64,000 nt of DNA from Larkinella humicola (GTDB lineage Bacteria; Bacteroidota; Bacteroidia; Cytophagales; Spirosomataceae). The stretch lies in NCBI RefSeq assembly GCF_008727875.1, contig NZ_VTWS01000001.1, positions 1,798,001-1,862,000 on the forward strand, read 5' to 3'. Each line of letters begins with the position of its first letter. Position 1 is the stretch's first letter. Shown here one piece after another: positions 1 to 64,000 of the stretch. The position numbers and the translations under genes are program-made. The notes beneath the pieces were generated by a model, which saw only the letters and a program-made list of their open reading frames with translations, searched no databases and had not been told where the DNA came from.

Positions 1-972
1 CCGGGCCGGTTTGACCGTACCATCAGCATCGATAAACCGGATATTGTGGGTCGCGAAGCGATTTTCAAGGTCCACTTAAAACCGATCAAACTGAATACCG
101 ATGTGGATCCACGGGAACTGGCAGCTCAAACGCCCGGTTTTGCGGGGGCTGATATTGCCAATGTTTGTAACGAAGCGGCTTTGATTGCCGCCCGCCGAAA
201 CAAGGAATCGGTCGATATGCAGGACTTCCAGTACGCCATGGATCGCGTTATCGGGGGACTTGAGAAGAAAAATAAACTCATTGCACCGGAAGAAAAAGAG
301 ATTGTGGCCTATCACGAAGCGGGTCATGCCGTTACGGGCTGGTTTCTCGAACATGCCGATCCGCTGGTGAAGGTAACGATTGTTCCGCGTGGGGTAGCCG
401 CACTGGGTTATGCGCAGTATCTGCCCCGCGAACAGTATCTGTACCGTACGGAGCAGCTCATCGACGAGATGTGTATGACGCTCGGTGGCCGGGCTGCGGA
501 AGACAACGTCTTCGGTAAAATTTCGACCGGTGCCCTCAGTGATCTTGAACGGATTACGAAGCTGGCGTATAGCATGGTGACCATGTACGGAATGAATGAC
601 AAAATTGGTAACGTTTCGTTTTACGATTCAAAACAGAGCGAATACCAGTTCAACAAACCGTATTCAGAAGCAACTGCCGAAGCCATTGACGACGAAGTTC
701 GCAAGATTATCGACCAGGCTTACATTCGGACCAAAGCGTTGCTGGCCGAAAACCGGGCCGGTCTGGAAGCCGTAGCGAAAGAACTGCTGGAGAAAGAAAT
801 CCTCTTCCAGAAAGACCTCGTCCGGATTCTGGGTAAACGTCCTTTCCAGAAAGAAACGACGTATCAGGCGTACAAGAACAACAGCGAGGTGGTGGAGGAA
901 GTGATTGGAACGGAAAGCAAACCGGAACAAACCAAACCCCTGCCCACGCCGGATCTGCCAGCGTTGTCGTAA
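1..972 (+). CDS. ftsH: ATP-dependent zinc metalloprotease FtsH, 3' part (5' end outside window)
   Basis: Membrane-anchored AAA+ protease that degrades misfolded membrane proteins and selected cytosolic regulators. The reading frame is open from base 1 and begins inside the AAA module: the first residues carry PGRFDR, the arginine-finger region of the second region of homology. The lid domain follows, then the M41 peptidase domain with the zinc motif HEAGH at 313-327 and the later STGALSDLER segment, which supplies the acidic zinc ligand. An acidic, proline-rich tail ends the protein. The membrane segments and Walker motifs lie upstream of the window. A GTG at 46 is an internal codon and not a start. 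A strong hairpin follows the stop. Identification is secure; only the length is unknown. Confidence 0.97.
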   Translation, partial: PGRFDRTISIDKPDIVGREAIFKVHLKPIKLNTDVDPRELAAQTPGFAGADIANVCNEAALIAARRNKESVDMQDFQYAMDRVIGGLEKKNKLIAPEEKEIVAYHEAGHAVTGWFLEHADPLVKVTIVPRGVAALGYAQYLPREQYLYRTEQLIDEMCMTLGGRAAEDNVFGKISTGALSDLERITKLAYSMVTMYGMNDKIGNVSFYDSKQSEYQFNKPYSEATAEAIDDEVRKIIDQAYIRTKALLAENRAGLEAVAKELLEKEILFQKDLVRILGKRPFQKETTYQAYKNNSEVVEEVIGTESKPEQTKPLPTPDLPALS

Positions 973-994
973 GAGCCACAACAGAAGACTTAGT

Positions 995-1034
995 ATATGC
1001 AAAAAGCCGACCCCTGGGTCGGCTTTTTGCATAT
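995..1034. terminator. Hairpin terminator after ftsH
   Basis: A 19-bp perfect stem (995-1013 and 1016-1034) has only a two-base loop and contains GCAAAAAGCCGACCC with its complement, so a T-run lies in the descending arm. It begins 22 nt after the ftsH stop. The A/T runs are symmetric, so it could work in both directions. Confidence 0.85.
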
Positions 1035-1136
1035 CAGCCCGGTTTAGGCAGGCGCCGATCAAGGAATAAATGAAGAATAACACTAAAAACCGATAAAATC
1101 GTATTAAAAACGGAGTCATCGCTTTCCTATTTTTGA

Positions 1137-2159
1137 ATGCGTAACACCCGTTTTTTTACTGCCATGCCTGCGCCCTTAGGAGTTCTGCCTCTTTATACAC
1201 TTCCAGTATGGTTGTATTTAATGCTAACTTGTTCAGCGCTCACTCACCAGAACAAAAACCGGGCAGTTCAGAAAACGGACGATCCCCTCTCCCACCAGAT
1301 TGACCACTTCTGGCAGGAGACGGAACAGCAACTGAAACGCGAACCAATGACTAGTTTGGTAGAAGCCCGGCGTGATGCTCTCCCCTATAAGGTGTTCGCC
1401 GTAACGCTGACAAGCCTGGGCGGTGTTCGAATACGAGCCCTGTTATCACTTCCGATCGAAGGCGAATCGCTCGACAAAACAAAACGTTGGCCGGTTATTG
1501 TTACCGTACCCGGCTATGGCGGATCACAGCAGGGCATTATGTTAAGCGAATGCCAGCGTGGATATGCCATTTTACAGGTTTTCCCGCGCGGCCAGGGAGA
1601 ATCGGCCCCCTTCATGAAGCTAAACCAGGATGACAAACTGACCCTGAACACCGAACACCCCCAGGGAATGTATTACCAGGGGTGCTATGCAGATGTCATG
1701 CGTGCCATTGACTTTGCCGTGTCCAGACCGGAAATTGACCCCAGCCGGATCGCCCTGGCAGGAACGAGTCAGGGGGGCGGAATAGCGTTAGCAGTAGGCG
1801 CTATAGACGCCAGAGTAAAAGTGGTGGTAGCCCACGTACCTTTTCTCTGCAACTTTCGCCTTGCCGCTACCCTCCAGGGTTCACTCGTCAAGTCGCTCCT
1901 TGATAAAGCCGGCAAAAATAACGAACAGACGTTAGCGACCCTGGATTATTTCGACCCCTATCAGTTGGCGCACCGGTTTCATAAACCAGTATTCCTCAGC
2001 GCCGGAGGAAAAGATACGACTTGTCCCGAAGCCACAATCCAGTCTTTTTTCAAGCGCGTGAAAGGGAAAAAACAGCTCAAAACCTACCCGAATCTACCCC
2101 ATACGACCTGCCTGGATTTTTACAACCGAAGCTGGAAATGGCTGGATTGTCATTTGTAG
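1137..2159 (+). CDS. Alpha/beta hydrolase, acetyl xylan esterase (AXE1)-like
   Basis: Probable secreted or membrane-attached carbohydrate esterase of 340 residues. A hydrophobic N-terminal segment (about residues 16-34) resembles a signal peptide; a Cys at its end (LTCS) is a poor lipobox. The core matches the AXE1/cephalosporin-C deacetylase fold: an oxyanion strand with VPGYGG, the nucleophile elbow GTSQGG, the acid in GGKDTTCP and the catalytic His in LPHTT near the C-terminus. In known members these form a Ser-Asp-His triad that removes acetyl groups from xylo-oligosaccharides or similar esters. ATG 1137 was used; an in-frame ATG at 1164 is possible. It stands alone between ftsH and a convergent unknown gene, so the natural substrate cannot be inferred from context. 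Confidence 0.8.
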   Translation: MRNTRFFTAMPAPLGVLPLYTLPVWLYLMLTCSALTHQNKNRAVQKTDDPLSHQIDHFWQETEQQLKREPMTSLVEARRDALPYKVFAVTLTSLGGVRIRALLSLPIEGESLDKTKRWPVIVTVPGYGGSQQGIMLSECQRGYAILQVFPRGQGESAPFMKLNQDDKLTLNTEHPQGMYYQGCYADVMRAIDFAVSRPEIDPSRIALAGTSQGGGIALAVGAIDARVKVVVAHVPFLCNFRLAATLQGSLVKSLLDKAGKNNEQTLATLDYFDPYQLAHRFHKPVFLSAGGKDTTCPEATIQSFFKRVKGKKQLKTYPNLPHTTCLDFYNRSWKWLDCHL

Positions 2160-2170
2160 CTTCGTAAATG

Positions 2171-2947
2171 CTATTTGAACTTATACCCCGTCACATCGAA
2201 GGAGTGGTTGGCAGGGCCGAAAAAGATAAGTTTCAAGGTACTGGTGGCCGGTTTTCCGTTCACCTTCTCCGAATAGTATTCTTTCTTGGACTGAACCAGC
2301 AATTCGTTGGGTGCCAGCGACGACGAGAAATTGATGCTGTGGGCATCCGGAAGTTTGGCTTCCAGCGCCAGCTCGTTAAACAAATACAACGGGTACGAAT
2401 TGAACGGCACTTCGGCAACCCACAGCCATTCGGTGTCGGAACGGCCCAGACTGGCCTTGTATTCGGACGCAGTCAGGCCGTATTGACTTCCTTCGCGACC
2501 GGTCGGGTGATAGCGCTTCTGGAATCGGTTCCGGCAGGCAGCGACCCGATTGGGGGCATAATAGGCGCTGCCAACGTTGTAGCGCATGATAATTTTGCCT
2601 TCATACTTGTCGGCCACGTAAACCCGGTAGCTGCCATCGGGCTGGCCCGTCACGAACGTGTAGCCACCTACCACCCCCGGAAAACTCAGATTCGCCAGTT
2701 TCCGGTCGAAACCGAACTGACCGGTTTTTGAATTTAATAAAACCTGATACCGCACCACGGAACCATTGTAATCGGTTTGTTCATACACCAGCACCCGATC
2801 AAACACCAACTTCTCGACCACCGCCGGTGGATTTTTTGTTACTGCTACCATCGCCAGGGGCGACTGAGCCTGTACCCGTTGACTTCCTTCCTCTCCTACA
2901 CCCATGAATCCTACCACACCAATGAAGGCAATAAACCAATTTTTCAT
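2171..2947 (-). CDS. Secreted protein of unknown function
   Basis: A 258-residue protein that I do not recognise. The N-terminus is a signal-peptide-like stretch (MKNWFIAFIGVVGFMGVG) followed by a VQAQ cleavage-like site, so export to the periplasm or outer membrane is likely. The rest is rich in Tyr, Asn and beta-prone residues, with no catalytic motif I can name and no membrane segment after the signal. It is convergent with the esterase gene (11-nt gap) and divergent from lpxH, with which it shares a short upstream region. Function unknown. Confidence 0.7.
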   Translation of the reverse strand: MKNWFIAFIGVVGFMGVGEEGSQRVQAQSPLAMVAVTKNPPAVVEKLVFDRVLVYEQTDYNGSVVRYQVLLNSKTGQFGFDRKLANLSFPGVVGGYTFVTGQPDGSYRVYVADKYEGKIIMRYNVGSAYYAPNRVAACRNRFQKRYHPTGREGSQYGLTASEYKASLGRSDTEWLWVAEVPFNSYPLYLFNELALEAKLPDAHSINFSSSLAPNELLVQSKKEYYSEKVNGKPATSTLKLIFFGPANHSFDVTGYKFK

Positions 2948-3032
2948 ATCATCTCTGCAAACTGTGGGTTAATCGACGGTCTCGCCGTTGAGAATGCAAT
3001 ATCCGAGTTTCGGAGGTAAAGAAGCAATGTGT

Positions 3033-3040
3033 TACCTTTG
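3033..3040 (+). promoter_or_regulatory. Putative -7 element for lpxH
   Basis: TACCTTTG fits the Bacteroidota sigma -7 consensus TAnnTTTG and lies 19 nt before the ATG at 3060. No convincing -33 TTG is visible. Its position argues against an upstream in-frame TTG start at 2988. Confidence 0.5.
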
Positions 3041-3059
3041 TATTCCTGAAAAAATATTC

Positions 3060-3839
3060 ATGCCATCGATTGAACCCCTACCGCTCCCGCCGGACCGAGC
3101 CGTTTACTTTGCTTCCGACTTCCATTTAGGAATGCCTACGCCCCCCATTAGCCGGGAACGGGAACGCCGGGTGATTCGCTGGCTTGACCTGGTCAGCAAG
3201 GATGCCGAAGCCATTTTTCTGGTCGGCGATGTCTTTGACTTCTGGTTTGAATACAAACACGTGATTCCCAAAGGTTTCACCCGCCTGCAGGGGAAGCTGG
3301 CCGAATTGTCAGATGCCGGTGTTACCATAAAGCTTTTCTCCGGAAATCACGATATGTGGATGGCGGACTATTTTACCGAAGAGATGGGGATTCCGGTTTA
3401 CCGGCTGCCAAAATCCTACCAGATTGGCGATAAACATTTCCTGGTGGGTCACGGCGATGGCCTGGGGCCTGGCGATTTCAAGTATAAGCAGCTCAAAAAA
3501 ATATTTGAGAATGGACTGGCCCGGTGGTTGTTCCGCTGGCTTCATCCCGATATCGGTGTTCTTTTCGGCAATGGCTGGTCGCGCAGCCGCAAAGCCGCCG
3601 AGCAGCATAAAACGGATGTATTCAGAGGAAATGAACAGGAGTGGCTCTGGCAGTATTGCAAGGAAATGGAAGCCATCCAGCACCATGATTACTACATTTT
3701 TGGCCACCGCCACCTGTCGCTGGACCTGAAAGTGACCGAAAACAGCCGGTATATCAATCTGGGAGAATGGATTACCCTTAATACCTACGCCCGGTTTGAC
3801 GGACAAACCACAAAGTTGTTGACGTTCGAAGGGAAGTAG
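3060..3839 (+). CDS. lpxH: UDP-2,3-diacylglucosamine diphosphatase (LpxH family)
   Basis: Calcineurin-like metallophosphoesterase that hydrolyses UDP-2,3-diacylglucosamine to lipid X and UMP at the cytoplasmic membrane in lipid A synthesis. The metal-binding motifs appear in order: ASDFHLG near the N-terminus, GDVFDFWFEY, GNHD, GHGD, and GHRH near the C-terminus. The GDVFDFWFEY form is characteristic of LpxH-type enzymes. The frame extends upstream to TTG 2988, but ATG 3060 starts right before the conserved core and follows a TAnnTTTG promoter, giving 259 residues, close to the family norm. Expected to be essential for outer-membrane biogenesis. A distant paralogue acting on another nucleotide substrate is less likely. 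Confidence 0.88.
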   Translation: MPSIEPLPLPPDRAVYFASDFHLGMPTPPISRERERRVIRWLDLVSKDAEAIFLVGDVFDFWFEYKHVIPKGFTRLQGKLAELSDAGVTIKLFSGNHDMWMADYFTEEMGIPVYRLPKSYQIGDKHFLVGHGDGLGPGDFKYKQLKKIFENGLARWLFRWLHPDIGVLFGNGWSRSRKAAEQHKTDVFRGNEQEWLWQYCKEMEAIQHHDYYIFGHRHLSLDLKVTENSRYINLGEWITLNTYARFDGQTTKLLTFEGK

Positions 3840-3979
3840 TTTTCGGTATACGGTTTTCGCTGAGCCTTCGTTACGGTGGCTAAACCATATGCTCAATATC
3901 AAATATGGAACAACAAATATTGAATGTGGAAGGCATCAGCCACAGGAACGACAGCCCGGCGAAAACCGTACACCGAAAA
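3840..3979. repeat. Intergenic inverted repeat, accgaaaaccg family copy 1
   Basis: Arms 3840-3860 and 3959-3979 are 21 bp with one mismatch, built on TTTCGGTATACGGTTTTCGC and its complement, separated by about 98 nt. A GTGGCTAA/CAGCCAC pair lies inside. The element fills the gap between convergent lpxH and the 3981 gene. Related sequence occurs at 43737-43860 and 51361-51460. Confidence 0.7.
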
Positions 3980-3980
3980 C

Positions 3981-4712
3981 TTAATTATTCTTCAGAATAT
4001 CCTGCCGGGACAAGCCTTCCGGTGGGGTGGCGTTGAGCTCCTGCCGGAAATCTTTTTTCTTTAAATCGCCGTTTTTAACCGACTTGATGAAACTCGCCCA
4101 GGCAAACGGATTCAGAAAAGGAATTGTGGTCATTTGTGAACGACCCGTTATCGATTCCCGGCCAAACCACTGCTGATTCAGGTAATACCGGTAATTTCCG
4201 GCGGCACTCATAGGCGTCAAAGCTGCCAATCGCTGCATGGATTCGGCGCTGAGGTTCCGGGCCATGTTTTCCCGTTCTTTTTCGTCCGGCAGTTTCAGGT
4301 TGACAAACGCCTGCTTGAAGAGTTCTTCCGTTGGATACGGATACACTTTTACTTCGGTCAGCATCTGCACATCTTCCTGCATCGCCACCACCGCCGAATA
4401 GGACTGTTCCGCCAGCCGACGCGGAATGATGTGGTACTGTTTCTTGAACCCGAGGTAACTGAACACAATGCTGTCGCCCGGCAAAACCGGAATGGCAAAG
4501 TACCCAATGCTGTTGGACAACACGCCCCGACCCGCGCGTGGAATGGAAATATAGGCTTCCGGCAATGGCTCAGACGTTTTTCCGGCCGTAATAATCCCCG
4601 TAAACATAATCAGTTTTTCCTGCCCCTGCGCCCGCGCGGTGTGGCTGGTAGTCAGCATTAATCCCGACGCAAGGGTCAGAATCGTAATAAGTTGTATGAA
4701 AGAAGTCTTCAT
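3981..4712 (-). CDS. Carboxypeptidase-regulatory-like domain secreted protein
   Basis: A 243-residue exported protein. A signal peptide (about residues 1-28, ending near TARAQ) precedes a CarboxypepD_reg-like beta-sandwich (roughly 38-115) with the family's hallmark order: FTGIITAGKTSEPLPEAYI, a GVLSNSIGYFAIPV turn, and an FSYLGFKKQ strand. The C-terminal half is charged and helical, with no motif I recognise. Proteins with this domain alone are common in Bacteroidota envelopes; the domain also forms the N-terminus of SusC-type receptors, but no TonB plug or barrel is present here. It lies 91 nt downstream of cdsA on the same strand and may be co-transcribed. Precise role unknown. Confidence 0.75.
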   Translation of the reverse strand: MKTSFIQLITILTLASGLMLTTSHTARAQGQEKLIMFTGIITAGKTSEPLPEAYISIPRAGRGVLSNSIGYFAIPVLPGDSIVFSYLGFKKQYHIIPRRLAEQSYSAVVAMQEDVQMLTEVKVYPYPTEELFKQAFVNLKLPDEKERENMARNLSAESMQRLAALTPMSAAGNYRYYLNQQWFGRESITGRSQMTTIPFLNPFAWASFIKSVKNGDLKKKDFRQELNATPPEGLSRQDILKNN

Positions 4713-4803
4713 GTCTTAATTGTAAAACGCCGGTCTCAGGGGCGTATTGTCCAGGTTTAGGGATCAATGTCCGCGGATTGGCCGTGCTGCCCCGCATCCA
4801 TTT

Positions 4804-5637
4804 TCACGCAAACAGTTTCAAAAAAGTAATGATAAACGGTGCCGCCAGCAGCAAACCGTCGAACCGGTCTAAAAAACCGCCGTGGCCCGGAATCGTCGAA
4901 CCGGAATCCTTGATGGCAATGCTGCGCTTGAACAGCGACTCGACCAGATCCCCGTAGGTTCCCGTAACCACGATGATGGCGCCGACACAGTACCACTCCC
5001 ACGGCCGCAGATCATCGACAAAAATAGTCAGAAAAAAGGCGATAACCGCAGCCGCCAGGGCTCCGCCAACCGCTCCTTCCCACGATTTCTTGGGCGATAC
5101 GCGTTCAAATAATTTCCGTCGACCGAATTTTGTCCCGGCAAAATACGCCCCGATGTCGCTCGCCCACAACAGCACCAGGCAGCCCAGCATCAAACCCGGA
5201 TGATAGGTGCCACCCCGCAAGGCCAGCACATTCAGCAAGGCGAAAGGCACGGCGACGTAAATCAATCCCAGAAAGGTAAACCCAATGTTGGTAAACGGTT
5301 TTAGATCCCGCTTTTTATAGAGCTTAATCAAAAAAATCATGGATGCCGCCGGACAGATCAGGAAATAACTATCGTAATCAACGATCTGTTTTTCAATAAG
5401 ATACGTCAATATACAAATCAAACACCCTACCGCCGTACCGTAATACGTCAGGGGCTGATTGCCATCCAGACCCAGTAATTTATAAAACTCCAGTTGCGTC
5501 AACGCACTAATGGCACAGAACAACAAGGCAAACGTCCAGTCACTATACCAAATGCCAAATAAGATGATGATGACGCCGACAGCCGCAGCAATAACGCGCT
5601 GTTGCAGATTCGTCATCCGATTTAAACGTTCTTTCAT
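4804..5637 (-). CDS. cdsA: Phosphatidate cytidylyltransferase
   Basis: Integral membrane enzyme making CDP-diacylglycerol from CTP and phosphatidic acid, the entry step to phospholipid synthesis. The 277-residue protein has about seven or eight hydrophobic segments. The CdsA signature is near the C-terminus: SPKKSWEGAVGG, then GDLVESLFKRSIAIKDSG and PGHGGFLDRFDGL, which hold the conserved Ser, Lys and Asp residues that bind metal and CTP. ATG 5637 was used; a second in-frame ATG at 5616 is equally plausible. The carboxypeptidase-like gene follows on the same strand. Identification is secure. Confidence 0.95.
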   Translation of the reverse strand: MKERLNRMTNLQQRVIAAAVGVIIILFGIWYSDWTFALLFCAISALTQLEFYKLLGLDGNQPLTYYGTAVGCLICILTYLIEKQIVDYDSYFLICPAASMIFLIKLYKKRDLKPFTNIGFTFLGLIYVAVPFALLNVLALRGGTYHPGLMLGCLVLLWASDIGAYFAGTKFGRRKLFERVSPKKSWEGAVGGALAAAVIAFFLTIFVDDLRPWEWYCVGAIIVVTGTYGDLVESLFKRSIAIKDSGSTIPGHGGFLDRFDGLLLAAPFIITFLKLFA

Positions 5638-5804
5638 GTAGAAAGTTAACTACAAATCAGGGTGGTTTATCCGGCGAAAATAACAAAATACGAACACCTC
5701 GTTCCTACCCTGGTTTCTCTTTCCGTCTATTTTTAACTTTATTTACACTTCTCAATCATTAGAGTTGGATTTGCCAGCGTTCTACTCACCGATCCCTGCC
5801 CTGT

Positions 5805-6335
5805 ATGCTCCTAGTCCTGCTAAGCCTGTTTTTTCAATTGACAGGAAATAACCCGCAACCCGAAAATGACCTTCGCTCCCTCCATTGGGGCATGAGCAGC
5901 AAAGAGGTTCAGGCCGTTGAACAGACGGCTCCTTTTCGGATTACGGATACCACCCTTCTGTATCGTCAGCGCTGGTTTTATAACTTTCCGGCTTCGGTGA
6001 AATTTGCCTTCGTCAACGATCAGCTCGCCGGTGCCCTCTACATATTCACCGACCGTCATGTCCGCGCCCAACAACATTGGGATGAGTATCAAACGCTGGT
6101 TAAAACCCTGTCGGATCGCTACGGCCCTCCTTCCGGCGACTACTGGTCGTGGAACTATCCTCTCTACAAAGACCGCCCCGAACGCTACGGGGATGCCGTT
6201 CTGCTGAGTCATCTGAGCCGATCGAGCATCTGGGAAACCGCCCGCACCGTGGTGACCCTTGAAATGTCCGGTAAACCCAAAGAGGGCATTTATACCGTGA
6301 TTTCCTACGCGAAAAAAAATGATGACAAAAAATAA
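5805..6335 (+). CDS. Small exported protein of unknown function
   Basis: A 176-residue protein with a short hydrophobic N-terminus (MLLVLLSLFFQLTG) that could be a signal peptide. The mature part begins LRSLHWGMSSKEVQAVE, a pattern seen in several unnamed envelope proteins in which a RWGMS/KEEV segment precedes a small alpha/beta domain. Trp- and Tyr-rich strands follow (YWSWNYPLYKD), then a final IYTVISYAKK strand. No catalytic residues stand out. It is divergent from cdsA and convergent with the DUF2007 gene. Function not known. Confidence 0.65.
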   Translation: MLLVLLSLFFQLTGNNPQPENDLRSLHWGMSSKEVQAVEQTAPFRITDTTLLYRQRWFYNFPASVKFAFVNDQLAGALYIFTDRHVRAQQHWDEYQTLVKTLSDRYGPPSGDYWSWNYPLYKDRPERYGDAVLLSHLSRSSIWETARTVVTLEMSGKPKEGIYTVISYAKKNDDKK

Positions 6336-6382
6336 ATGACCAATCACGAACAGGTTTGCCTCTGCGTTGATAATTGGTCATT
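6335..6382. terminator. Inverted repeat between convergent genes
   Basis: AATGACCAAT at 6335-6344 and ATTGGTCATT at 6373-6382 are perfect complements with a 28-nt spacer. The left arm overlaps the stop region of the 5805 gene, and a TTTTC run follows the right arm. Its place between convergent genes fits a weak bidirectional terminator. Confidence 0.4.
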
Positions 6383-6388
6383 CGCTTT

Positions 6389-6598
6389 TCAATATTCCAG
6401 ATCCGCCGAAATCAGGTAAATTTTAGCGATGGCGGCATCCTCGGTCTGCACATACACTTCGCAGTTCCCCAGGAGGTAGTTACTATCTTTTTTATTGACA
6501 ACAACGGCATTGATTTCGTGCTCGGCTAACAACACTTTTGCCAATTCGGCGCGGTAGATGGTAGGTGTCACCAGTACTTTCTCCCACTGATCAGACAT
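6389..6598 (-). CDS. DUF2007-family small protein
   Basis: A 69-residue soluble protein. The pattern WEKVLVTPTIYRAELAKVLLAEHEINAVVVNKKDSNYLLG, given here only as the run from TPTIYRAELA to NKKDSNYLLG, fits the DUF2007 fold (ferredoxin-like, described as a putative signal-transducing protein). Biochemical function is unknown for the family. Its start codon lies inside the end of the upstream CPBP protease gene (8-nt overlap), so the two are probably co-transcribed and translationally coupled. Confidence 0.8.
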   Translation of the reverse strand: MSDQWEKVLVTPTIYRAELAKVLLAEHEINAVVVNKKDSNYLLGNCEVYVQTEDAAIAKIYLISADLEY

Positions 6599-7547
6599 AG
6601 GGTTGGGACGACGATTGATTCGTTTTTCGAAAAAAAGCTAAAAAACCTATGGTTAAAAGTAGTGAAATTAACGCGCCGGTCAAAGGAACCGAATTCGTAT
6701 TTTCAATATCGACCGAAATCATCTGCCGGTGGTATAACCACACCATCAATACCGTAAACCCGTTGTTTACCGCATGTGCCAGGATAGGAACCCAGATGTT
6801 GCCCGACCAGACGTAGACATACCCGAACAGTGCACCCAGCAACATTCGCGGGACAAACCCGTAAAACTGGACGTGAATCGCACTGAAAATCAGGGCCGAG
6901 ACCCAGATCGCAACGTGCACATTTCTCGTCCACTGAGCCAGTTTTCGCTGCAACATGCCCCGGAACAAAACCTCTTCACCAATACCGGGAATGATGGCAA
7001 TCACCACCAATGCAATCACCAGATCGAGGGGAGAGCTAAAATTGGTCAGGAACGTCGTCAGGCCGGAAATCTGGTCTTCTTTCTGTTTCATCCACTGTTC
7101 CAGCCCGGCCAGACTGTCTGGAAAATCGATGTTTTGATTCCACTCGATGATCAGTCCGTTCAAGGGCATGAAAGTGACGGTCAGCAGGGCCACCAAACCC
7201 ACCGACTGCACCGCCGTCAGAGGCCGGGAATTGAACTCCGACCACGATTTGCGTTCGATCCAGCGGAGGTACAACACGCAGGGAAGCAGAAACGAACACA
7301 GGTGGCTCACGGCCTGAATCAGCATCAGCAAATGCCAGCTCCCCGGATAATCGGCGGGATTCGTCAAAATACCGGTAATATCCGTCACGGAGGTGTTGCC
7401 GCTGGCCGATGCCCAGGCAGTCAGGAATACCCCGGCCAGTAAACCGCCCAGTGACATGCCCAGCAAAACAAACCCCAGCAGAACCAACAGGCTACGAAAC
7501 GGATGCAGGGGGGGATTGGACGAAGGAGTCAGGCGGAAGTCTTCCAT
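6591..7547 (-). CDS. CPBP family intramembrane metalloprotease
   Basis: A 318-residue polytopic membrane protein with about eight hydrophobic segments. The CPBP/Abi signature is present: GIGEEVLFRGMLQ supplies the EExxxR motif, FSAIHVQFYG the second motif with its His, and LAHAVNNG the third. Known members include Rce1-type CAAX proteases and bacteriocin-immunity proteins; targets in Bacteroidota are mostly unknown. It lies first in a two-gene unit with the DUF2007 protein, overlapping it by 8 nt. Family assignment is firm, substrate unknown. Confidence 0.88.
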   Translation of the reverse strand: MEDFRLTPSSNPPLHPFRSLLVLLGFVLLGMSLGGLLAGVFLTAWASASGNTSVTDITGILTNPADYPGSWHLLMLIQAVSHLCSFLLPCVLYLRWIERKSWSEFNSRPLTAVQSVGLVALLTVTFMPLNGLIIEWNQNIDFPDSLAGLEQWMKQKEDQISGLTTFLTNFSSPLDLVIALVVIAIIPGIGEEVLFRGMLQRKLAQWTRNVHVAIWVSALIFSAIHVQFYGFVPRMLLGALFGYVYVWSGNIWVPILAHAVNNGFTVLMVWLYHRQMISVDIENTNSVPLTGALISLLLTIGFLAFFRKTNQSSSQPYV

Positions 7548-7618
7548 AATTGCTGTAAATTTACGCCCAAACTGGTCAGGAATTCAAAACCGCACCGGTT
7601 TTTTATAGAATCGGCTCA

Positions 7619-7649
7619 CACCGGTCAGGTTTTGAAAACCTGACCGGTG
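7619..7649. repeat. Perfect 15-bp intergenic palindrome
   Basis: CACCGGTCAGGTTTT (7619-7633) is followed by one base and its exact complement (7635-7649). A third, diverged half (ATGACCGGT) follows at about 7663, and related half-sites (GGTCAGG, CACCGG) precede it from about 7575. It lies between the divergent CPBP protease and dusB genes, so it is not placed as a terminator for either; it may be a protein-binding palindrome or a REP-like element. Confidence 0.6.
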
Positions 7650-7708
7650 CACGTCTGAAAACATGACCGGTTGGCGAACATCTTTTGAAAACGCATTGTT
7701 AGCGCTAT

Positions 7709-8698
7709 ATGGTTAAAATTGGCACAATCGAACTGGGAGACTTTCCCCTGCTGCTGGCTCCGATGGAGGATGTGAGCGATCCGCCGTTCCGTGCGGTGTG
7801 CAAGGCCAATGGGGCGGATTTGATGTATACGGAGTTCATTTCGTCGGAAGGACTCATTCGCGACGCAGCCAAAAGCGTCCGGAAACTGGACATTTTTGAA
7901 TACGAACGCCCCATCGGGATTCAGTTGTTCGGGTCGGATATCGAAACGATGCGGGCCTGCGCCGAAATTGCAAGCCGCGCCAACCCGGATCTGATCGACA
8001 TCAATTACGGCTGCCCGGTCAAAAACGTAGCGTGCCGGGGTGCGGGAGCGGCTTTGTTGCAGGATATTCCGAAGATGGTGAAAATGACCGAAGCCGTCGT
8101 GAAAGCCACGCATCTGCCCGTCACGGTGAAAACCCGCCTGGGCTGGGACGACAATACCCGGAACATCATGGAAGTGGCCGAACGGTTGCAGGATATTGGT
8201 ATTCAGGCTCTTACGGTACACGGTCGGACCCGGGTGCAAATGTACAAGGGCGACGCCGACTGGACGCTCATTGGTCGGGTGAAAGAAAACCCCCGCATTA
8301 CGATTCCGATTTTCGGCAACGGCGACATCGATAGCCCTGAAAAAGCGCTGGCATACAAAAATCAGTACGGCGTCGACGGGATTATGATTGGGCGGGCCAG
8401 CATTGGCTACCCCTGGATCTTTAATGAAATCAAGCATTTCCTCCGAACCGGCGAACACCTGGCAGCTCCAACCCTTGCCGACCGGGTGGCCATTTGCAAG
8501 CAACACCTTGACTTTTCGATTCGCTGGAAAGGGGAAAAAACCGGCATTTTCGAAATGCGCCGGCACTATACCAACTACTTCAAGGGGTTAGAGAATTTCA
8601 AACCGTTCCGGCTCCGGCTCGTGCAGGCGGATACCTACGGAGAAATTGCCGGTATTCTGGACGAAATCACGGAAATATATGAAGTCGAAACGGTTTAA
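7709..8698 (+). CDS. dusB: tRNA-dihydrouridine synthase
   Basis: FMN-dependent TIM-barrel enzyme that reduces uridine to dihydrouridine in the D-loop of tRNAs using NADPH. The 329-residue length is typical. Visible motifs are LAPMEDVSDPPFR at the N-terminus, INYGCPVKNV with the catalytic Cys, LPVTVKTRLGWD, LTVHGRTRVQMYKG, GNGDI and GIMIGRASIG (FMN phosphate binding). The helical RNA-binding domain follows. DusB is the usual Bacteroidota member; another Dus paralogue cannot be excluded. The start is ATG 7709. Confidence 0.92.
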   Translation: MVKIGTIELGDFPLLLAPMEDVSDPPFRAVCKANGADLMYTEFISSEGLIRDAAKSVRKLDIFEYERPIGIQLFGSDIETMRACAEIASRANPDLIDINYGCPVKNVACRGAGAALLQDIPKMVKMTEAVVKATHLPVTVKTRLGWDDNTRNIMEVAERLQDIGIQALTVHGRTRVQMYKGDADWTLIGRVKENPRITIPIFGNGDIDSPEKALAYKNQYGVDGIMIGRASIGYPWIFNEIKHFLRTGEHLAAPTLADRVAICKQHLDFSIRWKGEKTGIFEMRRHYTNYFKGLENFKPFRLRLVQADTYGEIAGILDEITEIYEVETV

Positions 8699-8711
8699 CG
8701 AGCGTTTCTAT

Positions 8712-9536
8712 TTAGCGAAAACCGGGTGTCTGGTCGAAAGCCAAAACCGGTTTGGTTTTGGGCTTTTCGTCGGTATCGTGCAATTCCTGCAATTTTGAGT
8801 ACTTGATTACCGGATAAACCGCCGATAACAACGCCCACACAAAACCCGGATAGCCATCGAGCATTCCGCCCTTGAAAAAATAGATTTTCAGAAATGTAAA
8901 CAGGAATCGCACCCCCTGAAGCGGGATGTTGGCTTTTTTGTGCCGCAAGGCCATTTCTTCAGCACTCAGCGTGGTATAGTGGTTCATTTTCAGCACATAG
9001 TCGTGCAACGAGCCGTAGCTGTAGTGAATCAGAATCCCTGAAAGCTGACCAATGGGACCTTGCACCTGAACAGACTCATGAACGGGAACGGGTGTCATGC
9101 GACCAAAATGCCGGTTGAAAAGCCGCAACACCGGCTGGCGGTTTTGTCCGCTGTGCCGCAACACGCGCCCTAGAAAAATTAGATTACGGGGCAGTGTATA
9201 TCCCGCATGAGCCGGTTCTCCGCTGACAAACAAGGCGGCCATTTCGCTGGCAAGCTGCTCCGTCACGATTTCATCGGCGTCGAGCACGAGCACCCAATCA
9301 TTTTTGGCCTGATCGATCGCGTATTGCTTCTGCGGTCCAAAACCGCTGAACTTGCGGTAGGTGACCTGGCATTGGTACTGGCTGGCAATGGTTAGGGTGG
9401 CATCGGTGCTGCCCGAATCAACTACAATGATTTCATCGACCCACTCCACAACCGACTCCAGCGCCTGTTTTAATGTTCTTTCGGCGTTCAGAGTAATGAT
9501 GACAACAGAAAGGGGGGCTTTGGCGGGCATTTTCAT
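8712..9536 (-). CDS. Family 2 glycosyltransferase (WaaE/KdtX-like)
   Basis: A 274-residue GT-A enzyme. The N-terminal core shows LSVVIITLNAERTLKQALES, the nucleotide-binding VDSGSTDAT, and VLDADEI with the metal-binding DAD. The downstream region GYTLPRNLIFLGRVLRHSG and the helical C-terminus with an amphipathic or membrane-contacting segment match the WaaE/KdtX-like lipopolysaccharide core transferases. It likely adds a sugar to lipid A core or a cell-surface glycan on the cytoplasmic face. Its start codon overlaps the stop of the upstream glycosyltransferase by four bases (ATGA), indicating translational coupling. Confidence 0.85.
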   Translation of the reverse strand: MKMPAKAPLSVVIITLNAERTLKQALESVVEWVDEIIVVDSGSTDATLTIASQYQCQVTYRKFSGFGPQKQYAIDQAKNDWVLVLDADEIVTEQLASEMAALFVSGEPAHAGYTLPRNLIFLGRVLRHSGQNRQPVLRLFNRHFGRMTPVPVHESVQVQGPIGQLSGILIHYSYGSLHDYVLKMNHYTTLSAEEMALRHKKANIPLQGVRFLFTFLKIYFFKGGMLDGYPGFVWALLSAVYPVIKYSKLQELHDTDEKPKTKPVLAFDQTPGFR

Positions 9537-10495
9537 AGGGATAGCAGTGAAGGGGTGGGCTGATGATCTGTGGTTTGGCTGGCCATCACCGGAAATCCCT
9601 GGCGATACCGAAGGCTCTCGCGACCAGGGGCTCCCCGCAGAATGAACCAGGCCAGTTGGGCAAAATGCGTACTCCGAAAAGCCTTCCTGCCCACTTTCAG
9701 CGTATAGAAAAGTTGAAGCAGGAGTTGTTTGATCACATTCTCGTTTTTACGGAAATAATAGAAAAGAGAAATGTAGTATTCTTTTTCAATCAGCAGATTC
9801 CGCCGGGTACTTCCGCCCCCCAGGTGCCGAAACCGGACGTCCGGAATCAGCATTGCCTTCCACTCCCGCTGCCGCAACCGCCGACACAAATCTTCTTCTT
9901 CGCAATACAGAAAAAACGCCGGATCGAAGCCCCCCACCTGCCAGAATGCCGTAGCCCGCACAAAGAGCGCACTGCCTGTCACCACCGGAACGGGCACCGG
10001 TTCCCGGTATTTCTGCCGGCGAGGCAGGTAGTCCGCCGGAGTAAACCAGCGCATCAACCCATGGCCCAGCAAGTTTCCGCTCAACGAGGGATAATAATTG
10101 AACGACGGTTCAAGGTCATCGGTCCGGTTGACAGCCTGCCCCGTGCAAACCCCCACTGCTTTATTGTTTTCCATGAACGCATACAACCGGGTGCAGACAT
10201 CGTCCAGCAGCAAACAGTCGTTGTTCAGAAAGAAATAGTAGGCCGATGACGGATCGGCCACCTGCAAACCCAGTTGAAGCCCCCCCGCAAAACCGAGATT
10301 GACCCGACTCCGAATCACTTTCAGAAACGGTTGACCGGTGAGGGAATACAGCCGATCGAAATCGACAGCCTGCGAACCATTATCAACAACAACAACCTCG
10401 TAGTCATTTAGTTGCGTTTGTCTTTGTATGGAATTGACACATTCCAGCGTGTGACAGCTGGAGTTGTAATTCAGAATTATAACCGACAGTTTCAT
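9533..10495 (-). CDS. Family 2 glycosyltransferase (rhamnosyltransferase-like)
   Basis: A 320-residue GT-A transferase. Motifs are LSVIILNYNSSCHTLECVNS, VVDNGSQAVD, LGFAGGLQLG, and FFLNNDCLLLDD carrying the DxD equivalent; GGFDPAFFLYCEEEDLCRRL supplies the late acidic ED motif of dTDP-rhamnosyl and related transferases. The frame opens at a TTG (10501), but ATG 10495 directly precedes the conserved strand. It is followed with a 4-nt overlap by the WaaE-like enzyme, so both probably act in one glycan pathway, perhaps lipopolysaccharide core. The sugar donor is inference. Confidence 0.85.
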   Translation of the reverse strand: MKLSVIILNYNSSCHTLECVNSIQRQTQLNDYEVVVVDNGSQAVDFDRLYSLTGQPFLKVIRSRVNLGFAGGLQLGLQVADPSSAYYFFLNNDCLLLDDVCTRLYAFMENNKAVGVCTGQAVNRTDDLEPSFNYYPSLSGNLLGHGLMRWFTPADYLPRRQKYREPVPVPVVTGSALFVRATAFWQVGGFDPAFFLYCEEEDLCRRLRQREWKAMLIPDVRFRHLGGGSTRRNLLIEKEYYISLFYYFRKNENVIKQLLLQLFYTLKVGRKAFRSTHFAQLAWFILRGAPGRESLRYRQGFPVMASQTTDHQPTPSLLSL

Positions 10496-10763
10496 ACCCA
10501 ATCCGAGCTAGAGAGGTTGGTAGCTTCATGTTACCGGTTTCACGATCTTTTTAGAGATGGGGCACTACAGATCAGGACAGGAATCAGTCAAGTAGCGTTG
10601 CATTCTACTACGCGAAATAGTTGAACAGCGTTGCGGCATACCGGCAGGCAGTATTTTTAAATAAACCAAATTAATCCATAATGGTTTCGTTTTCAATTAT
10701 TTACCTGCGAAACTTTTTACCATTAAGCAGAACCAAATAGCCTTGACCGGTGGTTTTTAGAGT

Positions 10764-11687
10764 ATGACGAAACCATTTACCGAGCGTTCCCCTTCTGCCA
10801 GTGCGTCCACTCCCACTACTCCCTCCAATCGCCGGCTTTTGGCCTGGCTGTTGCTCATTCTGGTGGCTCTGATCTGGGGGACTTCCTTCATTCTGATTAA
10901 ACATAGTCTGGGCGTTTTCTCGCCAATGCAGGTCGGAACGGGGCGGATTTTTCTGGCTTTTCTCTTTTTTCTGCCCTATCTGATCATGTTGGGAAAAAAG
11001 TTTCCGCGTGATCGCTGGCTTCCGTTGCTGGGTTCGGGGATGCTCGGCTACCTGATCCCCGCCGTTCTGTTTGCCACCGCCGGGGCACACCTGAACAGTT
11101 CGCTGGCCGGGACGCTGAATGCCCTCAGTCCATTGTTTACGTTTTTGATCGGGGTCATTCTGTTTCGCGGACGGGCCAAACTCGTTCAGGTCGGCGGTAT
11201 TCTGCTGGGATTTGCCGGATCGGTCTTTCTGGTTTTTTTCAGCGCCACGGGTTCCTTTTCCTTCAACGGCTATGCGTTTCTGATTGTCCTGGCCACGCTT
11301 TGTTACGGTTTCAACATCAACATTGTTTCCCGGTATCTGAGTGACTTGCCCGCCCTGCTCTCGACCGCATCGACCTTCGCGATGGTGGGTCCCATTGCCC
11401 TGCTCGGGCTGGCCACCACCGACTTCCCGACCCGGGTGGCCGCTCCGGGGTCAACGCCTGCTTTGTTGATGCTGCTTACGCTCGGTATGGTCGGTTCCGG
11501 CTTTGCCACCATTCTTTTTAATCGGATTATTCAACTCACTTCCGGCGTTTTTGCCTCCACCGTGACGTACCTCATTCCGGTAGTGGCCGTACTTTGGGGT
11601 CTTTTCGACGGCGAACCGCTTCACTGGCCGCAGGTAGCCGGTATGGGAATTTGCCTGTTGGGTGTATATTTGATCAATAAAAAGTAA
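10764..11687 (+). CDS. EamA/DMT-family transporter
   Basis: A 307-residue membrane protein with about ten hydrophobic segments arranged as two EamA repeats (roughly residues 24-150 and 170-305). The first repeat begins ALIWGTSFILIKHSLG, a typical EamA opening; the second ends with the conserved TYLIPVVAVLWGLFDGE segment. Members export amino acids, nucleobases or other metabolites, but the substrate cannot be read from sequence. A Ser/Thr/Pro-rich cytoplasmic N-terminus precedes the first helix. The gene is followed 30 nt later by the biotin carrier gene on the same strand. Confidence 0.88.
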   Translation: MTKPFTERSPSASASTPTTPSNRRLLAWLLLILVALIWGTSFILIKHSLGVFSPMQVGTGRIFLAFLFFLPYLIMLGKKFPRDRWLPLLGSGMLGYLIPAVLFATAGAHLNSSLAGTLNALSPLFTFLIGVILFRGRAKLVQVGGILLGFAGSVFLVFFSATGSFSFNGYAFLIVLATLCYGFNINIVSRYLSDLPALLSTASTFAMVGPIALLGLATTDFPTRVAAPGSTPALLMLLTLGMVGSGFATILFNRIIQLTSGVFASTVTYLIPVVAVLWGLFDGEPLHWPQVAGMGICLLGVYLINKK

Positions 11688-11717
11688 GCGATACCCTACT
11701 TCTTAACCCTGCTACCC

Positions 11718-12218
11718 ATGTTTCGTGCTTCCGTTAACGATCAGCCCTCGTTTGAAATTGATTTTTCCGGTGATCTTCCGGTTTTGAATGGTCAGCCCCT
11801 AACGTGGGATCTGGCCCGGCTGAACGACCGGATGTTCCACATCCTGTACCAGAATCGTTCGTATACGGCGGAACTACTCGATCTGAACCCGACAGAAAAA
11901 ACTGCTACGATAAAAATCAACCAGTCGATTCACCAGATCGCCCTGAAAGACCGCTTCGACCTGCTCCTGGAACAAATGGGCATGAGCACGGCCAGCCTGA
12001 CCAAAATCAACGACATCAAAGCCCCCATGCCCGGCTTGATTCTGAGCCTCAGCGTTCAACCCGGCGACACGGTCCGGAAAGGCGACACGATCCTGATTCT
12101 GGAAGCCATGAAAATGGAAAACGTCATCAAGTCCCCTGCCGATGGTACCATCAAAACCGTCCGGATCAGCCGGGGTCAAACCGTCGAGAAAAACCAGGTT
12201 CTAGTCGAATTCAGTTAA
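11718..12218 (+). CDS. Biotin carboxyl carrier protein subunit
   Basis: A 166-residue protein with a C-terminal biotinyl domain (about residues 95-166). It has the biotinylation motif EAMKMEN, with Lys132 as the attachment site, and the usual APMPGLILS start of the domain. The N-terminal 90 residues resemble the linker region of acyl-CoA carboxylase alpha chains rather than AccB, so it probably serves a propionyl-CoA or acetyl-CoA carboxylase whose other subunits are elsewhere. No carboxylase subunit is nearby. Its stop codon lies within a 32-bp inverted repeat that separates it from pyrH. Confidence 0.85.
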   Translation: MFRASVNDQPSFEIDFSGDLPVLNGQPLTWDLARLNDRMFHILYQNRSYTAELLDLNPTEKTATIKINQSIHQIALKDRFDLLLEQMGMSTASLTKINDIKAPMPGLILSLSVQPGDTVRKGDTILILEAMKMENVIKSPADGTIKTVRISRGQTVEKNQVLVEFS

Positions 12219-12296
12219 GAGTTAAGAGTGATGAGTTAAGAGTTATCCGATAAATGCGGCAGTCAACTCTTAACTCATCACTCTTAACTCTTAACT
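12213..12296. repeat. 32-bp perfect inverted repeat overlapping a stop codon
   Basis: Arms 12213-12244 and 12265-12296 are exact complements with a 20-nt spacer, built from repeats of the word AGTTAAGAG. The arm includes the TAA stop of the biotin carrier gene, and a TTTT run follows the right arm. It probably insulates pyrH transcription from upstream. Confidence 0.8.
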
Positions 12297-12301
12297 TTTG
12301 C

Positions 12302-12309
12302 TATATTTG
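12302..12309 (+). promoter_or_regulatory. Putative -7 element for pyrH
   Basis: TATATTTG matches TAnnTTTG and ends 17 nt before the pyrH ATG. It follows immediately after the 32-bp inverted repeat, so the -33 region would fall inside the repeat arm. Confidence 0.45.
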
Positions 12310-12326
12310 TCGCCAAACTTTCCTTC

Positions 12327-13043
12327 ATGACTCAACTAAAATATAAACGCATTCTGCTCAAGCTTAGTGGAGAAGCTTTAAGCGGAGAAAAAGGGTACGG
12401 CATCGATCCAACGGTTTTGGAAGCCTATAGTCTGGAAATCAAGCAAGTAGTTGAGATGGGCGTTCAGGTTGCCATCGTCATCGGCGGAGGCAACATTTTC
12501 CGGGGAATCCAGGGCGAACGCAGTGGAATGGACCGCGTTCAGGGCGACTACATGGGCATGCTGGCCACCGTCATTAACGCCATGGCCATCCAGAGTTCGC
12601 TCGAACAACACGGTTTGTATACGCGCGTGATGTCGGCTATCAAGATGGAACAGGTTTGCGAACCATATGTCCGTCGCCGGGCCGTCCGTCACCTCGAAAA
12701 AGGCCGCATCGTCATTTTTGGTGCCGGAACGGGCAATCCCTACTTCACCACCGACACCACCGCCAGCCTTCGGGCCATCGAAGTGGAAGCAGATGTGGTG
12801 CTGAAAGGAACCAAAGTGGATGGTGTCTACACCGCCGATCCGTTCAAGGACAAAACCGCCACCCGGTATACCACCATTTCGTTTCAGGACGTTTACGAAA
12901 AGAAACTGAACGTGATGGACCTGACGGCCTTTACGTTATGCAAAGAAAACAACCTCCCCATCATCGTTTTCGACATGAACGGAGCCGGCAACCTGATCCG
13001 GCTGGTCGAAGGAGATGACATCGGGACACTGATTACCGGATAG
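12327..13043 (+). CDS. pyrH: UMP kinase
   Basis: Amino-acid-kinase-family enzyme that phosphorylates UMP to UDP with ATP; in bacteria a hexamer regulated by GTP and UTP. The 238-residue length is typical. Motifs are [15 protein letters not shown] at the N-terminus, [24 protein letters not shown] (uridine binding), [16 protein letters not shown], and the terminal GTLI. It is upstream of frr, the common bacterial arrangement, with a 110-nt gap containing an imperfect inverted repeat. Confidence 0.97.
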
Positions 13044-13052
13044 AATGATGAA

Positions 13053-13140
13053 CGATGAATTATGAACGTTGAACAAGGAATGTACAAAACGATGCATTCA
13101 TCACCGCGCGGGCGGCCCCTTCATCGTCCATAATTCATCA
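13053..13140. repeat. Imperfect inverted repeat between pyrH and frr
   Basis: CGATGAATTATGAACG (13053-13068) pairs with CGTCCATAATTCATCA (13125-13140), 14 of 16 positions. The left side extends into further TGATGAA words. A TTTTTATAAAA stretch follows before frr. Confidence 0.5.
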
Positions 13141-13153
13141 TTTTTATAAAACA

Positions 13154-13714
13154 ATGGAAGAGATTGAGCTATATCTCGAGGACGCCCGGGATACGATGGA
13201 AAAGGCGTTGAAACATTTGAATATCGAATTATCCAAAATTCGGGCGGGCAAAGCGTCGCCCTCGATGCTGGACGGCCTTCAGGTGGAGTATTACGGCATG
13301 AATTCTCCCATCCACAACGTCGCTTCCGTCACCACCCCCGACGCCCGAACCATCGCCATCAAGCCGTTTGAAAAAAAGATGATCGGCGAAATCGAGAAAG
13401 CCATCCGAAACAGTAACCTCGGCCTGTCACCGACCAACGACGGTGAAAACATCCGGCTGAACATTCCCGCCCTGACCGAAGAACGTCGCCGGGATCTGGT
13501 GAAGAAGGTTAAGGCCGAAATCGAGGTAGCCAAGGTCAACATCCGCAACATCCGGAAAGACACCAACGAAGGCATCCGCAAATTGACCAAGGAAGGCGTT
13601 TCGGAAGATGAGGTGAAGAAAGGTGAAGAAAAAGTTCAGAAACTCACCGACAGCCACATCGCCAAAATCGACGACATTTTTGCCGCCAAGGAAAAGGATA
13701 TCATGGTGGTTTAG
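13154..13714 (+). CDS. frr: Ribosome recycling factor
   Basis: Splits post-termination ribosomes together with EF-G. The 186-residue protein has the expected three-helix-bundle and beta-domain layout: LSKIRAGKASPSMLDGLQVEYYG near the start (cited as LSKIRAGKASPSMLDG), the conserved TPDARTIAIKPFEK, then LTEERRRDLVKKVK and NIRKDTNEGIRKL. The final helix ends AAKEKDIMVV, usual for Bacteroidota. It is paired with pyrH and followed by a strong terminator. Confidence 0.97.
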   Translation: MEEIELYLEDARDTMEKALKHLNIELSKIRAGKASPSMLDGLQVEYYGMNSPIHNVASVTTPDARTIAIKPFEKKMIGEIEKAIRNSNLGLSPTNDGENIRLNIPALTEERRRDLVKKVKAEIEVAKVNIRNIRKDTNEGIRKLTKEGVSEDEVKKGEEKVQKLTDSHIAKIDDIFAAKEKDIMVV

Positions 13715-13761
13715 GTCCGCCGAGCGTGCGCTAACTCCAGCACGTCAACTGATTCATTCGT

Positions 13762-13794
13762 AACGCTAAAGGGGCCGTCGGCCCCTTTAGCGTT
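13762..13794 (+). terminator. Rho-independent terminator after frr
   Basis: A 15-bp perfect stem (AACGCTAAAGGGGCC and its complement, 13762-13776 and 13780-13794) has a 3-nt loop, and the descending arm runs directly into TTTT. It lies 47 nt after the frr stop. Confidence 0.9.
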
Positions 13795-14027
13795 TTAAGG
13801 GGTAATGTCTTCACCTTGCGGTTTTTGTGCTTTAAACCAATTTTAATCCCCCGTTCTTCCCTCCACTTTCCGCCTAAACCAGTCGAAAATCTGCATTTAT
13901 AATTTTTTCTCAAGGAGTTAAAGCCATAACTAATTCAAAATAGTTACATAAAAGTTACTGTTCATTCAAATCGGTACATGAATAAATGGTTATATTTTGA
14001 AAAATAAGCCTGACCCTGACAGCCGTT
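13795..14027. other. Non-coding leader before the HTCS gene
   Basis: AT-rich with no ORF I can support. It holds several TAGTTACATAAAAGTTACT-like words near 13940-13960, which form a loose direct repeat (AGTTAC twice, 12 nt apart). No exact TAnnTTTG element is present close to the start codon. Confidence 0.4.
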
Positions 14028-17000
14028 TTGCATTTCTTTAGATCGTTCCCTGTCCGACTTACCTTCTTTTGGCTCAGCCTGCTGCCGACATCCGGTTGGC
14101 TGTGGGCGCAGCCTTTTCGCCTTCCTCAACCCGGCCTCATTACGGACCGGCAGGGATTACCGCAGGCCTTTGTGCCATCGATTGTTCAGGATCGTCAGGG
14201 CTTTATCTGGGCCGCCACCCGCGATGGACTCTGCCGCTACGATGGCCAGCGATTCAAGGTCTTTCAACCCGACCCCGACGGGCGGCCCTCCCTTTCCTTT
14301 GTCGGGCTGGATCAAATCGAACTGGACCGGCACGGACGCATCTGGGTTGTTTCCGAGCGCAAGGATATCGATATCTTCGACCCACGCACCGAAACCTTTA
14401 CCAATTTTTCAAGGCAACCCGCTTTTCGCCGATTGGTCAAACCCGGTATGGGATTTACGTTATTCATTGACCAAAAGGATCGACTCTGGCTAAGGAATGG
14501 GCAGGGCGTCATTTGCTGGGACGTTGCCAGGAAACAGGGCCACTGGTTTCGTCACCAGCCCCTGCAGGCCGCATCGATCAGCAGCGATGCCGTGTATGAC
14601 GTGTCGGAAGGAGCGGATGGAACCATCTGGCTGGCTACAGCAAACGGTTTGGATCGCTTCGAGGAAGGCACGCTTGGTTTTACGCACCTGCGGCACCAGC
14701 CGGGTAATCCCCAGTCGATGCCTGAGAATGGGTATGCTGCCGTACGTTGCCGGCCAAAAACCGGAGAGCTTGTGCTCTTCTCCCAGCACTACCTTACCCT
14801 GCGACAACCCCGTACGGGCCAGATGCGTTCCTACCGGTTGCCGGTTCAGGGAACCGAGCTACATGTTGTGCACGTCGCCATCAACCAGGAAGGAACGGTT
14901 TATTTCCAACAGAATAACATTTTATTTCGGTTTACGGACCAGCAGGGCGTCCAGGTCATAACCCGCTGGGAACAGCCCAACGATGCGTGTCGCGCATTGA
15001 TCATCGATCGAACCAATGTGTTATGGGTGGGCACCGTTGGCGCAGGTATCCGTACCTACGATCTACAGCCCAACCCCTTTCAGAAACGGCCCTACCGCCA
15101 GAGTTTTTATCAGGATCTGCTTACCAACGACTCACTGGGACTGCCCCCGGTTTCCCCAGCGGCTCTAGCCACCTTGAACGGTTTGAGCAGCTATAATTTT
15201 CGATCGACCTTCGATCGGTTGGGACGCTTCTGGTTTAATGTCGGTACTTCGGACCTCTACCGGCTGGATCGGAAAACAGGCCGGACGGAGCATTTTCCGC
15301 TGCCGATTTCCTTTCGCTGGGAAACACCGGTTTCTATTCCCTGTCCGATGACGACTGATTCACAGGGTCGCGTTTGGGCGATCAACGGCTCCTCCGCTTT
15401 CTGGTTTGATGAGAGCAGGGAGCAATGGACCCGGTTCCAATACCCGATCGCGGTTCAGCTTGACAACAGAATTACCGAAGTAGTGGCCGATGAGCAGGCC
15501 CTTTGGCTGGCCAGTCAGACCAATGGGTTATATCAGGTTGACCGCCGGACAGGTCAAATCCGGCAGTTTGTCAACCGCCCTGGCGATGCAAGCTCGTTAA
15601 GCAGCAATTCGCTCTACTGCCTGTCGTCCGATCCAGACGACCCCAATGTGTTGTGGCTGGGCACCTTTGGCAGTGGATTATGTTCATTTGATAAACGAAC
15701 GGGGCTATTTCGCCGGTTTACCAAGTCCAACGGCCTGCCCAATAATGTGATTTACTCGGCAAAACCGGATCGGTACGGGTATTTATGGATGGGCACTAAT
15801 AAAGGGCTTTGCCGGATGAATCGCCGGACGTTCACGACGCAAACCTTTACGCGGGATGACGGCATCATGGCCGACGAGTTTAACCGGTCGCATTATGTCC
15901 AGTTTCCGGACGGGAAAATCCTGATGGGCGGACTGGAAGGTTTCACCGGTTTTGATCCCCGGCAGATCGGCCAGGATGCCTTTGAACCTGTGGTTGAACT
16001 GACCGAACTGGAAGTCAACAACCAGGTCATCCAGCCGGATAGTCCGGGAGCCTTCGGATCGGCTACCACTTCTTCCAATGATCGATCCATTCTGGGTACG
16101 TTGCCCATTCAGGCCACGAATCAACTTACCCTGGATTATAACCAGAACTACCTGACGGTTCAGTTTGCGGCCCTGCAATTCAATCAGCCGAACAAAAACC
16201 GGTATCGGTACCGGTTGAAAGGGCTGGAACCCAACTGGAAGTTAACAGACCGGCCCGAAGCCATCTATACCAATCTGCCATCGGGTGATTACGTATTGAT
16301 GATTAATGCATCGAACACATCCGGTAGGTGGAGCCATCATGTTCGTGTTCTGGCGATTCGGATCGAACCACCCTTTTGGGCCACCTGGTGGGCTTTTGGT
16401 CTGTATTTTCTGATCGGTTTGGGCGTAGCCTGGGGCTTGCTGCAACTCTACCTGAATCGGCTGCGATTAAATCAGACAATCGAACTCAGGCAGAAAGAAG
16501 CCGACCAGCTTCGGGCGGTGAATGCGATCAAAACCAATTTCTTTACCAACATCACCCACGAGTTTCGGACACCGTTGACACTGATCCTGGGGCCGACCGA
16601 ACAGATGGTGAGTGAGAATCCGGAACCTAAAAACCGCCAACGACTACAAACCATCGGGCAGAATGCCCATCAACTCCTGAGGCTGATCAATCAACTGCTG
16701 GATTTATCGAAGCTGGAAGCCAGCGTTATGCCCGTCCACGAATCCAGGGGAAATCTTACCGAATTCATCCGGCAGTGGTTGCCCCCCTTTAGCGACCAGG
16801 CAGCGGGCCTGGGCCTGAACCTGACGTTTCGTTCGGAGGTCGAGGGCGATTACTGGTTCGATGCCGAAAAACTGGAACGGATCGTCAATAACCTGACGGC
16901 CAATGCGCTGAAATTCACCAAAACCGGTTCGATTAGCGTTTTGTTGGAAACCGCATCCGGTCAGATCAGGCTCACGGTGGCCGACACCGGCATTGGCATT

Positions 17001-18026
17001 CCGGCCGAACATCTCCCTCACATTTTTGACCGCTTCTACCAGATCAATGATTCGGCGGCAACGCCCGGTACAGGGATCGGCCTGGCCCTGGTTCAGGAAT
17101 TGGTTCAGTTGCAGGGTGGTCAGATTTCCGTCGAAAGCCAGCCCAATCAGGGCACTACGTTTACGGTGCTGTTGCCGTATCGACCGGCAGAACCGCCAAC
17201 CGCATCACCGGACAGCACCCTGCCGGAGTCCATCGGGGCCGATGACGGGCGTGCCGACGACACATCCGTCGAACCGCGTGTGTTGATCGTGGAAGACAAT
17301 GAGGAGTTAGCCCGGTTTATTGCCGACAGTTTGCCGGAACACTACCGCATCCGGCGAGCCGTCAACGGCCATGATGGCCTGGAACAGGCACTGGAACACA
17401 TGCCTGACCTCCTTATTTCGGATGTGATGATGCCTGGCATGGACGGTTTTGCCCTGTGTGGTCAGTTGAAGTCTGACCTGCGGACCAGTCACATTCCGGT
17501 CATTCTGCTGACGGCCAAAGCCTCCGTTGAAAACCGGCTGGCTGGTCTGGCGCTGGGAGCCGATGATTACCTGACCAAGCCCTTTCAGGTGTCCGAACTT
17601 CAACTCCGGGTTCGCAACCAACTGGCCAGCAAACAGCGGCAGCGCGAGTGGATACGGAAAAGTTTGAGTGATCCGAACCCGCCCCCCTCCCAACCCGCCG
17701 TCGAATCCGACGATCCTTTTCTGACGCAACTGTATTCCCTTTTGGACGCGAACCTGAGCGATTCCGGTTTTGGCAGTGAGCAGATGATGATGGAACTGGG
17801 CATGAGCCGAACCACCTTGTTTCGGAAAGTCAAAGCCCTGACCGATCTGTCGGCGAATGATCTGCTGCGCAATTACCGGCTCAAACGGGCCGCCGAATTG
17901 TTGCGGTCGGGCCAGAGTGTCAATCAAACGGCCTATCAGGTGGGTTTCGAGAGTCCGGCCTATTTCAGCAAATGCTTCCGGGAGCTTTACCGGGTCACAC
18001 CCCGCGCGTTTGCCGCCCAGTCCTGA
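14028..18026 (+). CDS. Hybrid two-component system sensor/regulator (HTCS)
   Basis: A 1332-residue one-protein two-component system. In order it has a signal peptide (about 1-28), two-component-regulator beta-propeller repeats over roughly 30-690 (periplasmic sensor, motifs such as FIWAATRDGLCRYDG and YLWMGTNKGLCRMN), a Y_Y_Y domain (about 694-780), one membrane helix (about 783-809), a HisKA box with phospho-acceptor His844 (NITHEFRTPLTL), an HATPase domain (DTGIGIPAEHL and GTGIGLALVQEL), a receiver with Asp1132 (LISDVMMPGMDG), and a C-terminal AraC-type helix-turn-helix. The start is TTG 14028; no better start precedes the signal peptide. HTCS proteins usually sense oligosaccharides and control nearby genes. 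Here the adjacent operon encodes a PLP enzyme and a cytochrome c, preceded by a 21-bp-period tandem repeat that could be its operator. Confidence 0.95.
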   Translation: MHFFRSFPVRLTFFWLSLLPTSGWLWAQPFRLPQPGLITDRQGLPQAFVPSIVQDRQGFIWAATRDGLCRYDGQRFKVFQPDPDGRPSLSFVGLDQIELDRHGRIWVVSERKDIDIFDPRTETFTNFSRQPAFRRLVKPGMGFTLFIDQKDRLWLRNGQGVICWDVARKQGHWFRHQPLQAASISSDAVYDVSEGADGTIWLATANGLDRFEEGTLGFTHLRHQPGNPQSMPENGYAAVRCRPKTGELVLFSQHYLTLRQPRTGQMRSYRLPVQGTELHVVHVAINQEGTVYFQQNNILFRFTDQQGVQVITRWEQPNDACRALIIDRTNVLWVGTVGAGIRTYDLQPNPFQKRPYRQSFYQDLLTNDSLGLPPVSPAALATLNGLSSYNFRSTFDRLGRFWFNVGTSDLYRLDRKTGRTEHFPLPISFRWETPVSIPCPMTTDSQGRVWAINGSSAFWFDESREQWTRFQYPIAVQLDNRITEVVADEQALWLASQTNGLYQVDRRTGQIRQFVNRPGDASSLSSNSLYCLSSDPDDPNVLWLGTFGSGLCSFDKRTGLFRRFTKSNGLPNNVIYSAKPDRYGYLWMGTNKGLCRMNRRTFTTQTFTRDDGIMADEFNRSHYVQFPDGKILMGGLEGFTGFDPRQIGQDAFEPVVELTELEVNNQVIQPDSPGAFGSATTSSNDRSILGTLPIQATNQLTLDYNQNYLTVQFAALQFNQPNKNRYRYRLKGLEPNWKLTDRPEAIYTNLPSGDYVLMINASNTSGRWSHHVRVLAIRIEPPFWATWWAFGLYFLIGLGVAWGLLQLYLNRLRLNQTIELRQKEADQLRAVNAIKTNFFTNITHEFRTPLTLILGPTEQMVSENPEPKNRQRLQTIGQNAHQLLRLINQLLDLSKLEASVMPVHESRGNLTEFIRQWLPPFSDQAAGLGLNLTFRSEVEGDYWFDAEKLERIVNNLTANALKFTKTGSISVLLETASGQIRLTVADTGIGIPAEHLPHIFDRFYQINDSAATPGTGIGLALVQELVQLQGGQISVESQPNQGTTFTVLLPYRPAEPPTASPDSTLPESIGADDGRADDTSVEPRVLIVEDNEELARFIADSLPEHYRIRRAVNGHDGLEQALEHMPDLLISDVMMPGMDGFALCGQLKSDLRTSHIPVILLTAKASVENRLAGLALGADDYLTKPFQVSELQLRVRNQLASKQRQREWIRKSLSDPNPPPSQPAVESDDPFLTQLYSLLDANLSDSGFGSEQMMMELGMSRTTLFRKVKALTDLSANDLLRNYRLKRAAELLRSGQSVNQTAYQVGFESPAYFSKCFRELYRVTPRAFAAQS

Positions 18027-18088
18027 GCGAATCATCCTTCCCATCCGGTTTTAGCGGTTTTTAGCCCCTTTTACGGCTTTATCGGCGC

Positions 18089-18127
18089 ATTTGGAACAGG
18101 CGTTATGGTATTTGGAACAGGCGTTAT
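18089..18127. promoter_or_regulatory. Perfect tandem 18-bp repeat, period 21 bp; candidate AraC-type operator
   Basis: ATTTGGAACAGGCGTTAT occurs at 18089-18106 and again, unchanged, at 18110-18127. AraC-family activators bind direct half-sites spaced about two helical turns (21 bp in the araI1-I2 example). The downstream copy ends 22 nt before a TAnnTTTG element, placing it over the -33 region. The nearest AraC domain belongs to the HTCS encoded just upstream. Confidence 0.6.
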
Positions 18128-18149
18128 CGCCCGTTTCTGGTTCATCCTG

Positions 18150-18157
18150 TAGGTTTG
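18150..18157 (+). promoter_or_regulatory. Putative -7 element for the 18190-20597 operon
   Basis: TAGGTTTG matches TAnnTTTG, 32 nt before the ATG at 18190 and 22 nt after the tandem 18-bp repeat. There is no good -33 TTG, as expected for an activator-dependent promoter. Confidence 0.5.
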
Positions 18158-18189
18158 TAACCGACCGTTTACCCTGACCCTCTCCTGCC

Positions 18190-18441
18190 ATGACCCTTTA
18201 TTTTTCCCTTGCGGATTCCGACACGCCCTGTGTTTGCAGTGCAGAATTTGAACCACTTCTGGAACTATTGAATGGCTTTGTCGCCATCGGCAACCAGCTC
18301 TTATCCGCTTACCTGGTGGATGATGATGGCATTCGCATTGACTTACCTCCCGAAGCGTTTGACGGTTTACCCATAACCGGTTGTCTGCAAAATTTATCAA
18401 AGCAGTATCACGACCTGCTCGGTATGAAAAACAGAGCCTGA
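18190..18441 (+). CDS. Small protein of unknown function (83 residues)
   Basis: A short acidic, soluble protein that I do not recognise. It starts MTLYFSLADSDTPCVCS, has two close cysteines (Cys14 and Cys16 in PCVCS), a Leu-rich helix and a further Cys in the LPITGCLQNL segment. The start follows a TAnnTTTG promoter by 32 nt, and the gene ends 47 nt before the cysteine-synthase-like gene on the same strand, so it looks like the first cistron of that operon. The cysteines could bind metal or a thiol, but nothing proves it. Coding status is moderately supported by position and codon use. Confidence 0.55.
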   Translation: MTLYFSLADSDTPCVCSAEFEPLLELLNGFVAIGNQLLSAYLVDDDGIRIDLPPEAFDGLPITGCLQNLSKQYHDLLGMKNRA

Positions 18442-18488
18442 GCATCCTGTTTACCTCCACTCTCTCGTCTGACTAAATATCAACCCCT

Positions 18489-19556
18489 ATGGTAGTATCA
18501 ACAGAAACAACCCTGACACCCGCTGTTGAGGAAAAATTTGAACAGCTCTGGAATCTGGTCGGCAACACGCCCATGCTGGAGTTATTCTATACGGATCACG
18601 GAAAGCCCCGTTCGCTCTATGTCAAATGTGAGCATTACAACCTGACCGGCAGCATGAAAGACCGCATGGCGCTTCACATCCTGCACGAGGCCTATCGGGA
18701 AGGAACAATTCGACCGGGCGACCGGATTGTGGAAGCCACCAGTGGCTGCACGGGCATAGCCTTTTCGGCCATAGGCCGGGCACTGGGTCACCCCGTTACC
18801 ATCATCATGCCGGCCGGGGTTAGCCAGGAACGCATCGAGATCATTCGGAGTCTAGGGGCCGACGTCGTGTTGGTTACCAAAGAAGAAGGTGGTTTCATGG
18901 GCGCTCTGCAACGCGGGGAAGAAATGGCCGCCAGCGACCCGCACGTTTTTTTGCCCCACCAGTTCGCCAATCAGTACAACGCCGATGCCCACCGCCTGAC
19001 CACAGGCCGGGAAATCTGGTTGCAGCTGCAAAATGTGGACGTTACCCCCGATGCCTTTGTGGCTGGCGTCGGGACGGGGGGTACGGTTATGGGGGTTGGA
19101 GGTTTTCTTAAATCCCGCAAACCCGGGATTCGTATCCATCCGCTCGAAGCCGCCGAATCACCAACCCTGTCGAGGGGGTATAAAACGGGATCGCACCGGA
19201 TTCAGGGCTTTTTCGATGAGTTCATTCCCGAAATTCTGAAACTGAACGAACTGGATCATGTCGTACAGGCCAGCGATGGCGATTCGATCCTTTTAGCCCA
19301 GAAACTGGCCTTGCAACTGGGGCTGGCAGTGGGTATTTCGTCGGGAGCCAACGTGATCGGTGCCATCGCCTTGCAACGGGAAATGGGTCCCGAAGCCCGC
19401 GTGGTGACGATTCTGTGTGACAGCAATAAAAAATACCTCAGCACGGATCTGGTCCGGCTGGAACCTGTTAAACCGGGCTATGTCGCCCCCGGTATCGAAT
19501 TCACAAATTACCGGTCCATCAGCCGCTTATCGGTCAGCCTGTCCAATGTGCTGTAA
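18489..19556 (+). CDS. PLP-dependent cysteine synthase-like enzyme
   Basis: A 355-residue fold-type II PLP enzyme. The PLP lysine is Lys57 in LTGSMKDRMA; the substrate loop is ATSGCTGIAFSA, which differs from the common TSGNTG by Cys for Asn; the phosphate-binding loop is GVGTGGTVMGVG, and AVGISSGANV is the Ser/Gly motif near the C-terminus. The family includes O-acetylserine sulfhydrylase and the catalytic part of cystathionine beta-synthase; no CBS domains follow. The changed TSGCTG loop suggests a substrate other than O-acetylserine. Downstream lies a membrane-anchored diheme cytochrome c, an unusual partner for amino-acid synthesis. Confidence 0.85.
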   Translation: MVVSTETTLTPAVEEKFEQLWNLVGNTPMLELFYTDHGKPRSLYVKCEHYNLTGSMKDRMALHILHEAYREGTIRPGDRIVEATSGCTGIAFSAIGRALGHPVTIIMPAGVSQERIEIIRSLGADVVLVTKEEGGFMGALQRGEEMAASDPHVFLPHQFANQYNADAHRLTTGREIWLQLQNVDVTPDAFVAGVGTGGTVMGVGGFLKSRKPGIRIHPLEAAESPTLSRGYKTGSHRIQGFFDEFIPEILKLNELDHVVQASDGDSILLAQKLALQLGLAVGISSGANVIGAIALQREMGPEARVVTILCDSNKKYLSTDLVRLEPVKPGYVAPGIEFTNYRSISRLSVSLSNVL

Positions 19557-19592
19557 CGGCACGCATTCTATTCTATTCCAACACTTTATCGC

Positions 19593-20597
19593 ATGAAAAA
19601 AGTAGTACGCATCCTGGCCATCGTCGTTGGCGTTCTTGTTCTTCTGGTTGTTGGCGGCATCAGTTACGTCAAACTCGCGCTGCCCGATGTAGGCCCGGCC
19701 CCCGAACTAACCGTTCAGATCGATTCCGCCCAGATTGCCCGGGGCAAATACCTGGCCACCCACGTTGCCGTTTGCATCGACTGTCATTCCGAGCGGGACT
19801 GGAAAATCTCCAGCGGCCCGGTCGTGGCTGGTACCGAAGGCAAGGGCGGAGAAGCGTTTACCCGCGAAATGGGCTTTCCGGGACTCTATTATGCCCGGAA
19901 CATCACACCGTCGCATCTCCAGAACTGGACCGACGGTGAGATTTACCGCGCCATTACGGCCGGGGTTTCCAAAGACGGACGCGCCTTGTTTCCGGTAATG
20001 CCGTACGGCAACTTCGGGCAGGCCGATCCGGAAGACATCAAAGCCATCATCGCCTACGTGCGATCGCTCAAACCCATCGAGAATAATGCGATCCCGGAAC
20101 CGGAATCGGACTTCCCGATGAACCTGATCATCAATACCATTCCGACCAAAACGGAAGGCGGCAAACGACCCGACCCCGCCGACTCGGTTGCCTTTGGAAA
20201 GTATCTGGTTACGTTGGCCAGTTGTGGGGACTGCCACACGCCGGTCGATGACAAAGGGCAAAAATTGCCGGGAATGGATTTCGCGGGAGGACGGTCGTTT
20301 CCGATGCCTGCCGGAACGGTTCGGGCCGCGAATCTGACCCCGGATGCCGAAACCGGTATCGGGGCCTGGACAAAACCGGCTTTCATGGCCCGGTTTCAGG
20401 CAGCCGCACAACCCAATTTCAAGCATCCGCTAACACTCGAACATGCCGAATTCAACACCATCATGCCCTGGATCATGTATTCCGGCATGAGTGAACAGGA
20501 TCTGGGCGCGATGTATTCGTATTTGAAAACCGTCCGCCCGGTGAAGAATGCGGTGGTGAAATTTACACCCAAAGGAAATGAAGTCGCGACCCGCTAA
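19593..20597 (+). CDS. Membrane-anchored diheme c-type cytochrome
   Basis: A 334-residue periplasmic electron carrier. An N-terminal helix (about residues 5-28) acts as uncleaved anchor. Two cytochrome c domains follow, each with a CxxCH heme site: Cys61-Cys64-His65 (CIDCH) and Cys211-Cys214-His215 (CGDCH). Likely axial methionines are in the FPVMPYGNF and NTIMPWIMYSGM segments. Such diheme proteins often pass electrons from periplasmic flavoprotein or quinoprotein dehydrogenases to the respiratory chain. It is 36 nt after the PLP enzyme gene and followed by a terminator, so it ends that operon. No dehydrogenase is adjacent, although two GMC flavoproteins occur elsewhere in the window. Confidence 0.92.
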   Translation: MKKVVRILAIVVGVLVLLVVGGISYVKLALPDVGPAPELTVQIDSAQIARGKYLATHVAVCIDCHSERDWKISSGPVVAGTEGKGGEAFTREMGFPGLYYARNITPSHLQNWTDGEIYRAITAGVSKDGRALFPVMPYGNFGQADPEDIKAIIAYVRSLKPIENNAIPEPESDFPMNLIINTIPTKTEGGKRPDPADSVAFGKYLVTLASCGDCHTPVDDKGQKLPGMDFAGGRSFPMPAGTVRAANLTPDAETGIGAWTKPAFMARFQAAAQPNFKHPLTLEHAEFNTIMPWIMYSGMSEQDLGAMYSYLKTVRPVKNAVVKFTPKGNEVATR

Positions 20598-20607
20598 GCG
20601 ACCGAAG

Positions 20608-20625
20608 GCCCGCCCGGCTGCGGGC
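20608..20625 (+). terminator. Terminator after the cytochrome c operon
   Basis: GCCCGC (20608-20613) and GCGGGC (20620-20625) form a 6-bp GC stem with a 6-nt loop, followed by TTATTTTAC. It lies 10 nt after the stop codon. Confidence 0.7.
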
Positions 20626-20687
20626 TTATTTTACGATTTAGACGTTCTTCGTCAACGTCTCTGAAACCCTATCACCCAACTCCACGT

Positions 20688-23165
20688 ATGAAACTCATTT
20701 TACGATTCAGACCTGCCATGCGATCCATGGCACAATCCTTCTTTTGCCTGGTCCTTTTGATCGGGTTGCTTCCGATCAAACTAATGGCCCAGTTCTGCGC
20801 CAACGGTGTCACCGTGGCCACGGGTGATTATCTCAACTATGTGGTAGTCGATGCCGCAGGTAACGTGTATATTTCCGATCGGAATGATCACCGAATCCTG
20901 AAATATGCCCCCGGTTCTACGCAAGGAGTCGTTTTCGCGGGTGGCAATGGAGAAGGGGAAGCGCTCAATCAAATGCGTTACCCCCGTGGTATCGCGCTGG
21001 ATGCAAGCGGGAACCTCTACGTCGCGGATCTATTGAGCCAGCGGGTCATCCGGTTTCCGCCCAATTCGACCTCGGAGACGTTGGGGACAGTTGTCGCCGG
21101 GGGCAATGGCTATGGTGATCTACCGAATCAGCTTCATAATCCATGCGATGTAGCCCTGGATGGTACTGGCAATCTGTACGTTGCCAGTACCAATAACAAC
21201 CGGGTTATCATGTTTCCTCCGAATTCTACTTCGGCTACTTCGGGTACGATTGTCGCCGGGGGGAACGGAGAGGGAAACGCACTAAACCAGTTTGTATCCG
21301 AAGGGATCTTTGTCGACACGAACGGAACCCTTTTTGTTGCGGATCCAGACAATTTTCGGGTCTTGAAATTTCCTGCGGGCTCAACCTCGGCAACGCCGGG
21401 CATCATCGTTGCCGGTGGAAACGGGGAAGGAGATAAACCCAACCAAATAGCGGTAGTTGATATCTGGATCGATGAGTCAGGGCGTATGTTCGGGTCTGAG
21501 CCGGGCAAAGACCGGGTGCTGATGTTTCCCCCGAATTCCACCTCATTGACCGCTGGCATCCCGGTGGTGGGTGGCAAAGAAGAGAGTAGTGAGACCAATC
21601 GGCTATACTCTCCCAGAAGTGTCACCATCGATGCGGCAGGAAATCTGTACGTGTGCGACGCAGGCAACGACCGGGTGCGACGCTTTTCGGCCGGAGGAAG
21701 TCCTACTCCGGTGGTCAGCCTGCCTTCTTCAGTTCCCCAGCCCATTTCCCAAAACACGCCTAACATCACGCTGACGGTTTCGGGCTGTGAAGGAGGAACC
21801 GTCAGCTGGACGGTATCCAACGGCTCCAGCGGCAGTGGCGCGACCATTCCTGTATTGACCTCAGACGTCGGGACGCTACTTTACTCCGCGAGTTGCAATG
21901 TGGAAGGACTCTGTACAGCCTCCCCCGGTTCGATTTCGGTTCAGGTTATTGCTTCGTCGACGCCGGTGACCGGTTCCTTCGACGGTTTTCTGTATGGAGC
22001 CGATTGCAGTTCTTTCCGGGGCTGGGCCTGGGATAAGAACAAACCAAATACGGTGGTTTCGGTCGATATTTACGATGGGGCCACCTTGAAAGCCACACTC
22101 GCGGCCAACGAATTTCGGCAGGATCTGAAAGATGCAGGCAAAGGCAACGGGATTCACGCCTTTCGCTGGGCAATTCCGGGGGAGTTGAAAGATGGTGAGG
22201 TGCATTCGCTATCGGCCCGCGTCACGGGTGCTAGTTTTACCCTCAAGAGTGGCCCCAAAACCATCCAGTGTCAGAGCAATACACCACCGGCTAACAGACC
22301 ACCCGTAGCTCCGGCCGTGACGCCCCTGATGGCTCAGCAAGGCGTTGCGTTCAATACGGTTTTACCGGCTTTTACAGATCCCGAAGCCAGCACACTCAAC
22401 TACGGACTGGTAACCCTACCAGCAGGTCTGACGTTTACCAGTGCCACCCGGCAAATTAGCGGCACACCGACCGAGGTAGGCGCCTTCACCCTGACCTACT
22501 CGGCCAGCGATGGCGATCTGAATACCTCAGTAAACCTTCTTCTGACGGTTAACCCCGCTTCGACCACCACGGTGACGGGTAATTTTGAAGGGTTTCTCGA
22601 TAAAGTGGAATGCGGCACGATCCGGGGCTGGGTGTGGGATCGAAACAAGCCTAATTCGCCGGTAACGGTCGAGTTTTACACGGGATCTTCCGTTTGGGGG
22701 AGTACGGTGGCCAACCTTTTCCGACAGGATCTGAAAGATGCCGGAAAAGGAAACGGCGCCCACGCTTATAGCTTTGAAGTGCCTTCCGTCCTGAAGGATG
22801 GGGTGGCCCGTATCATTTCGGCCCGGGTACTGGGCTCCACGTATGACCTGAAATGGTCGGGAAAAACGCTGTTGTGTCCATCACCCGCCCGGCTATCCGC
22901 AGAAACCGTTTCCGGTCTTCAGGTGACGGTGTTGGGCAACCCGGTTTCGGAAACGGCGGAAGTCGAAATCCGGGGCGCGGAAGGCCAATCGCTGCGGTTG
23001 CAACTGGTTGATAGGCGGGGCCTGGTGGTTCGTGAACAACAGGTGGAAAAAGCCCGCACTGTTGAGCGGCAAACGTTGTCGGTGGGAAAAACCGCCCCCG
23101 GTTTGTTGCTGCTGCGGGTTTACAGCCCAACCCAATCCCAAACCCTGAAACTGATCAAGCCGTAA
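20688..23165 (+). CDS. Secreted NHL-repeat protein with duplicated C-terminal domain and sorting signal
   Basis: An 825-residue exported protein. A signal peptide (to about residue 35, ending LMAQ) is followed by about six NHL-type propeller repeats (about 45-340) with the recurring pattern VALDGTGNLYVAS...NNRVIMFPPNS. After Ig-like strands come two copies of a roughly 100-residue domain (about 428-529 and 631-730), each with GW-WD-NKPN and the shared core FRQDLKDAGKGNG; a putative-Ig/cadherin-like domain (about 535-621, ending SGTPTEVGAF) lies between them. The last 85 residues look like a type IX secretion C-terminal sorting domain (LLLRVYSPTQSQTLKLIKP). It is probably a surface adhesin or carbohydrate-binding protein; no enzymatic motif is seen. 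Confidence 0.85.
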   Translation: MKLILRFRPAMRSMAQSFFCLVLLIGLLPIKLMAQFCANGVTVATGDYLNYVVVDAAGNVYISDRNDHRILKYAPGSTQGVVFAGGNGEGEALNQMRYPRGIALDASGNLYVADLLSQRVIRFPPNSTSETLGTVVAGGNGYGDLPNQLHNPCDVALDGTGNLYVASTNNNRVIMFPPNSTSATSGTIVAGGNGEGNALNQFVSEGIFVDTNGTLFVADPDNFRVLKFPAGSTSATPGIIVAGGNGEGDKPNQIAVVDIWIDESGRMFGSEPGKDRVLMFPPNSTSLTAGIPVVGGKEESSETNRLYSPRSVTIDAAGNLYVCDAGNDRVRRFSAGGSPTPVVSLPSSVPQPISQNTPNITLTVSGCEGGTVSWTVSNGSSGSGATIPVLTSDVGTLLYSASCNVEGLCTASPGSISVQVIASSTPVTGSFDGFLYGADCSSFRGWAWDKNKPNTVVSVDIYDGATLKATLAANEFRQDLKDAGKGNGIHAFRWAIPGELKDGEVHSLSARVTGASFTLKSGPKTIQCQSNTPPANRPPVAPAVTPLMAQQGVAFNTVLPAFTDPEASTLNYGLVTLPAGLTFTSATRQISGTPTEVGAFTLTYSASDGDLNTSVNLLLTVNPASTTTVTGNFEGFLDKVECGTIRGWVWDRNKPNSPVTVEFYTGSSVWGSTVANLFRQDLKDAGKGNGAHAYSFEVPSVLKDGVARIISARVLGSTYDLKWSGKTLLCPSPARLSAETVSGLQVTVLGNPVSETAEVEIRGAEGQSLRLQLVDRRGLVVREQQVEKARTVERQTLSVGKTAPGLLLLRVYSPTQSQTLKLIKP

Positions 23166-23265
23166 AAAACTACTTTCTATATCCACCTCTCCCCTTCCGG
23201 GCTGCCGACAGGTCAACTTCCAAATTCCACTCGAATCAAAGCTTATCGTTCGCTTGACTCGGATC

Positions 23266-23310
23266 AACAAAAAACCGCCCATGCTGATCTCCAGCGGGCG
23301 GTTTTTTGTT
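23266..23310. terminator. Bidirectional terminator between convergent genes
   Basis: AACAAAAAACCGCCC (23266-23280) and GGGCGGTTTTTTGTT (23296-23310) form a 15-bp perfect stem with a 15-nt loop. The T-run is present on both strands. It separates the NHL protein gene from the SusD gene. Confidence 0.85.
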
Positions 23311-23332
23311 GAAATGACCTTGAGAACCGATC

Positions 23333-25018
23333 TTAGTAACTGTCGTTCTGCTTCAGATAGCCGGGAAGGTTCGACGCCCCATCGATGGCGGTTTGCGGGA
23401 TCGGAAAAATCCGTTTCATCTTATCGCTGTTGGTCTTTTCCGTCCACTTGTCCTCGTACTTGCCAAACCGGATCATGTCCGTCCGGCGCAGCATTTCCCA
23501 ATAGAATTCGAAACCGCGTTCCCGGTACAACAGATCCAGCGTCATGGAAGTCAGGGCCGGGGGCGGTGTGGTGGCCGTCCGGGCCGCCCGAACGAGGTTG
23601 ACATCGGCCAGCGCACTGGCGGCATCACCGCTCTTGCGAAGTTTGGCTTCCGCCCGCATCATGTACACGTCGGCCAGCCGCAGGATGATGATGTCGGCTT
23701 CGCCGAAATTCCGACCACTGACCGATTTTTTGCTGAACTCGTATTTCTCGACCCTGTAGCCGGTGTTGTAGTTGCTGCCGGCCACGGTGAAGTCGATTTG
23801 CTCCGTGAAATCGACGGCCTGGGTGGGGCGGTTCCGGGTGTCGTGGAAAAGCTTGGCGACCTTGTATTTGCCGTCCGCGCATTTCAAAAACACGCCGTTC
23901 CGCCGAATCAAACCGTACTGTTGCCCGCGCAAAATTCCCCGGTTGATGTTAAAATTCGCTTCTGCTACGCACGAATCGGCCGGGTTGGTATAAATCGACA
24001 GGTTCTGTTTGTAAAACCGCGGATCGACCGACGGGTCATTCGGCGCATAGGCATTCACCCAGGTCCGGTAGTAATCGGGCGTAATGCCCGGTCCGTCGGT
24101 GCCATTGGCGTTGGGATAGGCTGGTAGCGGAAACTGATCGCCCGACAGGGAGAAGTACGCCATGCGGTTATGACCGTTCAGGTCGGCCCGCTGATCGACC
24201 GCAAAAATCAACTCCTTGTTGGTGTTGTTGTCCGAATTGAAAATCGAAAAATAATCCCGCGACAGTTGGTACTGTCCCGAATTGATAATCTTGTCGGTGT
24301 ATTCGACTACCTTATCCATGTCTTCCGGTTTGAAGGTGAACTGAGCTGCATACCGATCCCGGTAGACTGCCGCATTCAGATACAAGCGGGCCAGCAGCCC
24401 CCAAACCGCCCCTTTCGTCAGCCGACCGGGGCCAACGGCCGTCTCCAGATTCGGCTCGACGGCCAGCAGTTCGCTTTTGATGTACTCAACGGCCTGCTCA
24501 CCCCGCAGAATGGTTGAATTTTCGCCCAGATCGTCCTTGACAAACACCAGCCCGAACATGTCCAGCGTCAGCAGCGAATAATACGCCCGCATGCCCCGCG
24601 CTTCGGCCAGGTAGGTCTTGGCAACCGGATCGTTCAGTGTCGGCAACGTATTGATGGCGGTAATGGACCGCGAAACGCCCTGCAAAATCAGGTTCCAGGT
24701 GTTGCGCAGGTTGGGATCGGTGCTGGTGTGCGTGTGCTGGTGCAACGCCAGATAAATGCCGTTATCACCCCAGTCCGTACCGCCCCGATACGGCAGAATG
24801 GCCTCATCCGTCGAAATTTCCTGAAGGGCGAAGTAGTTGGTATGCAGGAAAATATCCGGTAACCGGGCATACACCGGCGCAATGATTCCATCGGCAGCCT
24901 GCCGGTCGGAAAGGCCCGAAGCCGAAGCTTCGTCCAACACATTTTCGGACAGATTCGTACAGCCATTGAGGACATACACACCCGCCAGCATGACGATTAA
25001 TATGAATTTTTTGATCAT
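23333..25018 (-). CDS. SusD/RagB family outer-membrane nutrient-binding lipoprotein
   Basis: A 561-residue surface lipoprotein that caps the SusC-type channel encoded just upstream (11-nt gap). The N-terminus has a lipobox (VYVLNGC), giving an acylated Cys20. The SusD fold shows ISTDEAILPYRGGTDWGD early, tetratricopeptide-like helices (AEARGMRAYYSLLTLDMFG; GLLARLYLNAAVY), and the C-terminal hallmark MRAEAKLR...ALADVNLVRAAR...LLYRERGFEFYWEMLRRTDMIRFG with the typical ERGFEFYWE. The ligand is unknown; no glycosidase or peptidase lies beside the pair. Confidence 0.95.
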   Translation of the reverse strand: MIKKFILIVMLAGVYVLNGCTNLSENVLDEASASGLSDRQAADGIIAPVYARLPDIFLHTNYFALQEISTDEAILPYRGGTDWGDNGIYLALHQHTHTSTDPNLRNTWNLILQGVSRSITAINTLPTLNDPVAKTYLAEARGMRAYYSLLTLDMFGLVFVKDDLGENSTILRGEQAVEYIKSELLAVEPNLETAVGPGRLTKGAVWGLLARLYLNAAVYRDRYAAQFTFKPEDMDKVVEYTDKIINSGQYQLSRDYFSIFNSDNNTNKELIFAVDQRADLNGHNRMAYFSLSGDQFPLPAYPNANGTDGPGITPDYYRTWVNAYAPNDPSVDPRFYKQNLSIYTNPADSCVAEANFNINRGILRGQQYGLIRRNGVFLKCADGKYKVAKLFHDTRNRPTQAVDFTEQIDFTVAGSNYNTGYRVEKYEFSKKSVSGRNFGEADIIILRLADVYMMRAEAKLRKSGDAASALADVNLVRAARTATTPPPALTSMTLDLLYRERGFEFYWEMLRRTDMIRFGKYEDKWTEKTNSDKMKRIFPIPQTAIDGASNLPGYLKQNDSY

Positions 25019-25029
25019 GATTTCAGAGA

Positions 25030-28000
25030 TTAAAAAGTAAGATTCAGGCCCAAAACGAACGTTTTGGCTTTCGGGTAGCTGAGGTAGTCGATGCCGTAGG
25101 AGGAAATCCCGTTGACCGTCCGGTCCGTATTCACCTCGGGGTCATACCCGTCGTACTTGGTAATCACAAACAGATTCTGGCCCGTGGCCGACAAGCGGAT
25201 GCCGGAAACCCAGCGGTTGATGCCGAGCAGCTTGGGGCTGAGGTTGTAGCCCAGCGACAAGTTGTTGAGCCGCAAATACGACCCGTTTTTCAGGTAGCGC
25301 GACGAAACCGGTGCCGAGTTGTTGATCGACTCGTTGGCGTACTGAATGGCTTCGGGCGTGGTGTTCAGCCCCTTGGACAACCGCAGTTTGTAGAAATTGG
25401 AGTTGGCGGTATTGTCGTACAGTTTGTTTCCCGAAACGCCGTTGAAATTCACCGCCAGATCGAAGCCTTTGTAGGCCACCGTGCTGTTGAAGTTGAACTG
25501 CTTCGTGGGCAGGGCGCTTCCCACGGCCACCCGGTCTTTGTCCGTCACGATGCCGTCGCCGTCCACATCGCGGAAGGTACTGATGCCTTTGTCGTCAAAA
25601 CCGGTAAATTCCTTGAGGAAAAAAGTGCCGATGGGCTGGCCATTCACGTAGCCGTTGATGGTGGCCGACGTCAGACCGGAACCGGAAGCTGACCCGGACG
25701 GAATGACGGTATAGGGCGAGTTTTTCACCTCGTTGTCGATGAACGTTACGTTCCCGCCGATGTCGAACCGGAAACCGTTCAGGTTAGCATAGCGGTAATT
25801 CAGATCCAGTTCGACGCCCTGGTTGGTAATGGTCATGTCCGGCACATTGGTCCAGAATGTTCCTGCCGGTTGAACGGGGTCAGCCGGGATCACTTCCAGC
25901 AGAATGTTGTTGGAGACTTTCCGGAAATAATCGACCGAACCCGACAACGCGCCTTTGAACAAGGCGAAATCCAGTCCGATGTCGGTTTGGGAAGACACCT
26001 CCCACTGAATGTCCGGGTTGGCCAGCCGCGAATACGATGTTCCGGCGGGATATGGCCCCGTGGGAGCCAGCGGATAACTCGTCGTGGCCGATACCTGCGA
26101 GGTAAACAGTGCCTGCGTGATTTTCGACGGGATTTCCTGGTTACCGGTTTGTCCCCAGCCCGCCCGCAGTTTCAGATCAGAGAATGGGCCCGATTTCAGG
26201 AACGCTTCTTCCGACAACCGCCAGCCCACCGAGAACGACGGAAAAATACCGTATTTGTTGTTGGACCCGAACTTGGATGAGCCATCGGCCCGCACTGTGG
26301 CCGTCATCAGGTATTTGTCGTTGTACTGGTAATTGACGCGGGAGAAGAACGATTGAAGTTCATTTTCCAGGGCGTATCCGCCGGGGCGGTTATTCGCCAG
26401 TGTCAGATCCTGTCCCAAACCAGGGTTGTAGATCGGCTCGATGGGCGAAATCGGAAATTTGTTGATGCTTGAGCTGCGTTCCTGCACGAAAATTTTCTGG
26501 TAGGAATGCCCCAGCAAGGCCGTCAGGTTGTGCTTCGTAGTCGATAACGCATACGTGAAGTAATTCTCGATCAACACGTTGCGGTTGGTTTTGTAAATGG
26601 TTTCCAGCCGACCGTCCTGCAAGGGAACCGCGTTGGGCAACGACTGCAAATCCCGCACCGAACTGGAGTTGTCAACGCCCAGGTTGAGTTTGTACACCAG
26701 ATCTTTCGTGATTTTGAACGAGGGCGAGATATTCCCGATTACCCGGTTGATGGTGGTTACGTCCTTTTCCAGTTTCAGCGGAATCAGCGGGTTCACCCCA
26801 CTCTGGTATTTGAAGGGTTCGCCGTTGGCGTCGTAAGCCGGCAGCGTCGGATTGGCAGAAATCGCCCCGCCCAGCAGGCTCTCGACCGGCGGACGGCGGC
26901 TGTAGGTACTGGTCGCGTTCAAGTTGACGTCCACATTCAGGCGGTCTTCCATGAATTTCTGCGACACGTTGATCCGTCCCGTATACCGCTTGAATTCGCT
27001 GTTTTTCAGAATGCCATCCTGGTCCTGAATCCCGAACGAACCGTAATAGGTCAGCTTTTCGGCACCACCGCCAAACGACACATTGTGGTTTTGGGTGTAG
27101 GCGGTCTGCGTAATTTCCTTCTGCCAGTCGGTGGACGCTTTGAAATCTTCCAGCACCCCGCCTACGGCCGGAACCTGCCGCCGGTATTCATCGGCCGAAT
27201 ATACCGGCAACGCCCGCGTCAGGTTGGAGATCCCCAGACTGGACGATACATTGAAGGTCGAAAAACCGGATTTGCCTTTCTTGGTCGTGATCAACACCAC
27301 GCCGTTGGCTCCCCGCGAACCATAAATAGCAGTAGCCGAAGCATCTTTCAACACGTCGATCGACTCGATGTCCTGCGGGTTCAGAAAATTCAGCGGGTTG
27401 GAGGTTCCACCCGTACTGGAGTTGTCGAGCGCAATACCGTCCAGTACAAAAAGGGGCGTACTGCCCGTCCGAACCCCACCCGGCCCCCGGATCGTGATAT
27501 TCTGAGCACCACCCGGTTCACCACTGGCGGAGGTTACATTGACCCCGGCCACTTTGCCTTGCAAAAGCTGCTCCGGTGAGTTGATGATCCCTTTGTTAAA
27601 ATCGGCACTTTTGATCGACTTCACCGAACCGGTCATGTCTTTCTTGGCCGCACTCCCGTAGCCGATCACTACCACCTGCGACAGTTCTGATGCGGATGCT
27701 TTGAGGGACACATTGATCATGCTTTGGTTGCCGACCGCTATTTCCTGCGAAACAAAACCGATGAAACCAAACACCAGGACGGCATTGCCTTCCGGCACGG
27801 CAATCCGGTAATCACCGTTGGCATCCGTGGTGGTTCCCCGCTGGGTTCCTTTCAGCACGACGCTGCAACCCGCCAGGGCCTCGTTCGTTGTGGCATCCGT
27901 CACCCGCCCGCTGATGGTGACATCGGCGCCTGGTCGTTCACTTGGAGAGATGGCCGTTTTAGCCGTTGCCAGAGCCTGACTTTTCCCTTCGACCGCCAGT

Positions 28001-28080
28001 AGCGTTAGGGCGAGCAGGATACAGCAAAGCCTCCTCCAGTGCATCGTAAAGGGAGGAGAAAAAGAGTAGAAAATCATCAT
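25030..28080 (-). CDS. SusC/RagA family TonB-linked outer-membrane receptor
   Basis: A 1016-residue TonB-dependent importer. A signal peptide precedes a CarboxypepD_reg-like domain (ISGRVTDATTNEALAGCSVV, then GDYRIAVPEG), followed by the SusC signature VVVIGYGSAAKKDMTGSV, a plug domain with LQGKVAGVNVTSASGEPGG and VLKDASATAIYGSRGANGV, and a C-terminal 22-strand-type barrel ending in FVLGLNLTF. No N-terminal STN domain is present, so it is not of the FecIR-controlled type. The start is given as the first ATG; a second in-frame ATG at 28044 (MHWRRLCC) would give a better signal peptide. It works with the SusD protein encoded 11 nt downstream; substrate unknown. Confidence 0.95.
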   Translation of the reverse strand: MMIFYSFSPPFTMHWRRLCCILLALTLLAVEGKSQALATAKTAISPSERPGADVTISGRVTDATTNEALAGCSVVLKGTQRGTTTDANGDYRIAVPEGNAVLVFGFIGFVSQEIAVGNQSMINVSLKASASELSQVVVIGYGSAAKKDMTGSVKSIKSADFNKGIINSPEQLLQGKVAGVNVTSASGEPGGAQNITIRGPGGVRTGSTPLFVLDGIALDNSSTGGTSNPLNFLNPQDIESIDVLKDASATAIYGSRGANGVVLITTKKGKSGFSTFNVSSSLGISNLTRALPVYSADEYRRQVPAVGGVLEDFKASTDWQKEITQTAYTQNHNVSFGGGAEKLTYYGSFGIQDQDGILKNSEFKRYTGRINVSQKFMEDRLNVDVNLNATSTYSRRPPVESLLGGAISANPTLPAYDANGEPFKYQSGVNPLIPLKLEKDVTTINRVIGNISPSFKITKDLVYKLNLGVDNSSSVRDLQSLPNAVPLQDGRLETIYKTNRNVLIENYFTYALSTTKHNLTALLGHSYQKIFVQERSSSINKFPISPIEPIYNPGLGQDLTLANNRPGGYALENELQSFFSRVNYQYNDKYLMTATVRADGSSKFGSNNKYGIFPSFSVGWRLSEEAFLKSGPFSDLKLRAGWGQTGNQEIPSKITQALFTSQVSATTSYPLAPTGPYPAGTSYSRLANPDIQWEVSSQTDIGLDFALFKGALSGSVDYFRKVSNNILLEVIPADPVQPAGTFWTNVPDMTITNQGVELDLNYRYANLNGFRFDIGGNVTFIDNEVKNSPYTVIPSGSASGSGLTSATINGYVNGQPIGTFFLKEFTGFDDKGISTFRDVDGDGIVTDKDRVAVGSALPTKQFNFNSTVAYKGFDLAVNFNGVSGNKLYDNTANSNFYKLRLSKGLNTTPEAIQYANESINNSAPVSSRYLKNGSYLRLNNLSLGYNLSPKLLGINRWVSGIRLSATGQNLFVITKYDGYDPEVNTDRTVNGISSYGIDYLSYPKAKTFVLGLNLTF

Positions 28081-28484
28081 ATAGGTAGAAAGTTAAATGG
28101 TGACAAAGGTCTCGGAATCTGCGCAATTCCAATTCTTTCGCCAAATATTTAAAAATAATTTAATATATCTAGCGACACCCCATTCCTCATTCTGCTACCT
28201 AAAAAAAATGCTCACCGGAAAATGCTGCGTTCGTTTGGCTGTATACGCAATGCAAAGAAAAATTTTAGCGATTCCCTGCTATTCAGCGCGGTTTTTACCA
28301 GTTAAATCCGAATTTCCGGGCTGTTCGGATAAAAAAAAATCAAAAACAGAATGCAAAAAAAAACGGCAAGTTTCTGAAAAATAAATTGCTTGTCAAAGCA
28401 TTTAGTTTCCAGAAAGTTACCGTTGTTACGTTTGTGTTATCTTTTAGATGACACTGATCCGGCCAGACTGTTAGCGCAGAAGGG
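28081..28484. other. 404-nt promoter region of the SusC/SusD operon
   Basis: No coding sequence supported. It is AT-rich with A-tracts (about 28329-28385) and an ATTTAAAAATAATTTAATATAT block near 28150-28170 (cited as ATTTAAAAATAATTTA). It must contain the promoter for the minus-strand SusC gene and the 3' end of the YeeE gene transcript, but I could not place a TAnnTTTG element or a terminator with confidence. Confidence 0.4.
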
Positions 28485-28964
28485 CTATGGCAACCGGGGC
28501 CGGAAATACCCGTAAACCCAGGTTCCGGCAATGGCACTCAGCAGCGTCACCAGAACGACCACAAAACCGCTGCCGATCTGGGCAAACAACGGCCCCGGAC
28601 AGGCTCCCGTGATGGCCCAACCCAGGCCGAACAGCAAGCCCCCGTAAATTTGGCCGGAATAGAATTTCTTGGGGTGAAACACGACGTCTTCCCCCGCAAT
28701 CGTCTTGATTCTGAACCGCTTGATTAACCATACCGACAGCATCCCGACCACAATCGCGGAACCGATGACACCGTACATGTGAAAACTTTGCAGCCGGAAC
28801 ATCTCCTGAATCCGAAACCAGGAAACAATCTCGGCTTTGACAAAGACAATGCCGAACAGAATGCCAACCACCCCGTATTTCAGGTTCCCGACAAACCCTT
28901 CCTCCCGCTTCATGTCGTTGGGTGCATCGCACGCCAACATCTCTTCAACTTCTATTTTTTCCAT
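28485..28964 (-). CDS. YeeE/YedE-type permease, second half-protein
   Basis: A 159-residue membrane protein with about four hydrophobic segments. ATG 28964 (MEKIEVEEM) is preferred over an upstream in-frame start because the longer form would overlap the preceding YeeE gene. The conserved TGACPGPLFAQIG motif carries the Cys typical of YeeE/YedE sulfur-transport proteins; in the full-length thiosulfate importer TsuA such Cys residues line the path. It follows the other half-protein by 17 nt, and the two probably form a heterodimeric permease for thiosulfate or another reduced sulfur species. Last gene of the sulfur module. Confidence 0.85.
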   Translation of the reverse strand: MEKIEVEEMLACDAPNDMKREEGFVGNLKYGVVGILFGIVFVKAEIVSWFRIQEMFRLQSFHMYGVIGSAIVVGMLSVWLIKRFRIKTIAGEDVVFHPKKFYSGQIYGGLLFGLGWAITGACPGPLFAQIGSGFVVVLVTLLSAIAGTWVYGYFRPRLP

Positions 28965-28981
28965 TCGTGAATCTCCGGTTT

Positions 28982-29554
28982 TTAAAACAACTTCATGAGG
29001 TGGGGTAAAATCAGGTGCGTCATCGCAAAACCGCCCGCCATAAAACAGCAGGTGGCGACCAGCGACGGCCATTGCAGGTTGGAAATTCCCATGATGGAAT
29101 GCCCCGACGTACAGCCACCCGCCATGCGCGTTCCGAACCCAACCAGAAAACCGCCCAGAACGAAAAACACCAGACCTTTCAGGGTGAACAGGTTGGCGAC
29201 ATTGAAAATATCACCGGGCATCAGACCTGAAAAATCCTGAATACCCAGCGCTTTCAGATCCGCGACGGTTTGGGGTGAAATCTGAACAGCCTCCGGGTTG
29301 GCCAGAAACTGTCCCGCCAGAAAACCGCCGATGAGAATACCGGCCACAAAAACCAGGTTCCAGATTTCGTGTTTCCAGTCGTACTTAAAAAATGGAATGT
29401 TAGCCGGTATACAGGCCGCACAGATGTGCCGCAGCGACGACGAAATTCCGAACGATTTATTGCCAATCAACAGCAAGGCTGGCACCGTCAGTCCGATCAG
29501 CGACCCGGCCACATACCAGGGCCAGGGCTGACGGATTAACTTTAATAACTCCAT
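28982..29554 (-). CDS. YeeE/YedE-type permease, first half-protein
   Basis: A 190-residue membrane protein with about five hydrophobic segments and the conserved motif [12 protein letters not shown], the first Cys motif of the YeeE/YedE family. It lacks the second motif, which is supplied by the next gene 17 nt downstream; together they match one full-length transporter. It lies 43 nt after the CstB-like gene, in the same operon. Likely moves thiosulfate, sulfite or persulfide-related sulfur across the inner membrane, by family knowledge and neighbours. Confidence 0.88.
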
Positions 29555-29597
29555 AGATTTTCTATTTTTTTATTCAACTGGCTAATTTACAAATTTG

Positions 29598-31016
29598 TTA
29601 CGCCTTTTTCAAAGTCGTGGGACACACATAATCCGTAATTTCAAAAAGCCCGGTTTTCTTGATGGCGTCAAAACCGCCTGTCACATCCACCAGCTTTTCA
29701 TACCCTCTTGCTCGCAGGATGGATGCTGCCATCATGGATCGGTATCCGCCCGCACAATGGATGAAAAGGGTTTTGTTTTTGGGTAACTCCGCCATGTGAT
29801 CGTTGAGGTATTCCAGCGGAATGTTGCGAACCCCGGCGATGTGTTCGGCGGCAAATTCACCCGGTTTCCGCACATCGACGATCTCCAGCTCCCCTTCTGC
29901 CATCCGGTTTGCCAGCGACTCCGCTGAAACCGACAACAGGGTGTCGCTCTCCTTCCCGCTTGCCTCCCAGGTGCCGAAACCGCCCGCCAGAAAGCCCAGC
30001 ACCTGGTCGTAGCCCACCCGCGCCAGTCGCGTTAACGCTTCCTGCTCCTGACCCGGTTCACACACCAGTAGCAGATTGTGTTTTACATCCGGAACCAACG
30101 TGCCGACCCAGGGAGCAAACTGCCCGCCCAGCCCGATGTTGACCGAGTTTGGAATGAAACCCTGACGGAAAACCTGCGCCGGTCGGGTGTCGATAATCAG
30201 GGCGCCGGTTTCGTTGGCTGCCGCTTCAAACGCATCCGGACTCAGGGCCTGTCCTCCCCGTTTCAAAACCGTATCGATGCTTTCGTAACCCTGCTTGTTG
30301 AGCGCAACGTTCTGCGGAAAATACTGCGGAGGGGCCAGCAAACCGTCGGTTACTTCCTTGATAAACTCCTCTTTCGACATCGATGCCCGCAGCGCGTAGT
30401 TGAACAACTTCTGATTGCCCAGCGTATCGGTGGTTTCTTTGCTCATGTTTTTGCCGCAGGCCGAACCCGCCCCGTGACCCGGATAGACGGTTACATCGTC
30501 CGGCAGCGTCATGATTTTGGTGCGCAGCGATTCGTAGAGATAGCCCGCCAGATCGTCCATCGTCAGGTCTGCTTTCTGGGCCAGATCCGGACGGCCGACG
30601 TCGCCGATGAACAGGGTGTCGCCACTGAACAGGGCGGTTTCCTTCCCGGTTTCATCCAGTAGCAGATAACAGGTCGATTCCATCGTGTGGCCGGGCGTGT
30701 GCAGCACCCGGATTTTGACGGAACCGAGTTGCAATTCTTCTCCATCGGTCGCAATGTGCGCTTCGAAATTCGGTTTGGCAAGCGGCCCGTAAACGATGGT
30801 GGCTCCGGTTTGGCGGGCCAGGTCGAGGTGACCGGACACGAAGTCGGCGTGAAAGTGGGTTTCCAGTACGTATCTGATGGTGGAACCCGCTTTGGAGGCT
30901 TGTTCCACATACGGTTTTACTTCCCGCAACGGGTCGATAATGGCAACCTGGCCTTCACTTTCAATGTAATAAGCACCCTGGGCCAGACAGCCCGTATAAA
31001 TCTGTTCAATTTTCAT
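29598..31016 (-). CDS. CstB-like persulfide dioxygenase-rhodanese fusion
   Basis: A 472-residue cytosolic enzyme. The N-terminal metallo-beta-lactamase domain (about 1-240) has HFHADFVSGH (His54, His56, Asp58, His63), HTPGHT, SGDTLFIGDVGRPD and YPGHGAGSACG, the persulfide-dioxygenase pattern with a non-heme iron site. A first rhodanese domain (about 260-350) has an altered loop, VCEPGQEQE. The second (about 365-460) has an intact active loop, HCAGGYRS. This three-part layout is that of CstB, which oxidises glutathione- or CoA-type persulfide and makes thiosulfate. A TTG at 31025 is possible, but ATG 31016 fits better. A TACCTTTG promoter and a Crp/Fnr-type site lie upstream, and the two YeeE genes follow. 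Confidence 0.92.
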   Translation of the reverse strand: MKIEQIYTGCLAQGAYYIESEGQVAIIDPLREVKPYVEQASKAGSTIRYVLETHFHADFVSGHLDLARQTGATIVYGPLAKPNFEAHIATDGEELQLGSVKIRVLHTPGHTMESTCYLLLDETGKETALFSGDTLFIGDVGRPDLAQKADLTMDDLAGYLYESLRTKIMTLPDDVTVYPGHGAGSACGKNMSKETTDTLGNQKLFNYALRASMSKEEFIKEVTDGLLAPPQYFPQNVALNKQGYESIDTVLKRGGQALSPDAFEAAANETGALIIDTRPAQVFRQGFIPNSVNIGLGGQFAPWVGTLVPDVKHNLLLVCEPGQEQEALTRLARVGYDQVLGFLAGGFGTWEASGKESDTLLSVSAESLANRMAEGELEIVDVRKPGEFAAEHIAGVRNIPLEYLNDHMAELPKNKTLFIHCAGGYRSMMAASILRARGYEKLVDVTGGFDAIKKTGLFEITDYVCPTTLKKA

Positions 31017-31079
31017 GGTTTTCAATTCGATTCTGGTTTAACAAAATTCAGGTCGATGCGTTTGAGATTCAACCTATAA

Positions 31080-31087
31080 CAAAGGTA
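31080..31087 (-). promoter_or_regulatory. -7 promoter element for the CstB-like operon
   Basis: Read on the minus strand, 31087 to 31080 is TACCTTTG, a perfect TAnnTTTG. Its last base lies 36.5 nt from the centre of the Crp/Fnr-type site at 31110-31123, which puts that site near -42, the usual place for class II activation. Confidence 0.6.
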
Positions 31088-31109
31088 AAAAGGCGGCAAC
31101 GGGCGTTCC

Positions 31110-31123
31110 GTGACTTTAGTTAC
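31110..31123. promoter_or_regulatory. Crp/Fnr-type site upstream of the CstB-like gene
   Basis: GTGACTTTAGTTAC is GTGA-N6-TTAC, one base from the ideal GTGA-N6-TCAC. The surrounding TTCCGTGA...ACACG is shared with the site before the TauE/SafE gene. Confidence 0.6.
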
Positions 31124-31135
31124 ACGCCGGACTGA

Positions 31136-31933
31136 TTAGAGAAAAGTTTCTTTCACGATAATGTAGACACCCATCGCCAGCACGAACCAGCCGAAAGCTT
31201 TCTTGAGTTTCGGGCCGGAAACAAACCGGGTCAGGTAGGTTCCGAGCAAAATGCCAAGGATCGACAGGGCCGTAAACTCCAGCAAGAACCGCCAGTCGAT
31301 CGTGGCAAGTGACAGCCCGCTCAGAAAGCCGATCAACGAGTTGGCGGCAATGATCAGCAGCGAAGTCCCGACGGCCATTTTGATGGGCAAGCGGGCCAGC
31401 AAGACCAGCGAGGGAATGATCAGAAAACCGCCCCCTGCTCCCACGACGCCCGTCAGAATACCAACCAGAACCCCTTCTGTTGCCAGCAAATTGGGGCTAA
31501 TCCGGTTCTGGGCGGTATCCGTTTCAATTCGGTGGTCGCGGATCATCGAGCCGGAAGCCGCCAGCATGACCAGGGCAAATACGACCATGATGGCGACGTT
31601 TTTACTCAGGTAAAAGGCCGGGGTTGAAAAAACCGGGTCCGGTATGGCCGGAACGAGGTAAGTGCGGGTGAGGTAAATGGCAGCAAACGAAGGCAGTGAA
31701 AAGGCCAGCGCGGCCCGGTAGTTGACCAGCCGCTGCTGCATATAGCGAACGGCACCGACCAGCGAGGTGGTGCCGACTACAAACAATGAATAGGTGGTAG
31801 AAACCGTCGGGTTGATGCCGAGCAGATACACCAGCACCGGCAGGGTCAGGATGCTGCCCCCCCCGCCGATGAGGCCCAGCGTGATTCCGATCAGAATCGA
31901 CGCCAGAAAGCCCAGAATTTCATGCGAACTCAT
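31136..31933 (-). CDS. TauE/SafE-family sulfite/organosulfonate permease
   Basis: A 265-residue inner-membrane protein with about eight hydrophobic segments. The TauE/SafE signature is clear: LGLIGGGGSILTLPVLVY near the N-terminus and the repeated motif GVVGAGGGFLIIPSLVLL in the second half. Members export sulfite, sulfoacetate or related anions. ATG 31933 (MSSHEILGF) starts right before the first helix; the frame extends 27 nt further upstream. It lies between the Crp/Fnr regulator and the CstB-like enzyme, which fits export of sulfite or other toxic products. Its own Crp/Fnr-type site lies 45 nt upstream. Confidence 0.9.
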   Translation of the reverse strand: MSSHEILGFLASILIGITLGLIGGGGSILTLPVLVYLLGINPTVSTTYSLFVVGTTSLVGAVRYMQQRLVNYRAALAFSLPSFAAIYLTRTYLVPAIPDPVFSTPAFYLSKNVAIMVVFALVMLAASGSMIRDHRIETDTAQNRISPNLLATEGVLVGILTGVVGAGGGFLIIPSLVLLARLPIKMAVGTSLLIIAANSLIGFLSGLSLATIDWRFLLEFTALSILGILLGTYLTRFVSGPKLKKAFGWFVLAMGVYIIVKETFL

Positions 31934-31977
31934 GCTGTTTTTTTCAACAAAGCACGCCATGAAAAACGGGCGGTTCC

Positions 31978-31991
31978 GTGATATATGTCAC
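31978..31991. promoter_or_regulatory. Crp/Fnr-type site upstream of the TauE/SafE gene
   Basis: GTGATATATGTCAC is a perfect GTGA-N6-TCAC site. On the minus strand a TTTG (31951 to 31948) sits so that the site centre is 36.5 nt from its last base, the same spacing as at the CstB-like gene. Confidence 0.65.
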
Positions 31992-32006
31992 ACGGGCGAC
32001 CGTTTT

Positions 32007-32642
32007 CTACAAAATTTCGATTTTATTCCGCGACAACCGGAGGTAGCCCACGCGTTCCAACTGCTTCAGCAGACGGGAAATCACCTCCCGCGACGTCGCC
32101 ATTTCGCGGGCAATTTCTTCGTGGGTGACCTGCAAAACCGTACACTGGCAACTCTGGGTTTTCTTCTTCAAATAGGTCAGTAACCGCTCGTCGAGTTTCT
32201 GGAACGCAATGCTGTCGATGGTGGCAATCATGTCGTCGAACCGGCGCTGGTAGGTACGGAAAACGAACTGTTTCCAGGTCGGAAACCGGCAAATCCATTC
32301 ATCGACTTTCTCGACCGGAATAAAAATCAGACGGGTTTTTTCTTCGGCAATCGCCGTAATTTCGCTGGGTTTGTTGTCGGGACTACCCGTCATCGAGATG
32401 GCACAGGAATCCAGCCCGCTCAGGTAATAGAGCAAAGCCTCGTTCCCGACCGCATCGGGGCGCATAATTTTGACGGAGCCACTCAAAATGATCGGCACCG
32501 AGCGGATGTAACTCCCCGGCCGGATCAAATATTCACCTTCTTCCACTTCCTGATAAATCCCAATCCGGTTTATTTCTTCGATTAGCGCCGGTTCAAAACT
32601 TCCCCGAAACGCTGCATTGACTACCTGACTGTCGTTGATCAT
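32007..32642 (-). CDS. Crp/Fnr family transcriptional regulator
   Basis: A 211-residue regulator: an N-terminal cyclic-nucleotide-binding-like domain (EGEYLIRPGSYIRSVPIILSG, cited as EGEYLIRPGSYIRS) and a C-terminal winged helix with THEEIAREMATSREVISRLL. The recognition helix SREVISR keeps the Arg-Glu-x-x-x-Arg pattern that in CRP reads GTGA, matching the three GTGA-N6-TCAC-type sites in this module. Four Cys residues (LDSCAI, WICRFP, and Cys-x-Cys in TQSCQCTV) could sense persulfide or redox state; this is inference. No N-terminal Fe-S Cys cluster of Fnr type is present. It lies downstream of the DUF2892 gene with a 49-nt gap and probably shares its promoter. Confidence 0.92.
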   Translation of the reverse strand: MINDSQVVNAAFRGSFEPALIEEINRIGIYQEVEEGEYLIRPGSYIRSVPIILSGSVKIMRPDAVGNEALLYYLSGLDSCAISMTGSPDNKPSEITAIAEEKTRLIFIPVEKVDEWICRFPTWKQFVFRTYQRRFDDMIATIDSIAFQKLDERLLTYLKKKTQSCQCTVLQVTHEEIAREMATSREVISRLLKQLERVGYLRLSRNKIEIL

Positions 32643-32691
32643 TCCTCTCGCTGTCTTTCACCGTACCCGAACGTCGGGCCGGTCGTCTTCT

Positions 32692-32904
32692 TTAAGACAT
32701 TTTTTTTCGGCGTTTGGTGCCTATCCCAAAGAATGCGTAGAGCGGGCAAAAATTCATTAAACTGGTGGCAATCATAATTCCGGCTCCTGCCAGGGCCACC
32801 ACGGCCCATACGCCAGTCACCACATCCGCAATATAAAGCCCTATTAACGTGGCGGCAATCAGCAACCGAACCACCTTATCCGAAAAACCAATGTTCTTTT
32901 TCAT
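32692..32904 (-). CDS. DUF2892 small inner-membrane protein (YgaP membrane-domain-like)
   Basis: A 70-residue protein with two hydrophobic helices and the family pattern MKKNIGFSDKVVRLLIAAT... to NFCPLYAFFGIGT (the NFCPLY Cys is conserved). In YgaP this membrane unit is fused to a rhodanese; here it is separate, as in many sulfur-oxidation loci. The longer frame upstream (to 32958) would run across the Crp/Fnr-type site, so ATG 32904 is preferred. First gene of the sulfur module; 49 nt precede the regulator gene. Confidence 0.85.
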   Translation of the reverse strand: MKKNIGFSDKVVRLLIAATLIGLYIADVVTGVWAVVALAGAGIMIATSLMNFCPLYAFFGIGTKRRKKMS

Positions 32905-32951
32905 AGCCTTACTTTTTGGGATGAAGTAAGGGCTATCCGGGAACCTAATCA

Positions 32952-32965
32952 GTGACATTTATCAC
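32952..32965. promoter_or_regulatory. Crp/Fnr-type site upstream of the DUF2892-regulator unit
   Basis: GTGACATTTATCAC is a perfect GTGA-N6-TCAC palindrome, 48 nt before the DUF2892 start. The -7 region here is weak (TACTTCAT on the minus strand, at nearly the same distance as in the other two promoters). The site would let the regulator control its own expression. Confidence 0.65.
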
Positions 32966-32999
32966 AATAGCCTGTGATTTTTAATGGTCAAACCGGTTT

Positions 33000-34097
33000 T
33001 CAGGGTTTTCCGACAAATTGATCCAGAAAGGCTTTGGCGAATGCGGAGGCTCTCAGGTCGCTCTGCAGCTTCGGATTGGTTCTGAAAATGTCGAATTTGG
33101 CGTAAAAAGGGCGACTCAAATCCTGCGAATTAGCCAGAATAATAAACGTCAAATCGCGTTCGGGAATCTTGACGAACAGCGATGAATTGCCCGTCCACCA
33201 GCCGGTATGCCAAAGAATCCGCAGCTTTTTATAGTCACGCACAAACCATCCCAGGCCGTAGGGAAGCACCTTGCCATTTCGGGAATACGTTGGCGTAAAA
33301 ACCTGTTTCCAGGTTAGGGGGTTTAAGAGTTTTTGTTCGTCAATGGCCGTCGAATAGGCCGCCAGATCGCTGACACACGACATCAATCCGGCCGCCGGGC
33401 CGAAATGGGTCGGATACGCGATGGGTACAATCCGGCCTTTTTGCAGATCATACGGTTTGGCCACCAGCTTGCCATACGCTTCCCGATTAAAGCCCGTCAA
33501 CGCAAAATTAGCCGTATCGGCCAGATTGGGCGCGGTATGGGTAAGCCCCAGCCGTCGGATGATGTTGTCGACCACCAACTGCCCGAACGTTTTTCCCGAT
33601 TCTTTTTCAATGGGCTGAGCCAGTTTGCCGTAGTAATCGCCGTTGTAACCAAAGCTGTAGCCCGGTTTGAAACCGTTGAACGAGTTTCCCTGGGCCGTGT
33701 GAGTCAGCAGGTGTTTGAGTTTAATCCGGTCGTCGTTTCCCCAACGCGCACCCAACTGAATGCCGTATTTTGTAACCGGATCATCCAAATTGACCTTGCC
33801 CCCTTCCACCAGTTGCATCAGGATGATGGCCCCGAAGGTTTTGGTAACCGATGCCAAATGATACACCGTATGCTCGGTGGGTGTTACCTTATTTTCAATG
33901 TCAGCATAGCCCAACCCCTTATACCAGACCAGCTTTTTTCCATGCACCACGCCAACGGAAAGCGATGGGATCTGGTATTTCTGTCGTAAGGCTTCCAGAA
34001 TTGCCGCAAAACCGGTGGTATCGGCGGAAGAAAACGTGCGCTGGGCTTGCAGCGATTGTGAAAACAGGAAGAGTAAAAGGCCGTAGAAAACTTTCAT
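33000..34097 (-). CDS. Beta-lactamase-family serine hydrolase
   Basis: A 365-residue exported protein. The signal peptide (FYGLLLFLFSQSLQAQ) is followed by a class C beta-lactamase/esterase-like domain: the nucleophile motif SVTK (in LASVTKTFGAI), a YNGDYYG segment that can provide the catalytic Tyr, and HTGWWTGNSS near the C-terminus in place of the KTG motif (HTG variant, common in esterase/peptidase members). Members include D-aminopeptidases, esterases and uncharacterised periplasmic hydrolases; real beta-lactamase activity is unlikely from this alone. It lies between the sulfur module and a SusC/SusD operon, separated by a terminator, so it is probably a lone transcription unit. Confidence 0.85.
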   Translation of the reverse strand: MKVFYGLLLFLFSQSLQAQRTFSSADTTGFAAILEALRQKYQIPSLSVGVVHGKKLVWYKGLGYADIENKVTPTEHTVYHLASVTKTFGAIILMQLVEGGKVNLDDPVTKYGIQLGARWGNDDRIKLKHLLTHTAQGNSFNGFKPGYSFGYNGDYYGKLAQPIEKESGKTFGQLVVDNIIRRLGLTHTAPNLADTANFALTGFNREAYGKLVAKPYDLQKGRIVPIAYPTHFGPAAGLMSCVSDLAAYSTAIDEQKLLNPLTWKQVFTPTYSRNGKVLPYGLGWFVRDYKKLRILWHTGWWTGNSSLFVKIPERDLTFIILANSQDLSRPFYAKFDIFRTNPKLQSDLRASAFAKAFLDQFVGKP

Positions 34098-34217
34098 TCG
34101 TGTTGTTTTTGAAACAAATAACGAAAACCGCAGTCTCCTAATCTTCTCAAAACCGGATTTGAGCGTTCATTTCCGGTTTTTCTCTCTAATCTAGCCTCTG
34201 TTGTCTGGAAAGAAAAA

Positions 34218-34241
34218 GAGGCCTCTGTTTCCAGAGGCCTC
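34218..34241 (-). terminator. Terminator of the second SusC/SusD operon
   Basis: GAGGCCTCTG (34218-34227) and CAGAGGCCTC (34232-34241) form a 10-bp stem with a 4-nt loop. Read on the minus strand the stem is followed by TTTTTCTTT, a good U-tract, 32 nt after the SusD stop. Confidence 0.85.
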
Positions 34242-34272
34242 CTGACTATTCAAAATAGGTTAGTTGGTAAAC

Positions 34273-35796
34273 TTATTGCTTGTCCCACCAGATCCGGGTC
34301 ATGAACAGATCCGGGCCCTGGCGGGTAATGGCTTCCTGAATATTCGGGTTAATCCCCGGTTCCCCCTGCGGATACCGCAACCGGCGCGGAATCTGGCCGT
34401 TGGTTTCGTTTCCCGGATAATTGACCGGAGTCAGTTTGGGGAGTCCTGTTCTCCGCCAGTTCGCCCAGCCCTCGAGGTGGTTCAGCACCGAGCCGGTGAT
34501 TACCCACATTTCGGTGTGGATGGCGTTCATTTTATCATCCAGCGACCCGGTCGAATACGGGTTGGCAGCCGCGTAAGCCGCCACATCGGCATCCGCAATC
34601 ACCCCACCATACGACGCCAGTTGCCGGACACCCGCGCTTTGACCGGCTTCAAACTCGGTTTTGGCGGTTCCGGTAGCCCACCCTCGCTCAATGGCTTCGG
34701 CTTTCAGCAAACGCGCTTCGGCGTGGGTCATGATGAAGTACGGATTTTCCAGGGCGTACATGTTCGGAGCCACCCGCGAATAATTATCCAGACTGGTTTC
34801 GGGCAGTGTTTTCAGGGTCGTCGCATCGGTTCCGGGCGGAATTCCGCGTTGTTTCGCGAGGGTCTTGTCGCCGTTTTTCAGCGCCGAAATCACCCCCAGA
34901 CGCGGGTCTTTCCGGGCTTTCAGCGCATCGATGAACGTGCTGGCCCACTGGATGTTATTCCCGTTGGCAATGCCGCGTCCCGCACCTAGGTTCCACGAAT
35001 TGGCGTTGGAGTTGGTGCCGGCCCCCGTGTTTGAGAACTTGATCGAAAAACTATCGTCGTTGCTGGCCATAAGGCCGCCGTCGATGGCTTTCTTGGCCCA
35101 GGCCTGAGCCCCGGCCGCATCCACTTTCTGCATCCGCATGGCCAGCCGCAGCATCAGAGAGTTGGCACCACGCTTCCATTTTTCCAGATCACCGGCATAC
35201 ACAAAATCGGCGGTTTTCGGAATGTAGGCCGTGGCACTGAACGCTTTCCCGGCTTCTTCCAGTTCTTTCAGCAAGTCGGCGTAAATGTCCTTCTGCGCAT
35301 CGTATTTTGGCGAAAAAACGCCGTTCAGATATCCTAAACCCGCTTCTTTGTACGGGACATCGCCATACAGGTCCGTGATGTTGGCCATCTCGACCACCCG
35401 CAGAATCCGGGCCATCGACAGAATGTTCACGTTTTTCGCATCCGCTTTGGCCAGTGCAATCAGATTGACCAGGTTTTTGATCGAATTCGGGTACGAATTC
35501 ACGAAATAGGCTTCGCTTAAATCACCCTGGTAGGTGTATACCGTTCCCCGGTAAAAATTGACCTCTACCGACGACATCTGCTGAATGACGGTTGATGCGT
35601 AGATGAAGTTGGCCCGCCAGGATTTATACCCCGGATCGCCTGCCGACCCCGGAATGTGCAGCGTGGCCCCCGACAACAGGTAGTCCAAAGGCACCGACGA
35701 GGGCGTGTTGGGGTTGACGTTGATCTTTTCAAAATCTTCCGTACACGCCCCAAACGTAAACAGAAGCGTGGTCACTATCAGTATTTTGCGTAACAT
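34273..35796 (-). CDS. SusD/RagB-like nutrient-binding lipoprotein (SusD-like_2 type)
   Basis: A 507-residue lipoprotein; the lipobox TFGAC gives Cys18. The start of the mature protein, EDFEKINVNPNTPSSVPLDYLLSGA (cited as INVNPNTPSSVPLDYLLSG), is typical of the SusD-like_2 group, with NVNPN conserved. Later parts show the MARILRVVEMANITDLYGDVP helix pair and FIMTHAEARLLKAEAIERGW near the ligand groove. Expected to cover the SusC receptor encoded 33 nt upstream and bind an oligosaccharide or peptide at the cell surface. A rho-independent terminator follows. Confidence 0.93.
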   Translation of the reverse strand: MLRKILIVTTLLFTFGACTEDFEKINVNPNTPSSVPLDYLLSGATLHIPGSAGDPGYKSWRANFIYASTVIQQMSSVEVNFYRGTVYTYQGDLSEAYFVNSYPNSIKNLVNLIALAKADAKNVNILSMARILRVVEMANITDLYGDVPYKEAGLGYLNGVFSPKYDAQKDIYADLLKELEEAGKAFSATAYIPKTADFVYAGDLEKWKRGANSLMLRLAMRMQKVDAAGAQAWAKKAIDGGLMASNDDSFSIKFSNTGAGTNSNANSWNLGAGRGIANGNNIQWASTFIDALKARKDPRLGVISALKNGDKTLAKQRGIPPGTDATTLKTLPETSLDNYSRVAPNMYALENPYFIMTHAEARLLKAEAIERGWATGTAKTEFEAGQSAGVRQLASYGGVIADADVAAYAAANPYSTGSLDDKMNAIHTEMWVITGSVLNHLEGWANWRRTGLPKLTPVNYPGNETNGQIPRRLRYPQGEPGINPNIQEAITRQGPDLFMTRIWWDKQ

Positions 35797-35829
35797 ATGG
35801 TGGTATCTTTTAGAAGATGAGCGCGTGAC

Positions 35830-38800
35830 TTAGAATTTCAGATTCAGGTTAACCCCCACCGTCCGGGTTGGCGGCACACCGGCCAGTTCCAACCCCTGGG
35901 CGTTCGAATTGTTGTAGGTCGATTCGGGATCGATGTTCGGCGTTTTCTTCATCAGAATGGCTAAGTTTCGGCCCACGAGCGAAATGGACGCCCCTTTGAA
36001 CGGCGATTTGCCGAACACCCGCGTCGGAATCGTGTAGTCGATGATCACCTGCCGGAGTTTCAGGAAGTCGGCACTGTAGACAAACGGATCGGCAATGTTA
36101 AACAGCCGCTCGTAATACTGTTGCGCCGGTACTTTCACGGTATTCGGTTCGCCTTTTTCGTTGACGCCTTTGCCAACAATGCCCGTTTCGCGGCCTTCCA
36201 GCGTCGACTTCAGCAAGCCCCGGCGGTTGGCGTAGGCGTTGGTTCCGGAGTAAATCACCCCGCCAAATTTCCCGTCGATCAGGAAACTCAGGCCGATGCC
36301 TTTATACCGGAACGAGTTGGTGAAACCCAGGGTGGTGGGTGCCACGCCGGTGCCGAAGTTGACCAGATTACCCTGCAAGGGATAGCCCTGCGAGTCGTAA
36401 ACGACATTGCCCGACGCGTCTTTTTTGTAGGTAAATCCTTTCACCTGGCTGTAGGGCAGACCCACCACCTGGTGAATGTAGGCAATCCGCGTCCGGTTTT
36501 CGTCCACCTGCAGCGTAGTCAGGTTGCCATACAGACTTACGACTTCGCTTTTGTTATACCCCATGTTAAATGACGCATCCCACGAGAAATCCTTCGCCGA
36601 AGCCAATCGGTAGGTCAGCAACAATTCGAGTCCTTTGTTGGCGATCTCGCCCACGTTGAACAGCGCACTGCCGTAGCCGGAGGTGTTGGAAATCGTAGCC
36701 GCCACAATGTCGTTGGTGGTTTTCCGGGTATACAAGGCAAAGTCGACGCCCAGTTTGTTGTTGAACAGCCGGGTTTCCAAACCGGCTTCCGAAGTGGTCG
36801 AGGTCAGCGGTTGCAGGTTCGAATTCGGTACACGGTCGCCGTTGATCTGGGCCAGCGGAGCACCCAGGTGTGCACCCGACAACCCGTAGTACAGCGACAG
36901 ATTATACGGATCGGTGTCGCCACCGGCCTGTGCCCACGATGCTCTCACTTTCAAGTAATTGATGGCGGTTGGCAATTTGAAAGCCTCCGAAACCACAAAG
37001 CTCCCCCCCACCGACGGATACAAGATGCTGTTGTTGCCTTTGGCCAGGGTCGAAAACCAGTCGTTCCGGGCTGTTGCCGTCACGAACAGATAACCATTGT
37101 ACGAGAATTCCGCCGAACCGTAAACGGAGTTGATTCGTTTCTCGATGTAGTTTTCGCTGGAACTCCGGGCGGCCGGGTCGATGTTCGAAATGTCGTAGAA
37201 ATACGGAATGTTGAAGTTGCTGCCGCCGTACGATGAGTTCTGGTAAGTCTGTTTCATCAGGTTGCCCCCGAACAGCGCATTGATCCCAAACCGGTCGCCA
37301 AACTTCTTGTTGATGCCCAGCAGCAGCTCAGAGTTGGTTTCCGTGAAATTCCGGTTGCCGACGTTCATGCCCCCACGCGGCTGAAATGGCGTACCGTAGG
37401 GCGTGATGGTCAGGTTGCGGTAGTTGAAATTGTCGAAACCCAGCCGACCGCGCAGAAAGAGCCAGTCGGTGAAGTTAAAGCGGGGTTCAACGACGCCGAT
37501 GATCCGGCCTTTTTTATCTTCCTGCCGCCAGTTGTTGGCCGCCACATACGGATTCTGGATGTAAATGTTGTCGGACCAGACTTTTTCGGAACCGTCGTCA
37601 TTGAGCTGGCTTTCTTTCAGGGCCGAGAGCGGCAACGAAGTCGGCATGGCGTTGATCGCATACGTCGCACTTCCGGGAGAATCCGACAGGCGGGGCCGGT
37701 TGGTGGTTTTCTCCAGAATGTATTTGACGTTCGTGACAATCGACAGTTTCGGCCCCAGATTGGCGTTGACGTTCAGTGCAAAATTGTTCCGGCGCAGTCC
37801 GCTGTTGGGAATGATGGCCTTGTTGTTGAGGTCATTCATCGACAACCGGTACGTAATGCTCTCGGTTGCACCCGTCAGCGCCACCGAATTGGTGAACGTA
37901 CTTCCGATGCGATAGAAATCGGTCTGGTTGTTTTTGTAGGCGGAATAAGGCCGTGATTTTCCGTCGAAATTGATGGTGTTTGAACCATCCAGTTTGGCGC
38001 CCCAGCTATTCGAGGTCAGGGCTTCAGCCACGGTGGTCGGCTTGATGCCGTTGTTGCCCATGCCGTATTCATACTGGTAATCTTTGTAGGTGGGCAGTAA
38101 CAGATTCTCCGCTACGTAGTTACTGCTCAGTTCAACGCCGATGCCTTTGTTGGCTTTCCCGCCTTTGGTCGTCACCAGAATTACGCCATTGGAAGCGCGG
38201 GAACCGTACAGGGCCGAGGCCGTGGCCCCCTTCAATACGCTGATCGTTTCCACTTCGTCGGGGTTCAGGCTGGAGATACCGTCTCCGCTGTCGCCCCCGC
38301 CCCACATCCCGGCCGAACCCAGGTTGTCGTTGTTGATGGGCGTTCCGTCGACCACGATCAGCGGCTGGTTGTTGCCGGAAATCGAACCGTTCCCGCGAAT
38401 GACAATCCGACTCGAACCACCGGGGCCTGTCGCCGTGTTGGCCACGTTCAACCCGGCCACTTTTCCCTGCAGGGAGTTTGCCATGTTGACGGTTCGGGCC
38501 TGGGTCAGTTCCTCCCCTTTTACTTCCGTAACGGAATACCCCAGGGCTTTTTTCTCTTTCTTGATTCCCAGGGCCGTCACCACCACCTCACTCAGCGTCG
38601 ATTCTTCGGGCGTCAGCGACACATCGATGGTGGTCGAATTCCCGACTTCGACTTCTTTCGGTATAAAACCGATGGAACTGAATTTGAGGGTCGCCCCTTT
38701 TTGAACCTGGATGCTGTATTCGCCCCGGTCGTTGGTGATCGTTCCGCGGGTGGTGCCTTTGATGAGCACATTGACCCCGTTTATTTCGCTTTTGCCCTCC

Positions 38801-38898
38801 TCCGTCACCTTGCCTTTGACCTCGACGGTTTGCGCAAAGCTGAGGGTGGACAAAAGGGAGAGGACCAGAATCCTCAGAAAACATAGACTTCTTTTCAT
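35830..38898 (-). CDS. SusC/RagA family TonB-linked outer-membrane receptor
   Basis: A 1022-residue TonB-dependent importer. ATG 38898 (MKRSLCFLRILVLSLL) starts a good signal peptide; the frame is open for 27 more codons upstream without signal character. A CarboxypepD_reg-like domain follows (VKGKVTEEGKSEINGVNVL), then the SusC signature SEVVVTALGIKKEKKALGYS, the plug with LQGKVAGLNVANTATGPGG and VLKGATASALYGSRASNGVI, and a barrel ending in VGVNLNLKF. It pairs with the SusD-like protein downstream. The GH130-type phosphorylase gene lies upstream on the same strand (176-nt gap), so a mannose-containing ligand is a reasonable guess, not proven. Confidence 0.95.
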   Translation of the reverse strand: MKRSLCFLRILVLSLLSTLSFAQTVEVKGKVTEEGKSEINGVNVLIKGTTRGTITNDRGEYSIQVQKGATLKFSSIGFIPKEVEVGNSTTIDVSLTPEESTLSEVVVTALGIKKEKKALGYSVTEVKGEELTQARTVNMANSLQGKVAGLNVANTATGPGGSSRIVIRGNGSISGNNQPLIVVDGTPINNDNLGSAGMWGGGDSGDGISSLNPDEVETISVLKGATASALYGSRASNGVILVTTKGGKANKGIGVELSSNYVAENLLLPTYKDYQYEYGMGNNGIKPTTVAEALTSNSWGAKLDGSNTINFDGKSRPYSAYKNNQTDFYRIGSTFTNSVALTGATESITYRLSMNDLNNKAIIPNSGLRRNNFALNVNANLGPKLSIVTNVKYILEKTTNRPRLSDSPGSATYAINAMPTSLPLSALKESQLNDDGSEKVWSDNIYIQNPYVAANNWRQEDKKGRIIGVVEPRFNFTDWLFLRGRLGFDNFNYRNLTITPYGTPFQPRGGMNVGNRNFTETNSELLLGINKKFGDRFGINALFGGNLMKQTYQNSSYGGSNFNIPYFYDISNIDPAARSSSENYIEKRINSVYGSAEFSYNGYLFVTATARNDWFSTLAKGNNSILYPSVGGSFVVSEAFKLPTAINYLKVRASWAQAGGDTDPYNLSLYYGLSGAHLGAPLAQINGDRVPNSNLQPLTSTTSEAGLETRLFNNKLGVDFALYTRKTTNDIVAATISNTSGYGSALFNVGEIANKGLELLLTYRLASAKDFSWDASFNMGYNKSEVVSLYGNLTTLQVDENRTRIAYIHQVVGLPYSQVKGFTYKKDASGNVVYDSQGYPLQGNLVNFGTGVAPTTLGFTNSFRYKGIGLSFLIDGKFGGVIYSGTNAYANRRGLLKSTLEGRETGIVGKGVNEKGEPNTVKVPAQQYYERLFNIADPFVYSADFLKLRQVIIDYTIPTRVFGKSPFKGASISLVGRNLAILMKKTPNIDPESTYNNSNAQGLELAGVPPTRTVGVNLNLKF

Positions 38899-39074
38899 AG
38901 TAGGTGAAAAATTGAGGTGGAATTGAACGTGGTTTTTAAAGTCATTTGGGGTTTGATTGGTCGCCAAATCGGAAAACAAAGCCAGTTCAAGGCACTGGCT
39001 TTGTCCGGACTACCAACCTATAATTGATCCTAATAAACTCATAGTCAAATTGTAATCACTACCTAATCGTTCCT

Positions 39075-40295
39075 TCATGCCGCTTGCCCGTTAGCCGTTG
39101 GCATAGCTTCCTTCCGCCCGGTCTGGTAGAGCCGGTTCTTCGTAATCAAGTCGTTCAGTCGCTCGACCGAAGTGGCCGACCGCAGCCCGTCCGCCGGAGT
39201 ATTGACCACGTAGTCGAGCAAACGCCCGAGGGTAGACGTTGCCACGTGCATCCGGGTATCCGACGATGCGTAGTAGATAAAAACCGTCCCGTCGTCGTCC
39301 AGAATCCAGCCGTTGGCAAAAACGACATTGGACACGTCGCCAATGCGCTCCTCGCCTTCGGGGGCGATAAAATACCCCGCCGGTTTGTAAATCACCTTCG
39401 TTAGGTCTTCTAAATCCGTCATAAACAGGTACAGGACGTAGCGCAACCCGGCTGCCGTGTTCCGAACGCCGTGGGCCAGGTGCAACCAGCCTTTCGCGGT
39501 TTTGATGGGTGCCGGTCCCTGCCCGTTTTTCACCTCATACACCGTGTGGTAGCGTTTCTCATCCACAATGTATTCCCGGTCGATCACCGGATTTTCCATC
39601 GAATCGGTCAGGCCAAACCCGATGCCTCCGCCCGTTCCGGCTTCGATAAAACCGTCTTGCGGACGGGTGTAGAGCGCGTATTTTCCGTTCACAAATTCAG
39701 GGTGCAACACCACATTCCGCTGCTGCGGTGAAGGCGAAACCAGATCAGGCAGCCGTTCCCAGGTTTTCAGGTCCCGCGTTCGGGCCATGCCGCACTGCGC
39801 CGATGCCGAGGATTCGTCGCCTTTCTGAGCCGCCGGATCTTTGCGTTCGGTGCAGAACAGGCCATACATCCACCCATCTTCGTGCTGCACCAGCCGCATG
39901 TCATACACGTTGATGTCCGGCTCGTTGGTTTCGGGCATCGTAATCGGATAGTCCCAAAACCGGAAGTTGTCGATTCCGTTGGGGCTTTCGGCCACGGCAA
40001 AAAACGACTTTCGGTCGCTGCTTTCGACCCGCACCACCAGCAGATACCTCCCGTCCAGCCGGATGGCTCCGGCGTTAAAGGTTGCGTTGATGCCAAACCG
40101 CTCCATCAGGTACGGGTTTGTGGCCGGGTTCAGGTCATACCGCCAGAACAAGGGCGTGTGCCGGGCCGTCAGAACCGGATGCTGGTAGCGGTCGAAGAGT
40201 CCGTTGCCGGGTTTGAGTTTCTCGTTCGGCCTCGAAATCAATTCAAAATGGCCCTCTTCCAAGGTCTCCAATCGTTCCTGAAAGGCAATTTTCAT
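39075..40295 (-). CDS. GH130 phosphorylase, 4-O-beta-D-mannosyl-D-glucose phosphorylase-like
   Basis: A 406-residue cytosolic enzyme with a five-bladed propeller. The N-terminus [20 protein letters not shown], the [22 protein letters not shown] region (cited as [18 protein letters not shown]) and [10 protein letters not shown] are typical of GH130, especially subgroup 1 enzymes that phosphorolyse mannosyl-1,4-glucose to mannose 1-phosphate and glucose. The proton-relay Asp is in the [10 protein letters not shown] segment. No signal peptide, as expected for an intracellular phosphorylase. It sits between the SSS symporter gene and the SusC/SusD pair, all on one strand. Beta-mannosyl-GlcNAc phosphorolysis is the main alternative. 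Confidence 0.88.
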
Positions 40296-40319
40296 TGGTT
40301 CTAGTATATGAATTCTTCG

Positions 40320-40650
40320 ATCGATCCGGCGACGCTGCGCTGCTGCCTGCTTACGGGGTAATTTGCCCAGAATGGTCGCGTACCTTACGGCACGCCAGCG
40401 CCGAACTAACCACTCGATTTCTACCGACGCTGCGCTGTTACATCCCTATGGGATAATTTGCCCCGAATGGGACACATTCACTCGATTTCTACCGACGCTG
40501 CGTTGTTGCATCCCTCCGGGATAACTTGCCCCGAATGGGGCTTAACAGCGCAGCGTCGGTAGATGACCGAACCCCGGTTTTTTCCGCGTGCCGTAAGGTA
40601 CGCGACCGCCAAGCCAACGCTGTGTTTTGCATCCCTGCGGGATCAATGGC
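40320..40650. repeat. Dense cluster of direct and inverted repeats
   Basis: The 411-nt gap between the GH130 and symporter genes is filled by repeats. Two direct copies of about 61 bp start at 40411 and 40479 (period 68); each has ACCGACGCTGCG, CATCCCT-GGGAT and TTGCCCCGAATGGG. A diverged copy starts at 40328. CTACCGACGCTGCGCTGTTA (40421-40440) has its exact complement at 40543-40562. A 22-bp stretch at 40374-40395, containing CGCGTACCTTACGGCACGC, has its exact complement at 40586-40607. A last TGCATCCCTGCGGGAT is at about 40628. The arrangement resembles REP/BIME elements. Confidence 0.85.
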
Positions 40651-40706
40651 CGGGTTTTATAACACCTCAATTACAACCATTCGTCAATGCACCAACTACC
40701 TATCGT

Positions 40707-42584
40707 TTAATGCATGAATACCGATGAAACTGCCACGGAAACCGGCTTCGTATCCTCCACGGGTAGCTTGTCCCACCACGTTTTTTTGAGAATTACGGCA
40801 CAAACCGCCAGGATCGTCAGCGTGACCGACAACTCGGTGTACATACTGACGATCAGATACATCGGCAGCATCGTCAGGCAACATTGGGCCACAACGCCCA
40901 CCACGACGTTGAACGCATCCAGTTTGAAATTTTTGTTGGCTTCGAACGACGGATCCTCGGCCACGACCAGCTCATGAATCGGTTGCCAAAACCCCCAGGG
41001 ACGGACGGTTCGGTAAAAGGACTTCAGCGTTTCGGATTTCGTCGGGGGGGTCAGCAGGGAACCGGCCACGCAACCGGCCAGCGACAACCCAAACAGCAGC
41101 GGGAAATAATACAACTCCAGCGTTTCTTTGAACAGGGCGGGAAAAATCAGCGCCGGAACGATCCCCGCCAGCATACCCCAGAAAAAACCGCTGGCGTTAA
41201 ACCGCCACCAGTGCCATTTCAGCACATTCGCAGCCACATAACCGCCATACAAGGCCGACACAATCCACTGCAGGATGCTGTTGACATCCCGGACAAACAA
41301 GCCCAGCAAAATACCAAAACCGGCCACCGCCAGTCCCGACGTGTAATTCATCCGGGCAATCCGCCGGTTCGATGCGCGCGGATTGACGTATTTCAGGTAA
41401 ATATCATTGACGATGTAGGCCTGCGCGGCATTGAGCGTACCGGCAAATGTACCCATGAAAGCCGCCAGCAAACCCGCCAGCAACAGCCCCATCAACCCCG
41501 CCGGAACGAAGTGCAGGATGGCTGCGGGCAGAATTTTCTCAAAATCGATGGCTCCGTTGGGGGCCTGCAGGTTGAGCTGATCAAAATGCAACAGGGCCAG
41601 AACCGTAAAGCCCATGATCATGGTGTAGCGAACCGGCAGCAGCACGATGGATACAATACCGCTCATTTTGGCCGCATCCTGAGGGGATTGGGTCGACAGC
41701 ACCTTTTGCATGTCGTAGTTGGGGGCCGGGCCGGCCAGACTCGCCAGAATGCCTTTGAAGGTCATCATCATGAAAAAAATGCCAAACAGCGAAAAACCGT
41801 CGGATTTGATTTTGGCGTTTACCGCTTCAATCCTCCCGGTCCAGTTCAGATCGTCGAGATGCCAGCTAAAAAAGGGCGTGTACCAACCTTGCGGTACGCT
41901 CAACGAACTGACCGCCAGATTGTCCATCGCGATCGACGCAATGACGAACGCGGCAATGGTCATGATGATGTACTTCAGAATATCGCCGATGACGATGCTG
42001 GTCATGCCGCCCAGAATGGCGTAAAAAACCGCAAACGAAGTAAAAATGATGCCGTAGAAGGGGGCGACGTAAGCCGGTGAAACCGTGAAAGGTAAATAGG
42101 GTGCTACGGTGGAAATAGGAATGAATATTTCGACAAACTTGCCCAGCCCGACAAATCCGTAGGCCATGAATCCGAGGCAACTCAACAGGGCGAAAACGAC
42201 GACAACCGTGTGGGAAGCCGTTACGCCCCGCCCGGAGCCGAAGCGGGTTCCGATCCATTCTGCACCGGTGGCCACGTTCGACCGGCGCAGCCAGACGGAC
42301 AGGTACATCATCAGAAAAACCTGGTTGAAAACCGGCCAGAGCCACGGAATCCAAAGGCTCTTCATACCGTAGACGAACGCCAGCGCCACCATCCACATGG
42401 TGCCCGAGATGTCGAACATATCGGATGCGTTCGACAATCCGAGCATGTACCAGGGCAGGGTTTTGCCGCCCAGCATGTATGCCTCCTTATTCTGGGCCGC
42501 ACGTTTTTTCAACCCCAATCCCAGCAAAATAACGGCCACCAGGTAGCCGACTATGATGCTGAGATCAAGTGCTGAAAGTTTCAT
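40707..42584 (-). CDS. Sodium:solute symporter (SSS family)
   Basis: A 625-residue inner-membrane transporter with about 14 hydrophobic segments. The SSS pattern is visible: ALDLSIIVGYLVAVILLGLG at the N-terminus, LGLSNASDMFDISGTMWM, and the region GLLLAGLLAAFMGTFAGTLNA with the conserved helix-8 type GLLAAFMGT/S segment. Members take up sugars, inositol, proline or sialic acid with sodium. Its place upstream of a GH130 phosphorylase and divergent from an AraC regulator suggests import of a mannosyl-disaccharide or its parts. Substrate is inference. Confidence 0.92.
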   Translation of the reverse strand: MKLSALDLSIIVGYLVAVILLGLGLKKRAAQNKEAYMLGGKTLPWYMLGLSNASDMFDISGTMWMVALAFVYGMKSLWIPWLWPVFNQVFLMMYLSVWLRRSNVATGAEWIGTRFGSGRGVTASHTVVVVFALLSCLGFMAYGFVGLGKFVEIFIPISTVAPYLPFTVSPAYVAPFYGIIFTSFAVFYAILGGMTSIVIGDILKYIIMTIAAFVIASIAMDNLAVSSLSVPQGWYTPFFSWHLDDLNWTGRIEAVNAKIKSDGFSLFGIFFMMMTFKGILASLAGPAPNYDMQKVLSTQSPQDAAKMSGIVSIVLLPVRYTMIMGFTVLALLHFDQLNLQAPNGAIDFEKILPAAILHFVPAGLMGLLLAGLLAAFMGTFAGTLNAAQAYIVNDIYLKYVNPRASNRRIARMNYTSGLAVAGFGILLGLFVRDVNSILQWIVSALYGGYVAANVLKWHWWRFNASGFFWGMLAGIVPALIFPALFKETLELYYFPLLFGLSLAGCVAGSLLTPPTKSETLKSFYRTVRPWGFWQPIHELVVAEDPSFEANKNFKLDAFNVVVGVVAQCCLTMLPMYLIVSMYTELSVTLTILAVCAVILKKTWWDKLPVEDTKPVSVAVSSVFMH

Positions 42585-42814
42585 GAAATAGAGATTGGTT
42601 CAATGTTCCAAAAGTATACGCTTTTTCCGACTACAGAGTAATACTTTTTTAGCATTCTTTTGAACAAATGCTATTATAAATTGAATGATAATTCTGCCAA
42701 TTATCCTGTTTTAGGTCAATTTAACCTGTAAAATACAATTATTACCAATAAATAGCTAAGTTATTCGTAAAAGGGTTTGATACTATCCTCACCCAAATTA
42801 TGGTACTTTTTGCC

Positions 42815-42822
42815 TATCTTTG
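42815..42822 (+). promoter_or_regulatory. Putative -7 element for the AraC gene
   Basis: TATCTTTG matches TAnnTTTG and ends 30 nt before ATG 42853. It overlaps an in-frame TTG at 42820, which is therefore unlikely to be the start. Confidence 0.5.
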
Positions 42823-42852
42823 TTTCTGTCTTGCCTGTCACCAGCTATTCCG

Positions 42853-43725
42853 ATGAGTGCGATTTACCGGGAAATTACGCCCCTGACCCAGAATGACTGT
42901 TACACGCTTTTTTCACGGATCAAGAAGGATTTCGATTTTCCCCTGCATTCGCACGAGGAGTTTGAACTGAACTTCATTGCCAATGGCGCCGGTACGAAAC
43001 GTATCATCGGTGATCATACGGACGTGATCGAGGATCTGGAACTGGTGCTGGTGGGCAGCAATCTTCCGCACGGGTGGTTCAATCACCAGGGGCAGAGCCA
43101 GGAAGTGCATGAGGTAACGATTCAGTTTCACCGCGATTTGTTCGATGAAAAACTGCTTCGGCGTAACCAGCTCAGTTTCATCCGGGTACTGCTGGAACGG
43201 TCGGCCAAAGGCATTGCGTTTTCGCGGGAAACCATCGAGTCGTTGCGCCCCCGCCTTGAAGCCCTGGCGCAGAAAAGCGGTTTTGACTCGGTGCTGGAAC
43301 TGATGTCGATTCTACACGATCTGTCGATTTCGCGGAACATGCGGACGCTCTCGAACGCGTCGTTTACCAACGATCCGCTGCATTTCAACAGCCGCCGGAT
43401 CGAGAAAGCGTTCGAGTTTATGCAGACGAATTATGACAAGGACATTTCGCTGGCCGATTTGTCCAAAGTCGTGAATATGCCGGAAGTGTCGTTCAGCCGG
43501 TTTATCAAAAAACGAACCGGAAAGACCTTCATCGACAGCCTGAACGAAATCCGGCTCGGCCACGCGTCAAGACTGTTGATCGATACGACCCACACCATCA
43601 CCGAAATATCCTACAAATGCGGTTTTAACAATATGTCGTATTTCAACCGTATCTTCCGTCGAAAAAACGGTTGTACCCCCCGCGAGTTCCGGCAGAATTA
43701 TTCGGGAATCCGGGTTTTTGTGTGA
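42853..43725 (+). CDS. AraC-family transcriptional regulator
   Basis: A 290-residue cytosolic regulator. An N-terminal cupin-like sensor (about 1-165) has FDFPLHSHEEFELNFIANG and LVLVGSNLPHGWFN, the sugar-binding type of AraC arm and barrel. The C-terminal domain has two helix-turn-helix motifs (ISLADLSKVVNMPEVSFSRF and ITEISYKCGFNNMSYFNRIF) and ends with CTPREFRQNY. The start is ATG 42853, after a TAnnTTTG promoter. It is divergent from the symporter-GH130 genes and is the best candidate regulator of that locus, responding to a sugar or phosphorolysis product. Confidence 0.92.
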   Translation: MSAIYREITPLTQNDCYTLFSRIKKDFDFPLHSHEEFELNFIANGAGTKRIIGDHTDVIEDLELVLVGSNLPHGWFNHQGQSQEVHEVTIQFHRDLFDEKLLRRNQLSFIRVLLERSAKGIAFSRETIESLRPRLEALAQKSGFDSVLELMSILHDLSISRNMRTLSNASFTNDPLHFNSRRIEKAFEFMQTNYDKDISLADLSKVVNMPEVSFSRFIKKRTGKTFIDSLNEIRLGHASRLLIDTTHTITEISYKCGFNNMSYFNRIFRRKNGCTPREFRQNYSGIRVFV

Positions 43726-43736
43726 GTACGGTCCGT

Positions 43737-43860
43737 CGGTTTTCCGTGAATGGAAATGCCTGAAAATAGCGAATAATGAATACCGAACAACCGAATAACG
43801 AAAGCCGCCGTAGACGGAAAACCGATTACCGTAAACTATAAACCGAATACCGTAAACCAA
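43737..43860. repeat. Intergenic repeat, accgaaaaccg family copy 2
   Basis: CGGTTTTCCGT (43737-43747) is complementary to ACGGAAAACCG (43814-43824). The rest is built of short words such as ACCGAATA, ACCGAACA and ACCGTAAA repeated six or more times. Same word family as the repeats at 3840-3979 and 51361-51460. Confidence 0.55.
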
Positions 43861-43870
43861 AAATAACCTC

Positions 43871-44425
43871 GTGGAAAGACGAAAAGCACTTAAAAGTTTG
43901 GCGGTGGCCGTGGGCGGACTGGTGAGTCTGCCGGGTTGGGCAAACGGCTGGAATTCGGCGAACCTCCCATCCGGAGCGTCGTTTCTGGCTCCCCGCGCCG
44001 ATGCGGTTTTAGCCGAAGTGGTGGAAACCATCCTGCCCGCCACCGACACCCCGGGCGCGAAAGCCCTGGGCGTTCACACCTTCATTCAGAAAATTGTGAC
44101 GGATTGCATGGAACCGTCGGCGCAGGACAGTTTGACCAAAGGACTGACGGCCGTGGAAGCCCTCGCCCAGAAAACCTACAGCAAATCGTTTGCCTCGCTC
44201 GAGGCCGGTCAGAAAGCCGAGGTGCTGAAAACCATGAGCCAGTCGTCGGACGCCGACGAAAAAGGATTCTTTTCGCTGGTAAAAGGCATGACCATCCGGG
44301 GCTACATGACCTCCGAATACGTCATGAACAACATCACCCACTACGAAATGGTACCCGGTCGGTACCACGGTTGTGTGCCGGTGGTAGCCAAAAACACAAC
44401 GCCTAAAACGCAACAAAACAAATAG
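43871..44425 (+). CDS. Gluconate 2-dehydrogenase subunit 3-like protein (Tat-exported)
   Basis: A 184-residue partner subunit for a periplasmic flavoprotein. The start is GTG 43871, giving MERRKALKSLAVAVGG, a twin-arginine-like signal followed by a hydrophobic core ending near WANG. The mature part carries the family pattern VVETILPATDTPGAKALGVH, with the conserved PATDTPGA, and ends YHGCVPV. In characterised FAD-dependent sugar dehydrogenases this small subunit helps export the folded flavoprotein through Tat. The GMC flavoprotein gene follows after 14 nt. A paralogous pair is at 51489-53790. Confidence 0.9.
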   Translation: MERRKALKSLAVAVGGLVSLPGWANGWNSANLPSGASFLAPRADAVLAEVVETILPATDTPGAKALGVHTFIQKIVTDCMEPSAQDSLTKGLTAVEALAQKTYSKSFASLEAGQKAEVLKTMSQSSDADEKGFFSLVKGMTIRGYMTSEYVMNNITHYEMVPGRYHGCVPVVAKNTTPKTQQNK

Positions 44426-44439
44426 CAGCCCAAACCCCT

Positions 44440-46152
44440 ATGGCAAATTTTGCAATCGATGCAGTAAAAGCAACCACGTATGACGCCATCGTGATCGGAT
44501 CAGGGATCAGTGGCGGTTGGGCTGCGAAAGAGTTGACGGAGAAAGGATTACGTACCCTGGTGCTGGAACGGGGCCGCGACGTCAAACACGTGGTCGACTA
44601 CCCCACGACCATGCTCAACACCTGGGAAATGGAACACCGGGGCCAGTTACCGCTCGGCATCCGGAAGGAGAATCCGATTGTGGGCAAATGTTATGCTTTC
44701 CACGAAGGATCGGCGCATTTTTTCGTGAAGGATGCGGAACACCCGTATGTGCAGGAAAAACCGTTCGACTGGATCCGGGGCTATCAGGTAGGTGGAAAAT
44801 CCTTGCTGTGGGCGCGCCAGACCCAGCGCTGGAGCGACTTCGACTTTCAGGGCCCGGCCCGCGACGGATTTGCGGTCGACTGGCCGATTCGGTACGCCGA
44901 CATTGCGCCCTGGTATAGCCACGTTGAAAAATTCGCCGGTATTACCGGAAATAAAGACGGTTTAGCCACCCTGCCCGACGGCGAGTTTCTGCCTCCACAC
45001 GAGTGGAACTGCGTTGAAAAATACTTTAGCCAGCAGATGGCGGCCAAATACAAAGACCGCCCGGTCATTATGGGCCGGGCCGCTCACATCACCAAACCGC
45101 AACCGATTCACCTGCAACAGGGCCGGGCGCAATGCCAGCACCGGACCATTTGTGAGCGCGGTTGCCCGTTTGGCGGGTATTTCAGCAGCAACGCTTCGAC
45201 CCTGCCCTGGGCCGCCAAAACCGGCAAGCTGACTTTGCGCCCTCATTCGGTGGTGCATTCGATTATCTACGACGAGAAAAAAGGCAAAGCCACCGGCGTA
45301 CGCGTGATCGACGCGACCACCAAGGAAATGATCGAGTTTTATGCCCGGATCATTTTTGTCAATGCGGCCGCTTTGAACACCAATCTGGTGCTGCTGAACT
45401 CGACCTCGAACCGGTTTCCGAACGGGCTGGGCAACGACAGTGGCTTACTGGGCAAATATGCCGCTTTCCACAACTACCGGGCGGGCATTTCGGGTGAATA
45501 CGACGGGTATCTGGAATCGACCACCGAAGGCCGACGCCCCAACAGCCCCTACATTCCGCGATTCCGGAACGTTCACAAACAGGAAACCGACTTCCTGCGG
45601 GGTTACGCGGCCGGTTTTTCAGCCAACCGGATTTCGCGGTCGAATCAGGACGGTTTCGGCGCCGATTTGAAAGCGAATCTGGCCAATCCGACGCTGGGCG
45701 GCTGGAGCGTAGGTTCGCACATGATGGGCGAAACCATTCCGAAAGAGAGCAATTACGTGGCGCTGGACAAAAACCTGAAAGATCCGTTTGGCATTCCGCA
45801 GTTGAAAGTGTCGATTGTGTACGACGACAACGACGACAAGATGGTGAAGGATTACCAGGAGCAGATGATGGAAATGTTCACCGCAGCCGGTTTTAAGAAC
45901 CTTCGCGTTCGTGACGACAAACGCAATCCGGGGCTGGACATTCACGAAATGGGCGGGGCTCGCATGGGCAAAGATCCCAAGACGTCGATTCTCAACAAAT
46001 GGAACCAGATGCACCACGTCAAAAATGTGTTCGTAACCGACGGAGCATCGATGACGTCCACCTCAACCCAAAACCCGTCGCTGACCTACATGGCACTGAC
46101 GGCCCGGGCGGTGGACTACGCGGTGAAAGAGATGAAAAAGACGAATCTGTAG
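44440..46152 (+). CDS. GMC-family flavoprotein, sugar/polyol dehydrogenase-like, with 3Fe-4S-like Cys motif
   Basis: A 570-residue FAD enzyme. The dinucleotide fold is AIVIGSGISGGWAAKEL (Gly20-x-Gly22-x2-Gly25). GGKSLLWARQTQRW is the second FAD motif. The C-terminal active-site region has HEMGGARMG and QNPSLTYMALTAR. Between them, Cys232, Cys238 and Cys242 (CQHRTICERGCP) form Cx5Cx3CP, resembling the 3Fe-4S-binding cysteines of bacterial FAD-glucose dehydrogenase alpha subunits. No signal of its own, as expected if it rides through Tat with the small subunit encoded upstream. No cytochrome subunit is adjacent. The likely job is oxidation of an aldose or polyol in the periplasm; the substrate is unknown. 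Confidence 0.9.
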   Translation: MANFAIDAVKATTYDAIVIGSGISGGWAAKELTEKGLRTLVLERGRDVKHVVDYPTTMLNTWEMEHRGQLPLGIRKENPIVGKCYAFHEGSAHFFVKDAEHPYVQEKPFDWIRGYQVGGKSLLWARQTQRWSDFDFQGPARDGFAVDWPIRYADIAPWYSHVEKFAGITGNKDGLATLPDGEFLPPHEWNCVEKYFSQQMAAKYKDRPVIMGRAAHITKPQPIHLQQGRAQCQHRTICERGCPFGGYFSSNASTLPWAAKTGKLTLRPHSVVHSIIYDEKKGKATGVRVIDATTKEMIEFYARIIFVNAAALNTNLVLLNSTSNRFPNGLGNDSGLLGKYAAFHNYRAGISGEYDGYLESTTEGRRPNSPYIPRFRNVHKQETDFLRGYAAGFSANRISRSNQDGFGADLKANLANPTLGGWSVGSHMMGETIPKESNYVALDKNLKDPFGIPQLKVSIVYDDNDDKMVKDYQEQMMEMFTAAGFKNLRVRDDKRNPGLDIHEMGGARMGKDPKTSILNKWNQMHHVKNVFVTDGASMTSTSTQNPSLTYMALTARAVDYAVKEMKKTNL

Positions 46153-46157
46153 AATTA

Positions 46158-46236
46158 AGTTATATCGCGGAGTTGAGCGGAGTTTATTTTTCTCTGCTCA
46201 ACTCTTTTTTTCTCCGCTCAACTCCGCGATATAACT
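46158..46236. terminator. 25-bp perfect inverted repeat between convergent genes
   Basis: Arms 46158-46182 and 46212-46236 are exact complements, containing TATATCGCGGAGTTGAGCGG. The 29-nt spacer holds T-runs and a third partial copy (CTGCTCAACTC). It lies between convergent GMC and glycosyltransferase genes, so a bidirectional terminator role is likely. Confidence 0.75.
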
Positions 46237-46242
46237 CTTTAT

Positions 46243-47430
46243 CTATTTTACGCTCGTTTCCCCGTGGGGCGTGTGCAGAAATTTCTTCCCGGCAGCTTTG
46301 ATTTTCAGCAGGGAACGCATCATGCGAAAGACCAGCAACGGGAAAGTCAGCACATCCCGAATCGAGATTTTCTGCCAGAGGTAACCCGGAATCGAGATCA
46401 GGAGGCTGAACAGTAGCGTTACCAACATACTGCCAAAGTAGCCCCAGACCATCTGATTACCAATCACCAAACCAGCCAGTGTTCCCACAAACAGGAGTGC
46501 GAGAAACAAAACGCGCGGGATAAGCAGCGCCTTCAGCAACCCGTTGAAAGCATGCCAGTTTCCCCTCATCAATTGCCGGATGCCGGTGCCGAAATACAGC
46601 TTCACAAAATGAATCTGAGCGGCAATCCAACGGGTACGCTGGCGTTCGAACACTTCCAGATTCTGCACCTTCTCGTCGTAAATCAGGGCTTGTTTCAGGT
46701 ATGCGATCTCAATATCTTCGGTCAACAGCAACATTTCCAGCTCTTTGTCGTAGCCCCCGACCGAGCGAATCTGGCCCATGGCCCGCTTCATCGTTTCGGG
46801 TTCAAACGCCATGCCTGACCCAATCAGCGATGCCGAGAAGCCCAGCGCCCGCTGCCCACCCCGAAACAGGTGGTTGTTGACTTCTTCATTCATGGCGTCC
46901 AAAACCGCCACGCTGGTATTGGTGTTTTTAGCCACCCGGTGGCCCTGAACCGCCCGCCAGCCGCAGTCGAACGCCTGGTTGATCCGGTGCAGAAAATCGG
47001 GTGCCATGTGGTTGTCGGCATCAGAAACGAGCACTATGTCGTAGATCTGTTCCGGAAGAAGTTCAAGGGCTTTTGTCAGTGATTTCTGAACCGTCGATTC
47101 TTCAAAACTCACCACCAGAACCTTGACGGGAAATTGGGCAAGTTGCTGCAAGGTCTCGGCGCGAAACGAGTCGGCAATCACGTAAATGTCGTAGGAATCA
47201 GCGGGATACGTCTGTTGAAGATTGGCCTGAACCGAGTCCAGAATGACTTTATCCTCTTTGTAGGCGGGTACCAGAACGGCAATTCGGCGGGTGCGGGTCG
47301 TGGTTTTGGTCTCGGGTTCGCTGTCGTCTCCGCCAAACCAGCCTGCCAGGGCACAAACAAGAAGATACAGAATGTTAAATCCGAGGTAAAGACCGACCGG
47401 CAGAAAAATCAGATACCCTACAAAATCCAT
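46243..47430 (-). CDS. Membrane-associated family 2 glycosyltransferase
   Basis: A 395-residue processive-type GT-A enzyme. An N-terminal helix (about 5-28) precedes the catalytic domain with AVLVPAYKEDKVI, LVSDADNHMAPD (DxD), LLLTEDIEIAYL (catalytic ED) and RQRTRWIAAQ (the Q/RxxRW motif of cellulose- and hyaluronan-synthase-like enzymes). Two or three C-terminal helices follow. It could polymerise or extend a surface polysaccharide across the inner membrane. It is convergent with the GMC gene and opens the polysaccharide region. The product is not known; no c-di-GMP PilZ domain is present. Confidence 0.88.
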   Translation of the reverse strand: MDFVGYLIFLPVGLYLGFNILYLLVCALAGWFGGDDSEPETKTTTRTRRIAVLVPAYKEDKVILDSVQANLQQTYPADSYDIYVIADSFRAETLQQLAQFPVKVLVVSFEESTVQKSLTKALELLPEQIYDIVLVSDADNHMAPDFLHRINQAFDCGWRAVQGHRVAKNTNTSVAVLDAMNEEVNNHLFRGGQRALGFSASLIGSGMAFEPETMKRAMGQIRSVGGYDKELEMLLLTEDIEIAYLKQALIYDEKVQNLEVFERQRTRWIAAQIHFVKLYFGTGIRQLMRGNWHAFNGLLKALLIPRVLFLALLFVGTLAGLVIGNQMVWGYFGSMLVTLLFSLLISIPGYLWQKISIRDVLTFPLLVFRMMRSLLKIKAAGKKFLHTPHGETSVK

Positions 47431-47705
47431 GATTCGGTAAAATTATCACTGTACAAACCAATTCTGCTCGTCAATTTGTCTGATAATTTTCGCTTCACCC
47501 AGGATACGGCTGTTTTTTCTACGGCGGTCTTCCTCTTTCTAACCATCAGATTCATGCCGATCTGACAGCAAATAATATACCATTTAATCAGTTAAGCGTG
47601 TTCTCAACCCAAAGATTTCCATTTGGCCTTGCGCTGAGTACTTTTCAGGAGTCTACTTTCAATCAGTAGGACAGAGAAATTAATGTCTGGTAATAGAAAT
47701 AATTA

Positions 47706-48155
47706 TCAAGCCCGTACGGGCACGGCCTGGGCATAATAAGGAGCGGCACCAACCACGGGTCGCGAAAAGGGAATTGAAACCCTGCGGAGCATCGCCCGGA
47801 TTTTGGCCTGCAATTCGAGCGGATTGAACGGTTTTGTCATGCAATCATCAGCGCCATTTTCCAGACACCGAATGCGGGTATTGCTGTCTTCAGAACCCGA
47901 CAGGGCCAGAATGGGAAGCGAATGGTAGCGGCTACTCTTCCGAACGAGTTGGATCAATTCCAAACCGTCCACCTTCGGCACTTTCAGGTCGGTGACAATG
48001 AAATCAGTAGAAAGGCCTTTTTCGAGCAGATTCATGGCTTCATTCCCATTAGAGGCCACAATCACATTAAATTCATCAGCAAGTGTCTCCAGCAGGATCC
48101 GAACCAGGAAACGATTACTCTCTATAATCAACAGGTTTACTTTCGGGAATTTCAT
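47706..48155 (-). CDS. Orphan single-domain response regulator
   Basis: A 149-residue receiver-only protein. The phospho-acceptor Asp lies in FIVTDLKVPKVDGLEL, the conserved Thr/Ser switch in ILALSGSED, and the Lys in CMTKPFNPLEL. The usual first acidic pair is replaced by Glu-Ser (LLIIESNRF). A Pro/Ala-rich tail follows with no output domain. It probably relays signals to a kinase or regulates by protein contact. No sensor kinase lies beside it, and both flanks are AT-rich non-coding DNA. A role in controlling the nearby polysaccharide genes is a guess. Confidence 0.88.
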   Translation of the reverse strand: MKFPKVNLLIIESNRFLVRILLETLADEFNVIVASNGNEAMNLLEKGLSTDFIVTDLKVPKVDGLELIQLVRKSSRYHSLPILALSGSEDSNTRIRCLENGADDCMTKPFNPLELQAKIRAMLRRVSIPFSRPVVGAAPYYAQAVPVRA

Positions 48156-48705
48156 AGCACGTTGTTTTTTTTCTTCAATCAGAATACAAGCTCAAGGACT
48201 GACAAAGTACGGTATTACAGAAAATAATAAGTAAAAACACTTATTTTAGCATTCTTTACTGGTCAATTAAATGACAAATATCGGTCATGGAAATTTGAGT
48301 ACAATCGTTAAGGCTTTTGCATTCAACAAGCAAAAATTGATAATAATACCCTGTCTATTAAATGATTAAATCAAAAACATACAGTATCATTCTCTTTCTG
48401 CCCACCAACATTACCAAACAGCAGGACAAATATAGAATACCTAATTTTAAGTAAAAACAAAAATGTGTAATTATTTTTGCAAGATGAGAAAATAATCATG
48501 CTCCCTGCAAAGGCCCCGACAGAAAATGAACCTCTGTCCGGCATTAGATCGGGAATGTTACCGTATTTCTACCTTAGGCAACCTACAATGTGCAGAATCT
48601 CCAAATTACCAGACACACTTGGCACGATATGTGATTGGTGTTCAAGGCTACTTCTGACAGATTATGGCTGTTTTTCAATGGTAGCCAGTGAACACAATCG
48701 GTACC
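48156..48705. other. 550-nt AT-rich non-coding region
   Basis: No convincing gene. A small hairpin AATAAGT-N6-ACTTATT is at 48226-48245, before the response regulator, and the word AAGTAAAAACA recurs at about 48230 and 48450. TATTTTTG at 48472-48479 fits TAnnTTTG on the plus strand, but it is far from the next gene. An open frame at 48477-48728 lacks signal, family pattern or a usable context. Confidence 0.45.
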
Positions 48706-49884
48706 ATGCGAGCAGTCTACTTCCCTAATTTAAACGGCTTACGATTCATCGCTGCTCTTTGGGTGATCATTCACCACATTGAACAAATCAAGCTTATTTT
48801 CAAAGTCGATAACTACTGGCACCTGCCCTTCGTCGATCTGATCGGGAAGCTGGGTGTCGTGCTGTTTTTTGTCCTGAGCGGTTTTTTAATTACCTACCTG
48901 CTTTTGCAGGAAAGAGCGGTTACGGGCACGATTGCAATCCGCCATTTTTACCTGCGACGGGTGCTCAGAATCTGGCCGCTGTATTACCTGATCGTGGTTT
49001 TAGGCTTGTTCGTGCTGCCCCACATCCCGTTTTTTGACATTCCGATTTATTCTGATTTACTGCACAGAAGTTTCCTGGTCAAAGTCATCCTGTTCATTGT
49101 TATTCTGCCCAACCTGGTAGCCACGCCCGTACCCCACATCAACCAAACCTGGTCGATTGGGGTGGAGGAGCAGTTCTACGCCTTCTGGCCTTTGCTCATG
49201 AAAAAGGTGGGCCATCCGCTGCGGGTGGCCTTAGGCACGATTGTGGTCTACCTGCTGATCAAGTTTGGGCTGCTCTTTCTAACTTCCAGTGGCGTCACCC
49301 ACCAGGCTATCAGCTTTGTAGCAAAATTCTGGAACAGCTTCAACGTGGATTGCATGGCCATTGGCGGGGTGATTGCCTGGGCACTTTTCTACCGCCGGGA
49401 AGGCATTCTCCGCGTGCTGTTCAACCGCTGGTTGCAAGCCGCCGTTTACCTGCTGACGGCTTTCATGATCGTTCGGGGAGTTGAAATCCCGTATCTGCAC
49501 CAGGAAACGTATGCCTGTCTGTTTGCGGTGATCATTCTCAACCTGGCCGCCAATAAACAGACACTCATCAAACTCGAACACCCGGTTTTACATTACCTCG
49601 GCAAGATTTCGTTCGGCATCTATATGTACCACATGATCGCGATTTTAATCGCTTTCAAACTGCTGCAACCCGTTTTTCCGGGCAACAACTGGCTGCTCTA
49701 CAGTGCCAGCATTCTGCTGACCATTCTCCTGGCTGCGGCCTCCTACGAATGGTTTGAACGCCGGTTTATCAAGGCTAAAATCAAGTATTCCAAAGTTGTC
49801 AGTGGCGACAATATTGCCGAGCCGGTTGTCAATTCGCCCGGCGCTACCGACGCTATCCAACCGACCCTGACCAACACCAAATAA
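48706..49884 (+). CDS. Acyltransferase family 3 (OafA/NodX-type) membrane protein
   Basis: A 392-residue inner-membrane O-acyltransferase with about ten hydrophobic segments. It opens YFPNLNGLRFIAALWVIIHH, with the conserved His pair; the RxxR-type motif is in YLRRVLRIWPLYY, and NQTWSIGVEEQFY is a conserved loop. ATG 48706 (MRAVYFPNL) is preferred over GTG 48688. These enzymes acetylate or otherwise acylate surface glycans. The gene is 41 nt upstream of the Wzy-like gene and is probably co-transcribed with it. Confidence 0.9.
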   Translation: MRAVYFPNLNGLRFIAALWVIIHHIEQIKLIFKVDNYWHLPFVDLIGKLGVVLFFVLSGFLITYLLLQERAVTGTIAIRHFYLRRVLRIWPLYYLIVVLGLFVLPHIPFFDIPIYSDLLHRSFLVKVILFIVILPNLVATPVPHINQTWSIGVEEQFYAFWPLLMKKVGHPLRVALGTIVVYLLIKFGLLFLTSSGVTHQAISFVAKFWNSFNVDCMAIGGVIAWALFYRREGILRVLFNRWLQAAVYLLTAFMIVRGVEIPYLHQETYACLFAVIILNLAANKQTLIKLEHPVLHYLGKISFGIYMYHMIAILIAFKLLQPVFPGNNWLLYSASILLTILLAAASYEWFERRFIKAKIKYSKVVSGDNIAEPVVNSPGATDAIQPTLTNTK

Positions 49885-49925
49885 CCGTACCGTGAGCGCC
49901 CTGCCGGGGGTTCTAATTCGCAAAA

Positions 49926-51359
49926 ATGGGCAATCAGACCGCTTCCTTATCGTACACCATACAGAAGAACTTCTGGTTATTCAGCCTGCTTGGAACCCTC
50001 ATTGCCGTAGCTTCCGGTTTCCTAATTGCCAGACTAGGAATTCTCGGATCGGCGGTCATTATCATCCTACCGCTCGGGCTTCTTCTGGTGGGAGGTGTGC
50101 TGGCCGAGCCCAAATTCGGTTTTCTGGTCTATGTGCAGCTCAGTTTTCTGGTCAATGCCCTCGCCCGCTTTCTGCCCGTCAGCATCCCCTTCGGGATGAT
50201 TATCGACGGCATTCTCGGACTTACCGTGCTGAGTCTGATCGTGAACAACCGGCGATTGTCGTGGAAACGGTTGCATCATCCGGCTTTTTACCTCGTCGGA
50301 ATCTGGTTTTTTTACACGGTGCTGGAAATCTTTAATCCGGAATCGCCCTACCGGGCCGCCTGGTTTTTTCACGCCCGCTCCTTTTCCCTGCATTTTTTCA
50401 TTGTCACCTGCACCATGCTGGTCATCGACCTGACGCGGGGCGATATCCTGATTATTCTTCGAACCTGGCTCATCTGGTCCTTTCTGGCGGCCCTCTGGGC
50501 GTTCAAGCAGCAATACATTGGCCTGACCACCAACGAGATGATCTGGCTCAACTCGGGAGCCGCTTCGACGCACATCCTGTTTGGTCACCTGCGCAGTTTC
50601 TCGTTTTACACCGATGCCTCGCAGTTTGGGGCCGAAATGGCCGCCGTTTCGCTCCTCTGCTTTATCTGGAGTTTTGAATCCGAAACGTTGCCGCGCAAGC
50701 TGGGGTACCTGTTCCTGCTCCTGGTCTATTTCTGGGGCTACGCCGTTTCGGGAACGCGCAGCGCCCTTTTTGTGCTGATTGCCGGCTACGGTTTTTATCT
50801 CTTCATGAAGCGGGACCTGGTCAAAATTGCCATTGGGATCTGCGTGGCAGCTCCCCTGCTTTTTGTCCTGAAATATACCAACGCCGGCAGTGGAAATTAC
50901 CAGATTCAACGCATGCGAACGGCCCTGAATCCGCTGGAAGATCCGTCGTTTCTGCTGCGGTTGAAAAACCAGCAAAAACTGGCTAATTACCTGAAAGACT
51001 TACCATTCGGTGCGGGCATAGGAACCTCACTCGATACAGGTCAGCGGTTTTCGCCCAACCACTGGGCCGCCCAGATTTCGCCGGATAGCTGGTATGTCGA
51101 GCTGTGGATCGAAACCGGCCGGGTGGGCATGGTTCTGTACATTATGATGCTGATCGCGCTGATTTCGATTGGGGTTTACCGGGTCTGGCACCTGAAAGAC
51201 CCCTGGCTCACCTCCACGATGCGGGGCCTGGTGGCAGTTTTTGTCGGCATCGCCGTCATGGGGTATTCCAACCCGGTTCTGGGTCAGTTCCCCACCAGTT
51301 CCATGCTGTTCATCAACGCACTCCTGTTCACCACCTGCAATCGGTGGGACAAGAGCTAG
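49926..51359 (+). CDS. O-antigen ligase/Wzy-like polysaccharide polymerase
   Basis: A 477-residue protein with about ten to twelve membrane segments. A large loop near residues 310-380, with DLPFGAGIGTSLDTGQRF and SPDSWYVELWIETGRVGM, matches the Wzy_C/WaaL-type pattern, in which the loop contributes to transfer of undecaprenyl-linked glycan. Sequence alone does not separate a polymerase (Wzy) from a ligase (WaaL); with a Wzx flippase and Wzc-like protein downstream, polymerase is the more likely reading. It follows the acyltransferase by 41 nt. Confidence 0.85.
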   Translation: MGNQTASLSYTIQKNFWLFSLLGTLIAVASGFLIARLGILGSAVIIILPLGLLLVGGVLAEPKFGFLVYVQLSFLVNALARFLPVSIPFGMIIDGILGLTVLSLIVNNRRLSWKRLHHPAFYLVGIWFFYTVLEIFNPESPYRAAWFFHARSFSLHFFIVTCTMLVIDLTRGDILIILRTWLIWSFLAALWAFKQQYIGLTTNEMIWLNSGAASTHILFGHLRSFSFYTDASQFGAEMAAVSLLCFIWSFESETLPRKLGYLFLLLVYFWGYAVSGTRSALFVLIAGYGFYLFMKRDLVKIAIGICVAAPLLFVLKYTNAGSGNYQIQRMRTALNPLEDPSFLLRLKNQQKLANYLKDLPFGAGIGTSLDTGQRFSPNHWAAQISPDSWYVELWIETGRVGMVLYIMMLIALISIGVYRVWHLKDPWLTSTMRGLVAVFVGIAVMGYSNPVLGQFPTSSMLFINALLFTTCNRWDKS

Positions 51360-51379
51360 GCGGCTTACGGTTTTCGGTT

Positions 51380-51447
51380 TTCGGTTTTCGGTGGCTAACG
51401 CTGTTACAAACCCGACCGGTAGCCTGCGTCAGCCACCGAAAACCGAA
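51380..51447. repeat. Intergenic inverted repeat, accgaaaaccg family copy 3
   Basis: A 22-bp arm at 51380-51401, containing TCGGTTTTCGGTGGCTAACG, pairs with 51426-51447 at 21 of 22 positions, spacer 24 nt. Further CGGTTTTC and ACCGAATA words flank it (51361-51460). The GTGGCTAA/CAGCCAC words also occur in the copy at 3840-3979. Confidence 0.7.
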
Positions 51448-51488
51448 TACCGAATACCTATACTTTTAATCCTTATTCCTCAACCTCT

Positions 51489-52061
51489 ATGAAACGTCGC
51501 CAAGCCATTCTGGGGATCACCCTTTTGGGAGCTGGCAGTGTAGCCTTCAAGGGCTTCAAGTGGATTTCCTGGTACAAAAATCCCGATCTGGTGTTCATCC
51601 ACAGCCAGAAAGAACTCCTGGCGGCTTTGGCTGAAACGATTATTCCGGCCACCGATACGCCGGGCGCCATTGCCGCCGGGGTACCTGATTTCATCCTGAA
51701 AATGGTGCTGGAAAACACGCTGAAAGTTTCCCAGAACCGCTTCATCGAAGGCCTGAAAGCCGTCGATCCTTACAGCATCAGCCGGTTTGGAAAACCGTAC
51801 ATAAGATGCTCCCGGCAGGAGCAAAACGAGGTGATGCGGCATTTCGAAAAAGACGGAAAACCGTTTGAGGGAATTCCCGGAAAAGTGGAGCGGAAACTGA
51901 TTGGCAATTCGTTTTTTACCACCCTGAAAGAATACACCTGCGTCGGGTATTACACGTCGATGACCGGCGCAACCCAAGGGCTGGCCTATGTTTTTACGCC
52001 TGGCCACTACACCGGTTGTATTCCGCTTTTTGCCGGACAAAAATCCTGGGCCATCCGCTAA
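51489..52061 (+). CDS. Gluconate 2-dehydrogenase subunit 3-like protein (second copy)
   Basis: A 190-residue paralogue of the protein encoded at 43871. The N-terminus MKRRQAILGITLLGAGS is a twin-arginine-type signal. The mature part has ETIIPATDTPGAIAAGVPDF, with the family PATDTPGA, and ends PGHYTGCIPLFAG. It sits 13 nt upstream of the second GMC flavoprotein, whose export it likely supports. The pair lies inside the polysaccharide region, between the Wzy-like gene and a GT14 enzyme, unlike the first pair next to the sugar-uptake locus. Confidence 0.9.
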   Translation: MKRRQAILGITLLGAGSVAFKGFKWISWYKNPDLVFIHSQKELLAALAETIIPATDTPGAIAAGVPDFILKMVLENTLKVSQNRFIEGLKAVDPYSISRFGKPYIRCSRQEQNEVMRHFEKDGKPFEGIPGKVERKLIGNSFFTTLKEYTCVGYYTSMTGATQGLAYVFTPGHYTGCIPLFAGQKSWAIR

Positions 52062-52074
52062 CCACGACCTTTCC

Positions 52075-53790
52075 ATGACCCCCATTCCTGTTAAAAACAA
52101 CGGAAAAGAATTGTATACTTTCGATGCCATTGTCGTCGGTTCCGGCATCAGTGGTGGCTGGGCCGCCAAGGAACTCTGCGAGCAGGGCCTGAAAACGCTG
52201 GTGCTGGAACGGGGCCGGAACGTCGAGCACATCACCGACTACCCCACCTCCGAGAAAAACGCCTGGGAATTCCCGTACCGGCTTAGCACCGTGTTGCAGG
52301 ACCGGCGGCAGAGTCCGGTTCAAAGCAGTTGTCCGGTCTATAACGAAGCCACCAAACATTTTTTTGTCAACGACCAGGAGCACCCCTACATCCAGGAAAA
52401 ACCGTTTTCCTGGATCCGGGGTTACCAGGTGGGCGGGCGGTCGCTCACCTGGGCGCGGCAGTGCTACCGGCTCGGCGAACTGGATTTTGAAGCCAATGCC
52501 AAAGACGGCATTGGCGTCGACTGGCCCATTCGCTACCGGGAAATTGAACCCTGGTACGATTACGTCGAGAAATTTATCGGCATCAGCGGTCAGGCCGAAG
52601 GACTCCCCCATTTACCAGACAGCCAGTTCTTGCCCCCCATGGAGCTGAACTGCGTGGAAACCCACCTGAAACAGCAGATTCGCCGTCACTACAACGACCG
52701 GATTCTTACCATTGGCCGGGTTGCGAACCTCACGCGTGGCTGGAACGGGCGTGGCCCCTGCCAACACCGGAACCTATGCAACCGGGGCTGCCCATTCGGC
52801 GGGTATTTCAGCAGTAATTCGGGCACATTACCCGCAGCAGCTCATACGGGGAACCTGACGTTACGGCCGGATTCCATCGTCGCCGAAGTGCTGTATGACG
52901 AACACAAAAACCGGGCGACCGGCGTGCGGGTGATCGACGCCCACACGAACGAAGTGACCGATTATTTTGCCCGGATTATTTTCCTGAATGCCTCAACGAT
53001 TGCCACAGCCTCGATTTTGCTGAACTCCGTTTCGAGCCGGTTTCCCAACGGACTGGGCAATTCGAGTGATCAGGTCGGGCGGAATCTGATGGACCATTTC
53101 ATGATGGGAGGGGCACAGGGCGAGTTTGAAGGCTTTCAGGATCAATACTATAGCGGTCGGAGACCCACCGGTTTTTACGTTCCCCGCTTCCGAAACATTA
53201 GTCCCGAGACCCGGAGCAAAGACTACCTGCGCGGGTTTGGCTACCAGGGCCGGGGCGAACGGGCCGAGTGGGGAGAGTTATACCGGGGCACCAGCGGTTT
53301 TGGCGAATCGCTGAAAGCCACCCTCGCGAAGCCCGGCCCCTGGAACGTGGTGATGGGGGCCTGGGGCGAAACCCTCCCCTACGACGACAACCGGGTGACC
53401 ATTGATCCGGAGGAGCGCGACCAATGGGGCTTACCGCTCGTGCGAATTAATTTTAAGTACCGCGAAAACGAGATCAACATGCGATCTGACATTAAAAACA
53501 GCGCGGCAGAAATGCTCGAAAAAGCCGGCTTCAAAAAGGTGGAAAAATTCTATTTTGACCAGCCGCCGGGTTCTGCCATTCACGAAATGGGAACCGCCCG
53601 GATGGGCCGCGACCCCAAAACGTCGGTGCTCAATGCCTTCAACCAGATGCACGATGTCAAAAATGTGTATATTACCGACGGCAGTTGCATGACTTCGTCG
53701 GCCTGCCAGAATCCGTCGCTGACCTACATGGCGCTGACGGCCCGCGCCTGCGCCCATGCGGTTTCTGAACTGAAGAAATTAAATCTGTAG
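52075..53790 (+). CDS. GMC-family flavoprotein (second copy) with 3Fe-4S-like Cys motif
   Basis: A 571-residue FAD enzyme, clearly paralogous to the one at 44440. The FAD fold is DAIVVGSGISGGWAAKEL (Gly22-x-Gly24-x2-Gly27); GGRSLTWARQCYRLG follows; Cys229, Cys235 and Cys239 (CQHRNLCNRGCP) repeat the Cx5Cx3CP motif; the C-terminus has HEMGTARMG and QNPSLTYMALTAR. ATG 52075 is the start; the frame extends upstream but would overlap the subunit-3 gene. Its TAG stop is immediately followed by the ATG of the GT14 gene, so the two may share a transcript. It may oxidise a sugar, alcohol or residue on the exported glycan; this is inference. Confidence 0.9.
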   Translation: MTPIPVKNNGKELYTFDAIVVGSGISGGWAAKELCEQGLKTLVLERGRNVEHITDYPTSEKNAWEFPYRLSTVLQDRRQSPVQSSCPVYNEATKHFFVNDQEHPYIQEKPFSWIRGYQVGGRSLTWARQCYRLGELDFEANAKDGIGVDWPIRYREIEPWYDYVEKFIGISGQAEGLPHLPDSQFLPPMELNCVETHLKQQIRRHYNDRILTIGRVANLTRGWNGRGPCQHRNLCNRGCPFGGYFSSNSGTLPAAAHTGNLTLRPDSIVAEVLYDEHKNRATGVRVIDAHTNEVTDYFARIIFLNASTIATASILLNSVSSRFPNGLGNSSDQVGRNLMDHFMMGGAQGEFEGFQDQYYSGRRPTGFYVPRFRNISPETRSKDYLRGFGYQGRGERAEWGELYRGTSGFGESLKATLAKPGPWNVVMGAWGETLPYDDNRVTIDPEERDQWGLPLVRINFKYRENEINMRSDIKNSAAEMLEKAGFKKVEKFYFDQPPGSAIHEMGTARMGRDPKTSVLNAFNQMHDVKNVYITDGSCMTSSACQNPSLTYMALTARACAHAVSELKKLNL

Positions 53791-54657
53791 ATGATAGCGA
53801 ACGACCGCCTGAAACTGGCCCATTTGATTCTGGCCCACGGACAACCCGAGCAACTCAGCCGCCTGATTCAGTCATTGCAGCACCCCAATGCGGATTTTTA
53901 CATTCACATTGACGAAAAAACCGATCTGACGCCGTTCCTGAAAATGCGGAAAAACCTGAATGTTTTCTTCATCCGAAAACGGGAAAAGGTGTTTTGGGGA
54001 GCCTACAGCATTGTTCAGGCCACCCTGAACGGGTTTGAAGAAATCGTTGCTTCCGGCATTCCGTATGCCTACATCAATCTGCTGAGTGGCCAGGATTATC
54101 CGCTCAGACCGCCCGGTTTTATCCATGATTTTTTGAAAGAAAACGCCGGAACGCAGTTCATGGAGTTTTTGTCGGTGGATTACGAATGGCACGAGGCTCT
54201 GCCCCGGGTGAAAAAATACCACCTCATCAATTATTCTTTTACCGGAAAATACGCGGTCGAAAAGCTGCTGAATGCGGTATTACCCAACCGGAAAGCGCCG
54301 GAAAACCTAACCTTTGTGGGTCGTTCTCAATGGTTTACGATTACTTTAGGCGCGGTTCGTTACATTTTGCTGTATCTCCGGGAACATCCGCAGGTCGTCC
54401 GCTTTTTTAAAATGACCTGGGGGGCCGACGAACTGATTTTTCAAACCATTCTGTATAATTCCGCTTTCAAACCGGCGATGCGCAACGAGAACCTGCGCTA
54501 CATCGACTGGTCGGAAGGAAACGCGAGCCCAAAAACGCTGACGGTGGCGGATGAAACCGCCCTGCGGAACTCCGGGAAGCTCTTCGCCCGAAAATTCAAC
54601 AGCACGACGGAACCCGAAATCATGGACATTCTGGACGCTTCGTTGCTGAAACGCTGA
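53791..54657 (+). CDS. GT14-type (core-2/I-branching) glycosyltransferase
   Basis: A 288-residue glycosyltransferase of the beta-1,6-N-acetylglucosaminyltransferase (GT14) type. It begins LKLAHLILAHGQPEQLSRLI, then FYIHIDEKTD, VFWGAYSIVQATL and INLLSGQDYPLRP, with WGADELIFQTIL later; all are standard GT14 landmarks. Bacterial members add branching sugars to capsular or exopolysaccharide. No signal peptide, so it acts in the cytosol on lipid-linked intermediates. Its ATG directly follows the stop codon of the GMC gene with no gap. It ends 5 nt from the convergent acetyltransferase gene. Confidence 0.9.
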   Translation: MIANDRLKLAHLILAHGQPEQLSRLIQSLQHPNADFYIHIDEKTDLTPFLKMRKNLNVFFIRKREKVFWGAYSIVQATLNGFEEIVASGIPYAYINLLSGQDYPLRPPGFIHDFLKENAGTQFMEFLSVDYEWHEALPRVKKYHLINYSFTGKYAVEKLLNAVLPNRKAPENLTFVGRSQWFTITLGAVRYILLYLREHPQVVRFFKMTWGADELIFQTILYNSAFKPAMRNENLRYIDWSEGNASPKTLTVADETALRNSGKLFARKFNSTTEPEIMDILDASLLKR

Positions 54658-54662
54658 CGTAT

Positions 54663-55283
54663 TCAGACCTGAACCGCCGGTTTTGTCCACGTTTTTTCGA
54701 CCGGGTCATACTGCTTCAGCAAGCGGGCCGGATTGCCACCTACCACGGAATACGGCGGAACGTTCCGCGTCACGACACTTCCCCCCGCCACCACCGAATG
54801 CCGACCGATGGTGACCCCCGCCGTAATGACGGCATTGGCGCCAATCCAGCATTCATCTTCAATCACAATTGGCCGGGTAACGACGGGCTGCTCCCGAATC
54901 GACCGGCTCACGTCTTCGTAGGAATGGTTCAGGCCCGACAGTACGACGTGCTGGGCAATGATCACATCCGTCCCGATCGTCACCGGCCCGATCACCACCG
55001 ACCCAATGCCGACCGTACACCGATCCCCAATCAAAACCGGTCCCACACCGTTGTTGATCACACTGAATGCTTCGATCACACTGTGCGAACCCAGCGCGAA
55101 GGGGCTGAAAGGCAGCACATCGAGCCGCACCGACGACCGGATCATCGACGTCCGGTGCCGTTTGTGAATGAACGGATTCACGAACCAGCTCACCCACCGC
55201 CGGGGCCGGGCCTCATGCCGGGGGATCAACAGCCAGTGGATCAGGTGTTTTAGCCGGGGGTTGCGGTCGATGAACGCTTTCAT
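54663..55283 (-). CDS. Hexapeptide-repeat acyltransferase (WcaF/maltose-acetyltransferase-like)
   Basis: A 206-residue left-handed beta-helix transferase. Hexapeptide repeats run through the middle: IGDRCTVGIGSVVIGPVTIG, then VIEDECWIGANAVITAGVTI, GRHSVVAGGSVVT and VVGGNPARLLKQYD, the last being the usual end of the fold. The likely catalytic His is in SGLNHSYEDV. It would acetylate a sugar of the surface glycan using acetyl-CoA. It is followed on the minus strand by nothing and preceded 18 nt away by the glycosyltransferase gene, so the two form a unit. Confidence 0.9.
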   Translation of the reverse strand: MKAFIDRNPRLKHLIHWLLIPRHEARPRRWVSWFVNPFIHKRHRTSMIRSSVRLDVLPFSPFALGSHSVIEAFSVINNGVGPVLIGDRCTVGIGSVVIGPVTIGTDVIIAQHVVLSGLNHSYEDVSRSIREQPVVTRPIVIEDECWIGANAVITAGVTIGRHSVVAGGSVVTRNVPPYSVVGGNPARLLKQYDPVEKTWTKPAVQV

Positions 55284-55301
55284 ACGGTTTTCAGAAACGA
55301 A

Positions 55302-56525
55302 TCAGATGGTTTGGGGCTGAGAGACAAGCAGTTGATCAATGGCATCGGTTAAGGCCCCCACCGAATTGGCCCAGGTATGCTCCCAGGCAAAGGCAATCCG
55401 TTCGTCGGGCGACGACAGGATTTTACCATTCAGAACGTCGGCGATGCGGGCAACAAATTGCTCTGCGTTTTCGGCCAGGTAAACGTGTTGATCAAACAAC
55501 GCCATCGTTTCCGTTTTACCGGCAACGACCGGTTTTCCCATCGCCAGGTATTCGTCAATTTTGCGCGGATAATTCCCGATGGTCACTTCGTTCAGGACCT
55601 GTGGATTGATCAATACGTCCATAGCCGCCAGATAGGCCGGAATCTGATGGGGCGATTTGGAGCCCAGAAACGTCACATTGGGCAGGGCTTTCAACCGTTC
55701 GGTGGGGAACGAGTCGTCGGTGGCGCCAATCAGAACCACCTGCCAGTCAGGCCGTTGGCGAGCTACGGTTTCGATCAGACCACCATCCAGCCGCAAACCG
55801 GTGAGCGCGCCGGCGTAGCCAATGCGGGGATAAGGAATCGCAGCCATGTCGGCCGGTATTTCGTGGATGGCCGCCGGATCGAACATTTTCAGGTCGCAGC
55901 CCTGCCCCACATACACCGAACGCGGGTTGTACCGGGCCGCCTGGTTGGCGAGGTAGAGCGAATTACTGGCCACCAGATCGACCTTACTCATCAGCAGCGG
56001 TTCCAGCCGTTCGCCGTGCCGCTTCCAGAAATCGACCGCCAAAAAATTGTCCCGCAGGTAATAGACATAGACCGCCGGTTTGAGCAATTCCTTCAGGTAA
56101 AAGCCCTGAAGCATGTCGTTGTCATTGATCAGAACAAAGGATTTCCAACCTAACTCCTTTACGGCCAGCTTGATTTCGTTCGACAAAACCGTGCCGTTGT
56201 AGCGGTTGGCCCAATCGTAGAGGGGCGTGTCGGGCAACCAGTTAAAGGAGCCCAGCAACGATTGGGGCGACAACACCCAGAGGTTCGGTTCGGCCTGAAA
56301 CAGGTGTTTGCCCTGGTTTTCGGCCACAAATTCGTCGCGTCGCTGCGCCCGGCCCGATTTTTTGGAAAGCCGCGCCGACCAGTCCAGCGGTTCGTTGACA
56401 AACAGCACCGAATGGTGTTCGGACAAGGTTCGGGCCATGTCCCGAATGTTGCTGCCCAACTGCTTTTCCTCCCAGGGCTGCCGGGATGTGATGACAAAAT
56501 TCGTTCTGCCAGACAACTTATTCAT
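55302..56525 (-). CDS. Glycosyltransferase (GT4/TuaH-like)
   Basis: A 407-residue GT-B type enzyme. The N-terminal half has FVITSRQPWEEKQLGSNIRD and the acceptor-side region VYYLRDNFLAVDFW; the C-terminal donor-binding half has IGYAGALTGLRLDGGLIETV, VTFLGSKSPHQIPAYLAAMD and PRKIDEYLAMGKPVVA, where EYLAMGKPVV is the usual nucleotide-sugar motif (E-x7-E variant). Similar proteins include TuaH and other exopolysaccharide transferases. It starts at ATG 56525 and heads a minus-strand pair with the acetyltransferase. Donor and acceptor are unknown. Confidence 0.88.
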   Translation of the reverse strand: MNKLSGRTNFVITSRQPWEEKQLGSNIRDMARTLSEHHSVLFVNEPLDWSARLSKKSGRAQRRDEFVAENQGKHLFQAEPNLWVLSPQSLLGSFNWLPDTPLYDWANRYNGTVLSNEIKLAVKELGWKSFVLINDNDMLQGFYLKELLKPAVYVYYLRDNFLAVDFWKRHGERLEPLLMSKVDLVASNSLYLANQAARYNPRSVYVGQGCDLKMFDPAAIHEIPADMAAIPYPRIGYAGALTGLRLDGGLIETVARQRPDWQVVLIGATDDSFPTERLKALPNVTFLGSKSPHQIPAYLAAMDVLINPQVLNEVTIGNYPRKIDEYLAMGKPVVAGKTETMALFDQHVYLAENAEQFVARIADVLNGKILSSPDERIAFAWEHTWANSVGALTDAIDQLLVSQPQTI

Positions 56526-56575
56526 GATTCTGAAGGATACCTGATTAGACTTTCTCGATGATCTTTAGTTTTGAC

Positions 56576-56672
56576 ATTTGCTTCTGCCCCTAAATCCCCT
56601 AAAGGGGGCTTGGTCGTCGAATTGCCCAGATGCAAAAATTCCACTCTAGGGGATTTAGGGGCAGAAGCAAAT
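56576..56672. repeat. 26-bp perfect inverted repeat
   Basis: Arms 56576-56601 and 56647-56672 are exact complements, each containing CTTCTGCCCCTAAATCCCC or its complement, with a 45-nt spacer. It lies between two divergent genes, so it is unlikely to be a terminator of either. Confidence 0.75.
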
Positions 56673-56841
56673 AATCTTTAATTGTGTCTGATAAACAACA
56701 TCTTCACCAATCTCTTTCCCGGAAGGACAGAGCAAATAGTATGCTTGATTTTCAGGAGACTTGCGCGCCTGAATATTTGTCTGATAATTTAAACTGGAAC
56801 AGGCTCAAATCATTTTCGAAATAAATATTACCGGGGTCACT

Positions 56842-56857
56842 CTGCGTGTATACGCAG
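56842..56857. promoter_or_regulatory. Near-perfect 16-bp palindrome, possible operator
   Basis: CTGCGTGTATACGCAG has one mismatched position pair. It is 133 nt upstream of the TolC-like gene. Its binding protein is unknown. Confidence 0.35.
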
Positions 56858-56989
56858 AACCATTCCCTTACAATATAAAGAAAAACAATTAGTTAACAGA
56901 AATCCCTACTTTATGCTTGCGGATGTAATACAAATCCCGCAACCACAGAATGGTACTGTTTTTGCTACCAGTATTCTGTTAATTATACC

Positions 56990-57835
56990 ATGCGACCTTC
57001 TACCGGCCGATCCTTCGTGATGACATCCAGATTATTAAATTTAGTATTCAATACACATCGAAAGGGTATCATATTGCCTTTCTTATGTCTATTTATACAC
57101 CCTCTGCTTTTCGGTCAAACGACGGTTCCCACCACCCAAACGCCCGCTGGTCAGGCCGTTTCGGCACCGAATGATACCCTCTACCTCGACATTACCCAGG
57201 ACCTGTCCACACAACTGCTGCCTTTTGAAGAAATCTACAAACTGGCCCTCGCCCGCTCTCCGCTGATCCGGCTGGAAAATGAGTCCATCATTACCCAAAA
57301 TGCGGATTACAAACTTTCTAAAATACAGATTCTGGAGTCGGCAACCGGTTTTACCAATTATTCCTTTGGAAACCAGGCCATTCTATCGAATACCTCCTTC
57401 GGGGCCGATGCGCTGGGACAGATTGCCAATGGCTACCGGACGGGCGTCGGGCTTCAGATCAGTCTGTATGACCTGTTTGGCAGAGGTCACAAAATCCGGC
57501 AGGCCCGCGCTAATTATCAGTCAGCCGTAATCAAAAAAGAAATCGCAGAGCTGCAATTAAAAAAAGACCTGGTTACCATTTATCAGGATTTGATGACCTC
57601 GCAGCGGGTGTTAAAAATCCGGATTCAGGACGAACAGGCGGCTTTTGCGGTTTACCGGATTGCCGAAGCCGACTCTCAACAGGGGCGCATCGATCCGAAA
57701 AGTATGGCCACGGCTAGCAATGGCTATGCCCAAACAAAGTCCATTGCCGAACAGGCACGAGGTGAATTCCTGAAAAACGTCTTCTACCTCGAAGCAACAG
57801 TGGGTGTTCCGATTCAACAGCTAAAACGTAAATAA
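56990..57835 (+). CDS. TolC/OEP-like outer-membrane protein, half length
   Basis: A 281-residue exported protein. The signal peptide ends near LLFGQ. The mature part has one outer-membrane efflux protein repeat: FEEIYKLALARSPLIRLENE opens the first helix, GLQISLYDLFGRGHKIRQA the barrel strand and turn, and long amphipathic helices follow to the C-terminus. Normal TolC-type proteins have two repeats and over 400 residues, so this is about half length. The next gene, 14 nt on, encodes the Wzc/GumC-like protein, which suggests a role in polysaccharide export, possibly in place of a Wza pore. ATG 56990 was used; ATG 57020 is an alternative. Confidence 0.78.
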   Translation: MRPSTGRSFVMTSRLLNLVFNTHRKGIILPFLCLFIHPLLFGQTTVPTTQTPAGQAVSAPNDTLYLDITQDLSTQLLPFEEIYKLALARSPLIRLENESIITQNADYKLSKIQILESATGFTNYSFGNQAILSNTSFGADALGQIANGYRTGVGLQISLYDLFGRGHKIRQARANYQSAVIKKEIAELQLKKDLVTIYQDLMTSQRVLKIRIQDEQAAFAVYRIAEADSQQGRIDPKSMATASNGYAQTKSIAEQARGEFLKNVFYLEATVGVPIQQLKRK

Positions 57836-57849
57836 CTTCACTCTCATCA

Positions 57850-60078
57850 ATGACACCACGGGTCTTCCTGCGTCTATTAAAACAGCATGCGCTCTGGTTT
57901 ATTCTGATTCCTGTTCTGACGGCGGGTTCAGTCTATTTTTTTACGAAAGATGACCCCCGGGTTTTTAAATCCCAGGCAACGCTCTACACGGGGCTGGCGT
58001 CCGGCTATTCGCTGCTTTCGGATCAGCAGGCCGGTTTTATCGACCACTCAGCGGCTGCTTTTGAAAACTTGCTGACTACCCTCAACTCCAAGGAAACCCT
58101 GCGTCAGATTGGGGTGGATTTGCTGACCCGACACCTGCCGCTCGACAAGCCGGACGGAAAAATCCAGTCACTGCCCGCTTTCCAGGAACTTCGTCTGCAC
58201 ATCCCAGAACCCTTGCGGCTCTCCCTCACTAAAAACGCGGATGAGGCTACATTGCACGCCCGGATCGACAGCCTCTCGCGCAGTTCCACGGACAATCCCG
58301 TACAATACATCCTGCTGAAATCGTACGCCTACTGTTCGATTTCGACGATTGGCAAAAAACTGAAAGCCACCCGCCGTAGCCCCAGCGACATGCTCGATCT
58401 GGAGTATGAATCGTATGATCCCGCCATAGCGCAGCAAACCCTGAGTTATGCCATTGCCATTCTGAACAAACGGTATACGACTCTGAAAACCGCCGAAACG
58501 AACTCGGTCGTCAGTTACTACGAAGAACAAGCGAAAGCGTCGAAGAAGCGGTTGGATGATGCCGAAAACAAACTTAGGGCCTTCAGTGTCCAGCATAAAT
58601 TGCTGAACTTCGAGGAGGAGTCGAAAAACGTCGCGGCTTCACGGGAGCTGTTTTCCGGCGACTACAACAAGGAGCTGATGACCAACAAAGCCGCCAAGGC
58701 TTCCATGGATGCACTCAACAAGCGTTTGGGACAACTGGGTCCGATGTTGCTCGCCAGCAGTGATCTGAAAGCGAAACAGGCCGAGTTGACTGATGCCCAG
58801 AATCAGTTGGTCAACGCACAGGCGTATGGACAGCCGCAAAACGTCGTTACCCGTTTGCAAACCCGGGTCGAGCAGGCATCGGAAGCCCTGAAAGTAACCG
58901 CCCGCAACTACACGGCGGCTGAAAGTACGCCCGAATCCATTCCGCAACGTACGCTGCTGAACGAGTGGCTCGAGAAAGTCATCGACTTTGAGGAATCGTC
59001 GGCCCGGCTTGAGGTATACAAAGCCCGCATGGGTGAATACCAGACCAAAACGGATGAATACAGCCCACTGGAATCCGAACTGCGGCAGTTGAATCGGGAT
59101 TTAACGTTGGCAGAAAAAGATTACCTGACTTCGGTTCAGTATCTGAATCAGGCCATTACACACCGCCAGGACATCTCAGTGGATGGCGCGCTGACTACGC
59201 TGGATGCGCCCAACTTTCCGTACGATGCGCAATCCAAACGGTGGCTCTTTATTGCGCTCGGCTTCGGCGTGGGCTTGTTCATTGCCCTGCTGTTGACCGC
59301 CATCCGGTTCTGGATCGACCGCCGGATCAGTTCGCCGGAGCAGGCCGAGTCGCTGATCGGGCGACCCGTTGCCGCTGTTTTCCCGAAGGTGAGCAAGTTC
59401 ACGATCGACTCCAAAGCCGGCCGAACGGCCCTGAGCATGTTCGAGCAGTTGTGCAATGCGATCAATTTCGAGATCATCAAAACCACCGCGACAAAACCGT
59501 ATCCGCCCCTGATCACGCTGTTCAGTGTGCGCTCAAAACAGGGAAAAACCTGGGTGGCCAACAGCCTCGGCCGGATGTATGCCGAAGCCGGCCAGCAGGT
59601 TGCCTATTGTTATCCGCGCCTGAACGACGAGCAGCAGAAAGTGGAGCAGGAAGGCGTTACGTTTTTTCCCTACACCCGGCGCTCGGACCTGATGAATGTC
59701 ACGGAAATTGAGTACCTGTTCGACGAACAAACCAAATTCGATGCTTCTCAATTCGACCGGATTATTCTGGAAATACCGGCGCTCATTAGCAGTCCGATCC
59801 CGGTTTATCTGATCGACCAAAGCACGGTTTCGATTCTGGTGACGGACGTCAACAGCATTTGGGCCCGAACAGAGCGGAAAGTGCTGGAGATGTACCTGAA
59901 AATTGCCACTCACACGGTCGTAACGGTTTTGAACCGGGTCGACGGCAGTTACATCGACGCCCCCAGCAAGGCCGATGCCCAGCAAAGACCGGTTCAGCCC
60001 GAACACTCACTGGAGGTACAGCGCACCCTCCGTTCATTGGAAAACCAGCGGACGCTTCAATACGGAAAACTATCGTAG
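57850..60078 (+). CDS. Wzc/GumC-like polysaccharide co-polymerase with degenerate kinase domain
   Basis: A 742-residue inner-membrane protein. The first membrane helix is at about 14-31, then a Wzz domain and long periplasmic coiled coils (about 200-450), then the second helix (about 464-488). The C-terminal domain resembles BY-kinase: SVRSKQGKTWVANSLG (559-574) stands where Walker A' lies, with the first Gly replaced by Ser but GKT kept, and IILEIPAL (638-645) has Glu641 in place of the Walker B Asp. The tail has only one Tyr, not the usual Tyr cluster, so autophosphorylation is doubtful. It likely controls chain length and export of the exopolysaccharide made by the neighbouring genes. Confidence 0.88.
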   Translation: MTPRVFLRLLKQHALWFILIPVLTAGSVYFFTKDDPRVFKSQATLYTGLASGYSLLSDQQAGFIDHSAAAFENLLTTLNSKETLRQIGVDLLTRHLPLDKPDGKIQSLPAFQELRLHIPEPLRLSLTKNADEATLHARIDSLSRSSTDNPVQYILLKSYAYCSISTIGKKLKATRRSPSDMLDLEYESYDPAIAQQTLSYAIAILNKRYTTLKTAETNSVVSYYEEQAKASKKRLDDAENKLRAFSVQHKLLNFEEESKNVAASRELFSGDYNKELMTNKAAKASMDALNKRLGQLGPMLLASSDLKAKQAELTDAQNQLVNAQAYGQPQNVVTRLQTRVEQASEALKVTARNYTAAESTPESIPQRTLLNEWLEKVIDFEESSARLEVYKARMGEYQTKTDEYSPLESELRQLNRDLTLAEKDYLTSVQYLNQAITHRQDISVDGALTTLDAPNFPYDAQSKRWLFIALGFGVGLFIALLLTAIRFWIDRRISSPEQAESLIGRPVAAVFPKVSKFTIDSKAGRTALSMFEQLCNAINFEIIKTTATKPYPPLITLFSVRSKQGKTWVANSLGRMYAEAGQQVAYCYPRLNDEQQKVEQEGVTFFPYTRRSDLMNVTEIEYLFDEQTKFDASQFDRIILEIPALISSPIPVYLIDQSTVSILVTDVNSIWARTERKVLEMYLKIATHTVVTVLNRVDGSYIDAPSKADAQQRPVQPEHSLEVQRTLRSLENQRTLQYGKLS

Positions 60079-60094
60079 CCGATTTTAAAGGAAC

Positions 60095-61531
60095 ATGAGT
60101 ACGAAACAACAGGCCATCAGTGGCGGGAAATGGATCACAATTTCCACCGTAATTTCGACGGTGTTCCAGTTTCTGCAGGTTTCCATTCTGGCCCGAATTC
60201 TGGAACCGTCTATTTTTGGGGTGGTCAGTGTCAGCACGCTGATCATCAATTTCTTTTTCATTTTCAGCAATCTAGGCTTTTCCAACTCCATTATTTCCAA
60301 GCAGGAAAGCGACCCCAAAGTACTTTCAACCCTGTACTTTATGGGTTTATTACTGGGAGGAACCGTCTTCCTGATCGTCTATTTCAGCTCCCCGCTCGTC
60401 GTGTCGTTTTACCACGAACCCAGGCTGGACAAAGTCATTAAACTGGCATCTTTTTATTTCATTATTAATTATTTAGGCCAGATTTATCTGTTCATTCTCC
60501 AGAAAGAACTGCAATTTAAATCGGTCGCCATCATTGAAATCATTGGCACCTTTACCGGTACGTCCATTGCCATCGCCATGGCCTATAACGGTTTTGCCGA
60601 AACGTCCCTGATCATTGGGTATCTGATCATGCACGTCGTCCGAACAGCCCTGTCCATTATCCTCGGTTTAAAGTATTTTATTCCTTCGCTTTATTTCAAC
60701 CTCAGCATCATTAAAGAGCATCTCCGGTTTGGGTTGTTCAATGTCGGTGACGGTTTAATCGGTTTTATCCAGGGGAATGCGGATAACATTATCGTTGGCA
60801 GTTTGCTGGGTGTAACGTCCCTGGGTTATTACACCATCGCGTATCAACTGGCGGTTTTTCCCATCAACAAACTGAATCCCATTATTTTGCAGGTTGCCTA
60901 TCCGGTCTTGGCCAAGATGAAGGGCAATGATCTGGAATTAAAAAACTCGTATTTGAAAATTCTGGATATTATCAGTTACCTGAATCTGCCGTTACTGGCC
61001 GGTTTATACATCACCGCCGAAAGCGTTGTTCCGCTGTTTTACGGGCCGGGCTGGGACAACACCATTCCACTGATTAAGATCTTTGTTTTTCAAAGTTTTT
61101 TTGGCTGTCTGGCCCATCCGCTGTTCACCCTGGCCTTCACGAAAGGAAAACCCAATCTGCTGTTCTACTTAAACCTGGCTACCCTGGTGATCAAGGTGCC
61201 GTTGCTCTATTTCTTCGGGAAATACTGGCACGTGACGGGCATTGCTTTTTCGTATCTGACGACCACCTTCATCAGTTTAATTCTGAATTTTTACATCGCT
61301 CATTCGCTCATCGGAAATTTTATAAAAGAATTTTTAGCGAACATCATCAAACCGCTTAGTTTCTGTGCCTTGATGGTGTTGATGATTTTTGCTTATAAAT
61401 ATTTTGTCGGTTATGCCGGGGTGCTCAATACCATAGCGGAAGTTGCCATTGGCGGGTTGATTTATTTAACCCTGACGTTGCGGTATAAAGTAACCCTGCC
61501 AGAAATCAGAACATTCCGACAATCGTTGTAA
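60095..61531 (+). CDS. Wzx-type oligosaccharide flippase (MOP family)
   Basis: A 478-residue membrane protein with about 12-14 hydrophobic segments. It starts GGKWITISTVISTVFQFLQV and continues ILARILEPSIFGVVSVSTLI, typical of the Polysacc_synt_3/WzxC group; the YPVLAKMKGND loop fits too. It should flip undecaprenyl-linked repeat units to the periplasm for the Wzy-like protein encoded at 49926. It lies 16 nt after the Wzc-like gene, in the same operon. Confidence 0.92.
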   Translation: MSTKQQAISGGKWITISTVISTVFQFLQVSILARILEPSIFGVVSVSTLIINFFFIFSNLGFSNSIISKQESDPKVLSTLYFMGLLLGGTVFLIVYFSSPLVVSFYHEPRLDKVIKLASFYFIINYLGQIYLFILQKELQFKSVAIIEIIGTFTGTSIAIAMAYNGFAETSLIIGYLIMHVVRTALSIILGLKYFIPSLYFNLSIIKEHLRFGLFNVGDGLIGFIQGNADNIIVGSLLGVTSLGYYTIAYQLAVFPINKLNPIILQVAYPVLAKMKGNDLELKNSYLKILDIISYLNLPLLAGLYITAESVVPLFYGPGWDNTIPLIKIFVFQSFFGCLAHPLFTLAFTKGKPNLLFYLNLATLVIKVPLLYFFGKYWHVTGIAFSYLTTTFISLILNFYIAHSLIGNFIKEFLANIIKPLSFCALMVLMIFAYKYFVGYAGVLNTIAEVAIGGLIYLTLTLRYKVTLPEIRTFRQSL

Positions 61532-61550
61532 AACCGACCAGAATCCATTC

Positions 61551-62675
61551 ATGAAACATCGATTCCAGGTTCTCGATATATTCCGGGGCATTTTTGCTTC
61601 AATGGTGGTCCTGTTTCATGCATCACCCTTTGCCGACACGCCCTTACTCAACAATTCTTTTGTTGATAACTCGGACATGTTTGTCGATTTCTTTTTCGTA
61701 TTAAGCGGTTTTGTCATCACGTATAGTTACCCCACCATGGCGACCGGAGCTGAGTTCGGAACCTTTATCAAAAAGCGCTTGCTTCGAATCTATCCATTGC
61801 ATTTTATTTTACTGATCTGTTTCGTCATTATCGAAAATATCAAGCTCTACTTTTCAAGTTATATTCACATCAATCAGCCATTTAACGAAAGCAATAGTCT
61901 CTTTACCTTTTTCACCTCCCTCTTCCTGCTGAATTCGGTTAAAATGCCGGGTGTCCACGACGTGAGCTGGAATATTCCAAGCTGGTCGATCAGTGCAGAA
62001 ATGGTTTCCTACCTGCTTTTTGGTGCCGTGCTGGTGGTGCTGTTCAAAACCGGGTTGCAAGCGCTGAAATACCTTTTTTTGGGTTTACTGCCGATTCTGG
62101 CACTCTTTATTCTGGTCGTAATAACGGGTCGGTATGAAATCAATTATAGCTTCGACTACGGTTTTTTAAGAGGAGTCATCGGCTTTTTTACCGGTTCGTT
62201 GTGCTACTACGTTTTCAATCGGTTTTATCCGGTATTGGTTACCCTAAAATCAGGATTCTTTTCAATAGTTGAAATCCTGTCAATGCTGGTTCTGGCCGCC
62301 ATGATTTATTTTGGAAAAGAATTAAAAGCAATTGGATTCGTTTATGAACTGATTTTTTTCATTGCCATTTTGACCTTTTCATTCGAACGGGGCCTCCTTT
62401 CGGCTCTATTAAAAAAATCGAACGTCTTAAAAAACATTGGAACATACAGTTATTCTATTTACATGACGCATACGCTGTTATTAAGTCTGTTTAATGTGAT
62501 TTTTATCCGGTTGCTCAAGCTCCCTCCTTCGGCCTATGTCTATCTGATTTTCTTAAATTATTACCTGATCTATATCGTGTCACAATGGACCTATCACCAC
62601 ATAGAAATGCGTTTCAACAAAGGAATTAAGGCCGTTTCGTTTGGAAAAAAGAAGGTGGTTTCAAAAATAAGTTAA
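61551..62675 (+). CDS. Acyltransferase family 3 membrane protein (second)
   Basis: A 374-residue O-acyltransferase with about ten hydrophobic segments. It opens FQVLDIFRGIFASMVVLFHA, with the conserved His; FVLSGFVITYSY, KKRLLRIYPLHFILL and DVSWNIPSWSISAEMVSYLL are family landmarks. It is not a close copy of the one at 48706: the loops and C-terminus differ. It probably adds an acetyl group to another position of the same polysaccharide. Same operon as the flippase (19-nt gap). Confidence 0.9.
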   Translation: MKHRFQVLDIFRGIFASMVVLFHASPFADTPLLNNSFVDNSDMFVDFFFVLSGFVITYSYPTMATGAEFGTFIKKRLLRIYPLHFILLICFVIIENIKLYFSSYIHINQPFNESNSLFTFFTSLFLLNSVKMPGVHDVSWNIPSWSISAEMVSYLLFGAVLVVLFKTGLQALKYLFLGLLPILALFILVVITGRYEINYSFDYGFLRGVIGFFTGSLCYYVFNRFYPVLVTLKSGFFSIVEILSMLVLAAMIYFGKELKAIGFVYELIFFIAILTFSFERGLLSALLKKSNVLKNIGTYSYSIYMTHTLLLSLFNVIFIRLLKLPPSAYVYLIFLNYYLIYIVSQWTYHHIEMRFNKGIKAVSFGKKKVVSKIS

Positions 62676-62716
62676 CAAAAATCGTTTAGAGAAAGAGAAG
62701 TCAAAAGAAAGTATTC

Positions 62717-63553
62717 ATGAAAATAAGGTCAAATTTTATCATCAACTCCGTTGTGTATCTGATCCCACTCGTATTCATTGCGATCAGTTGTCAGCCCACA
62801 ATTACGCCCCAACCCGTTGCTGATTTTTCGGTTGAAAAAGTAACCGGATCGCCGGGAAAAATAAAGCTGACCAACAAGTCGCTCAATGCCAAACGGTATC
62901 AGTGGCTATTTGGCGACGGGCGTGCTTCGACGGATGAAGCGCCGGAAATCGAATACAAAACCGACGGTACCTATACGATTGTGCTGACGGCCAAAAATGA
63001 CGTCGGAGAAGACCAGGTTTCCAACAGCATCGAAATTGGCGGTTTGGTAAAATACGTCACGGCCGGTTTTGACTTTGCACCGGTTAGTGGTTCGGCCAGC
63101 CGCATCCAGTTCACCAATAAATCCGTGAATGCTGACCGTTACCAATGGGAATTTGGCGACGGACAGGCCTCGACCGACGCCAATCCGATCATCGAATTTA
63201 AAGCCAACGGCATTTTTTCCGCGCGGTTAATTGCCAAGAATGGAAACAGCACCGACGAGGTTTCCAAAAGCGTTTCGATCACCGGAATCCCGACCTCAGG
63301 CAGTGTAATGTTCTACACCAATGGCCGGGGCGACGGCTCCGATATTGAAGTCTACGTTGCGAACGCCATGCAGGGTGTTATCAATACTGTTCAGAGCTCC
63401 GGAGTCCCCACCTCCTGCGGGTTGGATGGTAATGTTACGTTCCAGAATACCGACGGAAATTACAGCTTTTATGCCCAGTCGAAGAGCCGTTCGTGGTCGG
63501 GTGTGATTACGGTTAAAAATGGCGAGTGCCGCATGAAATTGTTAGCTCAATAA
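62717..63553 (+). CDS. PKD-domain lipoprotein
   Basis: A 278-residue exported lipoprotein; the lipobox IAISC gives Cys25. Two PKD-type beta-sandwich domains follow (about 35-110 and 117-193), each with the QW-FGDG and G-Y/F-T/S landmarks: RYQWLFGDGRASTDEAPE and RYQWEFGDGQASTDANP. The two are near duplicates. The C-terminal part (about 197-278) has GSVMFYTNGRGDGSDIEVYV and SGVITVKNGECRMKLL, a small beta-domain I do not recognise. It is placed between an acyltransferase and a glycosyltransferase in the polysaccharide operon, so it may bind or tether the glycan at the surface; inference only. Confidence 0.85.
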   Translation: MKIRSNFIINSVVYLIPLVFIAISCQPTITPQPVADFSVEKVTGSPGKIKLTNKSLNAKRYQWLFGDGRASTDEAPEIEYKTDGTYTIVLTAKNDVGEDQVSNSIEIGGLVKYVTAGFDFAPVSGSASRIQFTNKSVNADRYQWEFGDGQASTDANPIIEFKANGIFSARLIAKNGNSTDEVSKSVSITGIPTSGSVMFYTNGRGDGSDIEVYVANAMQGVINTVQSSGVPTSCGLDGNVTFQNTDGNYSFYAQSKSRSWSGVITVKNGECRMKLLAQ

Positions 63554-63577
63554 GTCAGAACTTCAACCTGTAAGCCC

Positions 63578-64000
63578 GTGAGCAATCTACTTTTACCAGA
63601 CTGGCTTTCTAAACATTCATTTGTTTATTATCCGGAAAGTGTTACTTCGGGACAACTCAAGGAGTTACGCTCCCGGCTGGCCCAATACACCGTCGATAAA
63701 CCGGAGATTTCCATCGTCATTCCGGCTTACAACGAAGAGGCTAACTTATTGCACACGCTATCGTCGCTGGCCGATCAGAAACTTTCCCATTCGGCAGAAC
63801 TGCTGGTGGTGAACAACAACTCATCCGACCGTACGCAGGAACTGCTCGACAAGTGCGGGGTTCGTTCCATTATCGAACGCCGGCCCGGTGTGGCGTTTGC
63901 CCGGCAGGCCGGTCTGGAAGCAGCCCGGGGAACCTACATGGCCAATGCGGATGCGGATTGTCTGTATCCCTCGGGCTGGGCGGAGGCCATTACGGCGCCC
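63578..64000 (+). CDS. Family 2 glycosyltransferase, truncated by window end
   Basis: The reading frame starts at GTG 63578 and runs open to the last base (141 codons seen). The protein begins SNLLLPDWLSKHSFVYYPES, then reaches the GT-A core: PEISIVIPAYNEEANLLHTL, LLVVNNNSSDRTQEL and ARGTYMANADADCLYPSGW, with NADADC as the DxD motif. No ATG occurs between the previous stop (63553) and the conserved core, so GTG is the only sensible start. It belongs to the polysaccharide operon, 24 nt after the PKD lipoprotein gene. The C-terminal part, needed to tell the sugar donor, is outside the window. Confidence 0.9.
   Translation, partial: MSNLLLPDWLSKHSFVYYPESVTSGQLKELRSRLAQYTVDKPEISIVIPAYNEEANLLHTLSSLADQKLSHSAELLVVNNNSSDRTQELLDKCGVRSIIERRPGVAFARQAGLEAARGTYMANADADCLYPSGWAEAITAP

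Follow-up and report, generated by a model that had tools for sequence, protein, structure and literature searches.

A conserved tandem repeat with a 21-bp period beside a Larkinella HTCS gene as the probable operator of a dispersed set of genes

Results

Gene arrangement around the tandem repeat

The 64-kb stretch of Larkinella DNA analysed here (the window) contains an HTCS gene, followed by a short tandem repeat, a -7 element and three genes that presumably form an operon (Table 1). Domain searches of the HTCS product revealed Reg_prop, Y_Y_Y, HisKA, HATPase_c, Response_reg and HTH_18, in this order, bearing out the first-pass annotation of the upstream gene as an HTCS with an AraC domain; the nearest solved sequence is a hybrid two-component protein (PDB 12aw). 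The earlier description of the genes between 18190 and 20597 also holds. The 83-aa protein had no match in Pfam or NCBIfam, and a search at E ≤ 0.001 detected its unnamed family in 36 of 200 genomes of the bacterial family, with at most 13 matches per genome. Terminator-like stem-loops numbered six in the region versus 3.4 in shuffles. The next gene (20688–23165) encodes a protein with NHL repeats whose match to a T9SS sorting domain falls below the cut-off. The SusD and TonB-receptor genes of the window (23333–28080) are encoded on the other strand (−), and the search detected no operator pair in their vicinity; for these two reasons they were left out as targets.

Table 1. Coordinates of the features at the locus (positions in the window)
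Feature	Position	Strand	Remark
HTCS gene (propeller sensor, HisKA, HATPase, receiver, AraC-type HTH_18)	14028..18026	+	start codon uncertain
AraC-type DNA-binding domain of the HTCS	17703..18023	+	presumed reader of the half-sites
Distal half-site ATTTGGAACAGGCGTTAT	18089..18106	+	drift among Larkinella species: 0, 1, 1, 3, 5 differences
Proximal half-site ATTTGGAACAGGCGTTAT	18110..18127	+	period 21; unchanged in 5/5 Larkinella copies before the 83-aa gene
TAGGTTTG, -7 element of the Bacteroidota TAnnTTTG type	18150..18157	+	22 nt past the second copy
83-aa protein	18190..18441	+	presumed first gene of the operon; paralogues in several genomes
PLP-dependent enzyme, cysteine-synthase type (PALP)	18489..19556	+	best NCBIfam match cysKM, below cut-off
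Cytochrome c protein	19593..20597	+	presumed third gene of the operon
Terminator-like stem-loop with T-rich tail, 3' of these genes	20612..20625	+	consensus match only

The repeat begins 62 bp after the end of the HTCS gene and consists of two 18-mers separated by the 3-bp spacer GGT, so that the copies start 21 bp apart. The two copies are unchanged and the -7 element follows the second one at the distance that had been claimed, and this 22-nt gap sets the near copy against the -33 region, where the first-pass annotation had placed it. The pair was the sole exact direct repeat of at least 14 bp with a period of 12–60 in the window; an exact 18-bp direct repeat with a period of 19–60 is expected about 3e-5 times per 64 kb. 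No further match to the 18-mer with up to three mismatches was present elsewhere in the window, and none of 100 shuffles contained two or more matches. In the whole 7.86-Mb genome these two were the only exact copies, and matches with two or three mismatches numbered eight, versus five for a reversed-pattern control. The surrounding 18027–18189 contained no inverted repeat or palindrome, and inspection by eye revealed no consensus -33 box before TAGGTTTG. The 121-bp promoter stretch had no match in a collection consisting of plasmids only, and a mobile or plasmid origin of the repeat was rejected on that basis.

Conservation of the site in Larkinella

A close relative of the 83-aa gene (61–100% identity over all 83 residues) was found in four other Larkinella genomes: Larkinella sp. 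C7 (G108), L. rosea (G082), L. knui (G058) and L. terrae (G071). Retention of the repeat in front of this gene in relatives had been proposed as a check, and all four genomes retain it. In each of them the proximal 18-mer is identical to that of the window, and the 3-bp spacer and the 22-nt distance to TAGGTTTG are also kept. The distal 18-mer differs at one position in L. terrae, one in L. rosea, three in Larkinella sp. C7 and five in L. knui. The alignment of the five genomes consequently shows the proximal half-site and the -7 box as solid blocks amid more variable DNA. None of the remoter 83-aa relatives (loci L014–L019 and L025) has a pair directly upstream; the Fibrisoma 83-aa gene comes second among the ORFs that follow a pair.

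The letter-perfect identity of the copies in the window genome is what a recent, functionless 21-bp tandem duplication produced by slippage would leave behind. However, a near copy that is invariant in five genomes beside a far copy that drifts is the pattern expected of a binding site, not of a slippage repeat. Moreover, all three genera Larkinella, Fibrisoma and Spirosoma have the paired layout, its halves diverged and its period still at 21, and the same pair precedes unrelated genes at unlinked loci. Slippage, to which we assign almost no probability, is refuted by the retained position, period and promoter phasing, and the repeat is better read as a regulatory site.

Period and promoter phasing of the half-sites

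When the core TGGAACANNNNTTAT was searched with a free spacer of 0–30 bp, all 11 exact pairs had a 6-nt gap, corresponding to a period of 21; they were located in four of the nine genomes of the genus, and the reversed-pattern control gave none. With the spacer fixed and up to three mismatches allowed, 24 pairs were detected in eight of the nine genomes, again with none in the control. A weight matrix built from these fixed-spacer matches yielded 44 pairs in the fetched loci, all with period 21 although periods of 18–33 were allowed; since a period-21 pattern had served to fetch many of these loci, the free-spacer search is the less biased test of the period.

The phasing relative to the promoter was counted in 39 stronger pairs, after five of the 44 had been dropped for a half-site score not above 11. 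TAnnTTTG lay exactly 22 (n = 16) or 23 (n = 14) nt past the proximal half-site in 30 of the 39, GAnnTTTG at 23 nt in four, and neither form of -7 box was recognisable in the remaining five; the two halves of a pair agreed on average at 14.5 of 18 positions versus 13.3 after reshuffling, a value that none of 5000 reshuffles reached, and both the phasing and the similarity counts include orthologous sites and are thus not independent. Sorting by eye of the 27 single half-site matches in the genus assigned 20 to a 21-bp pair and six to the inside of predicted ORFs, and the last one was intergenic with a weak partner only. Lone half-sites were rejected as operators on these counts.

Link between the pair and the HTCS lineage

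Among the 200 family genomes, 16 carried the pair (≤2 mismatches; 39 sites, versus 2 in the reversed control), 14 carried the HTCS domain (E ≤ 1e-39, a threshold set with domain-search results already in view), and 13 carried both. The co-occurrence gave a Fisher probability of 8.7e-17 over the 200 genomes and of 1.3e-4 within one genus (g5; 34 genomes by a manual count, six with the pair, six with the HTCS, five with both); because genomes and sites are related by descent, these p-values are inflated and overstate independence. Thirty-six of the 39 sites are located in HTCS-bearing genomes. On closer look, the single HTCS-bearing genome without a pattern match (G157) also has a pair, about 42 bp past the HTCS gene, so that the site accompanies the orthologous HTCS in 13 of 14 genomes by pattern and stands beside the HTCS gene in the fourteenth. 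Three genomes (G016, G068 and G159) had one pair-like match each and no HTCS domain at 1e-39; the best domain match in G016 reached 3e-38.

The domain search scored 24 candidates per genome and yielded at least 21 HTCS genes, with further paralogues possible. In 14 of the 21, the pair lies 32–100 bp past the first base of the stop codon; three have a weaker variant pair there, and four have no pair within 400 bp. Same-oriented repeats about 21 bp apart thus adjoin genes for an HTCS with an AraC-type domain, and such pairs were also found in L. arboricola (G043), L. punicea (G091), Fibrisoma montanum (G018) and Spirosoma despite other downstream genes. The pair of genome G184 lies 5' of the HTCS gene and is divergent to it, and that of Spirosoma sp. 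48-14 (G163) is on another contig than the HTCS gene.

Half-site sequence and type of HTCS domain

Comparison of half-sites with the DNA-binding domains revealed that HTCS domains with an LSAND segment accompany GGAACA half-sites and those with LTAH accompany GGAYCA. In the 14 of 21 HTCS genes that entered this count (G135C10 of S. validum, G135, included), base 8 of the proximal half-site is A in all six SAND-type sites and C or T in all eight TAH-type sites, and base 8 of the distal half-site is A in five of six versus none of eight. An LTAID domain with GGCCGA is represented by a single gene, G120C78 of S. profusum (G120). The same species has three pairs in which both halves read TGAAYCA, and one of these adjoins the HTCS gene on C50.

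In a tree of 19 C-terminal fragments the three classes require three changes (minimum 2; shuffled mean 7.4), several forks being weakly supported, so that independent switches are few. G135C10 and G135C22b were omitted from the tree because of their short reading frames, and G082C12 and the genes of G163 and G184 were left unlabelled, as no site lies within 400 bp of their 3' ends; pairs lie about 470 and 740 bp beyond G082C12. L. knui has a TGGAYCA pair (C9), yet only a SAND-type HTCS was found there at E ≤ 1e-30. The half-site thus varies with the DNA-binding domain of the HTCS, through few independent changes and with L. knui as an exception, and on these two grounds a strict code between domain and base is not established.

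Analysis of 15 HTCS paralogues with 50–65% domain identity revealed that in eight the best direct repeat just downstream has a period of 21–22, and seven lack such a repeat. Six of the eight repeats are of clearly different sequence; the other two (L116 and L121, 64–65% identity) have half-sites partly similar to those of the pair, so specificity is not fully separate. The 55 HTCS loci comprised 36 with distinct repeat units, and among the 20 scoring at least 10, 14 had a period of 21 and one a period of 22, versus 0.2 repeats of any period in letter shuffles. Eight of the 14 period-21 loci are near relatives of the window HTCS (72–93%) and six are remoter.

Other HTCS genes also have repeats of their own. 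A stretch of 16–17 bp of TTGGCACAGGATTAACA is repeated at a 22-bp period immediately downstream of a further HTCS gene in three genomes (Larkinella paralogues L117, L119 and L127); it is an operator candidate of a second HTCS. Period-21 direct repeats of different sequence lie just after HTCS genes at L113, L123, L126, L198 and L210, among them a 10-bp repeat in an Acidobacteriota MAG contig.

These comparisons bear on the identity of the protein that reads the pair: instead of the adjoining HTCS it might be a different regulator found in the same genomes, either a paralogous HTCS or a free-standing protein of the AraC type. The genomes of the genus offer many candidates (47–76 per genome in a first-look domain search), and both the three genomes with a pair-like match and no such HTCS at the cut and the half-sites of L116 and L121 fit such a regulator. 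Against it stand the position of the pair directly after 14 of the 21 HTCS genes of the group, the variation of the half-site core together with the HTCS's own domain, the clearly different repeats of six of the 15 paralogues, and the lack of a clear repeat in seven. We regard another regulator as very unlikely and the adjoining HTCS as the probable reader.

Unlinked loci and likely targets

The pair is retained where the genes of the presumed operon are dispersed. In L. terrae, the 83-aa/PALP operon lies at C6:1787k and the closest HTCS gene (80%) at C1:830k, where it stands before a cytochrome c gene, and there is a pair at both loci; a 65% HTCS paralogue is also present, 1.78 Mb from the operon on the same contig. 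L. rosea has one pair at a full-length PALP gene (C11:1007k) and another at a cytochrome c gene (C11:1390k). In the window genome, the gene after the second pair (C15:516480) encodes a large protein that gave propeller and Ig-type matches. The separate loci of these three genomes indicate that the pair marks unlinked units. As to the PALP genes of L. rosea, the ORF adjoining the HTCS gene comprises only 122 aa (L067, 6591–6959), and a full-length relative of 355 aa that has a separate operator pair is found elsewhere (L062, 7338–8405).

The first ORFs downstream of 35 of the 44 pairs fell into few groups: large secreted proteins (15), cytochrome c (5), PALP (4), 83-aa-like proteins (3), beta-lactamase-fold lipoproteins (3), Tat-type lipoproteins (3) and propeller lipoproteins (2); the other nine were mixed, cut or absent. 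In three of the four PALP cases (the window, L066 and L068) the 83-aa gene is actually first and was missed by the ORF caller. Pfam analysis of 63 first and second downstream ORFs of at least 80 aa gave He_PIG (11), PALP (8), Cytochrom_C (8) and Beta-lactamase (7), and no SusD, TonB-receptor or glycoside hydrolase family occurred among the best 25 of 101 Pfam families. Control of a susC/susD polysaccharide locus was accordingly not found; such linkage was the selection criterion of the study in PMC3878776 and does not define the type of operator. Second genes after pairs encode, among others, CarboxypepD_reg domains (L131) and an M23 peptidase (L169), and a weaker pair precedes a STAND/WD40 protein (L135).

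Lipoproteins of unrelated families at these loci share a DH motif 2–7 residues past the presumed lipidated cysteine (L129, L130, L131, L167, L169 and L180, which follow operator pairs; also L069, L136 and L168). With lipoproteins called by a home-made signal rule, the motif was present in all seven that have the operator directly upstream versus 7 of 39 others (Fisher 6e-5, relatives included), and these seven others are all encoded in loci that also hold a pair. The motif is possibly a sorting tag.

Discussion

Comparison among genomes shows a conserved site with fixed period and promoter phasing that is tied to one HTCS lineage and is kept where the operon is unlinked from the HTCS gene. The first-pass annotation had inferred that the pair is the operator of the upstream HTCS, and the conservation, the co-occurrence with the HTCS and the match between half-site and domain all lend support to that reading. 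Counting against it are the pair-like matches in G016, G068 and G159, the unlinked pair of G163, the four HTCS genes that lack a pair within 400 bp, the TGGAYCA pair of L. knui, the five pairs with no recognisable -7 box, the partly similar half-sites of L116 and L121, and the 65% paralogue on the contig of the L. terrae operon. The pair at 18089–18127 is very probably the two-half-site operator of the HTCS encoded directly upstream, and in related bacteria it apparently labels genes that are controlled together. In Larkinella these putative targets would comprise the 83-aa, PALP and cytochrome c genes together with large secreted proteins, and in Spirosoma, Fibrisoma and several Larkinella species they would include lipoproteins.

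We infer from the arrangement how the site may work. The AraC-type domains of two HTCS molecules would each occupy one 18-bp half-site, both oriented alike and on one face of the DNA, two helical turns apart, with the near half-site ending 22 nt before TAGGTTTG, about where a -33 element would lie. Since no consensus -33 element was recognised, the activated HTCS would be expected to recruit RNA polymerase to the TAnnTTTG promoter.

A known parallel is the araI1–araI2 site of AraC, in which same-oriented half-sites lie 21 bp apart and the near one adjoins the upstream element of the promoter. Orientation, 21-bp spacing and the promoter-proximal near site are shared with the pair described here. 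AraC is a free arabinose-binding activator acting at a sigma70 promoter, whereas here the domain forms part of a sensor-kinase protein and the -7 box of the promoter is of the TAnnTTTG type. Placing tandem AraC-type half-sites beside the -35/-33 region is typical of activators, which argues against the alternative that the HTCS blocks the promoter at the pair, as a repressor or at a dual site. That alternative draws on the near half-site abutting the expected -33 region, and the sequence alone gives no sign of regulation. Set against it, too, are the HTCS-bearing loci of B. thetaiotaomicron, which are described as activated or induced by their polysaccharide (PMC3878776). Repression is unlikely on balance, and activation by the HTCS is the reading that we prefer. 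The Bacteroidota housekeeping promoter has the same TAnnTTTG -7 octamer (PMC9723704); in contrast to that promoter, no -33 consensus was recognised by eye here, and the near half-site lies about in its place.

The architecture as such is already known, since a direct-repeat layout of about 21 bp for HTCS sites was predicted for Bacteroides in 2013 (Ravcheev et al. 2013, PMC3878776). HTCS regulators are numerous in Bacteroidota, with 36 in B. thetaiotaomicron, and that study gives predicted motifs for 16 of these 36, being direct repeats with an average of 21 bp between the tandem sites. HTCS_Hep, HTCS_Man and HTCS_Rgu likewise combine a C-terminal AraC-type domain with a two-site direct repeat; the example sites measure 12, 14 or 16 bp, in contrast to the 18-bp unit with a 3-bp spacer here (PMC3878776). 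The motif groups of B. thetaiotaomicron follow the HTCS tree and the regulons include distant operons, and sites at adjacent and distant operons, as well as related domains with related motifs, are common to both systems (PMC3878776).

The contents of the regulons differ. Those of B. thetaiotaomicron were chosen for susC/susD linkage and cover polysaccharide use (PMC3878776), whereas the likely targets here are a cysteine-synthase-like enzyme, cytochrome c, the 83-aa protein, large secreted proteins and lipoproteins, and the hosts are Larkinella, Fibrisoma and Spirosoma instead of Bacteroides. The regulon of this HTCS is unusual, since SusD was not seen among the likely targets (best 25 of 101 Pfam families). 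Searches of open-licence papers showed no description of this Larkinella/Spirosoma HTCS regulon, and what was found on HTCS binding sites concerns mostly gut Bacteroides and polysaccharide use.

A broader reading, which we put forward tentatively and hold to be somewhat less probable than its opposite, is that this HTCS lineage has left the role in polysaccharide utilisation and runs a dispersed redox, PLP-enzyme and cell-surface regulon. Operators and DNA-binding domain would then record a specificity switch (LSAND with GGAACA, LTAH with GGAYCA, LTAID with GGCCGA), and the DH motif of the lipoproteins might serve in their sorting.

The value of the locus lies in a clear operator candidate with exact promoter phasing and in a multi-locus regulon without an obvious polysaccharide locus. 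The natural variants, in which protein and DNA apparently change together, provide a test case for site selection by HTCS proteins; if the specificity switch is true, residues of the HTCS could be matched to bases of the operator.
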